Positions 1 to 64,000 of a DNA stretch of 64,000 nt are shown here, piece by piece; position 1 is the stretch's first letter; each line of letters starts with the position of its first letter. Position numbers and translations under genes: made by a program. The notes below the pieces were generated by a model. It was not told the origin of the DNA, searched no databases, and saw nothing but the letters and a program-made list of their open reading frames with translations. The stretch comes from Streptomyces sp. SCSIO 30461 (GTDB lineage Bacteria; Actinomycetota; Actinomycetes; Streptomycetales; Streptomycetaceae): assembly GCF_037023745.1 (NCBI RefSeq), contig NZ_CP146101.1, forward strand, positions 5,341,001 to 5,405,000. The letters run 5' to 3'.

Positions 1-288
1 GGGTGTGGTGGCGAGGTCGAACGCGGGCATCTCTGCCCGGAAGGACGCCGCCTGAGTGGGTGTCATGCCCGCTACCCGGCGCAGATACGCGGTGGAGGTG
101 TCGGAGTTCTCAGCCGTGAAGGCGGGCACGACCACGGTGCCGCCCGGGCCCACCGCCGTGAGCAATGCGTCGCGTACGGCCCCGGCGTCAAGGCCGGTGC
201 CGCCAAGGGCGGCGTGGACGAGGATCGTGCCCCCTGGCTCGATCCCCAACCGCGCGAGGTCGTTCGCAAGCCCGACACGTTCATACAC
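1..288 (-). CDS. AAC(3)-family N-acetyltransferase, 3' end outside the window
   Basis: Only the first 96 codons are inside the window; the gene runs off the left edge. The frame reads L-G-I-x-P-G-G-T-I-L-V-H-A-A-L-G, then a G-P-G-G-T-V-V-V-P-A-F-T segment and an N-S-D-T-S stretch. These match the N-terminal acetyl-CoA-binding part of the aminoglycoside 3-N-acetyltransferase family as I know it. The GTG at 288 lies inside the last codons of fxsB (stop at 281-283), and another GTG is at 300, so translation is probably coupled to fxsB. In FxsA/FxsB loci an acetyltransferase of this family is a known neighbour. It more likely acts on the RiPP product or a related small molecule than as a clinical-type resistance enzyme, but that is inference. 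The substrate cannot be read from the visible part. Confidence 0.8.
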   Translation of the reverse strand, partial: MYERVGLANDLARLGIEPGGTILVHAALGGTGLDAGAVRDALLTAVGPGGTVVVPAFTAENSDTSTAYLRRVAGMTPTQAASFRAEMPAFDLATTP

Positions 289-2530
289 GGCACAGGTCAC
301 GGTTCACCTCTTCCCCAAGCTCTTCTCCCAGCCGCGTCAGCAGGCGTTTCCCGCTGACGGTCAGTTCGGCGGCGCGTTCCAGGGTGGTGAGCGCCCGCAG
401 CGCCTGCTCCGCGGCCTCCGGATCGACCCCCGCGAGACCGGCCCGTTCGTACGCGCCCGCCAGCAGCTCCGATACGGGCACCGGTGCCTCCGCCCACGGC
501 GCCTGATGGCTCCACCAGCCGTCCTGCGCGTACAGGTCGGTCACCTCGCGCAAGGCCTGGAATCGCGCTCTGCGATGGCCGCGCAGCAGCGCGAGTGCCA
601 GCTCCGGGACGTCCGCGTGGAGCGGCAGGCCGAGGGCGCCGAGACCATGCCGGCCCACTGCCGGCTCCCGACCGGAGAGCGGGGTGAGCGTGGTCAGACA
701 CGCCGCCGCGGCGTCCGCCTGCCGCGGGGCCCGCTCACGGAGCAGGCTCCAGGCAGCCGCGAGCCGCCCGGTCCAGTCGGCGGCCGCCTCGGAGCCGAGC
801 CTGGGCGCGGCGGGTACGCCATAGCAGTCTCGGTGCGGATCGAGGTCGTCGATCGCGAGGTCCGGGACCGCTTCGGCACGCTGTCGCAGCCGGCGCACCG
901 GCCGCCAGCCGGCGGCGGGTTCGGCCAGGCGCGTGATCCGGCGCTCGTTGCCGGCGCCCCTCACCAAAAAGCCCTCCCCCATGGGCCGCACCTGCACCAT
1001 GCCATGCTCCTCGGCCCCGGTCAGACGCAACTCACCGAGCGTCGGCAGATACAGGACGCCGCGCTCGTACGGCACCGGGACGGTCAGTTCGGGGCCACCC
1101 CGTACGGCGGCTGCAGCGACCGCCGCGGACAGCCTGGCGGCAGGGGCGGTGCCGGCGGCTGCCCCGAGGGGCTCCTGTTCGAGAACGTCCAGTGCCTCGT
1201 GCAGCCAGCTCACGGTGTACGGGTGGGCCAGCACCTCGTCGAAGCCGAGTCCGTCGGAGTGCTCGACGGCTTCCATGAGTTCCCAGGCACGGGCCCAGTC
1301 CTCACTGCCCCGTCCGGCCAGCGCGTCGTGGAGTCCCGCGAGCAGCAGCCAGGCCAGCTCGTGCTGCTCGGTGCGCAGCGCCGCGGCGTCGGTCACCGCG
1401 GGAGGCACGGACCCGGCCGCGGTGCGCTGCTCGACCCCCCGGATGAGCGCCTCCAGATCGGTGCAGTACACCGATGTGTTGTCGAAGTCCCGGCCGCCGC
1501 GGTACCGGTGGGTGTAGAGACCGCCGCCGCAGGAGCGGACGACGGGGCACTGACGGCAGGTCTCGCCGACACCGGCCAGTCCCAGCTGGCGGGCGCGGAT
1601 ACCAGGATGGGCGGCGACCTCGTCCAGGGAGTGGTCGAAGACGGTGAATCCGGTGGCCGCCGCCCCCTCGTAGGCGCTCTTGAGCGAGTCGACCTGTTCC
1701 AGGGTGCCGTCGGTCTCCACCACGACGAGGTCGGTGGGCGCAAGGCCGAGTGACTCGGTGAGGCTGGAGCCTCCGGAGAGCGTGGAGAGCACCGATTCGA
1801 AGAGCCGGACGGGCACGGGCCTGCGCCTGCGGTCCCAACGGTCGAAGACCGTGAGGATCCAGTCGGCGTAGACGGTCGGCGAGCCGCCGGGCCGCAGGGG
1901 TGGTTCGTCCCAGGTGGCGTGCGGCAGCAGGAAGTCGATGCGCGGTGGATCGAGCTCCATGAGCGCGTCGTACACCGCCACCGGGTCGTTGCGCACATCG
2001 ACGGTGCAGAGCAGACCGAGGTCGAGATGGCGGTAGCGGTCCTGGTGGAGCAACTCCACCGCCCTGAGCACCAGGGGGTGGCTGCTGCGGCCGTCCGCGA
2101 AACGGCGATGCCGGTCGTTGGCTGCCCTGTCACCGTCGAGCGAGATGCCGACCCTGACGCCGAACTCGTCGAAGAGGTCGAGGTAGCGTGGGCTCAGCTG
2201 GAGACCATTGGTGTGGATTCTCAGATCGAGCGCGGCGACGCCGTCGAGGGCGGAGATCAGCTCCTCGCAGATCCGTCGTAACCGGGCGGGACCCGCCAGC
2301 AGTGGCTCCCCTCCGTGCAGGATCACTGTCACGGAGGGTAGTGCATGGGTCTTGGCATGCTCGGCCAGTCGCCGAGCCGTCCAAATAATCGCGTCGTCAG
2401 AGATTGTCCTAGGGCGTGTGCGCCAGCTCTGATCTGCGTGTTCGTAGATATAGCAGTGGTCACATGCGAGATCGCACCTGCTGTGCACCTTGAGGACGAT
2501 CTCACGGAATGGGACCAACGGTCCTGTCAT
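281..2530 (-). CDS. fxsB: FxsB family radical SAM/SPASM RiPP-modifying protein with C-terminal HEXXH-type domain
   Basis: 749 residues. The radical SAM cluster motif C-x3-C-x2-C is Cys19, Cys23 and Cys26, followed by the usual H-G-G-E-P segment. Around residue 330 a SPASM-type region (C-R-Q-C-P, then S-C-G-G-G, then Y-C-T-D) can bind auxiliary iron-sulfur clusters. Such proteins modify ribosomal peptides, here most likely the FxsA peptide whose gene ends 40 bases upstream. The C-terminal half resembles the HEXXH-motif domain often fused to FxsB (D-D-L-D-P-H-R-D-C-Y-G, then L-P-L-H-A-D). Where that family has H-E-x-x-H, this protein reads R-G-H-R-R (about residues 650-654), so the putative metal site looks lost. 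The stop overlaps the start of the acetyltransferase gene, indicating one operon. Confidence 0.9.
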   Translation of the reverse strand: MTGPLVPFREIVLKVHSRCDLACDHCYIYEHADQSWRTRPRTISDDAIIWTARRLAEHAKTHALPSVTVILHGGEPLLAGPARLRRICEELISALDGVAALDLRIHTNGLQLSPRYLDLFDEFGVRVGISLDGDRAANDRHRRFADGRSSHPLVLRAVELLHQDRYRHLDLGLLCTVDVRNDPVAVYDALMELDPPRIDFLLPHATWDEPPLRPGGSPTVYADWILTVFDRWDRRRRPVPVRLFESVLSTLSGGSSLTESLGLAPTDLVVVETDGTLEQVDSLKSAYEGAAATGFTVFDHSLDEVAAHPGIRARQLGLAGVGETCRQCPVVRSCGGGLYTHRYRGGRDFDNTSVYCTDLEALIRGVEQRTAAGSVPPAVTDAAALRTEQHELAWLLLAGLHDALAGRGSEDWARAWELMEAVEHSDGLGFDEVLAHPYTVSWLHEALDVLEQEPLGAAAGTAPAARLSAAVAAAAVRGGPELTVPVPYERGVLYLPTLGELRLTGAEEHGMVQVRPMGEGFLVRGAGNERRITRLAEPAAGWRPVRRLRQRAEAVPDLAIDDLDPHRDCYGVPAAPRLGSEAAADWTGRLAAAWSLLRERAPRQADAAAACLTTLTPLSGREPAVGRHGLGALGLPLHADVPELALALLRGHRRARFQALREVTDLYAQDGWWSHQAPWAEAPVPVSELLAGAYERAGLAGVDPEAAEQALRALTTLERAAELTVSGKRLLTRLGEELGEEVNRDLCRV

Positions 2531-2570
2531 TCCACCAGTCTAGGGTCAGGCCGAGGGCCTGGAGCCCATA

Positions 2571-2735
2571 CTAGAGAGCAGAGTTGAAACTCGGCACCCG
2601 ATCGGTCCTGCCGACGGAAGCGGGACGCACACGGCCCAGCTTCCTGACGGCGTCGGCACCGTGCACGTCGATCTCGGTGACGGGCACACGATTCTTCTTC
2701 GCGGCGGCGAAGGCGGTTGAGGTCTGGAAGGTCAC
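2571..2735 (-). CDS. fxsA: FxsA-type RiPP precursor peptide (FxSxx-COOH protein)
   Basis: A 54-residue reading frame starting at GTG 2735 and ending at TAG 2571-2573. An in-frame stop lies nine codons upstream of the GTG, and A-G-G-A-C-G-G precedes it at ribosome-binding distance. The C-terminus is V-P-S-F-N-S-A-L, exactly the F-x-S-x-x-COOH ending that names the FxsA family. The middle holds V-P-V-T-E-I-D-V and L-G-R-V-R-P, which resemble the conserved leader of these peptides as I remember them. It lies 40 bases upstream of fxsB in the same direction, the standard order for precursor and maturase. The peptide is small and basic, with no signal peptide or membrane segment. The mature product and its activity are unknown; only the family assignment is firm. 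Confidence 0.85.
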   Translation of the reverse strand: MTFQTSTAFAAAKKNRVPVTEIDVHGADAVRKLGRVRPASVGRTDRVPSFNSAL

Positions 2736-2781
2736 GACGGCCGTCCTAGGTCATCTTGTGCTAATACGGAGCGCCGCACCG

Positions 2782-2810
2782 TTGCAGTGTCGGCGGCACG
2801 ACTTTACTCT
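2782..2810 (+). promoter_or_regulatory. Candidate promoter of the SLATT-type gene
   Basis: TTGCAG (2782-2787), a 17-base spacer and TACTCT (2805-2810) form a plausible housekeeping-sigma promoter. It faces the membrane protein gene at 2937 and leaves a leader of about 120 bases. It lies in the divergent region shared with fxsA. Inferred from sequence only. Confidence 0.4.
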
Positions 2811-2936
2811 CATGGCCACCCACAGCAACTCGTCACGTAGGTCTACGGCAAAAGCGTGGCGCGAGTATTCCCCACTCCGAACGGAACAAGCCATTCCATC
2901 GAAAGAGTGAAGCCAAATCCGCCGAGGGGGGTACGC

Positions 2937-3869
2937 ATGGCCGGGGTTCCCGGACATCTGCAAAGCATGGTCTTCCGAAACGCTGATCTGCCGGTTCTCT
3001 TCCACCGAACCGATGAGACGGCCATCTCACGCCAGCGCGAGGCCGTCAACGGCACCCGGCTGCAGCTGCTGCTGCTCGTCCTGGGCGCCGCCCTGGCCGC
3101 GCTGCCCTGGCGTGGCGCGATCGGCGCGTCCTTCCAACTCACCGGCCTCCTGAGCGTGTTGGCGTACGCCGGAGTGCTCGTGGTCAGCTTCCGCGGTTCT
3201 CGCCAGCGAGCAAAGTCGCACTGGCAACTCAACAGGTCGGCCGCGGAGTTCATCCGCTCGATGTGCTGGCGGTACGCCGTCCACGGCACCCCCTTCGACT
3301 CCGGCTCCCCCGACCCCGACCGGCTGTTCGTCACCCGCCTGGAAGAGGGGCTGGCCGAGCTGAAGAAGGTCGGCTGGACGGACCCGCGCGCATCCGGGGA
3401 GACGGCGGTCGGTACGGAGCTCATCACCACACCGATGCGGCTGCTGCGGGAGAAGGGGTTCAGTGCACGCAAGGAGACCTATGTGCGAGACCGGTTGATC
3501 GAGCAACGCAACTGGTACCACCGCCGCATGGAGGTCTCCCGCCGTGCCACCCTGCTGTGGCAGGTGACCATCGGCCTGCTCACCGTCTTGGCCCTGCTCT
3601 TCGGGACCCTGCGCACCTTCTCGGTCACCGAGTCCCCGGAGCCGCTCGGGCTGCTCTCGGCTGCCGCCGCCGCGTGTCTGGCCTGGAGCGAGATCCGCCG
3701 CCACCAGCCTCTGATCGCCGCCCATTCACTGGTGGAGGAGGACCTGGCGGCGATTCACATCGCGATGGAGACCTCGGTGACCGAGCAGCAGTGGCCGTCC
3801 GCCGTGTACGAGACCGAGCGGATCGTCTCCCCGCAGCACACGGACTGGCTGGTACGCCACCGCAGTTGA
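2937..3869 (+). CDS. SLATT/DUF4231-type four-helix membrane protein
   Basis: 310 residues from the ATG at 2937, chosen because G-A-G-G-G-G-G-G precedes it at good spacing; an upstream ATG at 2856 has no such site. Two hydrophobic helices lie near residues 42-85. A long polar stretch follows, then a second pair of helices near residues 200-250. This paired two-helix layout, each pair flanked by helical charged segments, fits SLATT and DUF4231 proteins. Those are membrane effectors found with SLOG or nucleotide-signal-generating proteins (SMODS and SLOG associated). There is no signal peptide or enzyme motif. It converges with the SLOG-domain gene, 21 bases between stops, and is divergent from fxsA. 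A pore-forming or membrane-disrupting role is inferred from the family, not seen. The DUF4231 match is from memory of its pattern. Confidence 0.65.
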   Translation: MAGVPGHLQSMVFRNADLPVLFHRTDETAISRQREAVNGTRLQLLLLVLGAALAALPWRGAIGASFQLTGLLSVLAYAGVLVVSFRGSRQRAKSHWQLNRSAAEFIRSMCWRYAVHGTPFDSGSPDPDRLFVTRLEEGLAELKKVGWTDPRASGETAVGTELITTPMRLLREKGFSARKETYVRDRLIEQRNWYHRRMEVSRRATLLWQVTIGLLTVLALLFGTLRTFSVTESPEPLGLLSAAAAACLAWSEIRRHQPLIAAHSLVEEDLAAIHIAMETSVTEQQWPSAVYETERIVSPQHTDWLVRHRS

Positions 3870-3890
3870 CGCCCCGGTCGGCGGCACAGG

Positions 3891-4370
3891 TCAGGCCCGC
3901 TGCACACCGGGCTGCCAGATGACGGTGACCGGCGTGCCCGTCCGCCGTGCGTACCGCACGATGTCGCCGGTCCCGCCGACCCCCCGGGCGGGCAACCCGT
4001 CCCAGACCGCGAGCAGCCGGTCGCAGTTGTCGGCGATGAAGGCCCCGGCGGCGTAGTAGGCCTCGTCGGTGGACTGGTCGAACGCCATACGGATCTCCTG
4101 ACTGGCCAGACTGCGCAGGCTGCGGAACCTGGCCAGTTCCTCCGGCTGGTCGAAGTCCTCCTCGTAGTTGCCGCTCGGAATGACGACGGTGAGTGCCGCA
4201 CCGCACTCGAGGGCGATGTCGGCGAAGATCTGGTCGGCTCCGACCGCCAGGCTGGACAGTGCTTCCAGCGAGCCGCTGTGCCCGCACAGCAGCGTGCGAA
4301 TGGCGTCGCGGACATGGGGCATGGCCTCGGGCGGGATGTTCCGGTGGCCGGTCACTCCGATGCGCTTCAA
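3891..4370 (-). CDS. SLOG-domain (Rossmann-like, putative nucleotide-ligand sensor) protein
   Basis: 159 residues, essentially one domain. The N-terminus reads I-G-V-T-G-H-R-N at residues 4-11. It is followed by S-S-L-A-V-G-A-D-Q, then V-I-P-S-G-N-Y-E, and near the C-terminus L-L-A-V-W-D-G-L and G-G-T-G-D-I-V. These are the glycine-rich and aspartate-containing segments of the SLOG superfamily (related to DprA and LOG), which bind nucleotides or nucleotide-derived ligands. No DNA-binding or LOG catalytic motif was recognised, so a sensor role is preferred. Its stop lies 21 bases from that of the SLATT-type gene on the other strand; the convergent pair is consistent with sensor and membrane effector. 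The ligand is unknown. Confidence 0.65.
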   Translation of the reverse strand: MKRIGVTGHRNIPPEAMPHVRDAIRTLLCGHSGSLEALSSLAVGADQIFADIALECGAALTVVIPSGNYEEDFDQPEELARFRSLRSLASQEIRMAFDQSTDEAYYAAGAFIADNCDRLLAVWDGLPARGVGGTGDIVRYARRTGTPVTVIWQPGVQRA

Positions 4371-4520
4371 GATCGAACCCCCCAGAAAGACCCAACGCTG
4401 CGCGACCGTCCTGACATCCTCTCAAATCAACGCAAGACGTCGAGTCCCCGTCCCTCGATTCGGACACCGGTGGGTGACGGGGAGGACCTCATGGAGCCTC
4501 ATCCCTCACCAACCCGGCAG

Positions 4521-4560
4521 CATTCGGCCCCACCGGACGGAAGCCCGGTGGGGCCGAATG
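4521..4560 (-). terminator. Terminator hairpin downstream of sprB
   Basis: A perfect 16-bp stem (4521-4536 with 4545-4560) and an 8-base loop. It stands 129 bases beyond the sprB stop and before the SLOG gene, so it probably ends the sprB transcript. There is no U-tract, as is common in Streptomyces. I see nothing else in the 318-base gap 4371-4688. Confidence 0.7.
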
Positions 4561-4688
4561 GGAGCGCCTTCGCGCCCCTGGTGTCCGCGCCGGGCTGCGG
4601 GGCGGCCGCGAATCGGAGCGCCGCACGACGTGGCAACGGGCCTACGGGGCGAACGAGGCCGGATGAGGCCGGACCGAGTCCGGCGCGA

Positions 4689-5594
4689 TCAGTACACGCT
4701 GACGCCGTACGCGCGGAGCGCCTCGGTCACCGGCTGGAAGTAGGTCGTGCCGCCGGTGGTGCAGTTGCCACTACCACCCGAGGTCAGGCCGATGGCCCGG
4801 CTGCCGGAGTACAGCGAGCCACCGCTGTCGCCCGGCTCGGCGCAGACGTTCGTGCGGATCATTCCGTAGACGATGTCCCCACCGCCGTAGTTGACGGTGG
4901 CATTGAGTCCGGTCACCGAACCGCTGCGGGTGCCGGTGGTCGAACCGCGACGGGTCACGGACATCCCGACGGTGGCGTTGGCGGCACTGGTGATGTCGAC
5001 ACCGCCGACAGTGCCGGACTTGGAGATCGAGGTGTTGGTGTAGCGGACGATTCCGTAGTCGTTGACCGGGAAGCTGGAGCCGACGGTGGGGCCGAGGACG
5101 GTGGTACGGGAGGAGTTGGAGTACCAGGTGCCCGCGCCGTCGGTGCAGTGGCCCGCAGTCAGGAAGTACGTGTTGCCTGCGCTGTCTCGGACATTGAAGC
5201 CCAGCGAGCAGCGCCAGCTCGACGCGTAGACGGCGTCGCCGCCCGAGATGAGCCGGCGGATCTTGCCCGGGGTTCGCTCGATGCGGAGCGCACCGGCGTT
5301 GGCTCCGGCAGTCTGCTTGATCCTGGCCAGCGCCGCCCGGGAGACGGTGGAGTCGGCGGTGACGACCAGGGTGCCGGTCGCCTGATCGATGTGCCAGGCG
5401 GTTCCGGCCACATCGGCTTGCAGCACGGCGTCGCTCGCGGCGGAGAGCTGTGACACGCTGAATGTGCGGGGGGCCTCGTCGGCGCTGGCGGTGGGGACGG
5501 CCAGAGCTGCGGCTGCTACGAGGCCTGTGGTGAGGGCGAGCAGACGGGTACGTCTCGTCGCTCCGTTGCGGGGGATGGTGCGCTTGATCCTCAC
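4689..5594 (-). CDS. sprB: Streptogrisin B-like secreted serine protease precursor (S1E, alpha-lytic type)
   Basis: 301 residues laid out as a pre-pro-protease. A twin-basic N-terminus, a hydrophobic stretch and an A-S-A cleavage site at about residue 38 form the signal peptide. An alpha-lytic-type propeptide runs to about residue 115 and the mature chain begins at I-S-G-G-D-A. The catalytic triad is visible as T-A-G-H-C, N-D-Y-G-I-V and G-D-S-G-G. The C-terminus A-Y-G-V-S-V-Y and most of the body closely match Streptomyces griseus protease B as I remember it; protease A is the main alternative. The protein is exported and matures autocatalytically. It has its own terminator and a long upstream gap, so it is probably monocistronic and growth-phase controlled. 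Confidence 0.92.
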
Positions 5595-6032
5595 TTCGCG
5601 TTCCTCCAGAGGGGAATCGGGGACCCGCCTGTGGGGTGACGGGCCCGTGAGGCGCAGTCGATGGAGCAGGGGATCGCGGGATTCCAGCTCCGCTGTGCTC
5701 CTGACAAGCGCTTGCTCGGGAGTATTCGTAGCGTCAACTACCGGCGCAAGGGTGCCTTTCGGTCTTGTGACACGAGTGACTCCTCGCCGTCTTCCGCCCG
5801 TCGGCGGACCGGACGAAACGGCCGGTTCCGCCCGGCTGCCACGACATGATGGTCCGGGGCGGACCCGACCGGACGGTCGTTTCCCCCGGTGGGGGTGCGG
5901 ACGGCGGTCGGGCGATGGCGGGCCTGCTCAGGCCGTCCGACCGATACGACGACACGACCCGTCCGGGTGTGATGTCCCTCACACCCCATATGCGGCTCGG
6001 CCGGAAGTCGATGTTCCGGTGCCGACGGGAGC
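5595..6032. other. Intergenic region upstream of sprB
   Basis: 438 bases between the sprB start and the stop of the DUF5685 gene. It must carry the sprB promoter and the end of the DUF5685 transcript. A TTGACG occurs on the minus strand near 5740, but I find no convincing -10 at the right distance. No convincing gene, RNA or repeat was recognised. Confidence 0.4.
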
Positions 6033-7265
6033 TCAGCAGCCGTCACACGGGCAGCAGCAGTCGCAACTGCCGCAGTTGCAGCAGTCGCAGTCCCGGCAGC
6101 AGCCCTTGCGCTTCTTGCGGGACCAGGGGCCCTCGTACTCCTCGGCGCAGCACAGCCTGCAGGTGCAGCACAGGCCGATGAAGGCGCCGCAGCCGGCCCA
6201 GAAGCCGCGCGGCTGCGGTCGGTGCGGGCCGTCACCGAACCGCGGGGAGTGCCCGCCGGGGCCGCCCGGGCCTCCGGTCGCGCCGTAACCGCCGCCATGG
6301 GGACCGTACGAGCCATGCGGGCCGGCCTGCCCGGACGATCCACCGGCGGGGTCGGAGCCGTACGGGTTTCCCTGCGGAGGCTGCGAGCCGTACCCCTGGT
6401 GCGAGCAGTCGGCCGAGCCGAAGGCCCGGTCCACGGACCGCCTGAGTTCGTGCGCGAGCAGCATGTGCAGCAGTCCGTCGTCGACGAACTCCGCGTCCCG
6501 CAGCGCGAGCCGGATGCCGTGCAGCGCGTCGTCAGCGAGGCGCCGCGCCTCCGCCGACGAGGTCCCGGTCGCCGCCAGCGGGTTCCAGGCGCCCGACAGG
6601 GCGTCGGCTTCCCCGTCCTCCACGGCGTCCAGCAGATGGGCGAGGCGCCCGAAAAGCCTGCCGGCCTCGGCGAGTGGGGCGACGTTCTGCGGTCGACCGG
6701 CCAGTACGGCGGTGTGCGCGAAGGCGGCCGCCGTCGCAGTCTCGGTGGGCTCGGTCACCACCAGCAGCGGAGTGCCGGGGCCTGCGAGCACCTCGATCCC
6801 CGTCTGCCGATCCACCGCATCGACCAGCACGTCGGTGTCGAAGCCGACTCCTCGCCCTGTGCGCGCACCGGCGCGGGCCCAGTTCCCGGCGACCTTGCGC
6901 GCCGCGGCCGCCACCGGCCTGCGGGCCAGCAGCCCGTCGCGGTCGGCCACATGATCGCGCACCTTCGCCGACGCGAGCACCAGGGAGACGGCGGCGGCCA
7001 GCCGCGCGCCCTCGCCCTGCGCGACGGGTGCCGTGCGCATCGCCCGCAGCGGGCACGGCCCCGCCTTCCTGCGCGACCCTGCCGACGGAGTGATCTGAGC
7101 CTCCGTCAGCACCGAGAGGATGAGGCCGTCGTAGTTGGTGACGACTCTGGCGAACTGCCCGTGGTCCGAGCGAAGGGCCAGGCAGAGCCCGCAGAGATGC
7201 GCCATCCACTCCGTCCTGAGGCCGTCGGTCAGGCGATGGGTGCAGGGTCTGACGATTCCGAACAC
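6033..7265 (-). CDS. DUF5685 family protein with cysteine-rich C-terminal tail
   Basis: 410 residues. The N-terminus (M-F-G-I-V-R-P-C, L-C-G-L-C-L-A-L, T-N-Y-D-G-L) is the conserved start of a Streptomyces family called DUF5685, function unknown. The middle is helical with no enzyme motif I recognise. From about residue 290 a Gly/Pro/Tyr-rich linker leads to a tail with 18 cysteines in roughly the last 56 residues, many as CC or C-x-C pairs. Such a tail could bind metal or form an iron-sulfur or disulfide network; this is inference. No signal peptide is present. The gene is divergent from sflA, with 299 bases between them that probably carry both promoters. Confidence 0.7.
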   Translation of the reverse strand: MFGIVRPCTHRLTDGLRTEWMAHLCGLCLALRSDHGQFARVVTNYDGLILSVLTEAQITPSAGSRRKAGPCPLRAMRTAPVAQGEGARLAAAVSLVLASAKVRDHVADRDGLLARRPVAAAARKVAGNWARAGARTGRGVGFDTDVLVDAVDRQTGIEVLAGPGTPLLVVTEPTETATAAAFAHTAVLAGRPQNVAPLAEAGRLFGRLAHLLDAVEDGEADALSGAWNPLAATGTSSAEARRLADDALHGIRLALRDAEFVDDGLLHMLLAHELRRSVDRAFGSADCSHQGYGSQPPQGNPYGSDPAGGSSGQAGPHGSYGPHGGGYGATGGPGGPGGHSPRFGDGPHRPQPRGFWAGCGAFIGLCCTCRLCCAEEYEGPWSRKKRKGCCRDCDCCNCGSCDCCCPCDGC

Positions 7266-7564
7266 GACATACCCCCCGAGGAGTCGTTCGAGTGAGCGGG
7301 CCGCATCCTACCCGCCAGACCCTTTAGCCCATACGCGCCGAACGTCACCCATCCGGCACGACATTCATATTTTGCTTCGATATGAGGCCCCTGAGGGTCC
7401 CTCAGGGCTTCTATTCAGGAACAATGTTGACGAAACGCCACAACTTCTGCACCAGTACCGTCACGAAAACCTCGCGCGGCGACTATCCCCTTGGCGCGCG
7501 ATCCGCATCATGGACGACCATAGTGACGCGGAACCTCAAGTGACCGCGTTGAAAGGAGGCGTCC

Positions 7565-7999
7565 ATGGCATCGGTACGCAAGGCGAGCGCATGGCTGGGG
7601 CTTGTCGAGGACAACGACGAGCGGTACTACGACGACGAGTACTCCGAGGGTACGGGAGCGGCCGAGCAGTGGGTCACCGACCCGCGGGTCCGGGTGGCCT
7701 CCGAGACGGCGCAGGAGCAGGGACGCCGGATCGCCACCATCTCCCCCGACAGCTTCCGCGACGCGCGCATGATCGGCGAGCACTTCCGGGAAGGCGTCCC
7801 GGTCATCGTCAACCTGACCTCGATGGAGCCCTCCGACGCCAAGCGCGTCGTCGACTTCGCGGCCGGGCTGACCTTCGGGCTGCGGGGCTCCATCGAGCGG
7901 GTGGCGACCAGGGTCTTCCTGCTGACCCCCGCCGACACGGAGATCGTCACCGGCGAGCCCACCGGCCACACCGGTGACGGCTTCTTCAACCAGAGCTGA
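7565..7999 (+). CDS. sflA: SepF-like cell-division protein, SflA type
   Basis: 144 residues, the usual size for SepF proteins. A short N-terminal membrane-targeting-type helix and an acidic Asp/Tyr-rich linker (residues 20-35) lead to the SepF core: [12 protein letters not shown], then [22 protein letters not shown] and a final F-L-L-T-P. SepF tethers FtsZ to the membrane. Streptomyces has a true SepF in the division cluster plus two paralogues, SflA and SflB, that limit ectopic FtsZ assembly. This copy is not beside ftsZ. Its neighbours (a DUF5685 gene and an acyl-CoA dehydrogenase) match my memory of the SflA locus. The ribosome site A-A-A-G-G-A-G-G five bases before ATG 7565 is unusually strong. 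SflB is the alternative. Confidence 0.8.
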
Positions 8000-8089
8000 G
8001 TCCGGGATGCACCCCGGCCACACGCCCCGGTCCGCGACGGGGCCGTCGTACCGCTCGGCACGGCGTTCGCCTGTCTGCCCAGCGCTCCG

Positions 8090-8156
8090 GGCCGTGTTCC
8101 AGGAGTCCCGCCTGGCCCGCCCTTCGGGCGGCCGGCGCCGCTCCCGGAACACGGCC
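8090..8156. terminator. Bidirectional terminator between sflA and the acyl-CoA dehydrogenase gene
   Basis: An 11-bp perfect inverted repeat (8090-8100 with 8146-8156) encloses a second GC-rich hairpin near 8115-8132 with a C-C-G-C-C-C stem. It lies between two convergent genes, and its last base is the first base of the dehydrogenase stop triplet. Confidence 0.65.
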
Positions 8157-9346
8157 TAACGGAAGGCGTCCTGACCCGTGAGCGCCTTGCCGAGCACCAG
8201 CTGGTGCATCTCCACGGTCCCCTCGTAGGTGAGCACCGATTCGAGATTGGTCGCGTGACGCATCACGGGGTACTCCAGTGAGATCCCGTTGGCGCCGAGG
8301 ATGGTCCGCGAGGTGCGGCAGATCTCGATCGCTTCCCGCACGTTGTTGAGCTTCCCGAAGCTGACCTGCTCGGGCCGGAGCCTCCCGGCGTCCATCCGCC
8401 GCCCGAGGTGCAGGGCGAGCAGGATCCCCTTGTGCAGTTCCAGCGCCATGTCGGCGAGTTTGGCCTGGGTGAGCTGGAAGCCCCCGATGGGCCGGCCGAA
8501 CTGCTCGCGTGTCCTGGCGTAGTCGAGCGCGGCCTCGAAGCTGGAACGGGCCGCCCCCATCGCGCCCCACACAATGCCGTAGCGCGCGTGGGACAGGCAG
8601 CTGAGCGGGCCCTTGAGACCGGTGACACCCGGCAGCACCGCGTCGGCGGGCAGACGCACCTCGTCCAGGACGAGTTCACTGGTGACGGAGGCGCGCAGGG
8701 ACCACTTGTGCTTGATCTCGGGAGCGGAGAAGCCGGGGCTGTCGGTCGGTACGGCGAAGCCGCGGATACCGTCGTCGGTCTGGGCCCACACCACCGCGAC
8801 CCCGGCGACGGAACCATTGGTGATCCACATCTTGCTGCCCGTCAGAACCCAGTCGGCACCGTCCCGCTTGGCGCACGTGCGCATCGCCGCCGGATCGGAA
8901 CCGACGTCCGGCTCCGTCAGTCCGAAGCAGCCGATGGTGCTGCCATCGGCCATCGACGGCAGCCAACGCTGCTTCTGCTCCTCCGAGCCGAACTTCCAGA
9001 TCGCGTACATCGCGAGTGAGCCCTGGACGGACACCAGCGAACGGATACCCGAGTCGGCCGCCTCCAGCTCCAGACAGGCCAGTCCGTACTGGACGGCCGT
9101 GGCGCCCGCGCAGCCGTAGCCGGTCAGCGACATGCCGAGCGCGCCGATCGAGCCCAGCTCACGGGCGAGCTCACGGATACCGGGAAGCTCACCGCTCTCG
9201 TACCAGTCGGCGACATACGGCAGCACGCGGTCGTCAGCCCAGGAGCGGACCGTGTCGCGAATCGCGAGGTCTTCCGGCTCCAGGAGGTCGTCGATGCCGA
9301 TGGGGTCGGCTGGATCGAAGGGCGGCAACTTCGAGGATGCGGTCAT
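8156..9346 (-). CDS. Acyl-CoA dehydrogenase, glutaryl-CoA dehydrogenase-like
   Basis: 396 residues from the ATG at 9346, preceded by G-G-A-G-G at seven bases. The full acyl-CoA dehydrogenase fold is present: N-terminal helical domain, a flavin-binding middle with G-C-F-G-L-T-E-P-D-V-G-S-D and W-I-T-N-G, and a C-terminal domain ending T-Y-E-G-T-V-E-M-H. The glutamate in Y-E-G-T is the catalytic base position of the glutaryl-CoA dehydrogenase group. R-T-R-E-Q-F-G-R-P-I is also present. It would oxidise an acyl-CoA with FAD and pass electrons to ETF. Glutaryl-CoA (lysine/tryptophan breakdown) is the most likely substrate, but no pathway neighbours are here. Stand-alone between a terminator and an MFS gene. 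Confidence 0.85.
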   Translation of the reverse strand: MTASSKLPPFDPADPIGIDDLLEPEDLAIRDTVRSWADDRVLPYVADWYESGELPGIRELARELGSIGALGMSLTGYGCAGATAVQYGLACLELEAADSGIRSLVSVQGSLAMYAIWKFGSEEQKQRWLPSMADGSTIGCFGLTEPDVGSDPAAMRTCAKRDGADWVLTGSKMWITNGSVAGVAVVWAQTDDGIRGFAVPTDSPGFSAPEIKHKWSLRASVTSELVLDEVRLPADAVLPGVTGLKGPLSCLSHARYGIVWGAMGAARSSFEAALDYARTREQFGRPIGGFQLTQAKLADMALELHKGILLALHLGRRMDAGRLRPEQVSFGKLNNVREAIEICRTSRTILGANGISLEYPVMRHATNLESVLTYEGTVEMHQLVLGKALTGQDAFR

Positions 9347-9441
9347 CAGGGTGCCTCCGGCGGCCGGCACCGCCCAGGCCCTGCCTCGGCGCGTGCGCGA
9401 ACCTAACGGTGTCAGTCAATGATCAGCGCTGACGTTACGGC

Positions 9442-11202
9442 TCAGTGTGCCGTGCGTCCAGAGCGGGCCGCGCCGGCCGCCTCCGCGGGCTTGCGGTGCA
9501 GGGAGGCGGCGGACGAGCGCAGACGGTCCCGTGGCCCCTGCACCGCCTGGTCGGGGAGTTCGGAGACGTACGACCGGGCATCGGTGCCGGACGCCCCGGA
9601 ACCGGTGCCCGGCGCGCCACAGGCCTGAGCGACCACCGTGGCGTCCTCGGTGTCCTCGGCCCCGTCGGGGCACTCCATCGCCCTCGGCAACCGCAGTGCC
9701 GCCAGCGCCCCGAGCAGCAGCAGCCCGGCGCTGACCACCAGCGTGACATGCAGACCGTGCACAAACGCCGACCGCGCGGCGATCCGCAGCGCGTCCCCTG
9801 CCGGGCCGCTGAGGCCCGCGGCGATCTGGTAGGCCTCGCCGAGGGAGTTCGTCGCGGCCTCGCGGGCGGCGCCCGGCACCCCTGCCGCATCGGTCAGCCC
9901 TGGCGCGTACGCGGCGTTCATGACGCTGCCGAGCATGGCGATGCCCATCCCGGCACCGAGTTGGTAGGAGGTCTCGCCGATGGCCGCGGCTGCACCGGCC
10001 TGCGCCGCGGGTGCCTCGCTGAGCATCGACTCGTACGCGCCGAACAGCGTGGTCTGGAGCCCGAAGCCGAGCAGCACGAACCCGGTGGTGAGCAGCAGCG
10101 GCCGGTCGTGGTGTCCCATCAGCGTGAGCAGCAGCACCGCCGCCGCGGTCAGCACGAAGCCCCAGCCGACCATCCGCCGCGGTCCGACACGGCGCAGGGT
10201 GTAGGAGCCGGTCGCTCCGGCGGCCATCGCCGCGAAGGTGAGGGGCAGCAGCCGCAGGCCGGTCTCCAGGGGGCTGAGACCGAGCACGAGCTGGAGGTAC
10301 TGGACGGCGATCAGCTCCAGGCCGACCAGTGCCAGCATGGCCAGCACGATGCAGCCGACGGAAGTGGAGAAGGTGGCGCGGGCGAACATCCGCATGTCGA
10401 TGAGGGGATGGTCGCGGCGGCGCTGGCGGCGGACGAAGAGCACGAGGAGCAGCAGACCGGCGAGCAGCGGGCCGGAGGTGGCGATGTCGAGCGGGCTGTG
10501 GCCCACCCCGAGACGCTTGACACCGAGCACGAGCCCGAGCACACCGGCGGCGGCCGTCAGAGCGCCGACGACGTCCCAGGGGCCGTCGCCTTCGCCCTTG
10601 GACTCGGGCAGCAGCCAGCGGCCGACCGGGAGGATCAGCGCCATCAGCGGGATGTTGATCAGGAAGACCGAACCCCACCAGAAGTGCTGGACCAGGAAAC
10701 CGCCGAGCACCGGGCCGGTGGCGGCGCCGACCGCGGCGACCGCCGTCCAGATGCCGATGGCGGTGGCCCGCTCACGGCGGTCCGGGAAGACGGCCCGGAG
10801 GATCGAGAGCGTCGCGGGCATGATCATCGCGCCGCCCACGCCGAGCAGGGCGCGGGCGCCGATGAGCACCTCGGGATTGGTGGCCAGCGCGGCGACGGCC
10901 GAGGCCACGCCGAACAGCGCGTAGCCGAGCAGGAGTATGCGCCGACGGCCGACGCGGTCGCCCAGGGTGCCGAAGAGGATCAGCAGCGCGGCGCAGACCA
11001 GCGGGTAGGCGTCGACGATCCAGAGGAGTTCGACCCCGCTCGGGCGGAGGTCCTCGGTGACTGCGGGCACGGCGACGTGCAGCACGGTCGCGTCGAGCGC
11101 GACGAGCAGCAGGCTGACGCAGAGGACGAGGAGAACGACCCAGCGGTTGACACCGCCGCCGGTGGCGCGAATGGGCGCTCCGGTCGTGGTCGTTCCGGAC
11201 AT
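9442..11202 (-). CDS. MFS drug exporter, DHA2 (14-helix) family
   Basis: 586 residues from the ATG at 11202, which has A-G-G-A-G-G seven bases upstream; longer frames lack such a site. About 14 hydrophobic segments are visible. The N-terminal helix ends in L-D-A-T-V-L-H-V-A-V-P, the DHA2 motif, and G-D-R-V-G-R-R between helices 2 and 3 is the MFS signature. The C-terminal ~90 residues are a cytoplasmic tail rich in Ser, Gly and Ala. Members exchange protons for cationic or hydrophobic drugs (QacA/SmvA type). No TetR regulator is adjacent, so control is unknown. An exporter function is secure; the substrate is not predictable. Confidence 0.85.
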   Translation of the reverse strand: MSGTTTTGAPIRATGGGVNRWVVLLVLCVSLLLVALDATVLHVAVPAVTEDLRPSGVELLWIVDAYPLVCAALLILFGTLGDRVGRRRILLLGYALFGVASAVAALATNPEVLIGARALLGVGGAMIMPATLSILRAVFPDRRERATAIGIWTAVAAVGAATGPVLGGFLVQHFWWGSVFLINIPLMALILPVGRWLLPESKGEGDGPWDVVGALTAAAGVLGLVLGVKRLGVGHSPLDIATSGPLLAGLLLLVLFVRRQRRRDHPLIDMRMFARATFSTSVGCIVLAMLALVGLELIAVQYLQLVLGLSPLETGLRLLPLTFAAMAAGATGSYTLRRVGPRRMVGWGFVLTAAAVLLLTLMGHHDRPLLLTTGFVLLGFGLQTTLFGAYESMLSEAPAAQAGAAAAIGETSYQLGAGMGIAMLGSVMNAAYAPGLTDAAGVPGAAREAATNSLGEAYQIAAGLSGPAGDALRIAARSAFVHGLHVTLVVSAGLLLLGALAALRLPRAMECPDGAEDTEDATVVAQACGAPGTGSGASGTDARSYVSELPDQAVQGPRDRLRSSAASLHRKPAEAAGAARSGRTAH

Positions 11203-11680
11203 GTATGTACCTCCTGGTGGTCTCTCGCGTCGGTGGGCCGTCCGGGGCGGGGCCCCGCGGTGGCCCGGCATCGAGGGCGAGTGATCAGCCAATGTACGCG
11301 AGTCAGAGCCGTTGACGCGTGGTCCACCTCTCACCTCGACGGGCCGCACGATGTGGCGTACGCCACGCTCACGGCCTCCGTGAGGTGGTACCCGCCGCAC
11401 CTCGAACGGCCCTGTAATTCCAGACATCCGGCATATGAACGGCTTTCTCCGCTGCTTACCGGAGTCCGAGCGCCACCCCTCAGAGAGCATGCCCGCCCGA
11501 ATTCGAACAGCAGCGGGAAGGCATTCCCTCCCGATTCACCGGACCGCTCTCACTTCCCCCGGATTTCTCCCCGTGACCACGGGAAAGAATGTCCGACTGA
11601 GACCGACTCCACATCACATCGTCATCACGAAGGGCCGAGATCGGCCGGACCGCACACTCACTCCCTGTAACGTCGATTGG
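11203..11680. other. Divergent intergenic region between MFS and PAP2 genes
   Basis: 478 bases that must hold the promoters of both genes. TAACGT at 11668-11673 is only seven bases from the GTG of the PAP2 gene, which would make that mRNA leaderless, but no good -35 is seen. Nothing else was recognised. Confidence 0.35.
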
Positions 11681-12745
11681 GTGCGTACCGACATCTTTGC
11701 CCGCCTGGACCGGGAGCCGGAGCCGCCGAAGATAGAGATCCCGCGGATGAGCCGCACCCGTCTCGCCCTTCTCGGCGGGACCTCGGCGTTCTACGTCGCG
11801 ATCGTCGTGGCCGTGCTGCTCTCGTCCTGGCTGGTGATCATCGACTGGAAGGTCATGCTCTTCCGGCCGTATCAGCAGTGGCCGGAGCTGCACGCGTTTC
11901 TGGACTACTTCGTCGTCCTGGGCCAGCGCGGGCCGACCGCCGTGATGGTGGCCGCCTGGCTGGGCTGGCGCTCGTGGCGGCAGCACACTCTTCGGCCACT
12001 GCTCTCCCTGGGGGCGGCGCTGCTGCTGCTGAACGCGACGGTGGGCGCGGTCAAGCTCGGCCTAGGGCGGCTCGGGCCGCACTACGCGACGCAGATCGGC
12101 TCGGCCGAGATGTTCGCCGGCGGCGATATATTTCCGTCGGGCCACACCGCCAATGCCGTCGTGACCTGGGGAATCCTCGCCTATATGGCCACCACCCCAC
12201 GGGCGAGGCGCTATCTGTCGGCGCTGTCCGCCGTGGTGGCCCTCGGTGTCGGACTGACCACGGTCTACCTCGGTACGCACTGGCTGAGCGACGTCCTGCT
12301 CGGCTGGGCGGCTGGACTGCTCGTGCTGCTGGCGCTGCCTTGGTGCGAGCCGCTGATCGGGCGGGCGGAGGAGGCCATCCTCACGCTGCGCGACCGGCTG
12401 CGCGATCAGATGCGCGCGCGCCGTCTGCCGGTGCCCGCGCTCCCCGTCGTGCCGAAGAGCCCGCGCCCGGCGATGTTCCCGCAACGTGCGTCGTCGGAGA
12501 GCTCCGAGCCGGTGCGCCGACCGGTGGGCGCGAGCGGCGGGCGTAGGGGTTCCGCCTCCGGCGGAACGGCGTCCGGGACGGCCACCCAGCCCACCCAGGT
12601 GCGTACGCACGCGGTCGCGCGCCCGGGACTCGGCACACACGCCCCGCATACCTCCCATGCGCCGTACCCCTCGCACGGCAACCCGGTGGCGTCGTCGGCA
12701 GGCACCCGACGTGCCCCCCGATCGCGTCCGGTCACCGGCAACTGA
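11681..12745 (+). CDS. PAP2-family membrane phosphatase-like protein
   Basis: 354 residues from GTG 11681. About six membrane helices occupy residues 30-235 and a polar basic tail of about 115 residues follows. The core PAP2 motif is clear: P-S-G-H-T-A-N at about residue 150 and T-H-W-L-S-D near 208, giving the catalytic histidines and aspartate. Motif 1, normally K-x6-R-P, reads K-L-G-L-G-R-L-G-P, and motif 3, normally S-R-x5-H-x3-D, reads T-T-V-Y-L-G-T-H-W-L-S-D, so both phosphate-gripping arginines appear changed. The family dephosphorylates lipid phosphates at the membrane. The fold is certain; activity on phosphatidate or undecaprenyl pyrophosphate is doubtful. The start may be leaderless. 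Confidence 0.8.
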   Translation: MRTDIFARLDREPEPPKIEIPRMSRTRLALLGGTSAFYVAIVVAVLLSSWLVIIDWKVMLFRPYQQWPELHAFLDYFVVLGQRGPTAVMVAAWLGWRSWRQHTLRPLLSLGAALLLLNATVGAVKLGLGRLGPHYATQIGSAEMFAGGDIFPSGHTANAVVTWGILAYMATTPRARRYLSALSAVVALGVGLTTVYLGTHWLSDVLLGWAAGLLVLLALPWCEPLIGRAEEAILTLRDRLRDQMRARRLPVPALPVVPKSPRPAMFPQRASSESSEPVRRPVGASGGRRGSASGGTASGTATQPTQVRTHAVARPGLGTHAPHTSHAPYPSHGNPVASSAGTRRAPRSRPVTGN

Positions 12746-12871
12746 CCCCCACCGGCACTCCGACAGCACACCCGCACGGGGCGGTCGCGCACAGCCGCCG
12801 GCAAGGCGTCGCGGGCCCCGGTCCAACGCGGTGGACCGGGGCCCGCGCCCGTTCTCGCGGAACGGCAGCCG

Positions 12872-13087
12872 TCAACCCTTCCAGCAGCGCCGCACCCTGC
12901 CGTCGTCCACCTCGAAGTTGAGCCGGCCCGCCAGGTACTCCATGGTGATGATCGCCCCTGGCGGCAGCGATCTGACGGTTGTCCAGCCCGCACCGCGTGC
13001 GCGCCGCTCCGCGGTGTCTGCGTCGAGGCCCACGTAGTCCTCAGGTGTGTGGTCGGGCTCTGCCGGAGGGGTCGGTATCGGTGCCAT
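12872..13087 (-). CDS. I78 family peptidase inhibitor-like small protein
   Basis: 71 residues. The second half (R-S-L-P-P-G-A-I-I-T-M-E-Y, then R-L-N-F-E-V-D-D-G-R-V) matches the proteinase inhibitor I78 pattern, in which a P-P-G-x-x-x-T loop precedes Y-x-x-x-R-L-N. The N-terminal 30 residues are acidic and proline-rich, with a Y-V-G-L-D-A-D-T-A-E-R-R-A segment typical of these proteins. No signal peptide is present, so it probably acts in the cytoplasm. The target peptidase is unknown. It sits alone between PAP2 and the ctaD promoter region and reads away from ctaD. Confidence 0.7.
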   Translation of the reverse strand: MAPIPTPPAEPDHTPEDYVGLDADTAERRARGAGWTTVRSLPPGAIITMEYLAGRLNFEVDDGRVRRCWKG

Positions 13088-13547
13088 GGAACCTCACCGT
13101 AGGTGGCGGCGGACGGCGGCGAAAGCCCTCTTCACCGTCCGGGATCCGCACGGCTATCAGCATCCTCCAGTACCTCACCGGTCACACTTGTGTCACAGGA
13201 TCACGACATGTGTTTGGCGGTGCCGGGTTCATCCGTGCCGTTGAACAGATAAATTCATACGACGATGATCAGGTATCCACCTGACGCCGATCACTCCCGG
13301 TCCGAATTTCTCCGGATTCCGCCGACCCGGAATGCGCCCCCTCACCCGGAATTCTCTCCGGAGCCCGCTCGGAGCACCCACCGCGAGAAGCGGGAATTCA
13401 TCATTCCTTACGCACTCCCTACTTCCGGATGAAACCGCCGATCACCCATACGCGTATCACCCGTGTCCCGGTTCGTGTCGCGCCCTCCCGGGTGTCCGTC
13501 GTGCCTACTGTGGCTCCAGCCCGAGACGGAATCCCGAGGGGGCAGCG
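13088..13547. other. Divergent intergenic region upstream of ctaD
   Basis: 460 bases with a patch of lower GC around 13190-13280, as expected for promoters of the I78 gene and ctaD. No gene, RNA or long repeat was recognised; several short C-C-G-G-A-A-T-T words near 13300-13400 are too short to interpret. Confidence 0.35.
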
Positions 13548-15293
13548 ATGGGGTCGGACACCGCGGGAACGGCCCCGGACACGCCCGCCGCGACAGCTCC
13601 CCCATGGCGGCGACGCTCTCGGGGCCGTGTGGTCGTGGACTGGCTCACCACCACCGACCACAAGAAGATCGGCCATCTCTACCTGGTCACCTCGTTCGGC
13701 TTCTTCCTGGTCGCGGGGCTGCTGGCGATGCTGATGCGGGCCGAGCTCGCCCGCCCCGGACTCCAACTGCTGACCAGCCAGGAGTTCAACCAGGCATTCA
13801 CGCTGCACGGCACCATCATGCTGCTGCTCTTCGCCACGCCGACCTTCGCGGGCTTCGCCAACGAGCTGGTGCCGCTCCAGATCGGCGCTCCGGACGTGGC
13901 CTTCCCGCGGCTGAACATGTTCTCGTACTGGCTGTTCCTGTTCGGCGGTCTGATGGTGCTCGGCTCGCTGCTGGTGCCCACCGGCCCCGCGGCCTTCGGT
14001 TGGACCGCCTACGCCCCGCTGAACAGCCTGGAGCGCTCCCCCGGCGTCGGTGTCGACCTCTGGATCATGGGGCTCGCGCTCTCCGGTTTCGGCACGATCC
14101 TCACCTCGGTGAACTTCCTGGCGACGATCATCGGTATGCGGGCACCGGGTATGACGATGTTCCGGATGCCGATCTTCACCTGGAACATCCTCTTCACCGC
14201 GATCCTGGTTCTGGCCGCCTTCCCGGTGCTGGCCGCGGCGCTGCTGGTGCTGGAGTCCGACCGCAGGTTCGGCTCGGTGGTGTTCGACTCCGGGAACGGC
14301 GGAGCCCTGCTGTGGCAGCACCTGTTCTGGTTCTTCGGCCATCCGGAGGTCTACATCATCGCCCTGCCGTTCTTCGGCATCATCACGGAGATCATCCCGG
14401 TCTTCTCCCGGAAGCCGCTGTTCGGCTACGTGACCCTGGTGGGCGCCACGATGGCCATCACGGGTCTCTCCTTGGTGGTGTGGGCTCACCACATGTTCGC
14501 CACCGGTGCGGTGCTGCTGCCGTTCTTCTCCCTGCTGTCGTTCCTGATCGCCGTGCCCACCGGCGTGAAGTTCTTCAACTGGAGCGGAACGATGCTGCGG
14601 GGCTCGCTGTCGTTCGAGACGCCGATGTTGTGGGCGGTCGGCTTCCTCGTGTCGTTCCTGCTGGGCGGTCTGACCGGGGTCATCCTGGCCTCGCCGCCGA
14701 TGGACTTCCATGTCACCGACTCGTACTTCGTGGTCGCCCACTTCCACTACACGGTCTTCGGCACGGTCACCTTCGCCACCTTCGCCGGCTTCTACTTCTG
14801 GTGGCCCAAGTTCACCGGCCGGATGCTGGACGAACGGCTCGGCAAGATCCATTTCTGGACGCTCTTCGTCGGCTTCCAGACCACCTTCCTCGTGCAGCAC
14901 TGGCTGGGCGCGGAAGGCATGCCGCGGCGCTATGCGGACTATCTGGCGGCGGACGGCTTCACCACCCTCAACACGGTCTCGACCATCGGGGCGTTCCTGC
15001 TCGGCTGCTCCACGCTGCCGTTCCTCTACAACGTCTGGAAGACGGCGCGATACGCGCCGAGGGTGACGGTCGACGATCCCTGGGGGTTCGGCAGGTCACT
15101 GGAGTGGGCGACCTCCTGCCCGCCGCCCCGGCACAACTTCGTCTCGCTGCCCCGGATCCGCTCCGAGGCCCCGGCGTTCGATCTGCACCACCCGGGGTTC
15201 GCGGAGCCACGCCCGGCCGTGCCGAAGTCCCCGCACGACGACGTCAGCCGGGGTCTCCCAGGGCACGGGACAGCCGGTCCCTGGTCGCCTTGA
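13548..15293 (+). CDS. ctaD: Cytochrome c oxidase subunit I (aa3 type), stand-alone copy
   Basis: 581 residues from ATG 13548 with G-A-G-G-G-G-G upstream. All ligands of subunit I are present: T-L-H-G-T (heme a), G-H-P-E-V-Y (CuB histidine and the cross-linked tyrosine), W-A-H-H-M-F (CuB pair) and V-A-H-F-H-Y (hemes a and a3). Twelve hydrophobic helices follow the usual pattern and the length is normal. It should be the proton-pumping catalytic subunit of the terminal oxidase. No subunit II, III, IV or bc1 genes are nearby, so this is probably the second ctaD that many Streptomyces carry, using subunits encoded elsewhere. Its last 50 bases overlap the convergent WYL regulator gene. Confidence 0.9.
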
Positions 15294-16209
15294 CGTGCGC
15301 GGTCAGCTCAAGCGGCTCGACCACCTCGAAGTCGAAGCCCATCATCATCACGTGAATGACCATCACATCAAGGCCGGCCGCTCCCGTACGCAGCAGACAG
15401 CTGTCCGGCCCCTCCGCCTCCAGCACCCCGTCCGACGGTGAGACGACTTCGACCGCCCGCTGCACCGGCACACGCAGCCTGATCACCGCCCTGGCGGAGT
15501 ACGCGGCCGTGGAGACCCCCTTGGAGACATAGGCCGCGAGGTCGTCGGCCGGTGGGGTGCGCGGGGTGAAGCGCGGGCCGTGCGGTGGTTTGGGGGTGAT
15601 CCGGTCGACCCGGAACGTCCGCCAGTCGGCGCGGTCCACATCCCAGGCGACGAGATACCAGCGGCGTTCACTGCACACCAGGCGGTGCGGCTCCACCGAG
15701 CGGCGGGTCGTCTGGCCTCCGTGGTCCTGGTAAGCGAACCGCAGCAGCTCCCCGTCCCGGCAGACACCCGCCAGCTCCGCGAGGATCACGGGGTCCACCG
15801 GGTTCCGGGGCGCCCGCAGCATCGGCACGGTGAACGCGTTCAGGGCGCTGATCCGCCGGCGGAGCCGATCGGGCAGCACCTGCTCCAGCTTGGCCAGGGC
15901 ACGTACGGAGCTCTCACCGATGCCCTCGACGCCTTGGCCCGCCGCGGTGCGCAGACCGACCGCGACGGCCACGGCCTCGTCGTCGTCGAGCAGCAGAGGA
16001 GGCATCCGGGCGCCCGCGCCGAGCCGGTAGCCCCCGCCCGTGCCGGGGCTGGCGTTGACGGGGTAGCCGAGCTCGCGCAGTCGGTCGACGTCCCGCCGCA
16101 CGGTGCGCGGGGTGACTCCGAGCCGCCGGGCGAGGTCGGCTCCGGACCATTCGCGGTGCGCCTGCAGCAGGGAGAGCAGGCGCAGCAGTCGTGCCGAGGT
16201 TTCCAGCAT
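15244..16209 (-). CDS. HTH-WYL domain transcriptional regulator (DeoR-like N-terminus)
   Basis: 321 residues from ATG 16209. The first 60 residues are a winged HTH ([19 protein letters not shown]). The WYL domain occupies about residues 130-210, with R-R-W-Y-L-V-A-W-D at its heart and F-R-V-D-R-I after it. A WCX-type C-terminal extension completes it. Members sense small ligands or nucleic acids through the WYL pocket and usually regulate nearby genes; some control defence or DNA-damage functions. The 3' end overlaps ctaD by 50 bases on the opposite strand. The target is unknown; no system characteristic of WYL-linked defence is next to it. Confidence 0.85.
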
Positions 16210-16261
16210 GGGACGAGTCTGGCACCGCTTGCGGACAGAACGAGTCCGCAAGCGGCGAACC

Positions 16262-17110
16262 TCATACGAGAGGCATGAGCCGGACGCAGAGGTCGTTGGC
16301 GCCGGTGTAGCCGGGGACGGCGCGGTATCCGGCCGACTGATGGGCCGGATAGACGTAGATGTCCTTGCGGTTCCAGATGTCGTCGAGGAGACGGGAGATA
16401 CGCACCTTCCGCGCGCTCTCGGCGGCGGGGTGCAGCCACAGAGTCCACAGCTGTTGCCCGACCGTGGTCTCCACCCCTGCCGCGTCAGCGGCTTCGGTGT
16501 CGCCGACGAGGTCCGCGTACCGCACGGTGCAGCGGAAGTACTCGGCTTCGCCCGTCACCGCGAAACCGCGCACCTTGTCCCCGAGCCGTGCCTCCACCTT
16601 CGCACCGGCACCGAGCCGTGCACCGTACAGGACGCCCGCCACCGTGAAGGCACCCGGCCCGACTTCGATGTCCCCCGCCTCCGCATGGGGTTCACGCACC
16701 CAGGCACGGACCGCGAGCCGGCCGTCCGCCTCCGGATACGGGAGCCGCACCGCGACCGGCCCGGGCTCCGGGACCCGGTCGATGAACGCCCGCAGGTCGC
16801 GGATTCCGGCCGCGACGGCGGTGCCGTCGCCGGTGAAGGCGTCCCATTGGCCCTCCGCCAGGTCGACGGCGCCGGACAGCACCGCGCCCACCCGGCCGCT
16901 TCCCCGCTCGGTGAGCGGCAGCCGCACGATGCCGTCGGGGCCCGTGCCCGCACCGCGCCGCCGCAGCACCAGCGCGTCGCCGTCGGCTGTGCTTCCCTCC
17001 CAGGTGAAAGTGACCGTCCCGGTGGAGTCGGCGAGGCAGTCGGCGCGCGGCGGACGCCGCTCGCCTCCGGTGGCCGTGGTCAGCGTCGTGGACGCTGCAG
17101 GCGTGGTCAT
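16262..17110 (-). CDS. Conserved actinobacterial protein of unknown function linked to a glycosyltransferase
   Basis: 282 residues, probably several beta-rich modules, with no signal peptide, no membrane segment and no catalytic motif I recognise. The C-terminus reads N-D-I-C-V-R-L-M-type hydrophobic strands (residues 270-282), and a W-N-R-K-D-I-Y-V-Y-P segment lies near 245. Similar proteins in Streptomyces are loosely annotated as transferases because they sit with family 4 glycosyltransferases. Here the ATG overlaps the glycosyltransferase stop by four bases (ATGA at 17107-17110), so the two are co-translated. A role in the same glycan or teichoic acid-like polymer is inferred from position only. 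Confidence 0.65.
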   Translation of the reverse strand: MTTPAASTTLTTATGGERRPPRADCLADSTGTVTFTWEGSTADGDALVLRRRGAGTGPDGIVRLPLTERGSGRVGAVLSGAVDLAEGQWDAFTGDGTAVAAGIRDLRAFIDRVPEPGPVAVRLPYPEADGRLAVRAWVREPHAEAGDIEVGPGAFTVAGVLYGARLGAGAKVEARLGDKVRGFAVTGEAEYFRCTVRYADLVGDTEAADAAGVETTVGQQLWTLWLHPAAESARKVRISRLLDDIWNRKDIYVYPAHQSAGYRAVPGYTGANDLCVRLMPLV

Positions 17111-18390
17111 GCCTTCCTCCCCTTCCGGATCGCGTCGGCGGCTCGATAGCGCAACGCGTAGCCGGCGTCGAGCACGGCACCCCTCGATCGGTGCACCGCG
17201 TCACGTACGGCGCTGCGGCGGCGGGTGCCGCCGCCGCTGGTGACGAGTTCGGTGAACAGCCTCTCGTGGCGCTCCGCGATCCGTGCCGGGTCGAAGCGCT
17301 CGGAAGCCTCGCGGGCGGCGGTGCCGGCGGCCCGCCGCAGGGCGTCGTCACCGATCAGGTCCAGCAGGGCGTCGGCGACCGCGTCCGCGTCGCCGACCGG
17401 GACCAGCCGGCCGTCGACCCCGTCCTCGATGATCTCGCCCGGACCGTGCGGGCAGTCGGTGGAGACCACGGGCAGGCCGCAGCGCATCGCTTCCACGATG
17501 GTCATCCCGAAAGACTCGATGTTCGAGGTGACCGCAGCGATCGAGCCCTTGACCCACTCCGGTTCGAGGGGATTCGCCGGCCCCATCAGGAAGACGTGGT
17601 TGTGCAACCCCCGCTGCTCGATCAGGGAGCGCAGGGCTGCACGTTCGTTGCCGGTGGCGTCGCCGGTCCCGTAGATCCTCAACCGCCAGTCGGGGCGGGC
17701 GGCGACGACCTTGGAGAATGCCTTGACCAGCAGGTCGTACCGCTTGACCTTGGTGAGCCGGCCGGCCGCGATCACCCACTTGGCCGCCGGGTCGGCGGGT
17801 TCCGCATGCGGTGCCGGCACGCTGTTGGGCACCGACGAGATCCGCACCCCGGGCAGCTTCAGCCGGGTGCGGTAGGCCCGGGCGTCCGCCTCGGTGACAG
17901 TGGTGACCGCGTCCAGCAGGGCGTACCGGTGGGCGATCTCGCGGCGCAGCCGGTAGCCGTGGCTCTCCAGCGTCAGGTGCTCCTGGCCGACCCGGACCGG
18001 ACCGCGGCGGGCCTGGCGGGCGATGTGGACGTTCAGCCCGGGGCGGGTGCCGACGACGACGTCGGCTTCCAGTGACCTCAGATGCGCGGCGATACGGGCG
18101 TCCGTGAGCCGGCTGTACTGCTTCCAGCGGCCGTCGCCCCGCGGGAACACCTTCGCGGGGCGGCTGTAGTCGGGATGGCCCGCGTCGTTCCCGGCGCTGC
18201 CCTTGCGCAGATCCACGAGGTGGCGCATGACGACCCCGGACGGAGCGCCGAGCATGGGCTCCTCGCGATGCCGGAAGACGGAGACGATCTCGACTTCATG
18301 ACGCTCCGCCAGGACTTGGGCGAGATTGAACGTCGTACGGATCGTGCCCCCGATGCCGTACGCATTGTGAAGCAGAAAAGAAATATGCAT
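17107..18390 (-). CDS. Family 4 (GT-B) glycosyltransferase
   Basis: 427 residues from the ATG at 18390 (M-H-I-S-F-L-L-H). The N-terminal Rossmann half carries G-I-G-G-T-I-R-T. The C-terminal half has A-A-G-R-L-T-K-V-K-R-Y-D, the acceptor/donor-binding E-S-F-G-M-T-I-V-E-A-M (E-x7-E motif) and G-L-P-V-V-S-T-D-C-P-H-G-P. These identify a GT4 retaining transferase using a nucleotide sugar. A P-H-G-P-x-E-I-I segment resembles polymer-associated transferases. No membrane helix; it probably acts at the cytoplasmic face. Ribosome site is weak and the exact start is uncertain. It is the first gene of a two-gene unit with the 282-residue protein. Confidence 0.85.
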   Translation of the reverse strand: MHISFLLHNAYGIGGTIRTTFNLAQVLAERHEVEIVSVFRHREEPMLGAPSGVVMRHLVDLRKGSAGNDAGHPDYSRPAKVFPRGDGRWKQYSRLTDARIAAHLRSLEADVVVGTRPGLNVHIARQARRGPVRVGQEHLTLESHGYRLRREIAHRYALLDAVTTVTEADARAYRTRLKLPGVRISSVPNSVPAPHAEPADPAAKWVIAAGRLTKVKRYDLLVKAFSKVVAARPDWRLRIYGTGDATGNERAALRSLIEQRGLHNHVFLMGPANPLEPEWVKGSIAAVTSNIESFGMTIVEAMRCGLPVVSTDCPHGPGEIIEDGVDGRLVPVGDADAVADALLDLIGDDALRRAAGTAAREASERFDPARIAERHERLFTELVTSGGGTRRRSAVRDAVHRSRGAVLDAGYALRYRAADAIRKGRKA

Positions 18391-18667
18391 GCGCTGGTGC
18401 GCCCCCGTTGTTCCCCCGGTCAATGTCGGTCTGCGAACGACTCTACTGGTCAGCCCGGACCGATCCGCGCGCAAGGGCGCCGGTTGACGCCGCGTCGGCA
18501 CGCTTTCCCGGCGGCACACCGCGGCCTTGGGTATCGACCTGTCGACTTGGCGATGTGTCGGCACACCTTCACCCGGCGCGTGACTCCTTCCGCCGCTCAC
18601 CCGTTGTTCCCGTCATGAGTCGGGAGCGCCCCGGCTCCCAATCAGCACCGAGTCCGAGGAGCCACCC

Positions 18668-19495
18668 GTGCCGCGCATGCTCGACGTCAGCGAGGACGTA
18701 CGCGCCGAGATCGGCGACGAAGAAGCCGACCGGCTGCTCGCCGGCGAGAACGCCCCGGGCAGCTACGACTGCACCTCATGCCGTACCCCGGGTGATTCCG
18801 AGCAGGAACGCACCAGCACCGTGCTGTTCGTCGGCGAGGAGACCGCCGTTCTCGCCTTCGCCCACGCAAGCTGCATCCCGTCCCAGGTCGTCCAGGTCTC
18901 GGAGGAACAGCTCAAGGGCGCCGTCCGGTCGATCACCGGTGAGGCCGCAGCGCCGACCGCGTACTCCGCGCACGCCTACCAGGCTCCGCACGCGGAGCCG
19001 GTCGGCCAGCCGGCCGCTCCCGAACCCGCTGTGCTCGGTGTCACCAGCGGACTCGTACTGATCGGCGAGGAGCTGCACCCCGCGCTGGTCGTCGAACCGA
19101 CAGGGCCGATCGCCCGCCCCGGCATGGTGGGCGGCGGTGACGACTTCCTTCCGCTGCTGATCGAGCAGGGTTTCCTGCCGGTGTCCGCGGTCAACGAGGT
19201 GCCGCCGACGCTGCACGGCTGGTCGGTACTGCTCGCCATGGGCCAGCTGCACGCCGTGCTCCAGCCGGGGAACCCCGGTGGCGGGCAGATCGCCTGGTGG
19301 CAGGCACACCAGGCGCTCCAGGTGACGGACGGCTGGCGGGTCGCCGCCAACAAGTCCCACCGGGTACTGGTGTTCGCCGCTCCGGTCGGCTCCATCGGCC
19401 AGCAGCCGCGTGAGGACCTGCTGCGCGACGCCTTGGACAAGGCCGCGGCAAACGGGCGGCTGGTCGCCGCCGCCATGCCGCTGGCGGGCACCTGA
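18668..19495 (+). CDS. Conserved Streptomyces protein of unknown function
   Basis: 275 residues from GTG 18668, chosen for G-A-G-G-A-G six bases upstream. The N-terminal region has Y-D-C-T-S-C, a possible metal- or redox-active pair near residue 35, and a further Cys near residue 69. Two alpha/beta segments follow, separated by a Pro/Ala-rich linker (about residues 95-120). I recognise no family or catalytic motif. It is followed after 47 bases by another small unknown gene in the same direction, ending at two strong terminators before der, so the two probably form one transcript. No signal peptide or membrane segment. Confidence 0.65.
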   Translation: MPRMLDVSEDVRAEIGDEEADRLLAGENAPGSYDCTSCRTPGDSEQERTSTVLFVGEETAVLAFAHASCIPSQVVQVSEEQLKGAVRSITGEAAAPTAYSAHAYQAPHAEPVGQPAAPEPAVLGVTSGLVLIGEELHPALVVEPTGPIARPGMVGGGDDFLPLLIEQGFLPVSAVNEVPPTLHGWSVLLAMGQLHAVLQPGNPGGGQIAWWQAHQALQVTDGWRVAANKSHRVLVFAAPVGSIGQQPREDLLRDALDKAAANGRLVAAAMPLAGT

Positions 19496-19542
19496 CCAGG
19501 CCGGGGCCGGACCAGGACCCGGGCCGTCCGGAGAAGCTCACC

Positions 19543-19920
19543 GTGCGTCCCACCTACCCCGGCCGAACTGCGATTACCCCGCAGGGGCCGCATCCGACCG
19601 GCACGCAGGTCGTTGGCTCATACGTGCAGACATACGACCCCGCCCGAGAGCCCTATCCGAGCCAGACCCCCGAGGGCACGCCGATCTATGACGCCCTCTA
19701 CTCCGAGTACCGGCGGTCGTTCCGGGCACTGCCAGGGGACCGCAGCGGCGAGGAGGACTTCGGCTTCAGGGCCTTCGGCACCGGCCAGAGCAGCGGCCAC
19801 ACCGGATTCGGATCCGGATTCAGCGGGGACCTGAGCGTCTGGCAGACGGGAGTCCGACGGCGCACCGGGCAGCATCGCGCGCCCGCAGCACTGCCACCCG
19901 CGCCTCGCAGAGGGCTGTGA
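19543..19920 (+). CDS. Small conserved hypothetical protein
   Basis: 125 residues from GTG 19543, with G-G-A-G about ten bases upstream. The ends are Pro/Gly/Arg-rich and likely disordered. A central segment, T-P-I-Y-D-A-L-Y-S-E-Y-R-R-S-F-R-A-L-P (about residues 46-64), looks helical and is the best candidate for a conserved interaction motif. A glycine/phenylalanine-rich stretch follows. No known domain recognised. It lies 47 bases after the 275-residue protein and just before the double terminator. Confidence 0.6.
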   Translation: MRPTYPGRTAITPQGPHPTGTQVVGSYVQTYDPAREPYPSQTPEGTPIYDALYSEYRRSFRALPGDRSGEEDFGFRAFGTGQSSGHTGFGSGFSGDLSVWQTGVRRRTGQHRAPAALPPAPRRGL

Positions 19921-19944
19921 GGAAGCCGAGTCCACAGCAGGAGC

Positions 19945-19987
19945 AGTGAAGTGGCCGGGACAGCTCCGCCGTCCCGGCCGCTTCACT
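19945..19987. terminator. Terminator hairpin, convergent side of der
   Basis: A 17-bp stem (19945-19961 with 19971-19987; one G-U pair) with a nine-base loop, starting 25 bases after the small upstream gene. It may work in both directions. Confidence 0.75.
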
Positions 19988-19991
19988 GCTC

Positions 19992-20015
19992 ATCGCCCCT
20001 CGTACGAGGGGCGAT
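19992..20015. terminator. Second palindromic terminator before der
   Basis: A perfect 24-bp palindrome (12-bp arms, no true loop base) ten bases from the der stop. With the preceding hairpin it separates two convergent transcripts. The absence of a loop means it would need to open a few central pairs to fold as RNA. Confidence 0.55.
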
Positions 20016-20025
20016 CCACGAGCTG

Positions 20026-21474
20026 CTACTTCTTCTTGCCGCGCTTCTCCCGCACCCGCACCGAGATATGGATCGGGGTGCCTTCGAAGCCGAACTCCTC
20101 CCGCAGCCTGCGCTCCACGAAGCGCCGGTAACCGTGCTCCAGGAAGCCGGACGCGAACAGGACGAAGCGCGGGGGCTTGGTGCCTGCCTGGGTGCCGAAC
20201 AGGATGCGCGGCTGCTTGCCGCCGCGGATCGGGTGCGGATGGGCCGAGACCAGCTCGCCGAGGAAGGCGTTGAGGCGTCCGGTCGGCACCCGGGTCTCCC
20301 AGCCGTCAAGGGCCGTCTCGATCGCCGGGACCAGCTTCTCCATGTGCCTGCCGGTGCGGGCCGACACATTGACCCGAGGAGCCCACGAGACCTGCTGCAT
20401 CTCGGTCTCGATCTCGCGCTCCAGGTAGTAGCGGCGCTCCTCGTCCAGCGTGTCCCACTTGTTGTACGCGATGACGAGCGCACGGCCCGCCTCGACGGCC
20501 ATGCTGATGATCCGCTGGTCCTGGACGGAGATGGACTCGCTGGTGTCGATGAGGACCACGGCGACCTCGGCCTTCTCGACGGCGGCGGCGGTGCGCAGCG
20601 AGGCGTAGTAGTCGGCGCCCTCCTGGAGGTGGACCCGCTTGCGGATACCCGCGGTGTCCACGAACTTCCAGGTCGTACCGCCGAGCTCGATGAGCTCGTC
20701 CACGGGGTCGCGGGTGGTGCCGGCCATCTCGTTGACGACGACGCGCTCTTCGCCCGCGACCTTGTTCAGCAGAGACGACTTGCCGACGTTGGGGCGTCCG
20801 ATGAGTGCGATCCGACGAGGGCCGCCGACCGCGTTTCCGAAGGTCTGGGCGGGGGCGTCGGGCAGGGCCTTGAGTACCTCGTCCAGAAGGTCCCCGGTGC
20901 CGCGGCCGTGCAGCGCGGATACCGGGAACGGCTCGCCGAGCCCGAGTGACCACAGCATGGCGGCGTCGGCTTCGGCGGAGGGGCCGTCGACCTTGTTGGC
21001 GGCGAGGACGACGGGTTTACCCGCCCTGCGCAGCAGCTTGACGACGGCCTCGTCGGTGTCGGTGGCGCCGACGGTGGCATCCACGACGAAGACCACGGCA
21101 TCGGCGGCCTCGATCGCGAACTCGGCCTGGGCTGCCACGGAGGCGTCGATGCCGAGCACATCCTGCTCCCAGCCGCCGGTGTCGACCACCTTGAAGCGCC
21201 GACCGGCCCACTCCGCCTCGTAGGTCACCCGGTCGCGGGTCACACCGGGCCGGTCCTCCACGACGGCCTCACGGCGGCCGATGATGCGGTTGACGAGGGT
21301 CGACTTGCCGACATTGGGGCGGCCGACGACGGCAAGGACGGGAAGCGGGCCATGGCCGGCCTCATCGATGGCGCCTTCGACGTCCTCGAGGTCGAAGCCT
21401 TCCTCCGCGGCGAGCTCCATGAACTCCGCGTACTCGGTGTCGCCGAGTGCCCCGTGGTCGTGCTGGTCGTTCAT
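20026..21474 (-). CDS. der: GTPase Der (EngA), ribosome assembly
   Basis: 482 residues from the ATG at 21474. Two tandem GTPase domains are obvious: the first has [14 protein letters not shown] and N-K-V-D; the second has [14 protein letters not shown] and N-K-W-D. A C-terminal KH-like domain ends in a lysine-rich tail. Der is an essential 50S-assembly GTPase. An acidic N-terminal extension of about 45 residues precedes the first G domain, usual in actinobacteria. It follows cmk and the acyltransferase in the same direction, 82 bases after the latter. The ribosome site is unremarkable. Confidence 0.95.
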
Positions 21475-21556
21475 GAAGTCCGTTCCTTGTTCTTCCGTGG
21501 TGATCGGTGGGCTCGCACAGGCCGGTGGGGCCGGGAGCCCACTACTGGAGTCTGAC

Positions 21557-22210
21557 TCAGCGCCCGGTGAGGCGCCTGGCGTTTTCCAGGTGGGCGGTGA
21601 GCCGCTTCTGGATGTGCACGGACGCGTCGTCCAGCACCCTGCGGGTGCGTCTGCCCGTGCCGTCGCCCTCGGTGAAGGCCTCTCCGAAGACGATGTCCAC
21701 GCCGCCACGCAGCGGCGGCAGCGCCGGTATCAGCCGTCCACTCCGCTCGCTGCTGCCCAGCACGGCGACGGGGACGATCGGGGCCCCCGAGCGCACGGCG
21801 AAGTAGGCGAGCCCGGAGCGGATGGCGGTGAAGTCCCCCTCGCCCCTGGTGCCCTCCGGGAAGATCCCGAGAACACCGCCGTTGTCCAGCACCGCGAGGG
21901 CGGAGGTGATCGCCGCCCGGTCGGCGCTGTTACGGTCCACTTCGAGCTGCCCGATCCCGCGCAGGAACCTGCCCAGCGGCCCGACGAAGGCCTCCCGCTT
22001 GATCAGGAAGTGCACCGGTCTGGGAGCGCAGCCCATCAGCATGGGGCCGTCGATGTTGTGCGAGTGGTTGACGGCGAGTATCACCGGGCCGCTGGCCGGG
22101 ACATGCCAGGCTCCGAGCACACGCGGCTTCCACAGCGAGTACATGAGCCCGATACCGATCCGTCTGCCGACGGCGGCACCTTTCCCCGAGGGGACAGCCG
22201 GTACGGTCAC
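21557..22210 (-). CDS. 1-acyl-sn-glycerol-3-phosphate acyltransferase (PlsC-like)
   Basis: 217 residues from GTG 22210, whose GTGA overlaps the cmk stop. The acyltransferase signature is N-H-S-H-N-I-D (H-x4-D) near residue 50. F-P-E-G-T-R follows near residue 117 and a V-P-V-A-V block near 150. No clear transmembrane anchor beyond the amphipathic N-terminal segment. It would transfer an acyl chain to lysophosphatidate at the inner membrane face in phospholipid synthesis. The cmk-plsC-der order is conserved in actinobacteria. Confidence 0.85.
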
Positions 22211-22908
22211 CGGGCGGCCCGCTTCTCCTCGACCAGCGTCACGACACACTCGATGACCTGCGAAAGTGTGAGCTCGGTGGTGTCGACCTCGACGGCGTCG
22301 CCCGCCTTGGCGAGCGGCGAGGTCTTACGGCTCGAATCGGCGGCGTCGCGCTTGATCAGCGCTTCGCGGGTGGCATCGAGACCGCTGGCCTCCTTGCCCT
22401 TCAGCTCTCCGCTGCGGCGGGCGGCGCGGGCCTCGGCGGACGCGGTCAGGAAGATCTTCAGATCGGCGTCGGGCAGGACGGTGGTGCCGATGTCCCGGCC
22501 CTCGACGACGATGCCTTTCTCGGCAGCCGCCGCTATGGTCCGCTGGAGGCCGGTCATCCGGGCGCGTACCTCGGGGACCGCGCTGACCGCGCTGACCTTG
22601 GAGGTCACCTCCTGGGTGCGGATGGGGCCCGCAGCGTCGGCGCCGTCCACACTGATGGTGGGGGCGAGCGGGTTCGTACCGGACTCGATCACGGGCTTCC
22701 CGGCAGCACTCGCGATCGCTGCCGGGTCGTCGGTGTCGATCCCGTTGTTGATCATCCACCAGGTGATCGCCCGGTACTGCGCACCGGTGTCCAGGTAGCT
22801 GAGCCCCAGCTCGGCAGCGACCGCCTTCGAGGTGCTCGACTTGCCCGTGCCGGAGGGGCCGTCGATGGCGACGATCACGGATTCCACGGTGTCGGAGACC
22901 TTCCTCAT
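22207..22908 (-). CDS. cmk: Cytidylate kinase
   Basis: 233 residues. The P-loop G-P-S-G-T-G-K-S-S starts near residue 17. Y-L-D-T-G-A-Q-Y-R, V-E-G-R-D-I-G-T-T-V-L-P-D-A and R-D-A-A-D-S-S-R are the CMP-binding and lid segments of the bacterial enzyme. It phosphorylates CMP and dCMP with ATP. An alternative GTG at 22887 has A-G-G-A-A-G-G upstream, so the true N-terminus may be seven residues shorter. First gene of the cmk-plsC-der unit, 146 bases after tyrA. Confidence 0.93.
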   Translation of the reverse strand: MRKVSDTVESVIVAIDGPSGTGKSSTSKAVAAELGLSYLDTGAQYRAITWWMINNGIDTDDPAAIASAAGKPVIESGTNPLAPTISVDGADAAGPIRTQEVTSKVSAVSAVPEVRARMTGLQRTIAAAAEKGIVVEGRDIGTTVLPDADLKIFLTASAEARAARRSGELKGKEASGLDATREALIKRDAADSSRKTSPLAKAGDAVEVDTTELTLSQVIECVVTLVEEKRAAR

Positions 22909-23054
22909 ACGCGTTTGCGGGCAGGCGGGAATGCCAAGGTGCCCCGCACAAGGTTACCGAGTGCGCGGCGGGGTCCACGCACCCGTGCTTATCAGCTGCC
23001 TATCGACCCCTGATTCCGGGGCCGGACGCATACGGCCCGGCCCCGGGAACCACG

Positions 23055-24140
23055 CTACTGGCGCAGTGCCCAGCCGCGCTCCCGCAGCGAGGCGCTGAGC
23101 ACCGGCGCGGTGGCGGGCTCCACCATGAGCTGCACCAGGCCGGCCTGCTGGCCCGTGGCGTGCTCGATACGGACATCCTCGATGTTGACACCGGCCCGGC
23201 CGGCGTCCGCGAAGATCCTGGCGAGCTCCCCGGGCTGGTCGCTGATGAGCACGGCGACGGTCTCGTACACGGTGGGGGCGGCGCCGTGCTTGCCCGGGAC
23301 GCGCTCACGCCCCGCGTTGCCGCGGCGCAGCACGTCCTCGACTCCGGTGGCACCGTCCCGCCGCTTGTCCTCGTCGGATGACTGGAGGGCGCGCAGCGAG
23401 CGGACCGTCCCGTCGAGGTCGGCCGCGACACCGGCGAGGACGTCGGCGACCGGGCCCGGGTTGGCGGAGAGGATGTCGATCCACATCCGGGGGTCGGAGG
23501 CCGCGATACGGGTCACGTCCCTGATGCCCTGGCCGCAGAGCCGGACCGCCGTCTCGTCGGCGTCGGCCAGTCGCGCCGCGACCATGGAGGAGATCAGTTG
23601 CGGGGTGTGCGAGACCAGTGCAACCGCCCGGTCATGGGCGTCCGCGTCCATCACCACGGGCACGGCACGGCACAGCGCGACCAGTTCCAGGGCGAGGTTG
23701 AGCACCTCGGTGTCGGTGTCCCGGGTCGGCGTGAGCACCCACGGGCGCCCCTCGAAGAGATCGGCCGTCCCGGCCAGCGGGCCCGAGCGCTCCTTGCCCG
23801 ACATGGGGTGCGTACCGATGTAGGCGGACAGATCCGTGCCGAGGGCTTCCAGCTCGCGCCGCGGCCCGCCTTTCACACTGGCCACGTCGAGATAGCCGCG
23901 CGCCGTCCCGGCGCGCATGGCCTCGGCGAGTGTGGTTGCCACATACGCGGGCGGTACGGCCACGATCGCGAGGTCCACCTGCCCCTCGGGCTCCTCGTCC
24001 GTGCCGGCCCCGAGCGCCGCCGCCGTCCTGGCCTGCGCCGCGTCATGGTCCCGGAGATACACACTGACGCCCCGCGCGGACAGGGCCAGGGCCGCCGATG
24101 TGCCGATGAGACCGGTCCCGATGACCAACGCCGTTCTCAC
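23055..24140 (-). CDS. tyrA: Prephenate dehydrogenase with C-terminal ACT domain
   Basis: 361 residues. NAD(P)-binding G-T-G-L-I-G-T-S at residues 8-15, active-site G-T-H-P-M-S-G-K-E near 115 and V-S-H-T-P-Q-L near 180 identify the TyrA family. The last ~75 residues form an ACT domain (V-L-I-S-D-Q-P-G-E-L-A-R-I), which suggests feedback by tyrosine or phenylalanine. It converts prephenate to 4-hydroxyphenylpyruvate. The start overlaps the aroH stop in an ATGA, so chorismate mutase and prephenate dehydrogenase are made together. Confidence 0.92.
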   Translation of the reverse strand: MRTALVIGTGLIGTSAALALSARGVSVYLRDHDAAQARTAAALGAGTDEEPEGQVDLAIVAVPPAYVATTLAEAMRAGTARGYLDVASVKGGPRRELEALGTDLSAYIGTHPMSGKERSGPLAGTADLFEGRPWVLTPTRDTDTEVLNLALELVALCRAVPVVMDADAHDRAVALVSHTPQLISSMVAARLADADETAVRLCGQGIRDVTRIAASDPRMWIDILSANPGPVADVLAGVAADLDGTVRSLRALQSSDEDKRRDGATGVEDVLRRGNAGRERVPGKHGAAPTVYETVAVLISDQPGELARIFADAGRAGVNIEDVRIEHATGQQAGLVQLMVEPATAPVLSASLRERGWALRQ

Positions 24141-24499
24141 TGGGCGATGTCCTTGCGCAGAGCGCCCGCGGCGCCGAGGTACACATGGGCGATGCCTGAC
24201 TTGGGCTTGTCGGACTCGACGTGCGCGAGGATCCGTACCACCCGGGGCATCGCACCCCGGATGTCCAGCTCCTGGGCGCAGATCAGCGGAACGTCCACGA
24301 TGCCGAGCCCGCGCGCCGCCGCTGCGGGGAAGTCGCTGTGCAGATCGGGGGTGGCCGTGAACCAGACACTGATGAGATCGTCGGCGGTGAGCCCGTTGCG
24401 CTCCAGGATGGCGGTGAGCAGCAGACTGACCTGCTCGTCCATGTGCCCGGCTTCGTCCCGTTCCAGCTGGACGGCTCCCCGGACGGCTCGTACCGCCAC
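24137..24499 (-). CDS. aroH: Monofunctional chorismate mutase, AroH type
   Basis: 120 residues from GTG 24499 with A-G-G-A-G six bases upstream. The trimeric AroH fold is recognisable from V-R-A-V-R-G-A at the N-terminus, L-I-S-V-W-F-T-A-T-P-D-L, A-A-A-A-R-G-L-G and V-Y-L-G-A-A. The active-site arginines near residues 7 and 84 are in place. It makes prephenate for the adjoining tyrA, giving a two-gene tyrosine unit. A heptamer tandem array lies 25-66 bases upstream of the start. Confidence 0.9.
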   Translation of the reverse strand: MAVRAVRGAVQLERDEAGHMDEQVSLLLTAILERNGLTADDLISVWFTATPDLHSDFPAAAARGLGIVDVPLICAQELDIRGAMPRVVRILAHVESDKPKSGIAHVYLGAAGALRKDIAQ

Positions 24500-24513
24500 G
24501 TCATGCTCCTTTG

Positions 24514-24568
<55 letters not shown>

Positions 24569-24664
24569 CCGGTCAGCGTAGTCAGCCATCGTGACGCACC
24601 GGCGCGGCGACCGTCCTGCGAGACAGACGACGGCCACCGCGGCGCGGTCGGTGTGCGGACAGGG

Positions 24665-25111
24665 TCACATCCGCTGCGACTTGATCAGCTCCTCCAGGGA
24701 GCCGGCCTTCGGAAGCTTCCCGTTGGGGGTCAGCTTGTCCACGGCCTTCGGCAGGGACTGGGCGATCTCGTCAGCGGCCTGCTGCGGGGTCACACCGCTC
24801 TGCTGCGCGACCTTGTCCAGCGTCTCGTTCGGCAGCGCCTCGGCGATCTGCGAGCCGCTGACGGGCTTGTTCTGACCGGTGCTGATCCAGGACTGGGCCT
24901 GCTCGACGAGGCCTGACTTGCTGAGCATGTCCATCAGGCCGCTGAGTGGACTGCCGTTGGAAGCGCCCTTGCTTCCGTTGCCACTGAACGCGTTGAGCAG
25001 CGCGCCGAGGATGTTTCCGGCGCCGCCCTGACCGTGACCGCCCTGACCGTTACCGCTCTGGCCTCCGCCGAGCAGATTCCCCAGAAGGCTGCCGAGATCG
25101 TTTCCCGCCAT
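24665..25111 (-). CDS. YidB family (DUF937) protein
   Basis: 148 residues. M-A-G-N-D-L-G-S-L-L-G-N-L-L-G-G-G at the N-terminus, a Gly/Gln-rich linker, then a helical C-terminal domain with S-W-I-S-T-G-Q-N-K-P-V and Q-Q-S-G-V-T-P-Q-Q-A-A-D are the hallmarks of the YidB/DUF937 family. The function is unknown; homologues are small soluble proteins. A-A-A-G-G precedes ATG 25111. It is monocistronic between aroH and the divergent nucleotidyltransferase gene. Confidence 0.85.
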   Translation of the reverse strand: MAGNDLGSLLGNLLGGGQSGNGQGGHGQGGAGNILGALLNAFSGNGSKGASNGSPLSGLMDMLSKSGLVEQAQSWISTGQNKPVSGSQIAEALPNETLDKVAQQSGVTPQQAADEIAQSLPKAVDKLTPNGKLPKAGSLEELIKSQRM

Positions 25112-25271
25112 GGTCCTGCCTTTCGCGTAGGAGACGGGGGATCACGGCAAATGTCACCCACTCCAGGTCCTACCGCCACCCGGACCATCACGGACTGTCA
25201 ACGCAGGACCAGACGAGGCGATGCCGATCTCTCATGTCCGCCCGCTCACCTGGTCGCATAGCCTGGCGCCC

Positions 25272-25955
25272 ATGACCCCCGAGGCGCTGATACGTGACCA
25301 CACCATCTACTCCTGCGTGATGGGCTCCCGCGCCTTCGGCCTGGCCACGGACGCCAGCGACACGGACCGCCGTGGGGTCTTCCTCGCACCCACCGAGCTG
25401 TACTGGCGGTTCGACAAGCCTCCGACGCATGCGGAAGGCCCGGCGGACGAGCAGTTCAGCTGGGAGCTGGAACGCTTCTGCGAACTCGCGCTGCGCGCCA
25501 ACCCCAACATCCTGGAGTGCCTGCACTCCCCGCTCGTCGAGCATGTCGACGACATCGGACGCGAACTGCTCGCCCTGCGCGAGGCGTTCCTTTCCCGCCA
25601 GGCGCAGGACACCTTCGTGCGCTATGCCGGCGGCCAGCGCCGCAAACTGGACGCCGACGTACGGCAGCACGGGGCGCCGCGCTGGAAGCACGCCATGCAT
25701 CTGCTGCGTCTGCTGGCGTCCTGCCGCGATCTGCTGCGCACGGGACGGCTGGTCATCGAGGTCGGCGAGGACCGCGAGCGGCTGCTCGCGGTCAAGCGCG
25801 GCGAGGTGGCCTGGGCCGAGGTGGAATCGTGGATGAACCGGCTCGCCGAGGAGGCCGAGCGGGCCGCCGACAGCACCCTGCTGCCCGAGCAGCCGGACCG
25901 CCGACGGGTGGAGGACTTCCTCGTACGCACCCGCAGGGCGTCCGCGAAGGGCTGA
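25272..25955 (+). CDS. Nucleotidyltransferase (Pol beta superfamily, YcgL-like), copy 1
   Basis: 227 residues from ATG 25272; an in-frame ATG at 25221 is an alternative. The catalytic core is G-S-R-A-F-G-L near residue 17, followed by S-D-T-D-R-R-G: the G-S and D-x-D signature of the Pol beta nucleotidyltransferase superfamily. A helical C-terminal half follows, with R-K-L-D-A-D and a basic tail. The substrate is unknown. It converges on a second, related nucleotidyltransferase with three bases between the two stops. That second gene is in the NAD operon, so a link with nucleotide or ADP-ribose chemistry is possible. Confidence 0.8.
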   Translation: MTPEALIRDHTIYSCVMGSRAFGLATDASDTDRRGVFLAPTELYWRFDKPPTHAEGPADEQFSWELERFCELALRANPNILECLHSPLVEHVDDIGRELLALREAFLSRQAQDTFVRYAGGQRRKLDADVRQHGAPRWKHAMHLLRLLASCRDLLRTGRLVIEVGEDRERLLAVKRGEVAWAEVESWMNRLAEEAERAADSTLLPEQPDRRRVEDFLVRTRRASAKG

Positions 25956-25958
25956 GCG

Positions 25959-26738
25959 TCACCCCTGCCGGGCGGCCACCATACAGGCCTCCCGCGCCAG
26001 GCGCACCCGCACCACGAAGTCGTCCAGGGCCGCGAACGCGCCCGGCTCACCCGGTAGCGGCGTCCGTGCCTGCGCCTCGTCCAACTCCGCGTGCAACGCG
26101 TCGATGTCCGCCCGCACCGAATCGGCTTCGACCAGGGCCGTACCGTGTTCGGCCTCCGCCTTGGCCGCGATCAGCTCGGGCAGATAGCCCGGGGCCTTCA
26201 CCTCCCCGATGAGGGTGGGCAGATGCGCCTGCACCTGCCCGGTGCGCATCAGGTGGATGCCCGTGAGCAGCGCTCGGAAGGTGTAGAGCAGCGGCTTCAG
26301 CTCGCCGGAGTTGCCGAACAGGCGCCACTGGGTGCCCGCGAAGCCCCGATAGTGGTGCGCGTGGTGGCTGGTGAGCACGCCCGGTGCCAGCGCCACCAGT
26401 TCGGCGTGCTGCGGCGTCGTGTGGACGACCAGCGGTGACAGCAGCTGCTCCAGGACGTAGCCGTTGCGCCGCAGCATCAGACGTACGAACTTGCGCAGAT
26501 CGTGCGTCACCAGGTCCAGCTCGGTGCCGTCCCGCTCCCATATCCGGGACCTGGTCTCCTCCGGCTCGCGCAGGCCCACGAGCCGGTCCACGGGCAGCAC
26601 GTGGACGCCCCGCAGGTCGACATCGGAGTCCCGAGAGGGGAACCCGTACAGGTGCGCTCCGGAGACGGTGGCGAAGACCAGCCGGTCCGGCTGGTCGGCG
26701 ACGACCGGGGCGAGGTCAAGGCTCAGGGCATCCAGCAT
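25959..26738 (-). CDS. Nucleotidyltransferase (Pol beta superfamily), copy 2
   Basis: 259 residues. The N-terminal active site reads V-S-G-A-H-L-Y-G-F and S-R-D-S-D-V-D-L-R-G-V, with D-x-D intact and a further acidic position in E-L-D-L-V-T-H-D. The C-terminal half is helical, with H-H-A-H-H-Y-R-G-F and K-P-L-L-Y-T-F-R-A-L, shared by one COG3541-like group. It is related to, but clearly diverged from, the convergent copy on the other strand. It is the last gene of the pnuC-nadR-nrtR-ADP-ribosylglycohydrolase row, three bases after the hydrolase stop, so it is probably co-transcribed and under the same control. Which nucleotide it transfers, and to what, is not known. Confidence 0.8.
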   Translation of the reverse strand: MLDALSLDLAPVVADQPDRLVFATVSGAHLYGFPSRDSDVDLRGVHVLPVDRLVGLREPEETRSRIWERDGTELDLVTHDLRKFVRLMLRRNGYVLEQLLSPLVVHTTPQHAELVALAPGVLTSHHAHHYRGFAGTQWRLFGNSGELKPLLYTFRALLTGIHLMRTGQVQAHLPTLIGEVKAPGYLPELIAAKAEAEHGTALVEADSVRADIDALHAELDEAQARTPLPGEPGAFAALDDFVVRVRLAREACMVAARQG

Positions 26739-26741
26739 GGA

Positions 26742-27794
26742 TCAAGCATCCCAGAGCGCGCCCAGAGTCAGCAGTTCGCTTCGGTACTCGATGCGCTCCG
26801 CCCATTCCTTGGGCCAGGCGGCCGCCCCCAGATGTGCTCCGGCGAATGCCCCTGCGAGACAGGCGATCGAGTCGGAGTCGCCCCGGGTGCAGGCGGCCCG
26901 GCGCAGCGTCGCCAGCGGTCGGTCGGGGAAGAGGAGGAAGCAGTGCAGGGCGGTGGCGAGGGCTTCCTCGGCGATCCAGCCGTCACCGGTGGCGATGCAC
27001 GGGTCGACCTCCGGGTTCGGCTCGCGCAGCGCCGATGCCAGGCGTTCCAGGACGGCGAGGCACTCGTCCCAGCCGCGCCGGATGAATTCCTCGGGGGTGG
27101 CGTCATGGGCGCGGGTCCACAGGTCGCCGAGCCAGCGGTGGTGGTAGCGGGAGCGGTTCTCGTACGCGTACGAGCGCAGTCGGCCGACCAGTCCGAGCGG
27201 TTCAGTGCCCTGGGAGAGCAGGAACACCGCGCGTGCCGTGAGGTCGGATGCGGCCAGTGCCGTGGGGTGGCCGTGGGTGAGGGCGGCCTGGAGCTGTGCC
27301 GCGCCCGCGCGCTGCCCCTCGCTGAGCCGGGGTACGAGTCCGACGGGCGCGACACGCATATTGGCGCCGCAGCCCTTGGAATCGATCCGGCTGGCGTCCT
27401 GCCACGGCCGGTCGCTGTCGAGCTTCTGGCAGGCGACCAGGCAGGTGCGGCCGGGGGCGCGGTTGTTCTCCGGTGAGTGGTACCAGTCCACGAACTCCTC
27501 GCGCACCGGCCGTGTCATCCGCAGTGGGTCGAGTGGTCCCCGGTCCATCGCGGTGCGTATCCCCCGGGCCAGGGCCAGCGTCATCTGCGTGTCGTCGGTG
27601 ACGATCGCGGGCTTCGGCAGTTCCATCTCCCGCCAGGGCCCGCACTTGGCGAGGATCGCGGGCACATCGTTGAACTCGGTGGGGAAGCCGAGCGCGTCTC
27701 CGAGCGCCAGTCCGACCAGGGTGCCGGTGGCCGCCTGCTTGGCGGCGGTCCTCATCGTGGCCCCGTCGTTCGCGGACCTGTCATTCGCGGTCAT
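26742..27794 (-). CDS. ADP-ribosylglycohydrolase family protein
   Basis: 350 residues from ATG 27794 with G-G-A-G upstream. The binuclear-metal motifs of the family are all there: G-L-A-L-G-D-A-L-G near residue 28, V-T-D-D-T-Q-M near 64, and near the C-terminus G-D-S-D-S-I-A in place of the commoner G-D-T-D. These enzymes remove ADP-ribose from proteins or small molecules (DraG/ARH type). The substrate is not shown by the sequence. The gene overlaps nrtR by 14 bases, tying it to NAD salvage and a possible ADP-ribose recycling role. Confidence 0.88.
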   Translation of the reverse strand: MTANDRSANDGATMRTAAKQAATGTLVGLALGDALGFPTEFNDVPAILAKCGPWREMELPKPAIVTDDTQMTLALARGIRTAMDRGPLDPLRMTRPVREEFVDWYHSPENNRAPGRTCLVACQKLDSDRPWQDASRIDSKGCGANMRVAPVGLVPRLSEGQRAGAAQLQAALTHGHPTALAASDLTARAVFLLSQGTEPLGLVGRLRSYAYENRSRYHHRWLGDLWTRAHDATPEEFIRRGWDECLAVLERLASALREPNPEVDPCIATGDGWIAEEALATALHCFLLFPDRPLATLRRAACTRGDSDSIACLAGAFAGAHLGAAAWPKEWAERIEYRSELLTLGALWDA

Positions 27795-28527
27795 CTCGTG
27801 CTCCTTCCGGTCGCAGCAGTGGGGGATGCAGGGCTTTCGCCGGCCCCGCGCGGTAGAGCGCGGCCGGCTTGCCCCGGCCGCCGGTCAGGCGTGCCCCGCC
27901 TGCCACCGCCTCGACGAAGCCCGGGGTGGCGAGGACCTTGCGTCGGAAGTTGGGCCGGTCGAGATCGACGCCCCAGACGGTCTCGTAGACCTGCCGCAGC
28001 TCGCCGAGGGTGAACTCGGCGGGGCAGAAGGCGGTGGCGAGGCAGGAGTATTCGAGCTTGGCGCCGATGCGGTGGTGGGCGTCGGCGAGGATGCGGTCGT
28101 GGTCGAAGGCGAGGGGGCTGTGGCCGCCCCAGGGGATCCACTGGGCGTGTGCGGCGTCGCCGCCGCCGTGCGGTTCCGGTAGGTCCGGGACGAGCGCGGC
28201 GTAGGCGACCGACACCACCCGCATCCTGGGGTCGCGGTCCGGTTCGCTGTACGTGCGCAGTTGTTCGAGGTGCAGTGCCGCGACGGTGGTCTCGGACAGC
28301 CCGGTCTCCTCGGCGAGTTCACGCCGGGCGGCCTGCCCCGCCGACTCCCTTGGCAGGATGAAGCCGCCCGGCAGAGCCCAGGCGCCCTTGTACGGGTCCT
28401 GGCCCCGCTCGATCAGCAGGACCTGGAGCCTGCCGTCCCGGACTGTGAAGACGGCGAGGTCGACGGTGACGGCGAAGGGCGGGAAGGCGTGCGGATCGTA
28501 GCCAGTCGGATCGTGGGCTCCGGACAT
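27781..28527 (-). CDS. nrtR: NrtR-type NUDIX transcriptional regulator of NAD metabolism
   Basis: 248 residues. A NUDIX domain comes first, with a complete box: G-F-I-L-P-R-E at its start, then R-E-L-A-E-E-T-G-L. The following 90 residues have K-L-E-Y-S-C-L-A-T-A-F-C-P and F-T-L-G-E-L-R-Q-V-Y. Then come D-R-P-N-F-R-R-K-V-L-A-T-P-G-F and A-A-L-Y-R, the winged-helix C-terminus typical of NrtR. NrtR represses NAD salvage genes and is released by ADP-ribose-type ligands. Because the NUDIX box is intact, catalytic activity is also possible. Position between nadR and the hydrolase, and the palindrome in front of pnuC, support this role. Confidence 0.88.
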   Translation of the reverse strand: MSGAHDPTGYDPHAFPPFAVTVDLAVFTVRDGRLQVLLIERGQDPYKGAWALPGGFILPRESAGQAARRELAEETGLSETTVAALHLEQLRTYSEPDRDPRMRVVSVAYAALVPDLPEPHGGGDAAHAQWIPWGGHSPLAFDHDRILADAHHRIGAKLEYSCLATAFCPAEFTLGELRQVYETVWGVDLDRPNFRRKVLATPGFVEAVAGGARLTGGRGKPAALYRAGPAKALHPPLLRPEGARDDRE

Positions 28528-28531
28528 GTGG

Positions 28532-29245
28532 TCACCGCCTTTCCGGGAGGGGATCGGCGAGCTGCCACCCGTCCGCGAGCACCGCGTCGACGGCCGCGAG
28601 TGCCGTGGCGAGGCGCTGATCAGGGGGCCCGCTCACGGTGAGGAACCGCCTCCCGGTGGCACTGAGCCGCTCGGCGAACCGTGCGGTCATCCAGGGCCCG
28701 CCGCGCTCCCTGAGTCGCGCGGAGAGCGCCCGGGCCAGGGTGGTGGTGCCGGTCGACTCGGCGCCCAGGACCACGATTCGGCGGGCGAGGGCCGCTCGTA
28801 CGGGCGGCTCCAGGAAGTCCCAGCAGCCGACGGGGTCTTCGCGCACGGCGGTACCGGACACCGGGAAGACGGTGCGGTCGGGGTCCACGCAGACGGACTC
28901 GGCGCGGAAGCGGCGGGCGAGTTCGGTGCCGTACGGCTCCGAGGTGAAGACGGCGTCCACCCGGCGGGGTACGGCGGCGCGGAAGATGGCGATATGGGCG
29001 TCCCAGGTGGCGGGGTCGGTGGATTCGACGGGGATGTCGTCCACGGCGCCCACGACCTCCGTGTCCGGGTGGACCTCCCGCATCCATGCCACGCGGTCCC
29101 GGAGCGCTACCGACTCGACGGACGCGGCGCAGACGAGCACGGTGAGCCGCTCGCAGCGCTCGCGTGCGGTGCGCACCAGGTGGTGGTGCCCGGCGTGCGG
29201 CGGGTAGAACTTGCCGAGCACGAGCCCGTGTGCGTAGCGCTTCAT
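28532..29245 (-). CDS. nadR: NadR-like NMN adenylyltransferase with internally deleted ribosylnicotinamide kinase domain
   Basis: 237 residues, against about 340 or more for full NadR. The N-terminal half is a good NMN adenylyltransferase: G-K-F-Y-P-P-H-A-G-H at residues 11-20 and V-F-P-V-S-G-T near 126-132. A kinase P-loop begins at residue 161 as G-A-E-S-T-G-T-T-T, with threonine where the Walker lysine is expected. After residue 183 the sequence jumps to P-W-M-T-A-R-F-A-E-R-L, which I recognise as the far C-terminus of the kinase. About 100 or more residues are therefore missing in frame. It likely adenylates NMN but cannot phosphorylate ribosylnicotinamide. It starts inside the pnuC stop (ATGA at 29242-29245). 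Confidence 0.8.
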   Translation of the reverse strand: MKRYAHGLVLGKFYPPHAGHHHLVRTARERCERLTVLVCAASVESVALRDRVAWMREVHPDTEVVGAVDDIPVESTDPATWDAHIAIFRAAVPRRVDAVFTSEPYGTELARRFRAESVCVDPDRTVFPVSGTAVREDPVGCWDFLEPPVRAALARRIVVLGAESTGTTTLARALSARLRERGGPWMTARFAERLSATGRRFLTVSGPPDQRLATALAAVDAVLADGWQLADPLPERR

Positions 29246-29901
29246 GCCGCCGCCACCTCCATCGGGCGCCGCTGGTCAGCCTCCTCCTGGTCGCGCGACC
29301 AGGAGCGCAGCCCGCTCACACACAGCGCCAGGAAACCGGCGTAGAGCAGCGCGGTGAGGTAGAGCTCCTTGTACGCGTACAGCGGTACGTAGACCACGTC
29401 CGCGGCGATCCAAAGCCACCAGGACTCAAGCCGCTTGCGGCACTGGCCGTAAGTCGCCATGAGGGAGAGCGCAGTGGTCAGCGCGTCCCAGAAGGGGACG
29501 GCCGAGTCGGTGGCGCGGTCCAGGAGCAGGGTGAGGGCGAAGGTCGCCACCGCCCCCGCCGCGAGCAGCCATGCCCACTCGGTACGCGTCGTGCGGCGCA
29601 CCGGGAGGGCACCCGAGCCTGGTCCACCCCCGTGGGTCCAGGTCCTCCAGCCGTATGCGGCGAGGGTGATGAAGACGACCTGGAGCGCCGCGTCGGCGTA
29701 CAGGCCGGCCTGGGTGAACAGCAGGGTGAACAGCAGGTTGTTGGCGATGCCGACGGGCCAGTTGGCCATGTGCTGCCGGGCGACCAGCCAGACGCAGAGC
29801 GCACCGCTGCCAAAACCGAGCACCTCGGTCCAACCGACCGGCGTGTCGAGCAAGGTGAACAGCGGTCGCTGCAACGGTTCGAGCAGATCTGCCAGGCTCA
29901 C
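29242..29901 (-). CDS. pnuC: Nicotinamide riboside transporter PnuC
   Basis: 219 residues, seven to eight hydrophobic helices and no signal peptide. W-P-V-G-I-A-N-N near residue 48 and W-W-L-W-I-A-A-D near residue 163 are the paired W-x-x-x-N/D-type motifs of PnuC. It facilitates entry of nicotinamide riboside. First gene of the operon, from GTG 29901 with G-A-G-G upstream. A promoter and an NrtR-like palindrome lie immediately before it. Confidence 0.92.
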   Translation of the reverse strand: MSLADLLEPLQRPLFTLLDTPVGWTEVLGFGSGALCVWLVARQHMANWPVGIANNLLFTLLFTQAGLYADAALQVVFITLAAYGWRTWTHGGGPGSGALPVRRTTRTEWAWLLAAGAVATFALTLLLDRATDSAVPFWDALTTALSLMATYGQCRKRLESWWLWIAADVVYVPLYAYKELYLTALLYAGFLALCVSGLRSWSRDQEEADQRRPMEVAAA

Positions 29902-29915
29902 AACCCATCCTCTTC

Positions 29916-29937
29916 TTAAGAGTCACTCTGACTATAA
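29916..29937. promoter_or_regulatory. Candidate NrtR operator in front of pnuC
   Basis: The core AGTCACTCTGACT (29921-29933) is an inverted repeat of AGTCA and TGACT around three bases, within an AT-richer, partly symmetric stretch. NrtR sites as I remember them are built on TAGTCA/TGACTA half-sites. It overlaps the -10 of the pnuC promoter, the position expected for repression. Confidence 0.6.
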
Positions 29938-29959
29938 AGGGAGGGTGTGCTCACGACAA
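29931..29959 (-). promoter_or_regulatory. pnuC operon promoter
   Basis: On the minus strand TTGTCG (29954-29959), 17 bases, then TATAGT (29931-29936): a good housekeeping promoter. The predicted start point near 29924 leaves a leader of about 23 bases before GTG 29901. Confidence 0.55.
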
Positions 29960-30066
29960 GCGGCACAGCGCCTCGACCCGTGGAGGGCGCGGGTCACCCA
30001 CGGGCCGTATCGCCGCCTGTACGCAGTCAGTACGCTGATGCGGGTCCCGGAAAGGAATCACCAGGC

Positions 30067-31080
30067 ATGGACAGGCCGCTGCTGCACCTGCGCTATCCGC
30101 GGCTCACCGCCACACTCCCGCATGTACCGCTCGGCCGAGGACCGACGCCGGTACGCGAACTGACCGGGCTCACCCGCGGGGTGGAGCTGTGGTGCAAGGA
30201 CGAGAGCGGATACGGCTCGGGCGGCTGGGGCGGCAACAAGGTCCGCAAGCTGGAGTGGATCCTTCCCGACGTACGCCGCCGAGGGGCACGCACCGTCCTC
30301 ACCGTGGGCGGAATCGGCACGAACTGGGGTCTGGCGACGGCCCTCTACGGCCGGGACCAGGGCCTGGACACCGCGCTGGCCCTGATCGACCAGCCGGTGG
30401 ACGAACATGTGCGGGCGCAGCTGCGGCGTCTTCGGCGCTCGGGCGCCGCCCTGCACTTCACCCGTACCAAGTCACGCACCGTCGCAGCGGCCCCCTGGCT
30501 GTTCCTGCGGCATGCGCGCGGCGGACGGTTGCCGTACTTCCTGCCCGCGGGCGGCTCGGCTCCGGTCGGCACCGTCGGCTATGTCGAGGCCGCCTTCGAG
30601 CTCGCGGCACAGGTGACCGCGGGTGAACTCCCCGAGCCCGCGTATATCGTCACCGCTGTCGGCTCGGGGGGCACCGCGGCGGGCCTCGCGCTCGGCCTAC
30701 GGCTCGCGGGACTCGAGCACACCCGGGTCGTGGGTGTGGTCGTCAACGACACCCTGCGGCTCGACGCGCCCGCCGTCGCATCGCTCGCCCGGCGGACCGA
30801 ACGGCTGCTGCACCGGAGGGGTGCTGACCCTGCGCCGGTCGGGCTCACCCCGGACGATGTCACCATGGTGCGGGACTGGCTGGGCCCCGGCTACGGCCAC
30901 AGCACCCCGGAGGCACTGACCGCGCTGCGGCTCGCCGCCGACCGGCAGTCCCGGCTCGGGCTCGAACCCGTCTACACGGCGAAGGCGCTGGCCGCGCTGA
31001 TCGCCCTGGCGGACGAGGGCCGGTTCGGCGGCGGGCCCGTGCTGTTCCTCCAGACCCATGGGCCCCGGGACACGGACTGA
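30067..31080 (+). CDS. PLP-dependent 1-aminocyclopropane-1-carboxylate deaminase / D-cysteine desulfhydrase family enzyme
   Basis: 337 residues from ATG 30067. Fold-type II PLP motifs are clear: W-G-G-N-K-V-R-K-L near residue 57 carries the PLP lysine. G-G-I-G-T-N-W-G-L follows near 80, and G-S-G-G-T-A-A-G at about 200 holds the cofactor phosphate. The C-terminal G-P-G-Y-G-H-S-T-P-E segment is typical of this subgroup. It would deaminate ACC or a D-amino acid, or desulfhydrate D-cysteine; the sequence does not choose between them. It is divergent from pnuC and apparently unrelated in function. Confidence 0.82.
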   Translation: MDRPLLHLRYPRLTATLPHVPLGRGPTPVRELTGLTRGVELWCKDESGYGSGGWGGNKVRKLEWILPDVRRRGARTVLTVGGIGTNWGLATALYGRDQGLDTALALIDQPVDEHVRAQLRRLRRSGAALHFTRTKSRTVAAAPWLFLRHARGGRLPYFLPAGGSAPVGTVGYVEAAFELAAQVTAGELPEPAYIVTAVGSGGTAAGLALGLRLAGLEHTRVVGVVVNDTLRLDAPAVASLARRTERLLHRRGADPAPVGLTPDDVTMVRDWLGPGYGHSTPEALTALRLAADRQSRLGLEPVYTAKALAALIALADEGRFGGGPVLFLQTHGPRDTD

Positions 31081-31283
31081 GCTCACGAGCCCACGAGGAC
31101 GCCTCGCAGGCGCCGAGCCTGCCGCACCACCCAAAGACCGGCACGTCACTGTCGCCGCACAGCTCTGCCGCCTCTCGGGCCGGCAGGCCGAGCGGCATCA
31201 CGGTGGACTCCCCCGATCATGTGCCGAAACCATCCGGGGGTACTGACAGCGCGGACATCCGCGAGAACGCCCGCGAAGAGCGC

Positions 31284-31309
31284 CCGCCCCCTCAGCTGTT
31301 CGGGGGCGG
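31284..31309 (-). terminator. Terminator of the rluB-scpB-scpA gene row
   Basis: An 8-bp GC stem (31284-31291 with 31302-31309) and a ten-base loop, 15 bases beyond the pseudouridine synthase stop. The remaining part of the 244-base gap 31081-31324 shows no gene. Confidence 0.55.
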
Positions 31310-31324
31310 ACCCATTTCAGCGGC

Positions 31325-32410
31325 TCAGAGGCCGACTTCCTTCATCAGCATGCCGACCTCGGTGTTGGTCAGCCTGCGCAGCCAGCCCGACTTCTGGTCG
31401 CCCAGCGCGATCGGCCCGAACGCCGTGCGCACCAGCTTGTCGACCGGGAAGCCCGCCTCGGCGAGCATGCGGCGCACGATGTGCTTGCGGCCCTCGTGAA
31501 GGGTGACCTCGACCAGGTAGTTCTTGCCGATCTGCTCGACGACCCGGAAGTGGTCGGCACGGGCGTAGCCGTCTTCGAGCTGGATGCCGTCCTTGAGCCG
31601 CTTGCCCACCTCGCGCGGCAGAGGACCCTGGATGGCCGCGACATAGGTCTTCTTGACCCCGTACTTGGGGTGGGTGAGGCGGTGGGCCAGCTCGCCGTGG
31701 TTGGTGAGCAGGATGATGCCCTCGGTCTCGGTGTCGAGCCGGCCGACGTGGAAGAGCCGGGTCTCTCGGTTGGTGACGTAGTCACCGAGACACTGGCGGC
31801 CGTCCGGGTCCTCCATGGTGGAGACGACACCGGCGGGCTTGTTGAGCGCGAAGAACTGGTACGACTGCGTCGCGACCGTCAGCCCGTCGACCTTGATCTC
31901 GTCCTTCTCCGGATCGACCCGGAGACCCTGCTCGACCACGATGGAGCCGTTGACCTCGACCCGGGCGTCCTCGATCAGCTCCTCGCAGGCGCGCCGCGAG
32001 CCGTAGCCTGCCCGCGCCAGCACCTTCTGGAGGCGCTCGCCCTCCTGCTCGGCTCCCGGGAAGGTCTTGGGAGGCTTGATCTGCGGCTTGTCCGCGTAGC
32101 GCGCGCGGTTGCGCTCCTCCGTACGCGCCTCGTACTCACGGGAACGAGCCGGGGTGGTGCGGCCGCCACCGCGCTGCGGGGACTGCTTGGGGCCGCCCTT
32201 GGCGCCGCCCCTCGCGGCCGTGCCGCGGCCCTTGCGGGGGCCTTCGGACGCGGACGACCCGCCGACGTCGTAGCGGCGCTCCTCGGGACGGGGCTTGCCC
32301 GCGCGCTTCTTCTTGTCGTCGCGCCCTCCCCCGGCACTCGACCGGGAGGGGCCTCCGCCCGCCCCCCGGTAGTCACCGCGTCCGCTGCTGTTCCTGCCGC
32401 TGCTTCGCAT
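31325..32410 (-). CDS. 23S rRNA pseudouridine synthase, RluB/RsuA family
   Basis: 361 residues from ATG 32410, whose A is the last base of the scpB stop (TGATG). The first ~110 residues are a basic, Arg/Gly/Ser-rich tail typical of actinobacteria. Then comes an S4 domain (E-R-L-Q-K-V-L-A-R-A-G-Y-G-S-R-R) and the catalytic domain with N-K-P-A-G-V-V-S-T and G-R-L-D-T-E-T-E-G, where the aspartate is the nucleophile. It isomerises uridine in 23S (RluB) or 16S (RsuA) rRNA. The scpA-scpB-rluB order is widely conserved. Confidence 0.9.
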   Translation of the reverse strand: MRSSGRNSSGRGDYRGAGGGPSRSSAGGGRDDKKKRAGKPRPEERRYDVGGSSASEGPRKGRGTAARGGAKGGPKQSPQRGGGRTTPARSREYEARTEERNRARYADKPQIKPPKTFPGAEQEGERLQKVLARAGYGSRRACEELIEDARVEVNGSIVVEQGLRVDPEKDEIKVDGLTVATQSYQFFALNKPAGVVSTMEDPDGRQCLGDYVTNRETRLFHVGRLDTETEGIILLTNHGELAHRLTHPKYGVKKTYVAAIQGPLPREVGKRLKDGIQLEDGYARADHFRVVEQIGKNYLVEVTLHEGRKHIVRRMLAEAGFPVDKLVRTAFGPIALGDQKSGWLRRLTNTEVGMLMKEVGL

Positions 32411-33141
32411 CAAAGTTCCGTCGTCGTCGTGTCGTCATCGTCTGCGTCCGGAGCATCCGGATCGAACGACGGAACCCCTTCCAGGGTGTCGGCCTCGATC
32501 GCCTCCGCCTCCGGGAGGAACGGCGCGAGCTCGGGGAGCTCGTCCAGGCCGCGCAGGCCCATCCGCTCCAGGAAGTGGTTCGTCGTCCTGTACAGGATCG
32601 CACCTGTTTCGGGTTCCGCGCCCGCCTCCTCCACCAGACCGCGCTGAAGCAGGGTGCGCATCACACCGTCGCAGTTCACTCCGCGCACCGCCGAGACACG
32701 GGACCGACTCACCGGCTGGCGGTAGGCGACCACCGCGAGGGTCTCCAGCGCGGCCTGGGTCAGCCGCGCCTGCTGCCCGTCGAGCACGAAGCGCTCGACC
32801 GCGGCGGCGTGCTCCGGCCGGGTGTAGTAGCGCCAGCCGCCCGCCACCAGCCGCAGCTCGAAGCCCCGCCCCTGGACGGTGTACTCGTCGGCGAGCTCCC
32901 GCAGGGCGTCCGCGACCTCCCTGCGGGAGCGTTCCAGCACTTTGGCCAGGTGTTCCTCGGTGGCCGGCTCGTCGACCACCATCAGGACCGCCTCCAGGGC
33001 GGGCTTCAGAGGCGGCTCGGGGCCATCGGCGTCCGGAGCCGGATCCGCCTTCGGTCCCGCGCCGGTGTCCCGGCCCATGTCCATGCCGGAGTCCGTGCCG
33101 GTGTCCGGGTACGTGCCTGCGCTCGGGTCCACGTCGCTCAC
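32410..33141 (-). CDS. scpB: Segregation and condensation protein B
   Basis: 243 residues. A Pro/Asp-rich N-terminus of about 40 residues precedes two winged-helix domains. Diagnostic stretches are L-E-A-V-L-M-V-V-D-E-P-A-T, G-G-W-R-Y-Y-T-R-P and L-E-T-L-A-V-V-A-Y-R-Q-P-V-S-R-S. It is the dimeric kleisin-bridge subunit of SMC-ScpAB condensin. Its start overlaps the scpA stop by four bases. Confidence 0.93.
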   Translation of the reverse strand: MSDVDPSAGTYPDTGTDSGMDMGRDTGAGPKADPAPDADGPEPPLKPALEAVLMVVDEPATEEHLAKVLERSRREVADALRELADEYTVQGRGFELRLVAGGWRYYTRPEHAAAVERFVLDGQQARLTQAALETLAVVAYRQPVSRSRVSAVRGVNCDGVMRTLLQRGLVEEAGAEPETGAILYRTTNHFLERMGLRGLDELPELAPFLPEAEAIEADTLEGVPSFDPDAPDADDDDTTTTEL

Positions 33142-34304
33142 GCCCTCTCCCCCACGATCTCGGGATCGCGGTCGAACTCGTCGGTGACATGTGCGGCGGA
33201 GTCACCACCCGCCCAGGTGACGATGAGCTCCCCCAGGGCGTCCCCCTGGTCCAGGACGACGGCCTTGTCACGATAGAGCTCCAGCAGCGCGAGGAAGCGG
33301 GCGACCACGGTGAGGGTGTCCTCGACACCGTCCGTCAGCTCGCGGAACGTGGCCTTTCCGCGCTCCCTCAGCATGGCCACCACCAGCTCGCCCTGCTCCC
33401 GCACGCTCACCAGCGGCGCGTGGACGTGGTCCACGTAGATCTGGGGCTTCGGCTTGGGCTGCATCGCCTTGACGGCCAGCTTGGCGAAGCCTTCCGCGCC
33501 GATGCTGATCACGACGTCGGGGAGTAGTTCGGCATGATGGTCCTCAAGGCCCACCGTCCGGGGATGGCGTCTGCCCTCCTCCTCCAGCCGCTCGTGGAAG
33601 ATCTCCGCGATCTGCTTGTAGGCGCGGTACTGCAGCAGCCGTGCGAACAGCAGGTCGCGGGCCTCCAGCAGGGCCAGGTCGGCCTCGTCCTCGACCTCGG
33701 CCGCGGGCAGCAGCCGGGCCGCCTTCAGATCGAGCAGGGTCGCGGCGACCACGAGGAACTCGGTGGTCTGGTCGAGGTCCCAGTCCGGTCCCATGGCTCG
33801 GATATGGGCCATGAACTCGTCGGTGACCTTGGACAGGGCGACCTCGGTCACATCCAGCTTGTGCTTGGAGATCAGCTGGAGGAGCAGATCGAAGGGGCCT
33901 TCGAAATTGGCGAGGCGCACGGTGAAGCGTCCGTCGTCAGCCGCCTCGGCCCGCTGCTCATCGGCCCCACCGGCCTCGGTCCCGGACTCATCGGCCACAG
34001 CCCCGGCCTGCCCGGTTTCGTCCTGCGCGGCAGCTTGCCGCCCATCACCGGAAACGGCTGCCACGGCGCCGGCGCCTGAGCTGTCCACTGTCACCCCCGG
34101 AGCCTCACCCACCAGGGCCCTACCCTGCGACACCGCCGCCGCGGCGGGCTCATCCGGCTCCGGCGACCGTGCCGGGCGCGGCTCCGGCTGCTCTTCCTCC
34201 GGCGGTGCCACCGGTCGCACCGCCCCGGACGCACCCGGGCCGCGGCCCAGCACACGGCGCGGGGTGTGCGGAGCGGGGGCGGCGGGTTCGTCGGATGGGG
34301 CCAT
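33138..34304 (-). CDS. scpA: Segregation and condensation protein A (kleisin)
   Basis: 388 residues, of which the first ~125 are a low-complexity Ala/Pro/Glu-rich extension. The kleisin core starts at F-T-V-R-L-A-N-F-E-G-P-F-D-L-L-L-Q-L-I. It carries L-A-A-T-L-L-D-L-K-A-A-R-L-L-P and ends in a winged helix. It links the SMC heads with ScpB. The long disordered N-terminus is unusual compared with ~250-residue ScpA elsewhere but common in Streptomyces. The real start could lie further in. Confidence 0.9.
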   Translation of the reverse strand: MAPSDEPAAPAPHTPRRVLGRGPGASGAVRPVAPPEEEQPEPRPARSPEPDEPAAAAVSQGRALVGEAPGVTVDSSGAGAVAAVSGDGRQAAAQDETGQAGAVADESGTEAGGADEQRAEAADDGRFTVRLANFEGPFDLLLQLISKHKLDVTEVALSKVTDEFMAHIRAMGPDWDLDQTTEFLVVAATLLDLKAARLLPAAEVEDEADLALLEARDLLFARLLQYRAYKQIAEIFHERLEEEGRRHPRTVGLEDHHAELLPDVVISIGAEGFAKLAVKAMQPKPKPQIYVDHVHAPLVSVREQGELVVAMLRERGKATFRELTDGVEDTLTVVARFLALLELYRDKAVVLDQGDALGELIVTWAGGDSAAHVTDEFDRDPEIVGERA

Positions 34305-34368
34305 GGTGGTTCAGGCGTCCAGGGTGTCCAGGGTGCGGAAAAGATGCGGGCGCGCGCAGGCTACCCCG

Positions 34369-34992
34369 TCAGCGACCGCGTAGCCGCCGCACGAGGATGC
34401 TCGCGTCGCCTCGGGACTCCAGGTCCGCCAGTACGACGGCGACCGCCTCGCGCACGATGCGGCCGCGGTCGACGGCGAGCCCGTGCTCCCCGCGCAGGAC
34501 CAGACGCGCGTGCTCCAGGTCCATCAGCTCTTCGGCCGAGACATAGACGGTGATCTTCTCGTCGTGGCGCTCACGGCCGCTGGGACGCCGGTTGGCGGTG
34601 CGCCCACGGCGCCTGGGCGCCGCCCCCGTGGCGGGGGCGGCAGCGGCTGCGGGGCGCGCCTTGCCCTGGGCCGCGGAGACCGACTGGGCCGCCTGGCCCG
34701 GCTGCGCCGACGGCGCGATGTCGCCGTCCGCGCCTGCTCCCCGGCTGCGCGGTACAGCCGTCTCGGCCTCCTCCGCCGCCGGGGAGTGCTCCTCTCCCGC
34801 CGCGGAGGCCGCGCCGGTCGGGACGGGAGCGCCGGAGGCCGACGGCCCGTCCGCCGAGGACGCGGGTGCCGGCACCCGCGTCTCCCCGTTGGCCGCGCTC
34901 GCCCCCCGCCTCGGGGACGACGGCTGAAGCCCCGTGCCCCCGGTCGTACGGAACAGCTCATCGGCTCCGGGCAGACTCACTCGGCGTGACAC
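34369..34992 (-). CDS. Putative ribbon-helix-helix-type partner of the ParA-like ATPase
   Basis: 207 residues. Residues 1-140 are low-complexity (Ala, Gly, Ser, Pro) and end in a strongly basic patch. The last ~65 residues are ordered: K-I-T-V-Y-V-S-A-E-E-L, then L-E-H-A-R-L-V-L-R, then I-V-R-E-A-V-A-V-V. This strand-helix-helix pattern fits a ribbon-helix-helix or similar small DNA-binding dimer. The start overlaps the ParA stop by 16 bases. ParA ATPases often pair with such small DNA-binding proteins instead of ParB. The assignment rests on pattern only. Confidence 0.55.
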   Translation of the reverse strand: MSRRVSLPGADELFRTTGGTGLQPSSPRRGASAANGETRVPAPASSADGPSASGAPVPTGAASAAGEEHSPAAEEAETAVPRSRGAGADGDIAPSAQPGQAAQSVSAAQGKARPAAAAAPATGAAPRRRGRTANRRPSGRERHDEKITVYVSAEELMDLEHARLVLRGEHGLAVDRGRIVREAVAVVLADLESRGDASILVRRLRGR

Positions 34993-36182
34993 CGGGCGAG
35001 CACCTCCCTGGCGAGCTGGCGATAGGCGGCGGCACCGACCGAGTTGCTGGCGTAGGTGGTGATGGGTTCGCCGGCGACCGTGGTCTCCGGGAACCGCACC
35101 GTGCGCCCGATGACCGTGTGGTAGACGTGGTCGTCAAATGCCTCGACGACACGCGCCAGCACCTCACGACTGTGGACCGTGCGCGAGTCGTACATCGTGG
35201 CGAGGATACCGTCGAGCTCCAGCTCGGGGTTGAGCCGCTCCTGCACCTTCTCGATGGTCTCCGTCAGCAGCGCGACACCGCGAAGCGCGAAGAACTCGCA
35301 TTCCAGCGGCACGATCACCTTGTGAGCTGCCGTCAGGGCGTTGACCGTGAGCAGGCCGAGCGAGGGCTGGCAGTCGATGACGATGTAGTCGTAGTCCTGC
35401 AGCAGCGGCTTCAGGGCGCGCTGGAGCGTCGACTCGCGGGCCACCTCGCTCACCAACTGCACTTCGGCGGCGGAGAGGTCGATGTTGCTCGGCAGCAGGT
35501 CCATGTTGGGCACCGCTGTCTTGAGCAGCACCTCGTCGGCGGCCATCCCCCGCTCCATGAGCAGGTTGTAGACCGTGAGGTCGAGCTCCATCGGGTTCAC
35601 GCCGAGACCGACCGACAGGGCTCCCTGCGGGTCGAAGTCGACGAGCAGGACACGCCGTCCGTACTCCGCAAGTGCCGCGCCCAGGTTGATGGTCGACGTC
35701 GTCTTGCCGACGCCGCCCTTCTGGTTGCACATCGCGATGATCTTCGCGGGGCCGTGGTCCGTCAGCGGGCCCGGGATCGGGAAGTAGGGCAGCGGCCGCC
35801 CGGTGGGGCCGATCCGCTCACGGCGCTGGCGGGCCGCGTCGGGCGCGAGCGTGGCCGCGTACTCGGGGTCGGGCTCGTATTCGGCGTCTGGGTCGTAGAA
35901 GTGCCCCTCGGGCACCTCGTCGTAGTCGGCGAAGTGGGTGGACTCTCGGCCACTCTCGTTGCCGGCCGTGGCGTTCACGTGTTGGCCGTCCATCATCTTC
36001 ATCGTGTGGGCTGTCGTCGTCGTGTGCTGGTCGGTCGCGAAGGTACGGACAGCGACGGAGCCGACAGCTTCGTGCCCGGACGCAGCACCCTGGTCCAGGG
36101 CCGGGGGCGTCCCCGCGCCCGCCTGGCGCGGTGGGTGGATTCCCGCGTGACCACCCCCGGGAGAAAATGTCGACTCATTCAC
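34977..36182 (-). CDS. ParA family ATPase
   Basis: 401 residues from GTG 36182, which has A-A-G-G-A-G-G-T about ten bases upstream. The first ~140 residues are an acidic, likely disordered extension. The deviant Walker A is Q-K-G-G-V-G-K-T-T; V-D-F-D-P-Q-G and V-I-D-C-Q-P-S-L-G complete the MinD/ParA site. This is not the chromosomal parAB pair, which lies near the origin. In actinobacteria this orphan ParA precedes scpA/scpB. A role in chromosome or protein positioning together with condensin is inferred from that conserved context. Confidence 0.88.
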   Translation of the reverse strand: MNESTFSPGGGHAGIHPPRQAGAGTPPALDQGAASGHEAVGSVAVRTFATDQHTTTTAHTMKMMDGQHVNATAGNESGRESTHFADYDEVPEGHFYDPDAEYEPDPEYAATLAPDAARQRRERIGPTGRPLPYFPIPGPLTDHGPAKIIAMCNQKGGVGKTTSTINLGAALAEYGRRVLLVDFDPQGALSVGLGVNPMELDLTVYNLLMERGMAADEVLLKTAVPNMDLLPSNIDLSAAEVQLVSEVARESTLQRALKPLLQDYDYIVIDCQPSLGLLTVNALTAAHKVIVPLECEFFALRGVALLTETIEKVQERLNPELELDGILATMYDSRTVHSREVLARVVEAFDDHVYHTVIGRTVRFPETTVAGEPITTYASNSVGAAAYRQLAREVLARCHAE

Positions 36183-36579
36183 AAGTCGTCTTACCTCCTT
36201 GGACGTGACCAGGAAACTTTATCGATAGGTCAGCGTGGCACCATGCCGACGGTTGGCGACTCTATGGCGTGTCACCGCTCCGCAGCAACACAATCCACCG
36301 GACCCGGCCCGATGTGTCGGCATCCGAACCCCTCCATGTCAAGGGTGCACGGCACCCGTCCCACCACTTCTCACAGCTGTGCGAAACCGCTGGAGCGTTG
36401 CGTTCGAGGCGAGTTGGGCGTCATCGCGGCGTGTCCGGACACACATCCGGCCGAACCCTTTTCATCAAGGTCCGGCCGGATGTGTGATGTTGACGACCCG
36501 TATTGACGTATTGGTCGCTCTTGTCGCCTGCTTGGCACTCTCGGGGTCGACCGAGGCTCGGCCCCTGACCAGCTCCTGA
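36183..36579. other. Intergenic region between ParA and ald
   Basis: 397 bases. It carries the ald terminator (36441-36485) and must hold the ParA promoter on the minus strand. No gene, RNA or repeat was recognised in the rest. Confidence 0.4.
36441..36485 (-). terminator. ald terminator hairpin
   Basis: A perfect 13-bp stem (36441-36453 with 36473-36485) with a 19-base loop, 95 bases beyond the ald stop. No U-tract. Confidence 0.6.
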
Positions 36580-37704
36580 TCAGCCGAGGAGGGTGCCGAG
36601 CTCCACCGACTCGAGGCCGTGCGCCTGGGCGACTTCCCTGTAAACAACCTGGCCCTCATGGACGTTGAGCCCCTTGGCCAGCGCGGGGTCGCGGCGCAGC
36701 GCCTCGACCCAGCCGTTGTTCGCGAGCGACACCACGTACGGGAGTGTGGCGTTGGTGAGCGCGTTGGTCGATGTGCTGGGCACAGCGCCAGGCATGTTGG
36801 CGACGCAGTAGAAGACCGAGCTGTGGACCATGAAGGTCGGCTCGGCGTGGGTGGTCGCACGGGAGTCCTCGAAGCAGCCGCCCTGGTCGATCGCGATGTC
36901 GACAAGGACACTTCCCGGCTTCATACGGGAGACCAGCTCGTTGGTGACCAGCTTCGGCGCCTTGGCGCCGGGGATGAGCACCGCACCGATGACGAGGTCG
37001 GCGTCGAGGACGGCCTTCTCCAGCTCGTAGGAATTGGACATGACGGCCTTGACCTTGGTACCGAAGATCCGGTCGGCCTCGCGCAGCTTGTTGATGTCGC
37101 GGTCCAGCAGGGTCACGTCGAAGCCCATGCCGACGGCGATCTGCGTGGCGTTCCAGCCGGAGACCCCGCCACCGATGACCACGACCTTGGCGGGAGTGAC
37201 ACCCGGGACCCCACCCGGCAGCACACCGCGGCCGCCCACCGGGCGCATCAGGTGGTAGGCGCCGACCTGCGGGGCGAGCCGGCCCGCCACCTCGGACATC
37301 GGGGCGAGCAGCGGCAGGGCGCGGTTGGGCAGCTCGACCGTCTCGTAGGCGATCGCGGTGGTGCCGGACTCGACGAGTGCGTCCGTGCACTCCTTGGAGG
37401 CGGCCAGGTGCAGGTAGGTGAAGAGGATCTGGCCCTTGCGGAGGCGGTGGTACTCCTCCGCGATGGGCTCCTTGACTTTCAGCACCATGTCGGCGACGGC
37501 CCAGACCTCGTCGGCGGTGGGCAGGATCTGCGCGCCTGCCGCGACGAACTCCTCGTTCGTGATCGAGGAGCCCAGACCGGCGTTCACCTCGATGACGACC
37601 TGATGGCCGTTGCGGACGAGCTCGTGCACTCCGGCGGGGGTGATGGCCACCCGGAACTCGTTGTTCTTGACCTCGCGGGGGATGCCGACCTTCACGTCGA
37701 TCAC
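36580..37704 (-). CDS. ald: L-alanine dehydrogenase
   Basis: 374 residues, the normal family length. Substrate residues lie in K-V-G-I-P-R-E-V-K and F-T-Y-L-H-L-A. The Rossmann motif is [11 protein letters not shown], and [14 protein letters not shown] follows. It interconverts L-alanine with pyruvate and ammonium using NAD. ATG 37704 is about 100 bases after a predicted promoter. It is monocistronic, with its own terminator and no regulator gene alongside. Confidence 0.95.
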
Positions 37705-37809
37705 GGTCCTTGGCTCAGGGGAATCTCAGGGAGATATGTCGTGCAATTCCATAGTTACCCGGATACGCACGGCGCACCGAGAGAGACCGGAGCGACGCCC
37801 GGCAGAGCC

Positions 37810-37851
37810 AGTCTAATGAAGGAGTTCTCGCTGTCTAGCCTTGCAATGCAA
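37810..37851 (-). promoter_or_regulatory. ald promoter with upstream palindrome
   Basis: On the minus strand TAGACA (37832-37837), 16 bases, TAGACT (37810-37815). Immediately upstream, TTGCAATGCAA (37841-37851) is an inverted repeat that could bind an Lrp/AldR-type activator. Predicted from sequence only. Confidence 0.45.
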
Positions 37852-37869
37852 AATCTTCTGACCAGACCA

Positions 37870-39987
37870 CTACGGATTTCGCAGGCCAGCGACCTCCGTT
37901 TCCAGGAGCTGCTCCGCGGTAGAGCGATGCAGCCTGGCCGCGGCGGGATCGCCTAGTCGATCGAACGTGTCGGCCAGTCTGAGCTGGAGGGCCGCCTGCA
38001 ACCGCACGTTCCCTGCCTGACGCGCGCAGGCCACGGCCTCCTCGCAGGTGCGCAGCGCCTCCCGGGGTCTGCCCGCGTACTCCTGGACCCGTGCCACCTC
38101 GCTCAACGCCCGTGCATGACCGGAAAGATCACCGAGCCGTCGGTATCCGGCCGCCGCCGCCCGCCAACCGCGCAGTGCGTCCCCGTAGCGCCCCGCGTAG
38201 GTGTGCACGGCGCCGAGGCGTCCGTACAGCCTGGTCCCGTCGGCGAGCTCCCCCCTCGCCAGCCGCTGCGAGAGCGCGCGTCCGTACCAGTCGGCGGCCC
38301 GCTCCCAGTCCCCCAGCTCCTGGTAGGCGCCTGCCACGGATTCCATCGCCCTGCCCATGGCATAGGGGTCGTTCGCCCGTCGCCCGGCCTCCAGGGCGGA
38401 CCGGTAGCGGGCCAGAGCTGCGTCCTTGCGCCCCATCCCCGCGTCGAGGTCGGCGAGGTTCAGCAGCGCGGCGGCCTGCTCGCGATGGAGCCCACGGCGT
38501 TCGGCCATCTCCAGGACGAGCAGATGGAGCTCGTAGAGCTCGGGCGCGGCGCCCTCCGTCCCCCAGTGGGCTACCAGCGCTCTGACCAGGGCCGCGATCA
38601 GCCGTCTGGCCAGGGTGTCCAGATCCCCGTCCGCGACGGCGAGCCGCGCGGCGCCTGACAGCGCGTGGCGGCGGGCCGCCAGCCAGGACTCCGCCACTTC
38701 CGGCTCGCTGAAGCGCAGGGTGCGCGGCAGACCGGCGAGTCTGCGGCGGGCCTCGGAGCCTTCGGGTTCGGTGCTGGCACGGCAGGCGTGCAGCAGCCGT
38801 ACGGTCCGCTCCAGCATCCGGGCGCGGGCGAGCTCGATCTCGGCGGGCCGATCGCACGCGTTCATCGCCTCGCGCAGCAGCGGGACGAGGCAGCCGGGCA
38901 CCTCGTACAGTTCGTCGTCCGGCCCGTTGCCTCCGCGGGGCCCCTCCTCCTCCGGCGTACCGTCCCGCACCACCCGCAGCAGCCCCAGCGAGGCGAAGTC
39001 CGCCAGCGCGAGACCCGCGTCCGCGAACGAGCAGCCGGCCAGTGCGGAGGCCGTGTTCGGGTCCACGAGCCCGGTCGGTGCGAGTGTCAGCAGCCGCAGC
39101 ATCCGCGCAGCCGACGCCGGCAGCGATTCATGGACCAGCCGGAACGCCTTGGCCACCGGCCTGGCACCGACGGGCTGTTCGGGATCGTCCGGCAGCCCGC
39201 GCAGCCTCTTGGCCGCATCGGCAACCGAGGCATTGGGCCTGGCGGCCAGCCAGCCGCCGGCCAGCACCATCGCCGCAGGCTGGCCACCGCACTGCTCGAC
39301 CAGGGACTCAGCCGCCTGCGGGTCCACGGTGATCCGCACCTCGCCGGTGAAGCGGCCCAGCAGCTCGATCGCCGACTTCGGGTCCATGCCGCCGACGGTG
39401 CAGGGCCGTACGTCCGCGATCCCGGTGAGCGGGCCCTGGGCGACGGCGACGACCAGGCAGTCGGGGTCGTCGGGGATGAGCGGATCGACCTGCCCGGCGT
39501 CGCGGGCGTCGTCCAGCAGCAGCAGGCAGCGCCGCTCCGCGAGCGCGTCCCGGACCAGCCCGGTGAGCTCGTCCTCGTCCGCTCCGGGACGCGGGGTGAC
39601 CCCGAGTTCGCCCAGCAGGTCGCGTACGGTGCGCTCGGTGGGCACGGCGTCTCCCGCAGGCTCCGCGAGGCGGGCCCTCAGCACTCCGCCGGGGTAGTCG
39701 CCGGCCAGTTGCCTGACCAGCTCGTCGGCGAGGGTGCTGCGTCCCGAGCCGGGGCGCCCGGCGACCAGCAGCACCCTGGCACGTGGCGCCTTGCGTCCCG
39801 ATAGGGTGTCCAGACCGGCCCGTTCGATATCGGCCCTCAGCGACTTCAACTCACGCTGGCGTCCGATGAATTGCCCTCTGGCACCGCCTCCGGTCCCGCT
39901 CGCTGCCGACTCCGCCACCGGCTCCTGTTCCGATGACGCCGAGCTCCCGGGCGAAGGGCCTTCCGGCGAAGGACCGTTCACTTCCAC
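37870..39987 (-). CDS. STAND-type NTPase with C-terminal TPR domain
   Basis: 705 residues from GTG 39987, preferred because G-A-G-G-G-A-G lies upstream; a GTG at 40176 in the same frame has no site and touches a terminator. The P-loop domain has G-R-P-G-S-G-R-S-T (Arg replacing the Walker lysine) near residue 75 and L-L-L-L-D-D-A-R-D as Walker B. NB-ARC-like segments G-G-Q-P-A-A-M and a winged-helix region follow. From about residue 480 at least five TPR units occur (A-L-L-N-L-A-D-L, Y-Q-E-L-G-D-W-E-R-A). No DNA-binding domain is obvious. Such proteins are signal-gated switches; Streptomyces has many. The altered Walker lysine may impair nucleotide hydrolysis. Confidence 0.8.
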   Translation of the reverse strand: MEVNGPSPEGPSPGSSASSEQEPVAESAASGTGGGARGQFIGRQRELKSLRADIERAGLDTLSGRKAPRARVLLVAGRPGSGRSTLADELVRQLAGDYPGGVLRARLAEPAGDAVPTERTVRDLLGELGVTPRPGADEDELTGLVRDALAERRCLLLLDDARDAGQVDPLIPDDPDCLVVAVAQGPLTGIADVRPCTVGGMDPKSAIELLGRFTGEVRITVDPQAAESLVEQCGGQPAAMVLAGGWLAARPNASVADAAKRLRGLPDDPEQPVGARPVAKAFRLVHESLPASAARMLRLLTLAPTGLVDPNTASALAGCSFADAGLALADFASLGLLRVVRDGTPEEEGPRGGNGPDDELYEVPGCLVPLLREAMNACDRPAEIELARARMLERTVRLLHACRASTEPEGSEARRRLAGLPRTLRFSEPEVAESWLAARRHALSGAARLAVADGDLDTLARRLIAALVRALVAHWGTEGAAPELYELHLLVLEMAERRGLHREQAAALLNLADLDAGMGRKDAALARYRSALEAGRRANDPYAMGRAMESVAGAYQELGDWERAADWYGRALSQRLARGELADGTRLYGRLGAVHTYAGRYGDALRGWRAAAAGYRRLGDLSGHARALSEVARVQEYAGRPREALRTCEEAVACARQAGNVRLQAALQLRLADTFDRLGDPAAARLHRSTAEQLLETEVAGLRNP

Positions 39988-40177
39988 GCCTGCTCCCTCA
40001 TGGGCCACGCTCCAGTCCGCCGCTGAACGAGCCGAACCCACCGGAGGTTCCCCGGATGGGCGCTCCGAGCGTAGATCAGCCGTCTGCCGGACTTCGGGGA
40101 GCGCTGCGGCGCGTGCGCCCGGTTCCCTCGATCGGATCAGCCGATCGTCCCACCGGGCGCCCCCGCCGGAAGTCACT

Positions 40178-40225
40178 CTAAGGGCTTGCAGGGAATCAAG
40201 GCGTTGCTTTCCTGCAAGCCCTTAG
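40178..40225 (-). terminator. Terminator of the NUDIX gene
   Basis: A perfect 15-bp stem (40178-40192 with 40211-40225) and an 18-base loop. One arm contains the NUDIX stop codon (40222-40224). It ends just before the STAND gene reading frame opens, so that gene probably needs its own promoter between here and 39987. Confidence 0.7.
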
Positions 40226-40854
40226 GCCTCGAACGGCCGCGCGGGCCACGGCGCCTCGGCGGGACGCAGCGCGTCCACCCCGTCGCCCGCCAGCGCGGCG
40301 GCGAGCGAGAGCACGCCCACGGCCAGGCAGTTGTTGTGCAGCTCCCCAGCGAGTACCCCGCGCACGAGTTCCTCGAGCGGCACCCGGGCCAGCTCCATGT
40401 CGGCCTCCTCGTGGGAGACCCGGAAGCGTTCGCCCTCGGCCTCGGAGAGGTCGCGGGCGAGGAAGACCCGTACCGCCTCGTCGCAGCCGCCCGGCGTGGT
40501 GTACACGTCGACCAGCACCCGCCAGTCGGCGGCCTTGACGTGCGCCTCCTCGTACAGCTCGCGCTGTGCCGCGGTCAGCGGGTTCTCCCCCGGCACATCG
40601 AGCAGGCCGGCCGGGATCTCCCACAGCTTCTGCCGCACGGGGTGCCGGTACTGGCGCAGCACCAGGACCCTGCCCGACTCGTCCAGGGCGAGCGCCGCCA
40701 CGGAGCCGGGGTGGACCTGGTAGTCGCGGCGCGCGACCGAACCGTCGGGCATGACCACGTCGTCGGTCCGAACGCTTGTCTTGTTGCCCTTGAACGGGAC
40801 CGCGGTCGCCGTGACCCGCCACTCCTCAGGGGTGTCCTTGATGGTCGTGGTCAT
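40222..40854 (-). CDS. NUDIX hydrolase, ADP-ribose pyrophosphatase-like
   Basis: 210 residues from ATG 40854, chosen for G-A-G-G-A-C-G-G upstream. The NUDIX box starts at G-L-L-D-V-P-G-E and ends R-E-L-Y-E-E; it is one residue longer than the textbook spacing, as in actinobacterial ADP-ribose pyrophosphatases. L-V-L-R-Q-Y-R-H-P-V and L-W-E-I-P-A-G-L are characteristic of that subfamily. It would split ADP-ribose to AMP and ribose-5-phosphate. It follows pyrG in the same direction, 95 bases later. Confidence 0.88.
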   Translation of the reverse strand: MTTTIKDTPEEWRVTATAVPFKGNKTSVRTDDVVMPDGSVARRDYQVHPGSVAALALDESGRVLVLRQYRHPVRQKLWEIPAGLLDVPGENPLTAAQRELYEEAHVKAADWRVLVDVYTTPGGCDEAVRVFLARDLSEAEGERFRVSHEEADMELARVPLEELVRGVLAGELHNNCLAVGVLSLAAALAGDGVDALRPAEAPWPARPFEA

Positions 40855-40949
40855 ATGCCGTCCTCTCCACACACCGGAACCGGGGTACGGGGCCTGTTCC
40901 GGCCCGCACCCCGGTCCACGTTAGTTCTTCCGCCGCTGCCGGCTCTCAG

Positions 40950-42626
<1,677 letters not shown>

Positions 42627-43109
42627 GGCCAAGAGGGGGCTCCCGTGGTCGCGAGTTGTCGTGCGTACCGGCGATCCCGCTGCGGAGATCCGGAGATTTC
42701 CAGGGGTGCCGTCGCTGCGGTTCGGGGGCCGCCGTTCATGCGAGGAGCCCACCGGTCCACGGGCTACCAGGGTATCAGCGCCACAGGGAGACTGCTTCCG
42801 GCCACACGGGGCATGATGGCTCTCACGGGCCTCTCCGGGTTCACCCACCGCTCACTCGTTCGGCGGCACCGGATTGCCGGGAGCTTCGCGCGGATCAGGG
42901 GGCCGCGTCGTATTCTGCTCGGACACTTGATTCGGAATGTCGCTCCCGAGCAAGCCGGCGATTGGCACCACCTCCGCCCTTCTCCCGGAACAAGAGCTCG
43001 TCAATGACCGATTGACCGATTGACACCCTTGACCGCAGCTGACACCAGCTACCAGCAGCAAGAGCACAGAGCCACGCAAGGCGGACGTGGCCGTTCGACT
43101 GGAGATCCA
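42627..43109. other. Divergent region between pyrG and the GH15 gene
   Basis: 483 bases that hold the promoters of pyrG and the glycoside hydrolase. An 8-base direct repeat TGACCGAT occurs twice near 43004-43019. An in-frame TTG at 43020 could be an earlier start of the GH15 gene. Nothing else was recognised. Confidence 0.35.
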
Positions 43110-44912
43110 TTGGCCGGGCGCATCGAGGATTACGCACTCATCGGGGACATGCAGACCGCTGCCCTGGTCTGCCGGGACGGCACGGTCGACTGGCTGTGCC
43201 TGCCCCGTTTCGACTCGCATGCCGTCTTCGCCGGGCTCCTCGGCACCGAGGAGCACGGCTTCTGGCGCCTCGGGCCCGCGTATCCGGGCGAAACCGAGCC
43301 CCCCGCGGCCGACCGCCGGAGATACCGGGGCGACTCGCTGATCCTGGAATCGGAGTGGGACACCCCACGCGGCACGGTCCGTGTGACGGATTTCATGCCG
43401 CCGCGTGACGGTGCGCCCCAACTGATCCGGATCGTCGAGGGTGTCAGCGGCCGTGTCCCGATGCGCTCGTCCCTGCGGATGCGGTTCAGCTACGGTCGGG
43501 TCGTGCCCTGGGTGCACAAGGTCGACAACCGTACGGTCGCCGTCGCGGGTCCCGACTCGGTCTGGCTGGACACGCCGGCGGAGACCTACGGCAAGGACCT
43601 GACGACGTACTCGGACTTCACCGTCTCCCCCGGTGACCGGATCGCCTTCACCATCAGCTGGCAGCCCTCGCACCGCGAGCCACCGGCGCTTCCCGACCCC
43701 GAGGGCTCGCTGGACGCCACCGAGGACTTCTGGCGCGAGTGGGTCGACCACTGCACGTACCACGGCCCCTACCGGGAGTCCGTCGTCCGCTCGCTGATCA
43801 CCCTGAAGGCCCTGACCTACGCCCCCACCGGCGGCATCGTCGCCGCGCCCACCACCTCCCTGCCGGAGGAGATCGGCGGGGTACGGAACTGGGACTACCG
43901 CTACACCTGGCTGCGGGACGCGGCGATCACCCTGTCGTCGCTGCTGCGCACCGGCTACCGGGAAGAGGCCCGGGCCTGGCGCGAGTGGCTGCTGCGGGCG
44001 GTCGCGGGCGACCCGGAGAACCTCCAGATCATGTACGGGATCGCGGGTGAACGCGAACTGGGCGAGGCGGAACTGGACTGGCTGCCCGGTTACGAGGGCT
44101 CCGTCCCGGTCCGGGTGGGCAACGGCGCCGCGAACCAGCTCCAGCTGGACGTCTACGGCGAGGTCACCGAGGCGCTGCATCTGGCGCATATGACCGGTCT
44201 GTCCCGCAACGACTACGCCTCCGTGCTCCAGCTGAAGCTGATCCAGTACCTGGAGGACCACTGGGACCAGCCCGACGAGGGCATCTGGGAGGTCCGCGGG
44301 CCGCGCCGCCACTTCGTGCACTCCAAGGTGATGGCGTGGGTGGCCGTGGACCGCACGATCAAGCTGATCGAGTCGGGGGACGCGGACGGGCCGCTGGAGC
44401 GCTGGCGTGAGCTGCGCGACGAGATCCACCGCGATGTCTGCGAGAAGGGCTACGACAAGGAGCGGAACACCTTCACGCAGTCCTACGGCTCCAAGGAGCT
44501 CGACGCCTCGCTGCTGCTGATCCCGCAGATGGGCTTTCTGCCACCGGACGACAAGCGCGTCATCGGCACGATCGAGGCGATCCAGCGTGAGCTCTCCACT
44601 CCGGACGGTTTCGTGCTGCGCTATCCGACGGCAGGCGACGAGGCCGGAGTCGATGGGCTCGAAGGCGACGAGGGCGCCTTTCTCGCCTGCTCGTTCTGGC
44701 TGGCCGACGACCTGGCGATGATCGGCCGGGTGGACGAGGCCCGCAGGCTCTTCGAGAAGCTGCTGTCGCTGCGCAACGACCTCGGGCTGCTCGCCGAGGA
44801 GTGGGATCCGCGGCTCCAGCGCCAGGTGGGCAACTTCCCGCAGGCCTTCAGCCATGTCCCGTTGATCGACACGGCGCTACGGCTGACCGCCTCCGGCGCG
44901 TACGGGGGCTGA
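43110..44912 (+). CDS. Glycoside hydrolase family 15 protein (glucoamylase/trehalase-like)
   Basis: 600 residues from TTG 43110, chosen for G-G-A-G five bases upstream and because the conserved I-E-D-Y-A-L-I-G-D begins there. A beta-sandwich domain (to about residue 230) precedes the (alpha/alpha)6 barrel. Barrel motifs are N-W-D-Y-R-Y-T-W-L-R-D-A, W-E-V-R-G and a C-terminal E-E-W-D with the second catalytic glutamate. No signal peptide, so it is cytoplasmic. Actinobacterial members hydrolyse trehalose or short alpha-glucans; which one is not decided here. A TTG at 43020 would add 30 poorly conserved residues. Confidence 0.85.
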   Translation: MAGRIEDYALIGDMQTAALVCRDGTVDWLCLPRFDSHAVFAGLLGTEEHGFWRLGPAYPGETEPPAADRRRYRGDSLILESEWDTPRGTVRVTDFMPPRDGAPQLIRIVEGVSGRVPMRSSLRMRFSYGRVVPWVHKVDNRTVAVAGPDSVWLDTPAETYGKDLTTYSDFTVSPGDRIAFTISWQPSHREPPALPDPEGSLDATEDFWREWVDHCTYHGPYRESVVRSLITLKALTYAPTGGIVAAPTTSLPEEIGGVRNWDYRYTWLRDAAITLSSLLRTGYREEARAWREWLLRAVAGDPENLQIMYGIAGERELGEAELDWLPGYEGSVPVRVGNGAANQLQLDVYGEVTEALHLAHMTGLSRNDYASVLQLKLIQYLEDHWDQPDEGIWEVRGPRRHFVHSKVMAWVAVDRTIKLIESGDADGPLERWRELRDEIHRDVCEKGYDKERNTFTQSYGSKELDASLLLIPQMGFLPPDDKRVIGTIEAIQRELSTPDGFVLRYPTAGDEAGVDGLEGDEGAFLACSFWLADDLAMIGRVDEARRLFEKLLSLRNDLGLLAEEWDPRLQRQVGNFPQAFSHVPLIDTALRLTASGAYGG

Positions 44913-45051
44913 CGGCGACGGCGCCGGTTGGTCGGCCCGCGAGCAGGCCGGGATGGGCGCTGCGCTTGATGGGCGCTGGGCTTGATGTGCGGGGCAGGAC
45001 CGCTCATACCTACGATGAGAAGGTCCTGTCCGCGCCCCGGAAGGGGACATC

Positions 45052-46437
45052 ATGACAGCGCCCCATCCCGCAGCTGTCGCCACTCTGGACGAGCTGCGTC
45101 AGACCGTGTCGGGCGAGGTGATCGCTCCGGGCGAGTCGGCCTATGACGAGGCCCGCACACTGTTCAACGCGATGATCGACCGGCGTCCGGGGGTGATCGT
45201 CCAGTGTGAGTCCCCCGCCGACGTGGCGGCGGCGATACGCTTCGGCCGGGAGCACGATCTGGAGATCGCCGTACGCGGCGGCGGCCACAGCGTCGCAGGC
45301 CTCGGGACCACCGACGGCGGTCTGGTGGTCGACCTACGCCGGATGCATGCCGTCACGGTGGACCCGGAGAGCCGCACGGCCCGGGTCGGCGGCGGAGCCA
45401 CCATGAGCCATCTGGACCGGGCCACCGAACCGTTCGGCCTCGCCACCACCGGAGGCCGGGTTTCCACCACCGGCGTGGGCGGCTTCACCCTCGGCGGCGG
45501 ATCCGGCTGGCTTGAGCGCAAGTTCGGGCTGGCCTGCGACAATCTGGTCGCCGCGGACCTGGTGACCGCCGAAGGCACCGAGATCCATGTCGACGCCGAG
45601 GCATACCCGGAGCTGTTCTGGGCGCTGCACGGCGGCGGTGGCAACTTCGGGGTCGCCACCTCGCTGACCCTGAGGCTGCACCCGATGCCGGCCGCATCCG
45701 TCGCGATGCTGTTCTTCCCCGCCGCCCGCGGGGCGGAGATCCTCCCGGTCTACCGCGATGTGCTGACGGGCGCCCCCGACGAACTGGGCGGCGGCTTCAT
45801 CTACCTCACCGGGCCGCCCGAGGACTTCATGCCCGAGCACCTGGTGGACCGGGCCGTCGCGCTGGTGCTGCTCACCTACGCGGGCAAGGAAGCCGAGTTG
45901 CGCGGGGCGGCGGGTCCGCTGCTGGGCCTCGGGCATGAGGCGGAGCTCATCACGGAGCTTCCGTACGCCGAGCTCCAGTGCATGATCGACGACCCGCCTG
46001 GACTGCGCAACTACTGGTCGGCTGAGTACCTCGACGCCTTGCCGGCCGAAGCCGTCGACGCCTTCTGCGCCCGTGCCGAGTCGATGATCGTGCCATCGAA
46101 CTCCCAGCACATCCTGTTCCCGATGGGCGGGGCGCTCGCCCGCGACGACTCCGACTACCCGCTGCCGTGGCGGTCCGCCCAGTGGGCCGTGCATCCGTTC
46201 GGGATCTGGAGCGAAGCCGCCGACGACGAGCGGGGCAAGCAGTGGGTACGTGATGTCCGGTCCGCCGTCGAACCCTGGTCGCTCGGCATGACGTACCTCA
46301 ACTTCATCGGCCTGGAAGGCCCGGAGCGGGTGGTGGCCGGTGTCGGCGCCGCGAACTACCGGCGGCTCGCCGCGGTCAAGAAGCAGTACGACCCCGACAA
46401 CGTGTTCCACCTGAACCACAACGTGAAACCGGGCTGA
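45052..46437 (+). CDS. FAD-linked oxidoreductase, berberine-bridge-enzyme type
   Basis: 461 residues. The p-cresol methylhydroxylase FAD fold is seen in A-V-R-G-G-G-H-S-V-A-G, whose histidine is the covalent flavin position. T-T-G-V-G-G-F-T-L-G-G-G-S-G follows, and a BBE C-terminus ends Y-D-P-D-N-V-F-H-L-N-H-N. At the place where bicovalent members have a cysteine, this one reads G-G-R-V-S-T-T, so the flavin is probably held by histidine only. Substrate unknown; these enzymes oxidise sugars, alkaloids or natural products. It has no obvious partner genes. Followed 57 bases later by the PucR-type regulator gene. Confidence 0.85.
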   Translation: MTAPHPAAVATLDELRQTVSGEVIAPGESAYDEARTLFNAMIDRRPGVIVQCESPADVAAAIRFGREHDLEIAVRGGGHSVAGLGTTDGGLVVDLRRMHAVTVDPESRTARVGGGATMSHLDRATEPFGLATTGGRVSTTGVGGFTLGGGSGWLERKFGLACDNLVAADLVTAEGTEIHVDAEAYPELFWALHGGGGNFGVATSLTLRLHPMPAASVAMLFFPAARGAEILPVYRDVLTGAPDELGGGFIYLTGPPEDFMPEHLVDRAVALVLLTYAGKEAELRGAAGPLLGLGHEAELITELPYAELQCMIDDPPGLRNYWSAEYLDALPAEAVDAFCARAESMIVPSNSQHILFPMGGALARDDSDYPLPWRSAQWAVHPFGIWSEAADDERGKQWVRDVRSAVEPWSLGMTYLNFIGLEGPERVVAGVGAANYRRLAAVKKQYDPDNVFHLNHNVKPG

Positions 46438-46494
46438 CCCACGGCCCGGCACGGCAGTTGTCCGGCAAACTTTCGCCCAGGTAGCGTCCCCGCA

Positions 46495-48132
46495 ATGGAA
46501 ACACAGGGCGGTATCACCGTGCAGCGGGCGCTCGAGCTGCCCGCGCTCCGCAGCGGACTTCCCGAAGTGGTGGCCGGTGCCGACCGGCTGAGTCAGACCG
46601 TTCGCTGGGTTCACGCCGGTGAGGTGCCGAACATCGCCTCGCTGCTCAAGGGCGGGGAACTGCTGCTGACGACGGGCCTCGGCCTGGGTTCCCGCCCCGC
46701 TGAGCAGCGCGCCTTCGTACGGCGGCTCGCCGACCGCGGGGTCGCGGCGCTGGTGGTGGAACTGGGCTCGCGCTTCCCCCGGCTGCCCGTCGCGGTCGTC
46801 GACGCGGCGTCCGCGGCCGGGCTGCCCCTGATCCAGCTGCATCGCGAGGTGGCGTTCGTCTCGGTGACGGAGGAGGTCCACACCGAGATCGTCAATCTGC
46901 ACTACGCCCTGCTCCAGCGGGCCGACGAGGTGCACCGGCGGTGCACCCAGGCGTTGCTCGGCGGCGGCGGAATCCCCCAGGTGCTCAGGATCCTCGCGGA
47001 CTTCACCGCCAACCCGGTGTTCCTGGAGACCTCGGACGGACAGCTGTTGTACGCCGCTGAGAGCGGCTCAGGGCCGTCCGCCGCCGACCCGCTCCAGGTA
47101 TGGGAGGGTCTGCGCGGCCAGCGTGCCGCCCGGGAGTCAGGACCGCCCGCCGGCACCGCCGTGGTGGATGTGCCGGGCGGCGGCCCCGGCGCCGGGGCGG
47201 TGCGCGCCCGGCTCGTCGCGCCGGCTGTCACCACCCCGCTGCTGCCGGTGCACCTGATGGCGCTGGAACGGGCGGCCGGGGTACTCGCCGTGGTCCTGAT
47301 GCAGGCACGCCAGGAGGAGGAGTTGGCGGCGCGCGGCCGTGGTGACTTCCTCACCGATCTCGCCGAGGGGCGCATCTCCCCGGACGACGCACCGGAGCAG
47401 GCCCGGGTGCTGGGCTTCAAGTGCGCCGACGGCCCCCTGCTGCCGGTGGTGATGCGGCTTGCCCCCGAGCTGTCCCCCTCGGGCAACTGGTCGGTCCTGG
47501 CCCGCGCGGTGCTGGAGGGGCTGTCGTCCGTGGGCGTCCCGGCGCTGCTCGGGGTAAGGCCCGTCGAGGGCCGTGTTCCCCTGCTCGTCGGTCTGCGCAC
47601 GGAGTCGGAACGCGCGGCCGTAGCCGACCGGGTGTCGGCGGCACTGCGCGCCGGTCTGAAACGGGCGGGCATGGAACGGCCGGAGCGGGCCGGGGCCCAT
47701 CCGCCGGTGGTGGTCGTCGGCGTCGCCGGGGGCTGGGGCGCAGCCTCCGCCGGGCTGCGCCATGCGGCCGAGACCGCGGCGGCGGCACTCGGCCTCCCCG
47801 ACCGCCCCTGGTACGACGCGCGCCGCCTCGACATCGACCTGCTGCTGTGGCGGCTGCGGGACCACCCGGACCTGGCGGCGTTCGTCGACCGGGCGATCGG
47901 CCCGCTGCGGGAACACGACCGAGCCTCACGCCCGCCGCTGCTGCCCACGCTGGAGACATATCTGGCGCACACCGGCCGCAAGGCGGAGACGGCACGCGAA
48001 CTGCACCTGAACCGTCAGACGCTGTACAACCGGCTGGCCAGGATCGAGGAGTTGCTGGGCACGGATCTGGACGACCCGCAGACCGTGCTGGCCCTGTCCC
48101 TCGCACTACGGGCGCGCCGCCATCTGCCCTGA
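46495..48132 (+). CDS. PucR family transcriptional regulator
   Basis: 545 residues. The N-terminal PucR domain (residues ~10-125) begins with V-Q-R-A-L-E-L-P. A central GGDEF-like CdaR region follows. The C-terminal HTH_30 is diagnostic: L-E-T-Y-L-A-H-T-G-R-K-A-E-T-A-R-E-L then R-Q-T-L-Y-N-R-L-A-R-I. PucR proteins usually control purine, amino acid or polyamine catabolism and often sit by their target genes. The adjacent oxidoreductase, 57 bases upstream in the same direction, is the obvious candidate. No ligand information is visible. Confidence 0.9.
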   Translation: METQGGITVQRALELPALRSGLPEVVAGADRLSQTVRWVHAGEVPNIASLLKGGELLLTTGLGLGSRPAEQRAFVRRLADRGVAALVVELGSRFPRLPVAVVDAASAAGLPLIQLHREVAFVSVTEEVHTEIVNLHYALLQRADEVHRRCTQALLGGGGIPQVLRILADFTANPVFLETSDGQLLYAAESGSGPSAADPLQVWEGLRGQRAARESGPPAGTAVVDVPGGGPGAGAVRARLVAPAVTTPLLPVHLMALERAAGVLAVVLMQARQEEELAARGRGDFLTDLAEGRISPDDAPEQARVLGFKCADGPLLPVVMRLAPELSPSGNWSVLARAVLEGLSSVGVPALLGVRPVEGRVPLLVGLRTESERAAVADRVSAALRAGLKRAGMERPERAGAHPPVVVVGVAGGWGAASAGLRHAAETAAAALGLPDRPWYDARRLDIDLLLWRLRDHPDLAAFVDRAIGPLREHDRASRPPLLPTLETYLAHTGRKAETARELHLNRQTLYNRLARIEELLGTDLDDPQTVLALSLALRARRHLP

Positions 48133-48244
48133 GACGCCGCGTCGGCATCCGCCGCCCCCGGGCAGGGTATGCGTCGGCGACACACACGCCCGCGCGCAAC
48201 AGGGCACCACGGCTCGGCGGGAGCTCATCGCGCGAGCCCGGCCA

Positions 48245-49345
48245 TCAGGACGATGCCGCCGCACGACGCGGTGCGGCGAACTCGTCATAGACGCTGAGGA
48301 TCTGCGCGATGGTCTCGTCTTCCGTCGGCCAGGTGGCCGCCTGCGCGCGCCCCGCCGCCGCCAGCCGGTATCGGGCGGAAGGGTCGGCCAGCAGGGCGGT
48401 GACGGCCGTGGAAAGGGCTCCCGGGTCGCCGTAGGGCACCAGCGCCGCCGCGTCGCCGACGAGCTCGGGAACCCCGCCGACGCGGGTGGCAACAAGTGGT
48501 ACACCCAGGCGTAGGGCTTCCTGAGCGAGCAGGGAGCGCGCCTCCCAGCTGCTGGGGAGCAGCGCGATATCGGCGGCCGCGAGCAGGTCGGTGATGTCGT
48601 CGCGGCGGCCGATGAGCCGGACCGGGAGCGTTTCGGCCTCGATCCGGCTTTGCAGCGAGGCGCGTTCGCGGCCCTCGCCCGCGATCACGACCAGCGGCAG
48701 CGGGTCGAGCCCGCGCCAGTCCCGGGCCGCGTCCAACAGCATGTCGTACCCGCGGCCGGGCTCCAGCCTGCCCACCGCCACGAGCAACGGGCGGTCGACG
48801 GCGCCCAGATCCGCCCGTGCCTTGTGCTCGGCCCGGTCGTCCAAAGCCGTGTGCCCCGGCGCGGTCACCGGGGAGAGCCGGGCGTCGCGGGCACCCCGCT
48901 CCCGCGCCCGGTCGACCAGCTCGGACGAAGTGGCCAGCACGACCGCTGCCGACCGCACCGCCCTGCGCTCCATCAGCCGCAGCATCCGGCCCTTGGCACC
49001 GTCGGCGAGCGAGCGGGTGTGCCAGGTGACGACGAGCGGCACTCGGCGCTGTCGGCCGATGGCGAGCCCGGCTCGCAGGGCGGCGTTCACTCCGTGCGCG
49101 TGCACCACGTCGGCACTCGCGCACACGGCTCTGAGCGCTCCGACCGAGGCGGGGTCGCTACGCGGCGGCACCGGCACGAAGTGCGCACCCGTGCCGAGGA
49201 AGTCGTAGTCGTGCTCCAGTGAGGCGGGGGCGCAGACGGTCACCCGCACTCCCCGAGCCACCAGCCCGCCGGCCAGTGATCTGACATGAGCGCTACTGCC
49301 CGCGCTGCCGCCGCCCAGCACCTGGACCGTACGCAGCTGTGTCAC
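48245..49345 (-). CDS. Family 4 glycosyltransferase
   Basis: 366 residues from GTG 49345, because the conserved V-Q-V-L-G-G-G-S-A-G-S-S-A-H should be close to the N-terminus. A longer form from GTG 49438 would overlap the upstream stop as GTGA and add 31 residues, so coupling to that start is possible. The GT-B signature is V-A-V-G-R-L-E-P-G-R-G-Y-D, then P-S-S-W-E-A-R-S-L-L-A-Q-E-A-L. No membrane helix. It likely adds a sugar to a lipid carrier or glycan, together with the MraY-like membrane protein upstream. Confidence 0.82.
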   Translation of the reverse strand: MTQLRTVQVLGGGSAGSSAHVRSLAGGLVARGVRVTVCAPASLEHDYDFLGTGAHFVPVPPRSDPASVGALRAVCASADVVHAHGVNAALRAGLAIGRQRRVPLVVTWHTRSLADGAKGRMLRLMERRAVRSAAVVLATSSELVDRARERGARDARLSPVTAPGHTALDDRAEHKARADLGAVDRPLLVAVGRLEPGRGYDMLLDAARDWRGLDPLPLVVIAGEGRERASLQSRIEAETLPVRLIGRRDDITDLLAAADIALLPSSWEARSLLAQEALRLGVPLVATRVGGVPELVGDAAALVPYGDPGALSTAVTALLADPSARYRLAAAGRAQAATWPTEDETIAQILSVYDEFAAPRRAAASS

Positions 49346-49434
49346 GCCCCAAGGATGCCAGCCCGTACGCACGTTCCGGCACCGCCGGAGCGGCAATCCC
49401 CTGCCCGACGTGGCAACTCCTTCACCGGGTTCAC

Positions 49435-50172
49435 TCACATGGGTGAGCTTGCGAGCTCGGTGATCCGATCGCCGTACACCGCGGCGGCGATCAGTCCCGC
49501 CGCATGGACGGCCAGTCCGGCTCGGCCGCTGCCCGCGGCGATGGCGGCCCCGACAGCCGCGCCGAGCGCGTGTGCTCCCGCGTCGCCCAGCATCGTGCTC
49601 TCGCCCAGCTCATCGCCCGCCACGGCCGACACGGCCCCCATCGGGGCAGCGGCGAGCGGCCCCCGCAGGAGCCCCGGAGCGCCCAGTGCGAGCACAGTGA
49701 GTACGGCGCGCCCGGGACGTACGTCCACGAGGTTCACCAGATGCGCCGTACCCGCGATCACCACACCCGCGAGCACCTTGTCGAAGGGACGCTCCTTCAT
49801 CCGCGTCCCGGCGAGCAGACCGGCGGTCCCGATCCCGAGCAGCTTCACAGCCCCGCTGGTGATCTCCCCCTCCCTCAGAGAGGTGAGATGAGCCCTGAAG
49901 CCGCGCCGCTCGTCGCCCGCGACATCGTCGTAGGCCCCGCACGCGCCGGCAGCCAGCACCGCGGCGGCTGCTGACGGCGCGCCTGCCGCCAGCACACCTG
50001 CGGCGGCGCCCACCGCCACAGCGGGCCCGGCGCACAGATCGACCGTGCGCCCGGCGTAGTTGGTGCGCTCCCAGCGCGCGTCCCCGCCGGTACGCGTCCG
50101 AAGCGCGCGGTATACAAGACGAGTGCCGCACACGGCGACGGCAAGTGCGGCAACTCTGCTCGGCGTTCCCAT
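49435..50172 (-). CDS. MraY/WecA-like integral membrane phosphoglycosyltransferase homologue
   Basis: 245 residues from ATG 50172, with about eight hydrophobic helices. Polyprenol-phosphate sugar-phosphate transferase motifs can be made out: G-A-Y-D-D-V-A-G-D (the D-D pair), V-K-L-L-G-I-G, N-L-V-D-V-R-P-G and L-G-D-A-G-A-H-A-L-G. Compared with MraY it is shorter and the motifs are loose, so it may be a degenerate member. It is overlapped by the GT4 gene downstream. A MITE starts nine bases before its start codon. Confidence 0.65.
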   Translation of the reverse strand: MGTPSRVAALAVAVCGTRLVYRALRTRTGGDARWERTNYAGRTVDLCAGPAVAVGAAAGVLAAGAPSAAAAVLAAGACGAYDDVAGDERRGFRAHLTSLREGEITSGAVKLLGIGTAGLLAGTRMKERPFDKVLAGVVIAGTAHLVNLVDVRPGRAVLTVLALGAPGLLRGPLAAAPMGAVSAVAGDELGESTMLGDAGAHALGAAVGAAIAAGSGRAGLAVHAAGLIAAAVYGDRITELASSPM

Positions 50173-50180
50173 GATCGCCA

Positions 50181-50365
50181 GCCTAGGGCGTGTGGCGAAA
50201 GTCCCTCCTGACCCGCGGCGTCTGGCACGCACGCTCGCTGCGTTGTCGGAGTCATCCACGTACGTCCAGTACGAGGATGATCCTCCGCCTTGCGATCGCA
50301 CGCACCAGACGCCGCAGGCCCCGCCCTGCGGGCGGACGGAGCTACTTTCGCAACACGCCCTAGGC
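50181..50365. mobile_element. MITE-like element with IS5-type ends and CTAG target duplication
   Basis: The ends GGCGTGTGGCGAAAGT (50187-50202) and ACTTTCGCAACACGCC (50344-50359) are inverted repeats with 15 of 16 positions matched. Each is flanked outside by CTAG (50183-50186 and 50360-50363), a target duplication of the YTAR kind used by IS5-family transposases. The 173-bp inside holds no gene but has further long inverted arms (for instance G-G-C-G-T-C-T-G-G near 50217 with its complement near 50311), so the whole element could fold into one long hairpin. Transposase must be supplied from elsewhere. Confidence 0.75.
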
Positions 50366-50427
50366 GTGGTACGGGTACTGACGGCAGGGTGTCCGCCGCG
50401 TCACGAACCGCCCGGGCCCGGGAGCCC

Positions 50428-52170
50428 TCACGCTTCCGAACGCGCAGCCGCCAGCAACTCCTCCGCATGCGCTCGGGCCGTCTCCGAGTCCTCCTGGCCC
50501 GCCAGCATCCGCGACAGTTCGCGCACCCGGTCCTCGCCTTCCAACACCGTGACCCCGGACCGGGTCACGGAGCCGTCGTCGGTCTTCTCCACCAGCAGCT
50601 GCCGGTCCGCGAAGGCCGCCACCTGCGGCAGGTGCGTGACCACCACGACCTGTGCGGTCCTGGCCAGCTTCGCCAGCCGTCGACCGATCTCGACCGCGGC
50701 CTTGCCGCCCACGCCCGCGTCGACCTCGTCGAAGAGATAGGTCGGCACGGGGTCGGTACCCGCGAAGACGACCTCCACCGCCAGCATCACCCGGGACAGT
50801 TCACCACCCGAGGCGCCCTTGGCGATCGGCCTCGGCTGTGCTCCCGGGTGCGGCGCGAGCAGCAGTTCGACCTCGTCCGCGCCCGCAGAGGTGTACGCCA
50901 CGGGCCGGCCACCCACCTCGATACCGTCCGGGTCGTCGGACTGGCGGATGTCGATCGTCACCCGCGCGTGTGGCATCGCCAGGTGCGTCAGCTCGGCAGT
51001 GACGGCCTCGGCGAACCGTGCCGCCGCCTCCGTACGCGCGTCGGTCAGCGCCTGGGCGAGACCGGACAGTTCGGCGCGCAGCGCGTCACGCTCGGCCGTG
51101 AGCTCGCCGATACGGTCGTCGTCGCCGTCCAGCTCGTCAAGCCGCCTGGTGCTCTCCTCCGCCCAGGCCAGCACACCGTCGATGTCCGCACCGTACTTGC
51201 GGGTCAGTCCGGTGAGCGCGGCCCGCCGCTCCTCGACCACGGTCAGCCTCAGCGGGTCGGCGTCCAGGTTGTCGGCGTACCCGGCGAGCTCGCCCGCCAC
51301 GTCGGCGAGCAGGATAGAAATCTCGCCCATGCGGTCGGCGAGCGCGGCGAGCGCCGGGTCATGGGACCGTACGGCGTCCAGGGCCCGTCCGGCCCCCGCG
51401 ACCAGAGTGGTGGCGTCGACGGACTCGGGATCCTCCGGATTGCCTGTGAGCGCCGCGTGCGCCACCGAGGCGGCAGACGCGAGTGCCTCGGCGTGGCCGA
51501 GACGTTCGGCCTCGGCGGCCAGTTCGACGTCCTCGCCCTCGCGCGGCTCGACACCGGCGATCTCGTCGAGACCGAAGCGCAGCAGATCCGCTTCCTGGGC
51601 ACGCTCACGGGCGCGTGTGGTCAGTTCGTCCAGTTCGGTGGACACGGCCTTGAGGCGCCGGTAGGCGGCGAGGTACTTGGCGTGCGGTCCGGACACGGCG
51701 TCACCGGCGTACCGGTCCAGTGCCTGGCGCTGCCGGGCCGCCTTGAGCAGCCCCTGCTGGTCGGTCTGCCCGTGCACGGCGACCAGTTCATCGGCCAGCT
51801 CCATGAGCATCCCGACCGGCACCGAGCGTCCGCCGAGGTGGGCGCGTGAGCGGCCTTCGGCGGAGATCGTCCGGCTGATGAGCAGCGCGCCCTCGTCCAG
51901 CTCGGCTCCGGCCTCCTCGGCCCGCACGACCGCGGGCGTGCCGACGGGCAGGGCGACCCGCCCCTCGACGACCGCCGACTTGGCGCCGATCCGCACCAGG
52001 GCGGGATCGGCGCGCCCGCCGAGCAGCAGTCCCAGACTGGTGACGACCATGGTCTTGCCCGCGCCGGTCTCTCCGGTCACCGCCGTGAATCCGGGCGAAA
52101 GCTCGACAACAGCGTCGTCGATGACCCCGAGCGACCGTATCCGCATCTCCTCCAACACGGACCTGACCAT
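50428..52170 (-). CDS. recN: DNA repair protein RecN
   Basis: 580 residues; the start is taken at ATG 52170, though a GTG at 52158 is equally possible. Walker A is G-E-T-G-A-G-K-T near residue 43, and the C-terminal head has L-F-D-E-V-D-A-G-V-G-G-K-A. Between them lies a long coiled-coil rich in Glu, Arg and Ala. It is an SMC-like protein that acts at double-strand breaks. No LexA box was identified upstream. The recN-nadK-tlyA row is common in actinobacteria. Confidence 0.93.
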   Translation of the reverse strand: MVRSVLEEMRIRSLGVIDDAVVELSPGFTAVTGETGAGKTMVVTSLGLLLGGRADPALVRIGAKSAVVEGRVALPVGTPAVVRAEEAGAELDEGALLISRTISAEGRSRAHLGGRSVPVGMLMELADELVAVHGQTDQQGLLKAARQRQALDRYAGDAVSGPHAKYLAAYRRLKAVSTELDELTTRARERAQEADLLRFGLDEIAGVEPREGEDVELAAEAERLGHAEALASAASVAHAALTGNPEDPESVDATTLVAGAGRALDAVRSHDPALAALADRMGEISILLADVAGELAGYADNLDADPLRLTVVEERRAALTGLTRKYGADIDGVLAWAEESTRRLDELDGDDDRIGELTAERDALRAELSGLAQALTDARTEAAARFAEAVTAELTHLAMPHARVTIDIRQSDDPDGIEVGGRPVAYTSAGADEVELLLAPHPGAQPRPIAKGASGGELSRVMLAVEVVFAGTDPVPTYLFDEVDAGVGGKAAVEIGRRLAKLARTAQVVVVTHLPQVAAFADRQLLVEKTDDGSVTRSGVTVLEGEDRVRELSRMLAGQEDSETARAHAEELLAAARSEA

Positions 52171-52396
52171 ACGAGGTTTTGCCCGTGCTGTGCGACGCGG
52201 CCCCACCCGACCGGGGAAGGCGCAGCTCGTTACTTGTGCGCGGGTCAGTCGTTGGCCGGACCGCTCCGGGAACGGAGCGGCCTCGCCGCCGCCCGAGTCG
52301 GACGGATTCGCCGGATCAGCCCGGTCAGCCGTGTTTCATGTGCTTGGCCGGGACAGTCGCGTCTCACCGAATTCAGCCCTGTTCGTCGGGATACGC

Positions 52397-53353
52397 CTAG
52401 TGCGGCGCGCCGCGCCACCCCGAGACCGGCAGTGCGAACTTCGCCACCAGCCGGTCCGTGAACGACGCGTGGTGCAGCCGCGCCAGACGCACCGGGACCT
52501 CGCCCCTGCGCACCTCGACCCGCGCGGCGTGCGGCAGTTGCACCGCCCGGCGGCCGTCGCACCAGAGGACGCCGTGCGGGGTGTTCGGCTGGACCTCCAC
52601 TGCCAGGACAGATGCGGGTGAGGTGACCAGCGGCTTGGCAAACAGCGCGTGCGCGCTGATCGGCACCATCAGCAGTGCCTCGACCTCCGGCCACACCACA
52701 GGGCCGCCCGCCGAGAAGGCGTACGCAGTCGAGCCGGTCGGAGTGGCGCAGACGATGCCGTCGCAGCCGAAAGCGGTGACGGGCCTGCCGTCGATCTCCA
52801 GCACGACCTCCAGCATGCGCTCCGCCGACACCTTCTGGACAGCAGCCTCGTTGAGGGCCCAGTCCCGGTGCACCACGTCGCCGTTGCTCCGCACGACGAC
52901 ATCGAGGGTCATCCGCTCCTCGACCTCGTACGAGCGCGTCACGACCCGGTCGACGACCTTGTCGAGATCGTCCCGTTCGGCCTCCGCGAGGAACCCCACC
53001 CGCCCCAGGTTGACGCCGAGCATCGGCACCCCGGACGCGCGGGCGAACTCGGCGCCGCGCAGCAGCGTGCCGTCACCCCCCAGCACGATCAGCAGCTCGC
53101 AGCCGTCGAGCACCTCGGGGGTGGCCTCTGGGACGGTTTCCACGGCGTCCGGGAGCGGGAGGTCCCTCGCCTCGAACGCGAGCACCCGCACGCCGAGGCC
53201 GGCCCTCAACAGGCCCTGGACGACGAGCTCGGCGCTGCGGATGGCCGCCGGCCGTCCGGTGTGCGCCAGCAGGAAGACGGTGCGGGTGGTGTGCGCGGCT
53301 CCGCTCGCCGCCGTGCTCGTGCGCACACTCGTGGTCGTACTGGTATCGGTCAA
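52397..53353 (-). CDS. nadK: NAD kinase
   Basis: 318 residues from TTG 53353, where TTGA overlaps the tlyA stop. The catalytic G-G-D-G-T is at I-V-L-G-G-D-G-T-L-L-R near residue 90. N-E-A-A and C-A-T-P-T-G-S-T-A-Y-A-F-S-A-G-G complete the NAD-binding site. It phosphorylates NAD to NADP. The rare TTG start in a tight overlap suggests low, coupled expression. Confidence 0.93.
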   Translation of the reverse strand: MTDTSTTTSVRTSTAASGAAHTTRTVFLLAHTGRPAAIRSAELVVQGLLRAGLGVRVLAFEARDLPLPDAVETVPEATPEVLDGCELLIVLGGDGTLLRGAEFARASGVPMLGVNLGRVGFLAEAERDDLDKVVDRVVTRSYEVEERMTLDVVVRSNGDVVHRDWALNEAAVQKVSAERMLEVVLEIDGRPVTAFGCDGIVCATPTGSTAYAFSAGGPVVWPEVEALLMVPISAHALFAKPLVTSPASVLAVEVQPNTPHGVLWCDGRRAVQLPHAARVEVRRGEVPVRLARLHHASFTDRLVAKFALPVSGWRGAPH

Positions 53354-54165
53354 CGCGGCCCCTCCGCCACTGCACGATCGACATCCCCCGGGTCGAGGCC
53401 CGGCGCCCCGGCCCTGAGCCACAGAAAGTACTCGACGTTCCCGGAGGGGCCGGGCAGCGGACTGGCGGTCACGCCGAGCACGCCCAGACCGAGCTCCCCG
53501 GCCTGGCGCGCCACGGTGCGCACCGCGTCGGCACGCAGCTCGGGGCTGCGCACCACTCCGCCGCTGCCGAGCCGCTCCTTGCCGACTTCGAACTGCGGCT
53601 TGACCATGAGGACGAGATCGGCGTCGGGCGCCGTGCACCGCACGAGTGCGGGAAGCACAAGGCCGAGCGGGATGAAGGACAGGTCGCCCACGACCAGCTC
53701 CACCGGCACCCCGTCGATCGTCTCCACGGTCAACTCACGTACGTTCGTACGGTCCTTGACCGTCACCCGTTCATCGGTCCGAAGCGACCAGGCGAGCTGC
53801 CCGTAACCGACGTCCACGGCGACCACGTGTGCCGCGCCGGCGCGCAACAGCACATCGGTGAAGCCCCCGGTGGAAGCGCCCGCGTCCAGCGCCCGCCTGC
53901 CCTCGATCCTCAGTCCCTGCGGTACGAACGCCTCGAACGCGCCGGCGAGCTTGTGGCCGCCGCGTGAGACGTACTCGGGGTCGGTGTCGTCCCGGGTGAC
54001 GACGATGGCGGCGCTGGTCTCGACCTGTGTGGCGGGCTTGGTGGCGGTGTTGCCACCGACAGTCACCCGTCCTGCCGCGATCAGCTGGCTCGCATGCTCA
54101 CGCGAGCGTGCGAGCTTACGGCGTACCAGCTCGGCGTCGAGACGGCGGCGTGCCAGTCCTGCCAC
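53350..54165 (-). CDS. tlyA: TlyA family rRNA 2'-O-methyltransferase
   Basis: 271 residues. An S4 RNA-binding domain (R-L-D-A-E-L-V-R-R-K-L-A-R-S-R-E) leads into an FtsJ-type methyltransferase with L-D-A-G-A-S-T-G-G-F-T-D as the SAM site. In mycobacteria TlyA methylates 16S and 23S rRNA and confers capreomycin sensitivity. Here it is a housekeeping gene immediately upstream of nadK. Confidence 0.93.
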   Translation of the reverse strand: MAGLARRRLDAELVRRKLARSREHASQLIAAGRVTVGGNTATKPATQVETSAAIVVTRDDTDPEYVSRGGHKLAGAFEAFVPQGLRIEGRRALDAGASTGGFTDVLLRAGAAHVVAVDVGYGQLAWSLRTDERVTVKDRTNVRELTVETIDGVPVELVVGDLSFIPLGLVLPALVRCTAPDADLVLMVKPQFEVGKERLGSGGVVRSPELRADAVRTVARQAGELGLGVLGVTASPLPGPSGNVEYFLWLRAGAPGLDPGDVDRAVAEGPR

Positions 54166-54172
54166 GTTCGGT

Positions 54173-54523
54173 TCAGCTCCTGTGATTGTGCGTGCGGTCG
54201 TACAGGTCGTGCGGAGTTCGCGGTGCGTCAGGACGCGGCCCCGGGGGTTGCGCGTCCAGCGCGGTCAGCGTGTCGCGCAGACCCCGGTGTACATCCTCGT
54301 ACACCTCGAGATGTCCGTCCGCCGGGAGCAGGTCGACGTCGGCCAGCCGCTCCAGACGCGCGTCGACCTCCGCGTCGCCGGTGGGGACGCGCTCGACACC
54401 CAGCGGCGCGGGCGCGGCCGGTTCGTACGGCTCCGGTACCGGAGCAGCCTGTGCCGCTTCCCCCGCCGACAACGCCTCACCAGGCGCTACCGCATCGCCA
54501 GGGGCTTCCATCGAGTCGCTCAT
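54173..54523 (-). CDS. Small conserved hypothetical protein
   Basis: 116 residues. The N-terminal 45 are Ala/Pro/Glu-rich and disordered; the rest has an amphipathic helix (V-D-A-R-L-E-R-L-A-D-V-D, about residues 52-63) and V-Y-E-D-V-H-R-G-L-R. No family function known to me. It is eight bases upstream of tlyA in the same direction, so co-transcribed. Confidence 0.7.
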   Translation of the reverse strand: MSDSMEAPGDAVAPGEALSAGEAAQAAPVPEPYEPAAPAPLGVERVPTGDAEVDARLERLADVDLLPADGHLEVYEDVHRGLRDTLTALDAQPPGPRPDAPRTPHDLYDRTHNHRS

Positions 54524-54565
54524 GCCCAGACGCTACCCCGAAGCACTGGGGTACCGTCGATCACG

Positions 54566-54913
54566 ATGGCGACCACGCAGGAGTGCCGCAGCGCACTCGA
54601 CAGACTTTCGGACAACCTGGCGGCGGCGGACGGGGAGCTGCGCGGCGCCGCCGCCCTCGACCGTGCCCTGAGCTGCCACATCACGGACCTCGATGTCACC
54701 TTCACCGGCAGACTCTCCGCGGGCCGGATCGAGGTGCTGGACACCCTGGACGGACCGCCCGCGAAGAGGGCGGACATCCGGCTCGCGATGACCGGCGACG
54801 ATCTGGTGGCGATGGTCGACGGAAGGCTGAACTTCGCCAAGGCGTGGACCTCGGGCCGGGTCAGACTCGAGGCGGGATTCCGTGATCTGCTGCGGCTGCG
54901 GGCACTGCTGTAG
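54566..54913 (+). CDS. SCP2 sterol-binding-domain protein
   Basis: 115 residues from ATG 54566, a single small domain. The pattern V-T-F-T-G-R-L, then R-L-A-M-T-G-D-D-L-V-A-M-V-D-G, then F-A-K-A-W and G-R-V-R-L-E-A-G matches the SCP2 family, whose hydrophobic tunnel binds lipids. Its last 53 bases overlap the FecE-type ATPase gene on the other strand. The ligand is unknown. Confidence 0.8.
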   Translation: MATTQECRSALDRLSDNLAAADGELRGAAALDRALSCHITDLDVTFTGRLSAGRIEVLDTLDGPPAKRADIRLAMTGDDLVAMVDGRLNFAKAWTSGRVRLEAGFRDLLRLRALL

Positions 54914-55817
54914 CCGGTGCCGTTCGGGCGGCCCGGCGCCGGGCCAGCGGCACCACCAGCGGTGTGCCCGTCTCCGGGTCCTCGATGACCTGAGACCTGA
55001 CCCCGAACACCTCCTCGACGAGCTCGGCGGTCACGACATCCCCGGGAGCGCCTTCCGCGGCGACCTTCCCACCGCGCATGGCGATGAGGTGTGTCGCGTA
55101 GCGGGCGGCCTGATTGAGGTCGTGCAGCACCGCGACGAGCGTACGGCCCTGGGTCTCGTGCAGCTCGGCGCAGAGGTCGAGGATCTCCAGCTGGTGCTGG
55201 ATGTCGAGGAACGTGGTGGGCTCGTCCAGCAGCAGCAGGGGGGTCTGCTGGGCGAGGGCCATGGCGATCCAGACCCGCTGCCGCTGGCCGCCGGAGAGCT
55301 CGTCCACGTAGCGGTCGGCCAACTCGGCGACACCGGTCGCGGTCATCGACTCCCGGACGATCCGCTCGTCCTCATGGGACCACTGGCGCAGCAGGCCCTG
55401 GTGCGGGTATCGGCCGCGGGCGACCAGGTCGCCGACCGTGATGCCATCGGGCGCGATGGAGGACTGCGGAAGCAGACCGAGGGTCTTGGCCACCTTCTTC
55501 GCCGGCATCGAATGGATGGTCTGCCCGTCCAGCAGCACCCGGCCCTGGCTGGGCTTGAGCATCCGCGACAACGCCCTCAGCAGAGTGGACTTGCCACAGG
55601 CGTTCGGTCCGACGATCACCGTGAACGAGTGGTCGGGTATCTCGACCGAGAGGTCCTCGGAGATCACCCGCTGGTCATAGGCGAGGGTGACCGACTCCGC
55701 GGTGAGGCGCTGCATGGAAGTACTCCTGCTCCTGGGGTTCTTCGCGGGCTTCTCGGGCTTGTCGCGCCTGTCGGGCTTCTCGGCTTCCTCGGGCCCTTCG
55801 GCCCGGGTGGCCGTCAT
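54861..55817 (-). CDS. Iron-siderophore ABC transporter ATP-binding protein (FecE type)
   Basis: 318 residues. Walker A is G-P-N-A-C-G-K-S-T, the signature is L-S-G-G-Q-R-Q-R and Walker B is L-L-L-L-D-E-P-T-T; a D-loop and the H-loop in V-L-H-D-L-N follow. Two starts compete: ATG 55817, which overlaps the permease stop as ATGA, and ATG 55715, which has A-G-G-A-G seven bases upstream and starts at the conserved M-Q-R-L-T. The 34 residues between are charged and Lys/Glu/Pro-rich. It powers the two permeases. The 3' end overlaps the SCP2 gene. Confidence 0.9.
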   Translation of the reverse strand: MTATRAEGPEEAEKPDRRDKPEKPAKNPRSRSTSMQRLTAESVTLAYDQRVISEDLSVEIPDHSFTVIVGPNACGKSTLLRALSRMLKPSQGRVLLDGQTIHSMPAKKVAKTLGLLPQSSIAPDGITVGDLVARGRYPHQGLLRQWSHEDERIVRESMTATGVAELADRYVDELSGGQRQRVWIAMALAQQTPLLLLDEPTTFLDIQHQLEILDLCAELHETQGRTLVAVLHDLNQAARYATHLIAMRGGKVAAEGAPGDVVTAELVEEVFGVRSQVIEDPETGTPLVVPLARRRAARTAPATAVPAAAADHGIPPRV

Positions 55818-56932
55818 ATGCGGCCCGCCTTGCGCTCGGTGACGAGCAGCCAGAGCAGATAGACACCGCCGAGCACACTGGTGACGACACCGACCGGCAG
55901 CTCCCGGTCCCCGAAGGCCGAGGTGGCGATCCAGTCCGCACTCAGCAGCAGTGCCGCCCCCATCACGGCGCTCGTTCCGATGTTCGGGCCCGGGGACCGG
56001 GTCATCCTGCGGGCGAGCTGAGGAGCGCTGAGGGCGACGAAGACGACAGGTCCGGCCGCCGCGGTGCCCGCGGCCGTGAGCACCACTGCGGCGCCCATGA
56101 GCACGCCCCGGGTCCGCTCGACGCTCACTCCGAGCGCGTACGCGGCGTCATCACCCATCTCCAGCATCCGCAGCGGCCTGCCGTATGCCATGCACAGCGG
56201 GATCAGCAGCACGCACATCACGAGCAGTGGCCAGAACTGGCTCCAGTCGCGCCCGTCGAGCGAGCCGGTCATCCAGACCACGGCACGCGTGGCGTCGACC
56301 AGGTTCGCCCTGGTGACGAGGTAGTGGATGGCACCGGCGAGCATCGCGGCGATCGCGATGCCGACCAGGACCAGCCGGTAGCCGTGCACTCCGCGCTTCC
56401 ACGCGAGCAGATACACCGCGAGCCCCGTCACCAGAGCGCCCACGATCGCGCCTCCGGCGGTCGCCGCCGCCCCACCGTGGAACAGCACGATGACGATGAG
56501 CGCGCCGACCGTCGCACCCTGACCGATGCCGAGTACATCAGGACTGCCGAGCGGATTGCGTGAGATCGATTGGAAGACCGCGCCACCGACCGCGAGCGCG
56601 GCACCGACCAGCAGGGCCACCAGCACCCGCGGCAGCCGTACTTCCTGGACGATGAACTCCTGCGCCGGCGTTCCGTCGCCGAGCAGGGTCGCCATCACTT
56701 CCTCCGGCGTCATCGGGTAGTCGCCGCTGCCGACGAGCACGACCGCCACCATGAGCGCGGCAATCAGCAGGAGAAGACCCACCAGGGACGCCCGGGGGTC
56801 GACGCGGACCGAGAGGCCACCAGGGGCGCGTATCGCCGTCACGGCTTTCACCGACTTCACGGACCTGTCGGTCCTCACGGCCGTCGCAGTGTCCGCGCCG
56901 TTGCCACCGTTCGCGCCTTTCGCGGCCTTCAC
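55814..56932 (-). CDS. Iron-siderophore ABC transporter permease (FecD type)
   Basis: 372 residues from GTG 56932, whose GTGA overlaps the other permease's stop. About nine to ten helices. FecCD-family signatures are L-P-R-V-L-V-A-L-L-V-G-A-A-L, S-R-N-P-L-G-S-P-D-V-L-G and G-P-V-V-F-V-A-L-S-A-P-Q-L-A-R. A polar 45-residue cytoplasmic N-terminus precedes helix 1. It forms the channel with the adjoining permease. Confidence 0.9.
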   Translation of the reverse strand: MKAAKGANGGNGADTATAVRTDRSVKSVKAVTAIRAPGGLSVRVDPRASLVGLLLLIAALMVAVVLVGSGDYPMTPEEVMATLLGDGTPAQEFIVQEVRLPRVLVALLVGAALAVGGAVFQSISRNPLGSPDVLGIGQGATVGALIVIVLFHGGAAATAGGAIVGALVTGLAVYLLAWKRGVHGYRLVLVGIAIAAMLAGAIHYLVTRANLVDATRAVVWMTGSLDGRDWSQFWPLLVMCVLLIPLCMAYGRPLRMLEMGDDAAYALGVSVERTRGVLMGAAVVLTAAGTAAAGPVVFVALSAPQLARRMTRSPGPNIGTSAVMGAALLLSADWIATSAFGDRELPVGVVTSVLGGVYLLWLLVTERKAGRI

Positions 56933-58008
56933 AGCTGAGCCATCCTCTTGCGCCGTACGAGATGGATGAACACGGGTCCGCCGACGAACGCGGTCACCAC
57001 ACCCACCTGGAGCTCGGAGGGCCGCGCCACGATCCGGCCGATGACATCGGAGCCGAGCAGCAGCACGGGCGAGAGCACGGTGGCGTACGGCATGATCCAG
57101 CGCATGTCCGGACCGGTGATGACCCGTACGAGATGCGGAATCATCAGGCCGATGAAGACGATCGGTCCACAGGCCGCGGTCGCGGCGCCGCACAGCAGCG
57201 TCACCGCGAGCATCGCGAGCACACGTGTACGGGTCAGCCGCGTGCCCAGGGCTCGTGCGGTGTCGTCACCCAACTCCAGCGCGTTCAACGGGCGGGCGAT
57301 CAGCAGGGCGACCATCACCCCCGCGCCGATGAACGGCGCGATCCTGCCGATCGTCTCGGGATCGGCGGAGGCCAGCGAGCCGACGGTCCAGAACCGCAGC
57401 CGATCGAGCGCGGCCGAGTCCAGCAGCTGGACGGCGTTGACATAGCCGTACAACGCCGCCGTGGCCGCCGTACCGGCGAGGGCGAGTCGCACCGGAGTGG
57501 CACTGCGGCTGCCGCCGAGCACGTACACGACGACGGAGACGACACCCGCCCCGATGAAGGCGAACCAGACGTAGGCGCTGACGGACCTGACACCGAGGAA
57601 GCTGATGGCGGACACGACGGCAGCCGCCGCGCCGGCATTGACCCCGAGCAGTCCCGGTTCGGCGAGCGGATTGCGGGTGAGCGCCTGCATCACCGCGCCC
57701 GCCAGGCCGAGCGCCGCGCCGACCAGCAGCCCGAGCACGGTCCTCGGCACGCGGACGTCGTGCACGATCACGTCGTTCCCGGTGCCGGTGTTCTCGAAGA
57801 GGCCGTGCCACACATCGCCCACCGGAATCGGCTTGGCCCCGATGGCGATGCTCGCGACGCACACGAGCAGCAGGACACCGACGGCGGCCAGCAGTCCCAC
57901 GGCACGCAGCACATGGCGCTTACGCGGTTCGGGCGTGGGCACCGGCTCGGGCCCTGACTCAGCGGACGCCGGGTCCGCGCTCTCTTGGGAAGGACTGTCG
58001 AGCAACAC
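56929..58008 (-). CDS. Iron-siderophore ABC transporter permease (FecC type)
   Basis: 359 residues from GTG 58008. V-P-R-T-V-L-G-L-L-V-G-A-A-L, T-R-N-P-L-A-E-P-G-L-L-G and G-P-I-V-F-I-G-L-M-I-P-H are typical of FecC. First gene of the operon; an iron box overlaps the start region, so the mRNA would be nearly leaderless. No substrate-binding lipoprotein gene lies in or next to the operon, so the binding protein must come from elsewhere. Confidence 0.9.
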   Translation of the reverse strand: MLLDSPSQESADPASAESGPEPVPTPEPRKRHVLRAVGLLAAVGVLLLVCVASIAIGAKPIPVGDVWHGLFENTGTGNDVIVHDVRVPRTVLGLLVGAALGLAGAVMQALTRNPLAEPGLLGVNAGAAAAVVSAISFLGVRSVSAYVWFAFIGAGVVSVVVYVLGGSRSATPVRLALAGTAATAALYGYVNAVQLLDSAALDRLRFWTVGSLASADPETIGRIAPFIGAGVMVALLIARPLNALELGDDTARALGTRLTRTRVLAMLAVTLLCGAATAACGPIVFIGLMIPHLVRVITGPDMRWIMPYATVLSPVLLLGSDVIGRIVARPSELQVGVVTAFVGGPVFIHLVRRKRMAQL

Positions 58009-58012
58009 GTGG

Positions 58013-58031
58013 TTAGGTTAGCCTAGCCTCC
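58013..58031. promoter_or_regulatory. Iron box (DmdR/IdeR type) at the FecC promoter
   Basis: TTAGGTTAGCCTAGCCTCC matches the consensus TTAGGTTAGGCTAACCTAA at 15 of 19 positions. On the minus strand it contains TAGGCT (58020-58025), a good -10, with a weak CTGCAA about 18 bases further up. DmdR bound with iron would block RNA polymerase. The GTG at 58008 is only about 11 bases beyond the -10, so the transcript would start at or next to the start codon. Confidence 0.75.
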
Positions 58032-58051
58032 CAAAGTGCCCGATTGCAGGG

Positions 58052-59080
58052 TCACCACCCCAGGCGGTCCAGCACCTTCGCCGCCTCCAGGCGGCTCGTT
58101 CCCTGCCCGGCGTCCGTCCACACCGCCGCACACAGCGCCCGCAGGCCGTCAAGCGCTTCGCCCTCGCCCTCCAGTTCCAGGGCGCCCTCGCGCACGAACG
58201 CCCGCCAACCCCGGCAGCCGAACGTACCCGCGTCGTCGCTCACCTCGGGCTGACCGGTCAGCAACCCCCGCAGATCGGCGTCCACGTAGGTCGGCCGGTG
58301 CTCCGGCCGGGCAGCCAGCAGCTGTGCCGGGTCCGTCACTCCGGTCAGTACGAGCAGCGAGTCCACGCCCCCGTTGAACGCCCCCTCGACATCGGTGTCC
58401 AGCCGGTCCCCCACCACCAGCGGGCGCTCGGCTCCCGTCCGTAGGACGGTCTCCCGGTGCATCGGCGGCAGCGGCTTCCCCGCCACCTGCGGCTCGGCGC
58501 CGGTGGCGATCCGCACCACCTCCACCGCCGCGCCGTTCCCTGGCGCGATACCCCGGGCGCTCGGGATCGTCAGGTCCGTGTTGGAGGCGAACCACGGCAC
58601 ACCACGCGCGATGGCGTAGCACGCCTCGGCGAACCGTCCCCAAGCCAGCTCAGGGCCGCCGTACCCCTGCACCACGGCGGCCGGATCGTCGTCCGCCGAC
58701 TCCACCGGTACGAGCCCGCGTTCGCCCAGTGCGACCCGAAGCCCCTCACCGCCCACGACCAGCACCCGCGCGCCCGCGGGAACCTGGTCGGCGATGAGAC
58801 GCGCCACGGCCTGCGCCGAGGTCACGACATCGGCGGACTCGGCGGGCACCCCGAGCTCCGTGAGGTGCAGCGCCACCGCGTCCGGTGTGCGCAGCGCGTT
58901 GTTCGTGACGTACGCCAGGTGCATACCCCCAGCACGCGCGGCCGCGAGGGCGTCCACCGCGTGCGGAATCGCCTTCCCACCCGCGTACACCACCCCGTCG
59001 AGATCGAGCAGCGCGGTGTCGTACGCGACGCTCAGCGCACGTGCGCTCCCGCTCGGCCTGGTCCTGCCCGGCTCGCCCAT
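58052..59080 (-). CDS. HAD-IIA family hydrolase
   Basis: 342 residues. The nucleophile motif is L-D-L-D-G-V-V-Y near residue 27. N-N-A-L-R follows as motif 2, and V-V-G-D-R-L-D-T-D-V as motif 4. The C2A cap type fits NagD/PGP phosphatases acting on small phosphates. An extra C-terminal segment of about 60 residues is typical of the Streptomyces protein. No partner identified; it ends 43 bases before the FecC start in the same direction. Confidence 0.87.
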   Translation of the reverse strand: MGEPGRTRPSGSARALSVAYDTALLDLDGVVYAGGKAIPHAVDALAAARAGGMHLAYVTNNALRTPDAVALHLTELGVPAESADVVTSAQAVARLIADQVPAGARVLVVGGEGLRVALGERGLVPVESADDDPAAVVQGYGGPELAWGRFAEACYAIARGVPWFASNTDLTIPSARGIAPGNGAAVEVVRIATGAEPQVAGKPLPPMHRETVLRTGAERPLVVGDRLDTDVEGAFNGGVDSLLVLTGVTDPAQLLAARPEHRPTYVDADLRGLLTGQPEVSDDAGTFGCRGWRAFVREGALELEGEGEALDGLRALCAAVWTDAGQGTSRLEAAKVLDRLGW

Positions 59081-59152
59081 CCTGCTCCGCTCCTCACTCG
59101 TGGTGCTCTCCCCAGATCATCGCCTATGTCCCCCGCCACATACGATGCATGG

Positions 59153-60433
59153 ATGAACACGAGAGGTGTCCCGGCGGATGACGGCCTGCGCCTGATGCCG
59201 TTCCGCGGACTTCGCTATGTCCCCGAGCGGGTGGGCAGTCTTGCCGCGGTGACCTCGCCCCCGTACGACGTGGTCGTACGCCCGGACGGCCTGCTTCACC
59301 TGGAGTCGGCGGATCCGCACAACATCGTCCGGCTGATCCTCCCGCAGGCCGACACGGCCTCCGAACGCAACGAGCAGGCCGCCGAGACGCTGGAACGGTG
59401 GCTGGCCGACGGGGTCCTCGCGCCGGACCCGGAACCCTCCCTCTACGTCTACGAGCAGCGAAAGGGCGAGATCCTCCAGCGAGGACTCATCGGTGCCCTC
59501 GCCCTCTCCGAACCTGGCAAGGGCATCGTGCTCCCGCACGAGGACGTGATGCCGCATGTGGTGGCGGACCGCGCCGCGCTGATGCGGACGACCGCGGCCA
59601 ATCTGGAGCCCCTGCTCCTGACCTACCGGGGCGACGGCTCCGACTCCGGAGCGGGAGCGGTCATCGACCGGATCGCCCTCGAACGCCCCCTACTGGCCAC
59701 CACCACCGAAGACGGCTTCAGCCACCGGCTGTGGTCTGTCACCGCTCCCGACGACCTCGACCGCATCTCCCAGGACCTGACCCGCCACCAAGCCCTGATC
59801 GCCGACGGCCACCATCGATGGGCGACGTATCTGCTGCTGCGCGACGAGCGGCGGGTGCCGGGAGCCTGGAACTACGGCCTGGTACTGCTGATCGACACGA
59901 CTCGCTATCCGCTTCGGGTCCGTGCGATCCACCGGCTGCTGAACCGCCTGCCGGTGGCCGACGCCCTGGCAGCCGTCAAGGGACTCGCACGGGTGCGCGA
60001 CATCGACGGGCCCCTCGACAACGCCCTTGAGGCGCTGGCGGAGGCGGCTCAGGAAGGCAATGCCTTTCTCCTCGCCGGTGACGGCGACTTCCACCTTCTG
60101 GACCGCCTTGATCCCGCTCTGGTGGCGCGTACGGTACCGAGCGGCCGGCCGGAGGCCTGGCGGAGCCTCGATGCGACGGTGCTGCACTCCACGTTGCTGG
60201 AGCACATCTGGCGGATCCCTGACTCCCCCGATGAAGTCACCTACATCCACGCCACCGAGGCGGCGGTCGAACAGGCCGAACGGCGCGGCGGCACGGCCGT
60301 GCTGATGCATCCCGTACGGGAGGACGTGGTGCGGGATCTCGCGCGCCAGGGTGTCACGATGCCGCGCAAGTCGACGTCATTCGGTCCCAAGCCGGCGACG
60401 GGGCTGGTGCTGAGGAGCCTGACTCTGGACTGA
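59153..60433 (+). CDS. DUF1015 family protein
   Basis: 426 residues from ATG 59153; an in-frame ATG at 59126 is possible. Family hallmarks are R-P-F-R-G-L-R-type (here M-P-F-R-G-L-R-Y), S-P-P-Y-D-V-V, H-N-I-V-R-L-I-L-P and A-D-G-H-H-R-W-A-T. Function is not established for the family; homologues are loosely linked with amino acid or serine-kinase-like folds. Divergent from the HAD gene and ended by a strong terminator. Confidence 0.87.
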   Translation: MNTRGVPADDGLRLMPFRGLRYVPERVGSLAAVTSPPYDVVVRPDGLLHLESADPHNIVRLILPQADTASERNEQAAETLERWLADGVLAPDPEPSLYVYEQRKGEILQRGLIGALALSEPGKGIVLPHEDVMPHVVADRAALMRTTAANLEPLLLTYRGDGSDSGAGAVIDRIALERPLLATTTEDGFSHRLWSVTAPDDLDRISQDLTRHQALIADGHHRWATYLLLRDERRVPGAWNYGLVLLIDTTRYPLRVRAIHRLLNRLPVADALAAVKGLARVRDIDGPLDNALEALAEAAQEGNAFLLAGDGDFHLLDRLDPALVARTVPSGRPEAWRSLDATVLHSTLLEHIWRIPDSPDEVTYIHATEAAVEQAERRGGTAVLMHPVREDVVRDLARQGVTMPRKSTSFGPKPATGLVLRSLTLD

Positions 60434-60451
60434 TGAAGTCCGGAACGCGGA

Positions 60452-60493
60452 CGAAGGTCCGGTCCCGTGACTGCTCATGGGACCGGACCTTCG
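60452..60493. terminator. Bidirectional terminator between DUF1015 and TPR genes
   Basis: A perfect 15-bp stem (60452-60466 with 60479-60493) with a 12-base loop between two convergent genes, 18 bases after the DUF1015 stop. Confidence 0.75.
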
Positions 60494-60518
60494 CTGTGTC
60501 CGCCGCGCCGGAACCGGC

Positions 60519-62627
60519 TCAGTCCTCGTCGGTGTCCTCGACGCCCTGGCCGGCCGACTCGTCCTCGGAGTCGGCCTCGGCCACCACGGTGCCGGCAGCG
60601 GCGACGCTGTTCTCGTCCGCGTCCTCGTCCCTGTCCCCGTCCTCGACGAACGCGTCGACGAATTCGACTCCGTCCAGCGCGGCAAGCCGGTCCGAAGCGT
60701 CCGTTGCCCCGTCCTTGTCCGCCTCCACGGCCTTGGCGAACCACTCGCGGGCGTCGTCCTCACGGCCGGCGGCCAGGAGCGCGTCCGCGTAGGCATACCG
60801 CAGTCGGGCACTCCACGGCTGGATCGCGTTCGAGGCCAGCTCAGGGCTCTGGAGCGTGACGATGGCGGCATCCAGCTGCCCCATGTCGCGCCGCGCACCC
60901 GCCGCGACGAGACGCATCTCGACCTGCCCGGCCTTGTCCAGCTTCTGGACCTCGGTTTCACCGGCCATCGCCAGTGCCTTCTCGGGCCGGCCCATGCCCC
61001 GCTCGCAGTCCGCCATCACGGGCCACAGTTCGACACTGCCGGTCATCCGTCGCGCGGCACGGAACTCCGCCAGCGCCTCCGAGTACTTCTGCACGGCATA
61101 CGCGGCGAATCCCGCCGCCTCACGCACAGCCGCGACACGGGAGGCGAGCCGCAGGGCCACTCGGGAGTACCCGTACGCCTGCTCCGGGTCCTCGTCGATC
61201 AGCCGGGCGACCATCACCAGATTCCTGGCGACGTCCTCCGCGAGTGTCCTCGGCAGGCTCTGAAGCTCCTGGTGCACATCCGCGTCGATCTCGTCGCCGG
61301 TGACATCCTCCGGGATCGGCAGCCGCTTGATCGGCTCCCGGTCCCGCCCACGATCCCGGTCGCGGTCATCCCGCCCGCGGTAGCCGCCACGGTCGCGGTC
61401 GGCCCGGTCATCGCGACGGGGACCACGCGGGGCACGGTCATCCCGACGGAACCCACCACGGTCGTCATCCCGACGCGGACCACGGTCATCCCGACGGAAC
61501 CCACCACGGTCGTCGTCCCGACGCGGACCACGGTCATCCCGACGGAACCCACCACGGTCGTCGTCCCGACGCGGGGCACGGTCATCCCGACGGCCGTAAC
61601 CACGGTCATCGTCCCGACGCGGGGCACGGTCATCCCGACGGAACCCACCACGGTCGTCGTCCCGACGCGGGGCACGGTCGTCGTCCCGACGCGGGCCACG
61701 GTCATCCCGACGGCCGTAACCACGGTCATCGTCCCGACGCGGACCACGGTCATCCCGACGGAACCCACCACGGTCGTCGTCCCGACGCGGGGCACGGTCA
61801 TCCCGACGGCCGTAACCACGGTCATCGTCCCGACGCGGGGCACGGTCATCCCGACGGCCGTAACCACGGTCATCGTCCCGACGCGGGGCACGGTCATCCC
61901 GACGGCCGTAACCACGGTCATCGTCCCGACGCGGACCACGGTCATCCCGACGGAACCCACCACGGTCGTCGTCCCGACGCGGACCACGGTCATCCCGACG
62001 GCCGTAACCACGGTCATCGTCCCGACGCGGACCACGGTCATCCCGACGGAACCCACCACGGTCGTCGTCCCGACGCGGGGCACGGTCATCGTCCCGACGC
62101 GGGCCACGGTCATCCCGACGGCCGTAACCACGGTCATCGTCCCGACGCGGACCACGGTCATCCCGATGGAACCCACCACGGTCGTCGTCCCGACGCGGGG
62201 CACGGTCATCCCGACGCGGGCCACGGTCATCCCGACGGCCGTAACCACGGTCATCGTCCCGACGCGGACCACGGTCATCCCGACGGAACCCACCACGGTC
62301 GTCGTCCCGACGCGGGGCACGGTCATCGCGTGGGAACCCACCACGGTCGTCGTCCCGACGCGGACCACGGTCATCCCGACGGCCGTAGCCACGGTCGTCA
62401 TCCCGGCGCGGACCACGGTCATCCCGATGCGGGGCACGGTCATCGCGTGGGAACCGACCCCCACGGCTATCGTCGCGACGGTCATCACGGCGCTCGTCAC
62501 GACGTCCGTATCCACCACGGCTGTCGTCTCGGCGCGCGTAGCTGCCTCGGTAACCACTCCGGTCACCGCCGCCGTCCTGGCGACGCGGCGCGCGTTCCGG
62601 ACGATCGTCGGAGGAGTTGGTGGACAT
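60519..62627 (-). CDS. TPR-containing protein with long Arg/Asp-Gly repeat domain
   Basis: 702 residues from ATG 62627 with A-G-G-A-G upstream. Residues ~70-400 are about nineteen 16-residue units such as [16 protein letters not shown], alternating with -Y-G-R forms: a highly charged, aromatic-dotted, probably disordered low-complexity region of RGG-like type. From about residue 440 to 660 helical repeats resembling TPR follow ([27 protein letters not shown]). An acidic tail ends the protein. Function unknown. RGG-like stretches often bind RNA or phase-separate; that is inference. The repeat number can vary by slippage. Confidence 0.8.
61420..62470. repeat. Coding minisatellite, about 19 copies of a 48-bp unit
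   Basis: Near-identical 48-bp units run through this stretch, built around A-C-C-A-C-G-G-T-C-A-T-C-C-C-G-A-C-G-G on the plus strand, with some units shortened by in-frame losses. They encode the 16-residue repeat of the TPR protein. Confidence 0.9.
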
Positions 62628-62707
62628 CGGTATGGCTCCTGTCATTCGGGTACCGCAAGTCAATTCTCACGCAGCCGGCCACCCAGCGCGCTTCGGGCAT
62701 TTTCAGG

Positions 62708-62757
62708 AAAAACAAAAAGGACCCGTGGTCCCAGCTGAACGCTGGGACCACGGGTCC
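62708..62757 (-). terminator. rRNA operon terminator
   Basis: A perfect 17-bp stem (62719-62735 with 62741-62757) and a five-base loop, followed in the direction of transcription by T5-G-T5 (62708-62718 on the plus strand as A-runs). A classic intrinsic terminator ending the operon after 5S, nine bases beyond it. Confidence 0.9.
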
Positions 62758-62765
62758 AGAAAGAT

Positions 62766-62885
62766 TGTTCGGCGGCGTCCTACTCTCCCACAGGGTCCCC
62801 CCTGCAGTACCATCGGCGCTGAAAGGCTTAGCTTCCGGGTTCGGAATGTAACCGGGCGTTTCCCTAACGCTATGACCACCGAAAC
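62766..62885 (-). rRNA. 5S ribosomal RNA
   Basis: About 120 bases reading GTTTCGGTGGTCATAGCG at the 5' end, with CCGAACCCGGAAGCTAAGCC in the middle and ending in GCCGCCGAACA; the ends pair as expected for 5S. It lies about 110 bases after the 3' end of 23S in the same direction. Confidence 0.95.
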
Positions 62886-62994
62886 CCTATCGGGTTCGAG
62901 CGAACAAGCACACTTTTCAATTAAATAAGTGAAACTTGGTTCAACCGGTGCGACTGTTCGCAACCCGGGAACCACACAGTGGACGCGAGCAACT

Positions 62995-64000
<1,006 letters not shown>

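Follow-up and report, generated by a model that had tools for sequence, protein, structure and literature searches.

Does the short open frame in front of a radical SAM/SPASM gene of Streptomyces sp. SCSIO 30461 encode the precursor of a modified peptide, and in what kind of pathway would such a peptide work? The window, that is, the whole stretch of 64,000 nucleotides analysed here, had been examined before from its letters alone, and this sequence-only reading had proposed an FxsA-type RiPP precursor next to fxsB, forming a cassette with an acetyltransferase.

The precursor gene and its family

The proposed frame of 54 residues with a GTG start and a terminal FNSAL was found exactly at its claimed place, on the minus strand, which had been left unstated, and the spacing of 40 bases to the radical SAM/SPASM gene holds, with fxsB starting at position 2530 (Table 1). 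The window has 796 stop-terminated frames that are 40 codons or longer (start codon optional), and no other one of them has an FxSxx ending. The likely ribosome-binding site, as read from the sequence, lies 8 nt before the GTG. In 80 related loci, a scan with a permissive Shine-Dalgarno pattern, in which the longest fit was kept, placed a start codon with an SD-like stretch 53 to 64 codons before the fxsA stop, at 54 codons in 57 of the 80; the start was GTG in 69 loci and ATG in 11. The usual minimum length in gene calling is not above 54 codons, and the remark that the frame is too small for routine gene calling was therefore overstated. A promoter and terminator scan of positions 2500 to 3000 returned no match of either kind, and neither did an Rfam search of positions 1 to 10000.

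Table 1. Features at the left end of the window, with coordinates in the window unless given for L004.
Feature	Position	Strand	Basis
FrbF/AAC(3)-fold acyltransferase, 5' part; continues beyond the window edge (L004:9518-10300)	1..300	-	PF02522, 237.9 bits
fxsB (FxsBH, inactivated-hydroxylase form), radical SAM/SPASM maturase with C-terminal extension	281..2530	-	TIGR04269, NF040587
Hydroxylase-like extension of FxsB, residues 375-738, without HExxH	317..1408	-	NF040587; motif scan
Radical SAM/SPASM domain of FxsB, residues 8-367, CxxxCxxC at C19/C23/C26	1430..2509	-	Profile, motif
fxsA, 54-codon precursor, GTG start, end FNSAL	2571..2735	-	ORF, profile, conservation
Predicted Phe50-Ser52 cross-link site, C-terminal core codons F50-N51-S52-A53-L54	2574..2588	-	Invariant F50/S52/L54; chemistry by analogy
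Leader part of fxsA, consensus RVPLAxIDVR...KLGRV, R35 invariant	2589..2735	-	Alignment
AGGA, likely ribosome-binding site of fxsA	2744..2747	-	Sequence; SD-like stretch in 80/80 relatives (permissive pattern)
SLATT protein (SLATT_3 + SLATT_1), divergent from fxsA	2937..3869	+	Domains over cut-off; in 80/80 loci
SLOG protein, YpsA/DprA-like predicted fold, tail to tail with the SLATT gene	3891..4370	-	Predicted model; in 80/80 loci

The suggested check against FxSxx-COOH profiles gave a divided answer. The model TIGR04268 (FxSxx-COOH cyclophane-containing RiPP peptide) matched residues 13 to 54 of the product at an E-value of 4.7e-5, but the score of 23.5 bits stayed below the curated cut-off of 28, while both the C-terminal F-x-S-x-x ending and an adjoining FxsB-family gene are present. 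Its place and its alignment thus make the frame an FxsA, although the naming rule of TIGR04268 would not. Compared with the FxsA (TIGR04268) and FxsB (TIGR04269) families, including FxsBH (NF040587), the core motif, the place before fxsB, and the scores of both FxsB models over their cut-offs are alike, and the only difference is the precursor score under the model cut-off. By our own estimate of the E-value equivalent to this cut-off, 62 of the 81 aligned precursors reach it and that of the window does not, so that TIGR04268 would overlook part of the family at its own loci (approximately 19 of 81). Searches of Pfam and PHROGs with FxsA returned no match.

A frame that is missing from relatives keeping fxsB, or synonymous-site evidence against translation, would speak against a precursor gene. 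Instead, an FxSxx-ending frame stands directly before fxsB in 29 of 30 FxsBH loci of the same genus, the window's own counted, and in the remaining one (L019) the contig breaks off within fxsB. The same holds for 80 of 80 loci in named records, which are the closest 80 of 559 confirmed FxsB relatives, all titled Streptomyces except one [Kitasatospora] papulosa; the two sets overlap in some strains. The precursors of the named loci end in FNSAL (55), FSSAL (18), FNSSL (6), and FSSSL (1), and at one locus a second frame, which was left out of the precursor alignment, ends in FWSRL. The proposed alignment with fxsA from other Streptomyces, comprising 81 sequences, showed R35, F50, S52, and L54 to be invariant. 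Pooled pS exceeded pN (0.51 and 0.32, respectively) and the median dN/dS was 0.47 for 3153 of 3240 pairs, a value from non-independent pairs with high pS, in which pairs beyond set bounds were excluded. Widening the search to 54 FxsB-type loci and allowing up to three residues after the serine gave an FxSxx-type frame in 41 and none in 13; nine of these 13 come from a single other family whose FxsB is distant.

An FxsA-type precursor beside fxsB is thus supported by the profile match, by its position, by the invariant core residues, and by purifying selection, and we regard the pairing of precursor and maturase as nearly certain. A chance open frame upstream of fxsB would explain a score under the NCBIfam cut-off, but not the conservation of the frame, of its end, and of coding constraint; with the FxSxx frame in 80 of 80 loci, invariant residues, and the dN/dS value, this explanation was rejected and is given next to no credence.

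FxsB and the acyltransferase

FxsB scored 585.7 bits against TIGR04269 (cut-off 370) and 416 bits against NF040587 (cut-off 225), the model for the "inactivated beta-hydroxylase extension form". The motif HEFQH is present in 8 of the 41 loci with a long FxsB extension and missing from all 21 loci of the window's group, a set composed of the own locus and 20 of 29 others. A coupling of this loss to the gain of the neighbouring SLATT gene was rejected: HExxH is also lost in loci without SLATT (L058 and L060 to L063), and the two are therefore not tied to each other. A Viperin-like identity of FxsB was likewise discarded, as the weak PADLOC pVip match (30.9 bits) is one that any radical SAM domain may give. 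In viral contigs, 15 stretches fitted the pattern of FxsB relatives and none was confirmed.

With regard to the chemistry, the pair MscA/MscB, known for a triceptide, resembles the locus in its FxS motif and its FxsB-type maturase, provided that MscB is an FxsB-family enzyme, which we take it to be. The sequence-only reading had called the product of the cassette uncharacterised; this is true of the window's locus, yet for MscB a review describes a cyclophane that spans three residues and is closed by a C4(Phe)-Cbeta(Ser) bond (PMC11002830). By this analogy, cross-linking of FxsA by FxsB is a well supported first step.

The longest frame of the acyltransferase shares 20 nt with fxsB. Among solved structures, FrbF is the nearest relative (167.6 bits), and against the aminoglycoside AAC(3) model NF033082 the enzyme scored 150.3 bits, so that the cut-off of 270 was not reached. 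An identity as an aminoglycoside-resistance AAC(3) is consequently unsupported; PF02522 is common to this enzyme, FrbF, and AAC(3)-fold acyltransferases, but the enzyme of the window falls below the aminoglycoside cut-off. The gene occurs in 7 of the 21 loci of the group, 35 of the 80 named loci, and 22 of the 54 loci on the FxsB tree. Mostly it lies between fxsB and fxsC, otherwise beyond the hydrolase gene (L057, L064), before the FxsB gene (L074), or after it (L076). The cassette of fxsA, fxsB, and an acetyltransferase is incomplete, and its third member is optional and FrbF-like.

Companion genes and their inheritance

Steadier partners than the acyltransferase are FxsC, FxsT, and an alpha/beta hydrolase, joined in this clade by SLATT and SLOG. 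The genes for FxsC, FxsT, and the hydrolase all lie outside the window and were invisible to the sequence-only reading. FxsC and FxsT are encoded alongside, with NF040588, TIGR04276, and NF040586 all over cut-off. FxsT (L004:4141-8094) is composed of ParA-like, TIR, NB-ARC, and TPR parts, and its ParA-like part, but no other part, matches the PADLOC candidate model PDC-M28B with 81 bits; defence-system models matched none of FxsC, SLATT, SLOG, and FxsA. The structure model of FxsC was poor in the TIR part (mean pLDDT 60.1), and its best Foldseek matches were plant TIR/NLR entries at E-values of 1.6e-3 and weaker. A claim on this part from the model was dropped for its poor quality. The glutamate E114 of FxsC is kept and may be catalytic, going by one PDB match at an E-value of 0.95.

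The alpha/beta hydrolase was found in 20 of the 21 stretches, and in G126 it lies just outside the stretch. A hydrolase is located within 15 kb of 51 of the 70 FxsC matches, 50 of the 63 hydrolase matches are near an FxsC, and four genomes with two Fxs loci carry a separate hydrolase gene at each. Because of this proximity to FxsC and the separate copies per locus, the hydrolase looks like a regular partner of loci with and without HExxH alike.

In the SLATT protein, the domains SLATT_1 and SLATT_3 both score over cut-off. The SLOG protein is a standalone protein of 159 aa, and its predicted model has the SLOG superfamily fold (YpsA/DprA/LOG-type Rossmannoid). Against PHROG it appeared DprA-like (E-value 1.3e-4), while no family of Pfam or NCBIfam was hit at an E-value of 0.1; PF10686 was weakly touched by 4 of 33 SLOG relatives.

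SLOG, SLATT, FxsB, FxsC, and FxsT were each present in all 21 loci of the group, and the 80 named loci contained SLATT in 80, SLOG in 80, FxsC in 78, FxsT in 76, and the hydrolase in 75. The misses fall on short contigs, except for L159, which has fxsA, fxsB, the acyltransferase, SLATT, and SLOG without FxsC, FxsT, or the hydrolase within 12 kb. SLATT lies upstream in 62 of the named loci and downstream in 18, which may go back to one rearrangement. Among 150 genomes of the genus, FxsBH over cut-off, SLATT (>200 bits), and SLOG (>150 bits) were found in 42 each; SLATT and SLOG occurred in the identical 42, of which 40 also had FxsBH. At the searches' own thresholds, SLATT was found in 44 and SLOG in 75 of the 150 genomes. 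A Fisher test of the co-occurrence gave a p-value of 1.6e-31 with genomes treated as independent.

However, shared descent explains much of this co-occurrence: when SLATT presence is mapped onto a tree of 54 FxsB sequences, 5 changes suffice, compared to a mean of 18.2 after shuffling. These correspond to one main gain, losses, and one or two further gains on long branches (L074, L093). The FxsBH form without SLATT was found in G054 and G040. Of 40 further stretches chosen for diversity, eight had SLATT, namely seven Fxs loci and L075 (G057:C1, at approximately 6.458 Mb), where SLATT and SLOG are adjacent and the 20-kb stretch lacks any Fxs gene (within 10 kb); an Fxs locus of that genome, L064, lies elsewhere. 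Since none of six genes flanking the window's locus was found in eight diverged loci tested, either the island moved as a unit or its surroundings did.

Around the island, two streptogrisin-like protease frames, named by eye and matching each other at approximately 48%, bracket it in most of the 21 loci (window 4689-5594 and L004:1749-2954). A role as leader peptidase was set aside, as these proteases are presumably secreted by their make-up and are missing from diverged loci, and the analysis turned up no protease that would release the core. Right of the island, we take the frames at 6033-7265 and 7565-7999 of the window to encode a protein whose C-terminus is rich in Cys and a SepF-like protein, respectively; neither matched NCBIfam at an E-value of 0.1.

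A possible role for the modified peptide

The chemistry of Phe-Ser cyclophane peptides is known, their job is not. The families FxsA, FxsB, FxsC, and FxsT have been named before. A role in conflict was predicted for FxSxx peptides by Kaur et al. in 2020, who proposed that they serve as toxins or signals in conflict systems of the AP-ATPase type and also mentioned standalone systems with an inactive MinD-like domain (PMC7159879, section 24). The FxSxx peptide, the radical SAM/SPASM enzyme, and the protein with ParA-like, NB-ARC, and TPR parts are alike in these standalone systems and in the island. In contrast, a zincin metallopeptidase is described there, whereas the FxsB domain of the window is without HExxH and FxsB does not qualify as a zincin. 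Neither SLOG nor SLATT, the alpha/beta hydrolase, or the acyltransferase is named in section 24 together with FxSxx peptides; the article covers both SLATT and radical SAM, and in its part on SLATT these proteins stand in GTPase systems. The literature searched, a scope outside which the 2015 paper naming SLATT and SLOG falls, contained no paper tying either of them to FxSxx peptides. By Iyer and colleagues (2022), TIR is placed beside SLATT in phages, SLOG is described as a sensor of cADPR variants, and SLATT effectors occur in other conflict systems, as one does in the island (PMC9503650). As in Thoeris, with its TIR protein ThsB and SLOG effector ThsA, TIR-like proteins are encoded beside a SLOG-fold protein, but the SLOG of the island is standalone without the SIR2 fusion of ThsA, and the NLR-like FxsT and the modified peptide are added.

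We therefore consider a cyclophane peptide that works within an NLR-like island, and give this explanation as a whole slightly better than an even chance. The company of an immune-receptor-like protein, a predicted nucleotide sensor, and a predicted membrane-pore protein hints at use of the peptide in alarm or self-destruction. FxsB would recognise the conserved FxsA leader and, by analogy, link the ring of Phe50 with the beta-carbon of Ser52, close to the free C-terminus; the hydroxylase-like domain, having lost HExxH, would probably only handle the substrate. In some strains, the FrbF-like enzyme may then acylate an amine of the peptide. FxsT, with its ParA-like, TIR, NB-ARC, and TPR parts, is the likely sensor or switch and FxsC a TIR-like partner, to which the YpsA-fold SLOG protein and the SLATT protein with two TM segments are attached in this Streptomyces clade. 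The modified peptide would most likely transmit or mark an alarm state for FxsT and FxsC to read; SLOG would respond to a nucleotide signal that the TIR arm sends out, and SLATT would alter membrane permeability. For the alarm part, we see the chances as balanced. More tentatively, the peptide might serve as a trigger or checkpoint built into an NLR pathway that resembles a split Thoeris, in which FxsT and FxsC produce a nucleotide signal with their TIR domains, the standalone SLOG reads it, SLATT opens the membrane, and the acyltransferase tunes the peptide; we consider this unlikely. If the coupling of SLOG and SLATT is functional, this peptide class would gain a testable role, the control of an NLR-like, membrane-acting pathway, and RiPP chemistry would be joined to bacterial immunity.

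Alternatively, the peptide could be an ordinary secreted or stored triceptide, e.g., antibiotic-like, with FxsC, FxsT, SLATT, and SLOG kept by descent and acting separately. This would agree with the few gains that SLATT and SLOG track on the FxsB tree, with their place away from fxs genes in G057, with the 26 of 54 Fxs-type loci that manage without SLATT, and with a gene order that mostly matches related chromosomes. However, SLATT and SLOG are still linked in the second gene order (18 of 80 named loci) and also in seven diverged loci from which the six flanking genes tested are missing, and FxsC (78 of 80) and FxsT (76 of 80) flank FxsB, with three or four misses at contig ends. Among the neighbouring genes tested, none for a transporter or for export was noticed. 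We judge such a triceptide unlikely. A guard or antitoxin is rather more so: modified FxsA would restrain FxsT and FxsC, and loss of the peptide, for instance when a phage halts host synthesis, would free the TIR and SLATT effectors. A small, conserved, constantly made peptide encoded beside an NLR-like protein and predicted effectors suits this mode, as do the invariant key residues of the FxSxx end, which resemble a fixed binding determinant, but an alarm signal fits the identical facts. Quite improbable is a developmental regulator, with FxsT as a STAND-type regulator and the peptide as an internal cue for Streptomyces differentiation. Most loci found come from this multicellular genus, and the related TPR protein HaaT of a second cyclophane locus scores 364.5 bits against the SARP regulator AfsR (cut-off 1430 not reached); FxsT, however, combines ParA-like with TIR parts and gave no match to SARP or HTH, and most genomes of the genus lack the island (FxsBH in 42 of 150).

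The second cyclophane locus lies at approximately 7.78 Mb of the same chromosome (G000:C1; L005:4302-8638) and encodes a HaaT-type TPR protein (NF041717, 1608.8 bits) with a radical SAM enzyme of the FxsB family behind it (TIGR04269, 411 bits). Beside it, methyltransferase-like and lantibiotic-type dehydratase/cyclase-like frames were noted by eye (L005:9678-15343).
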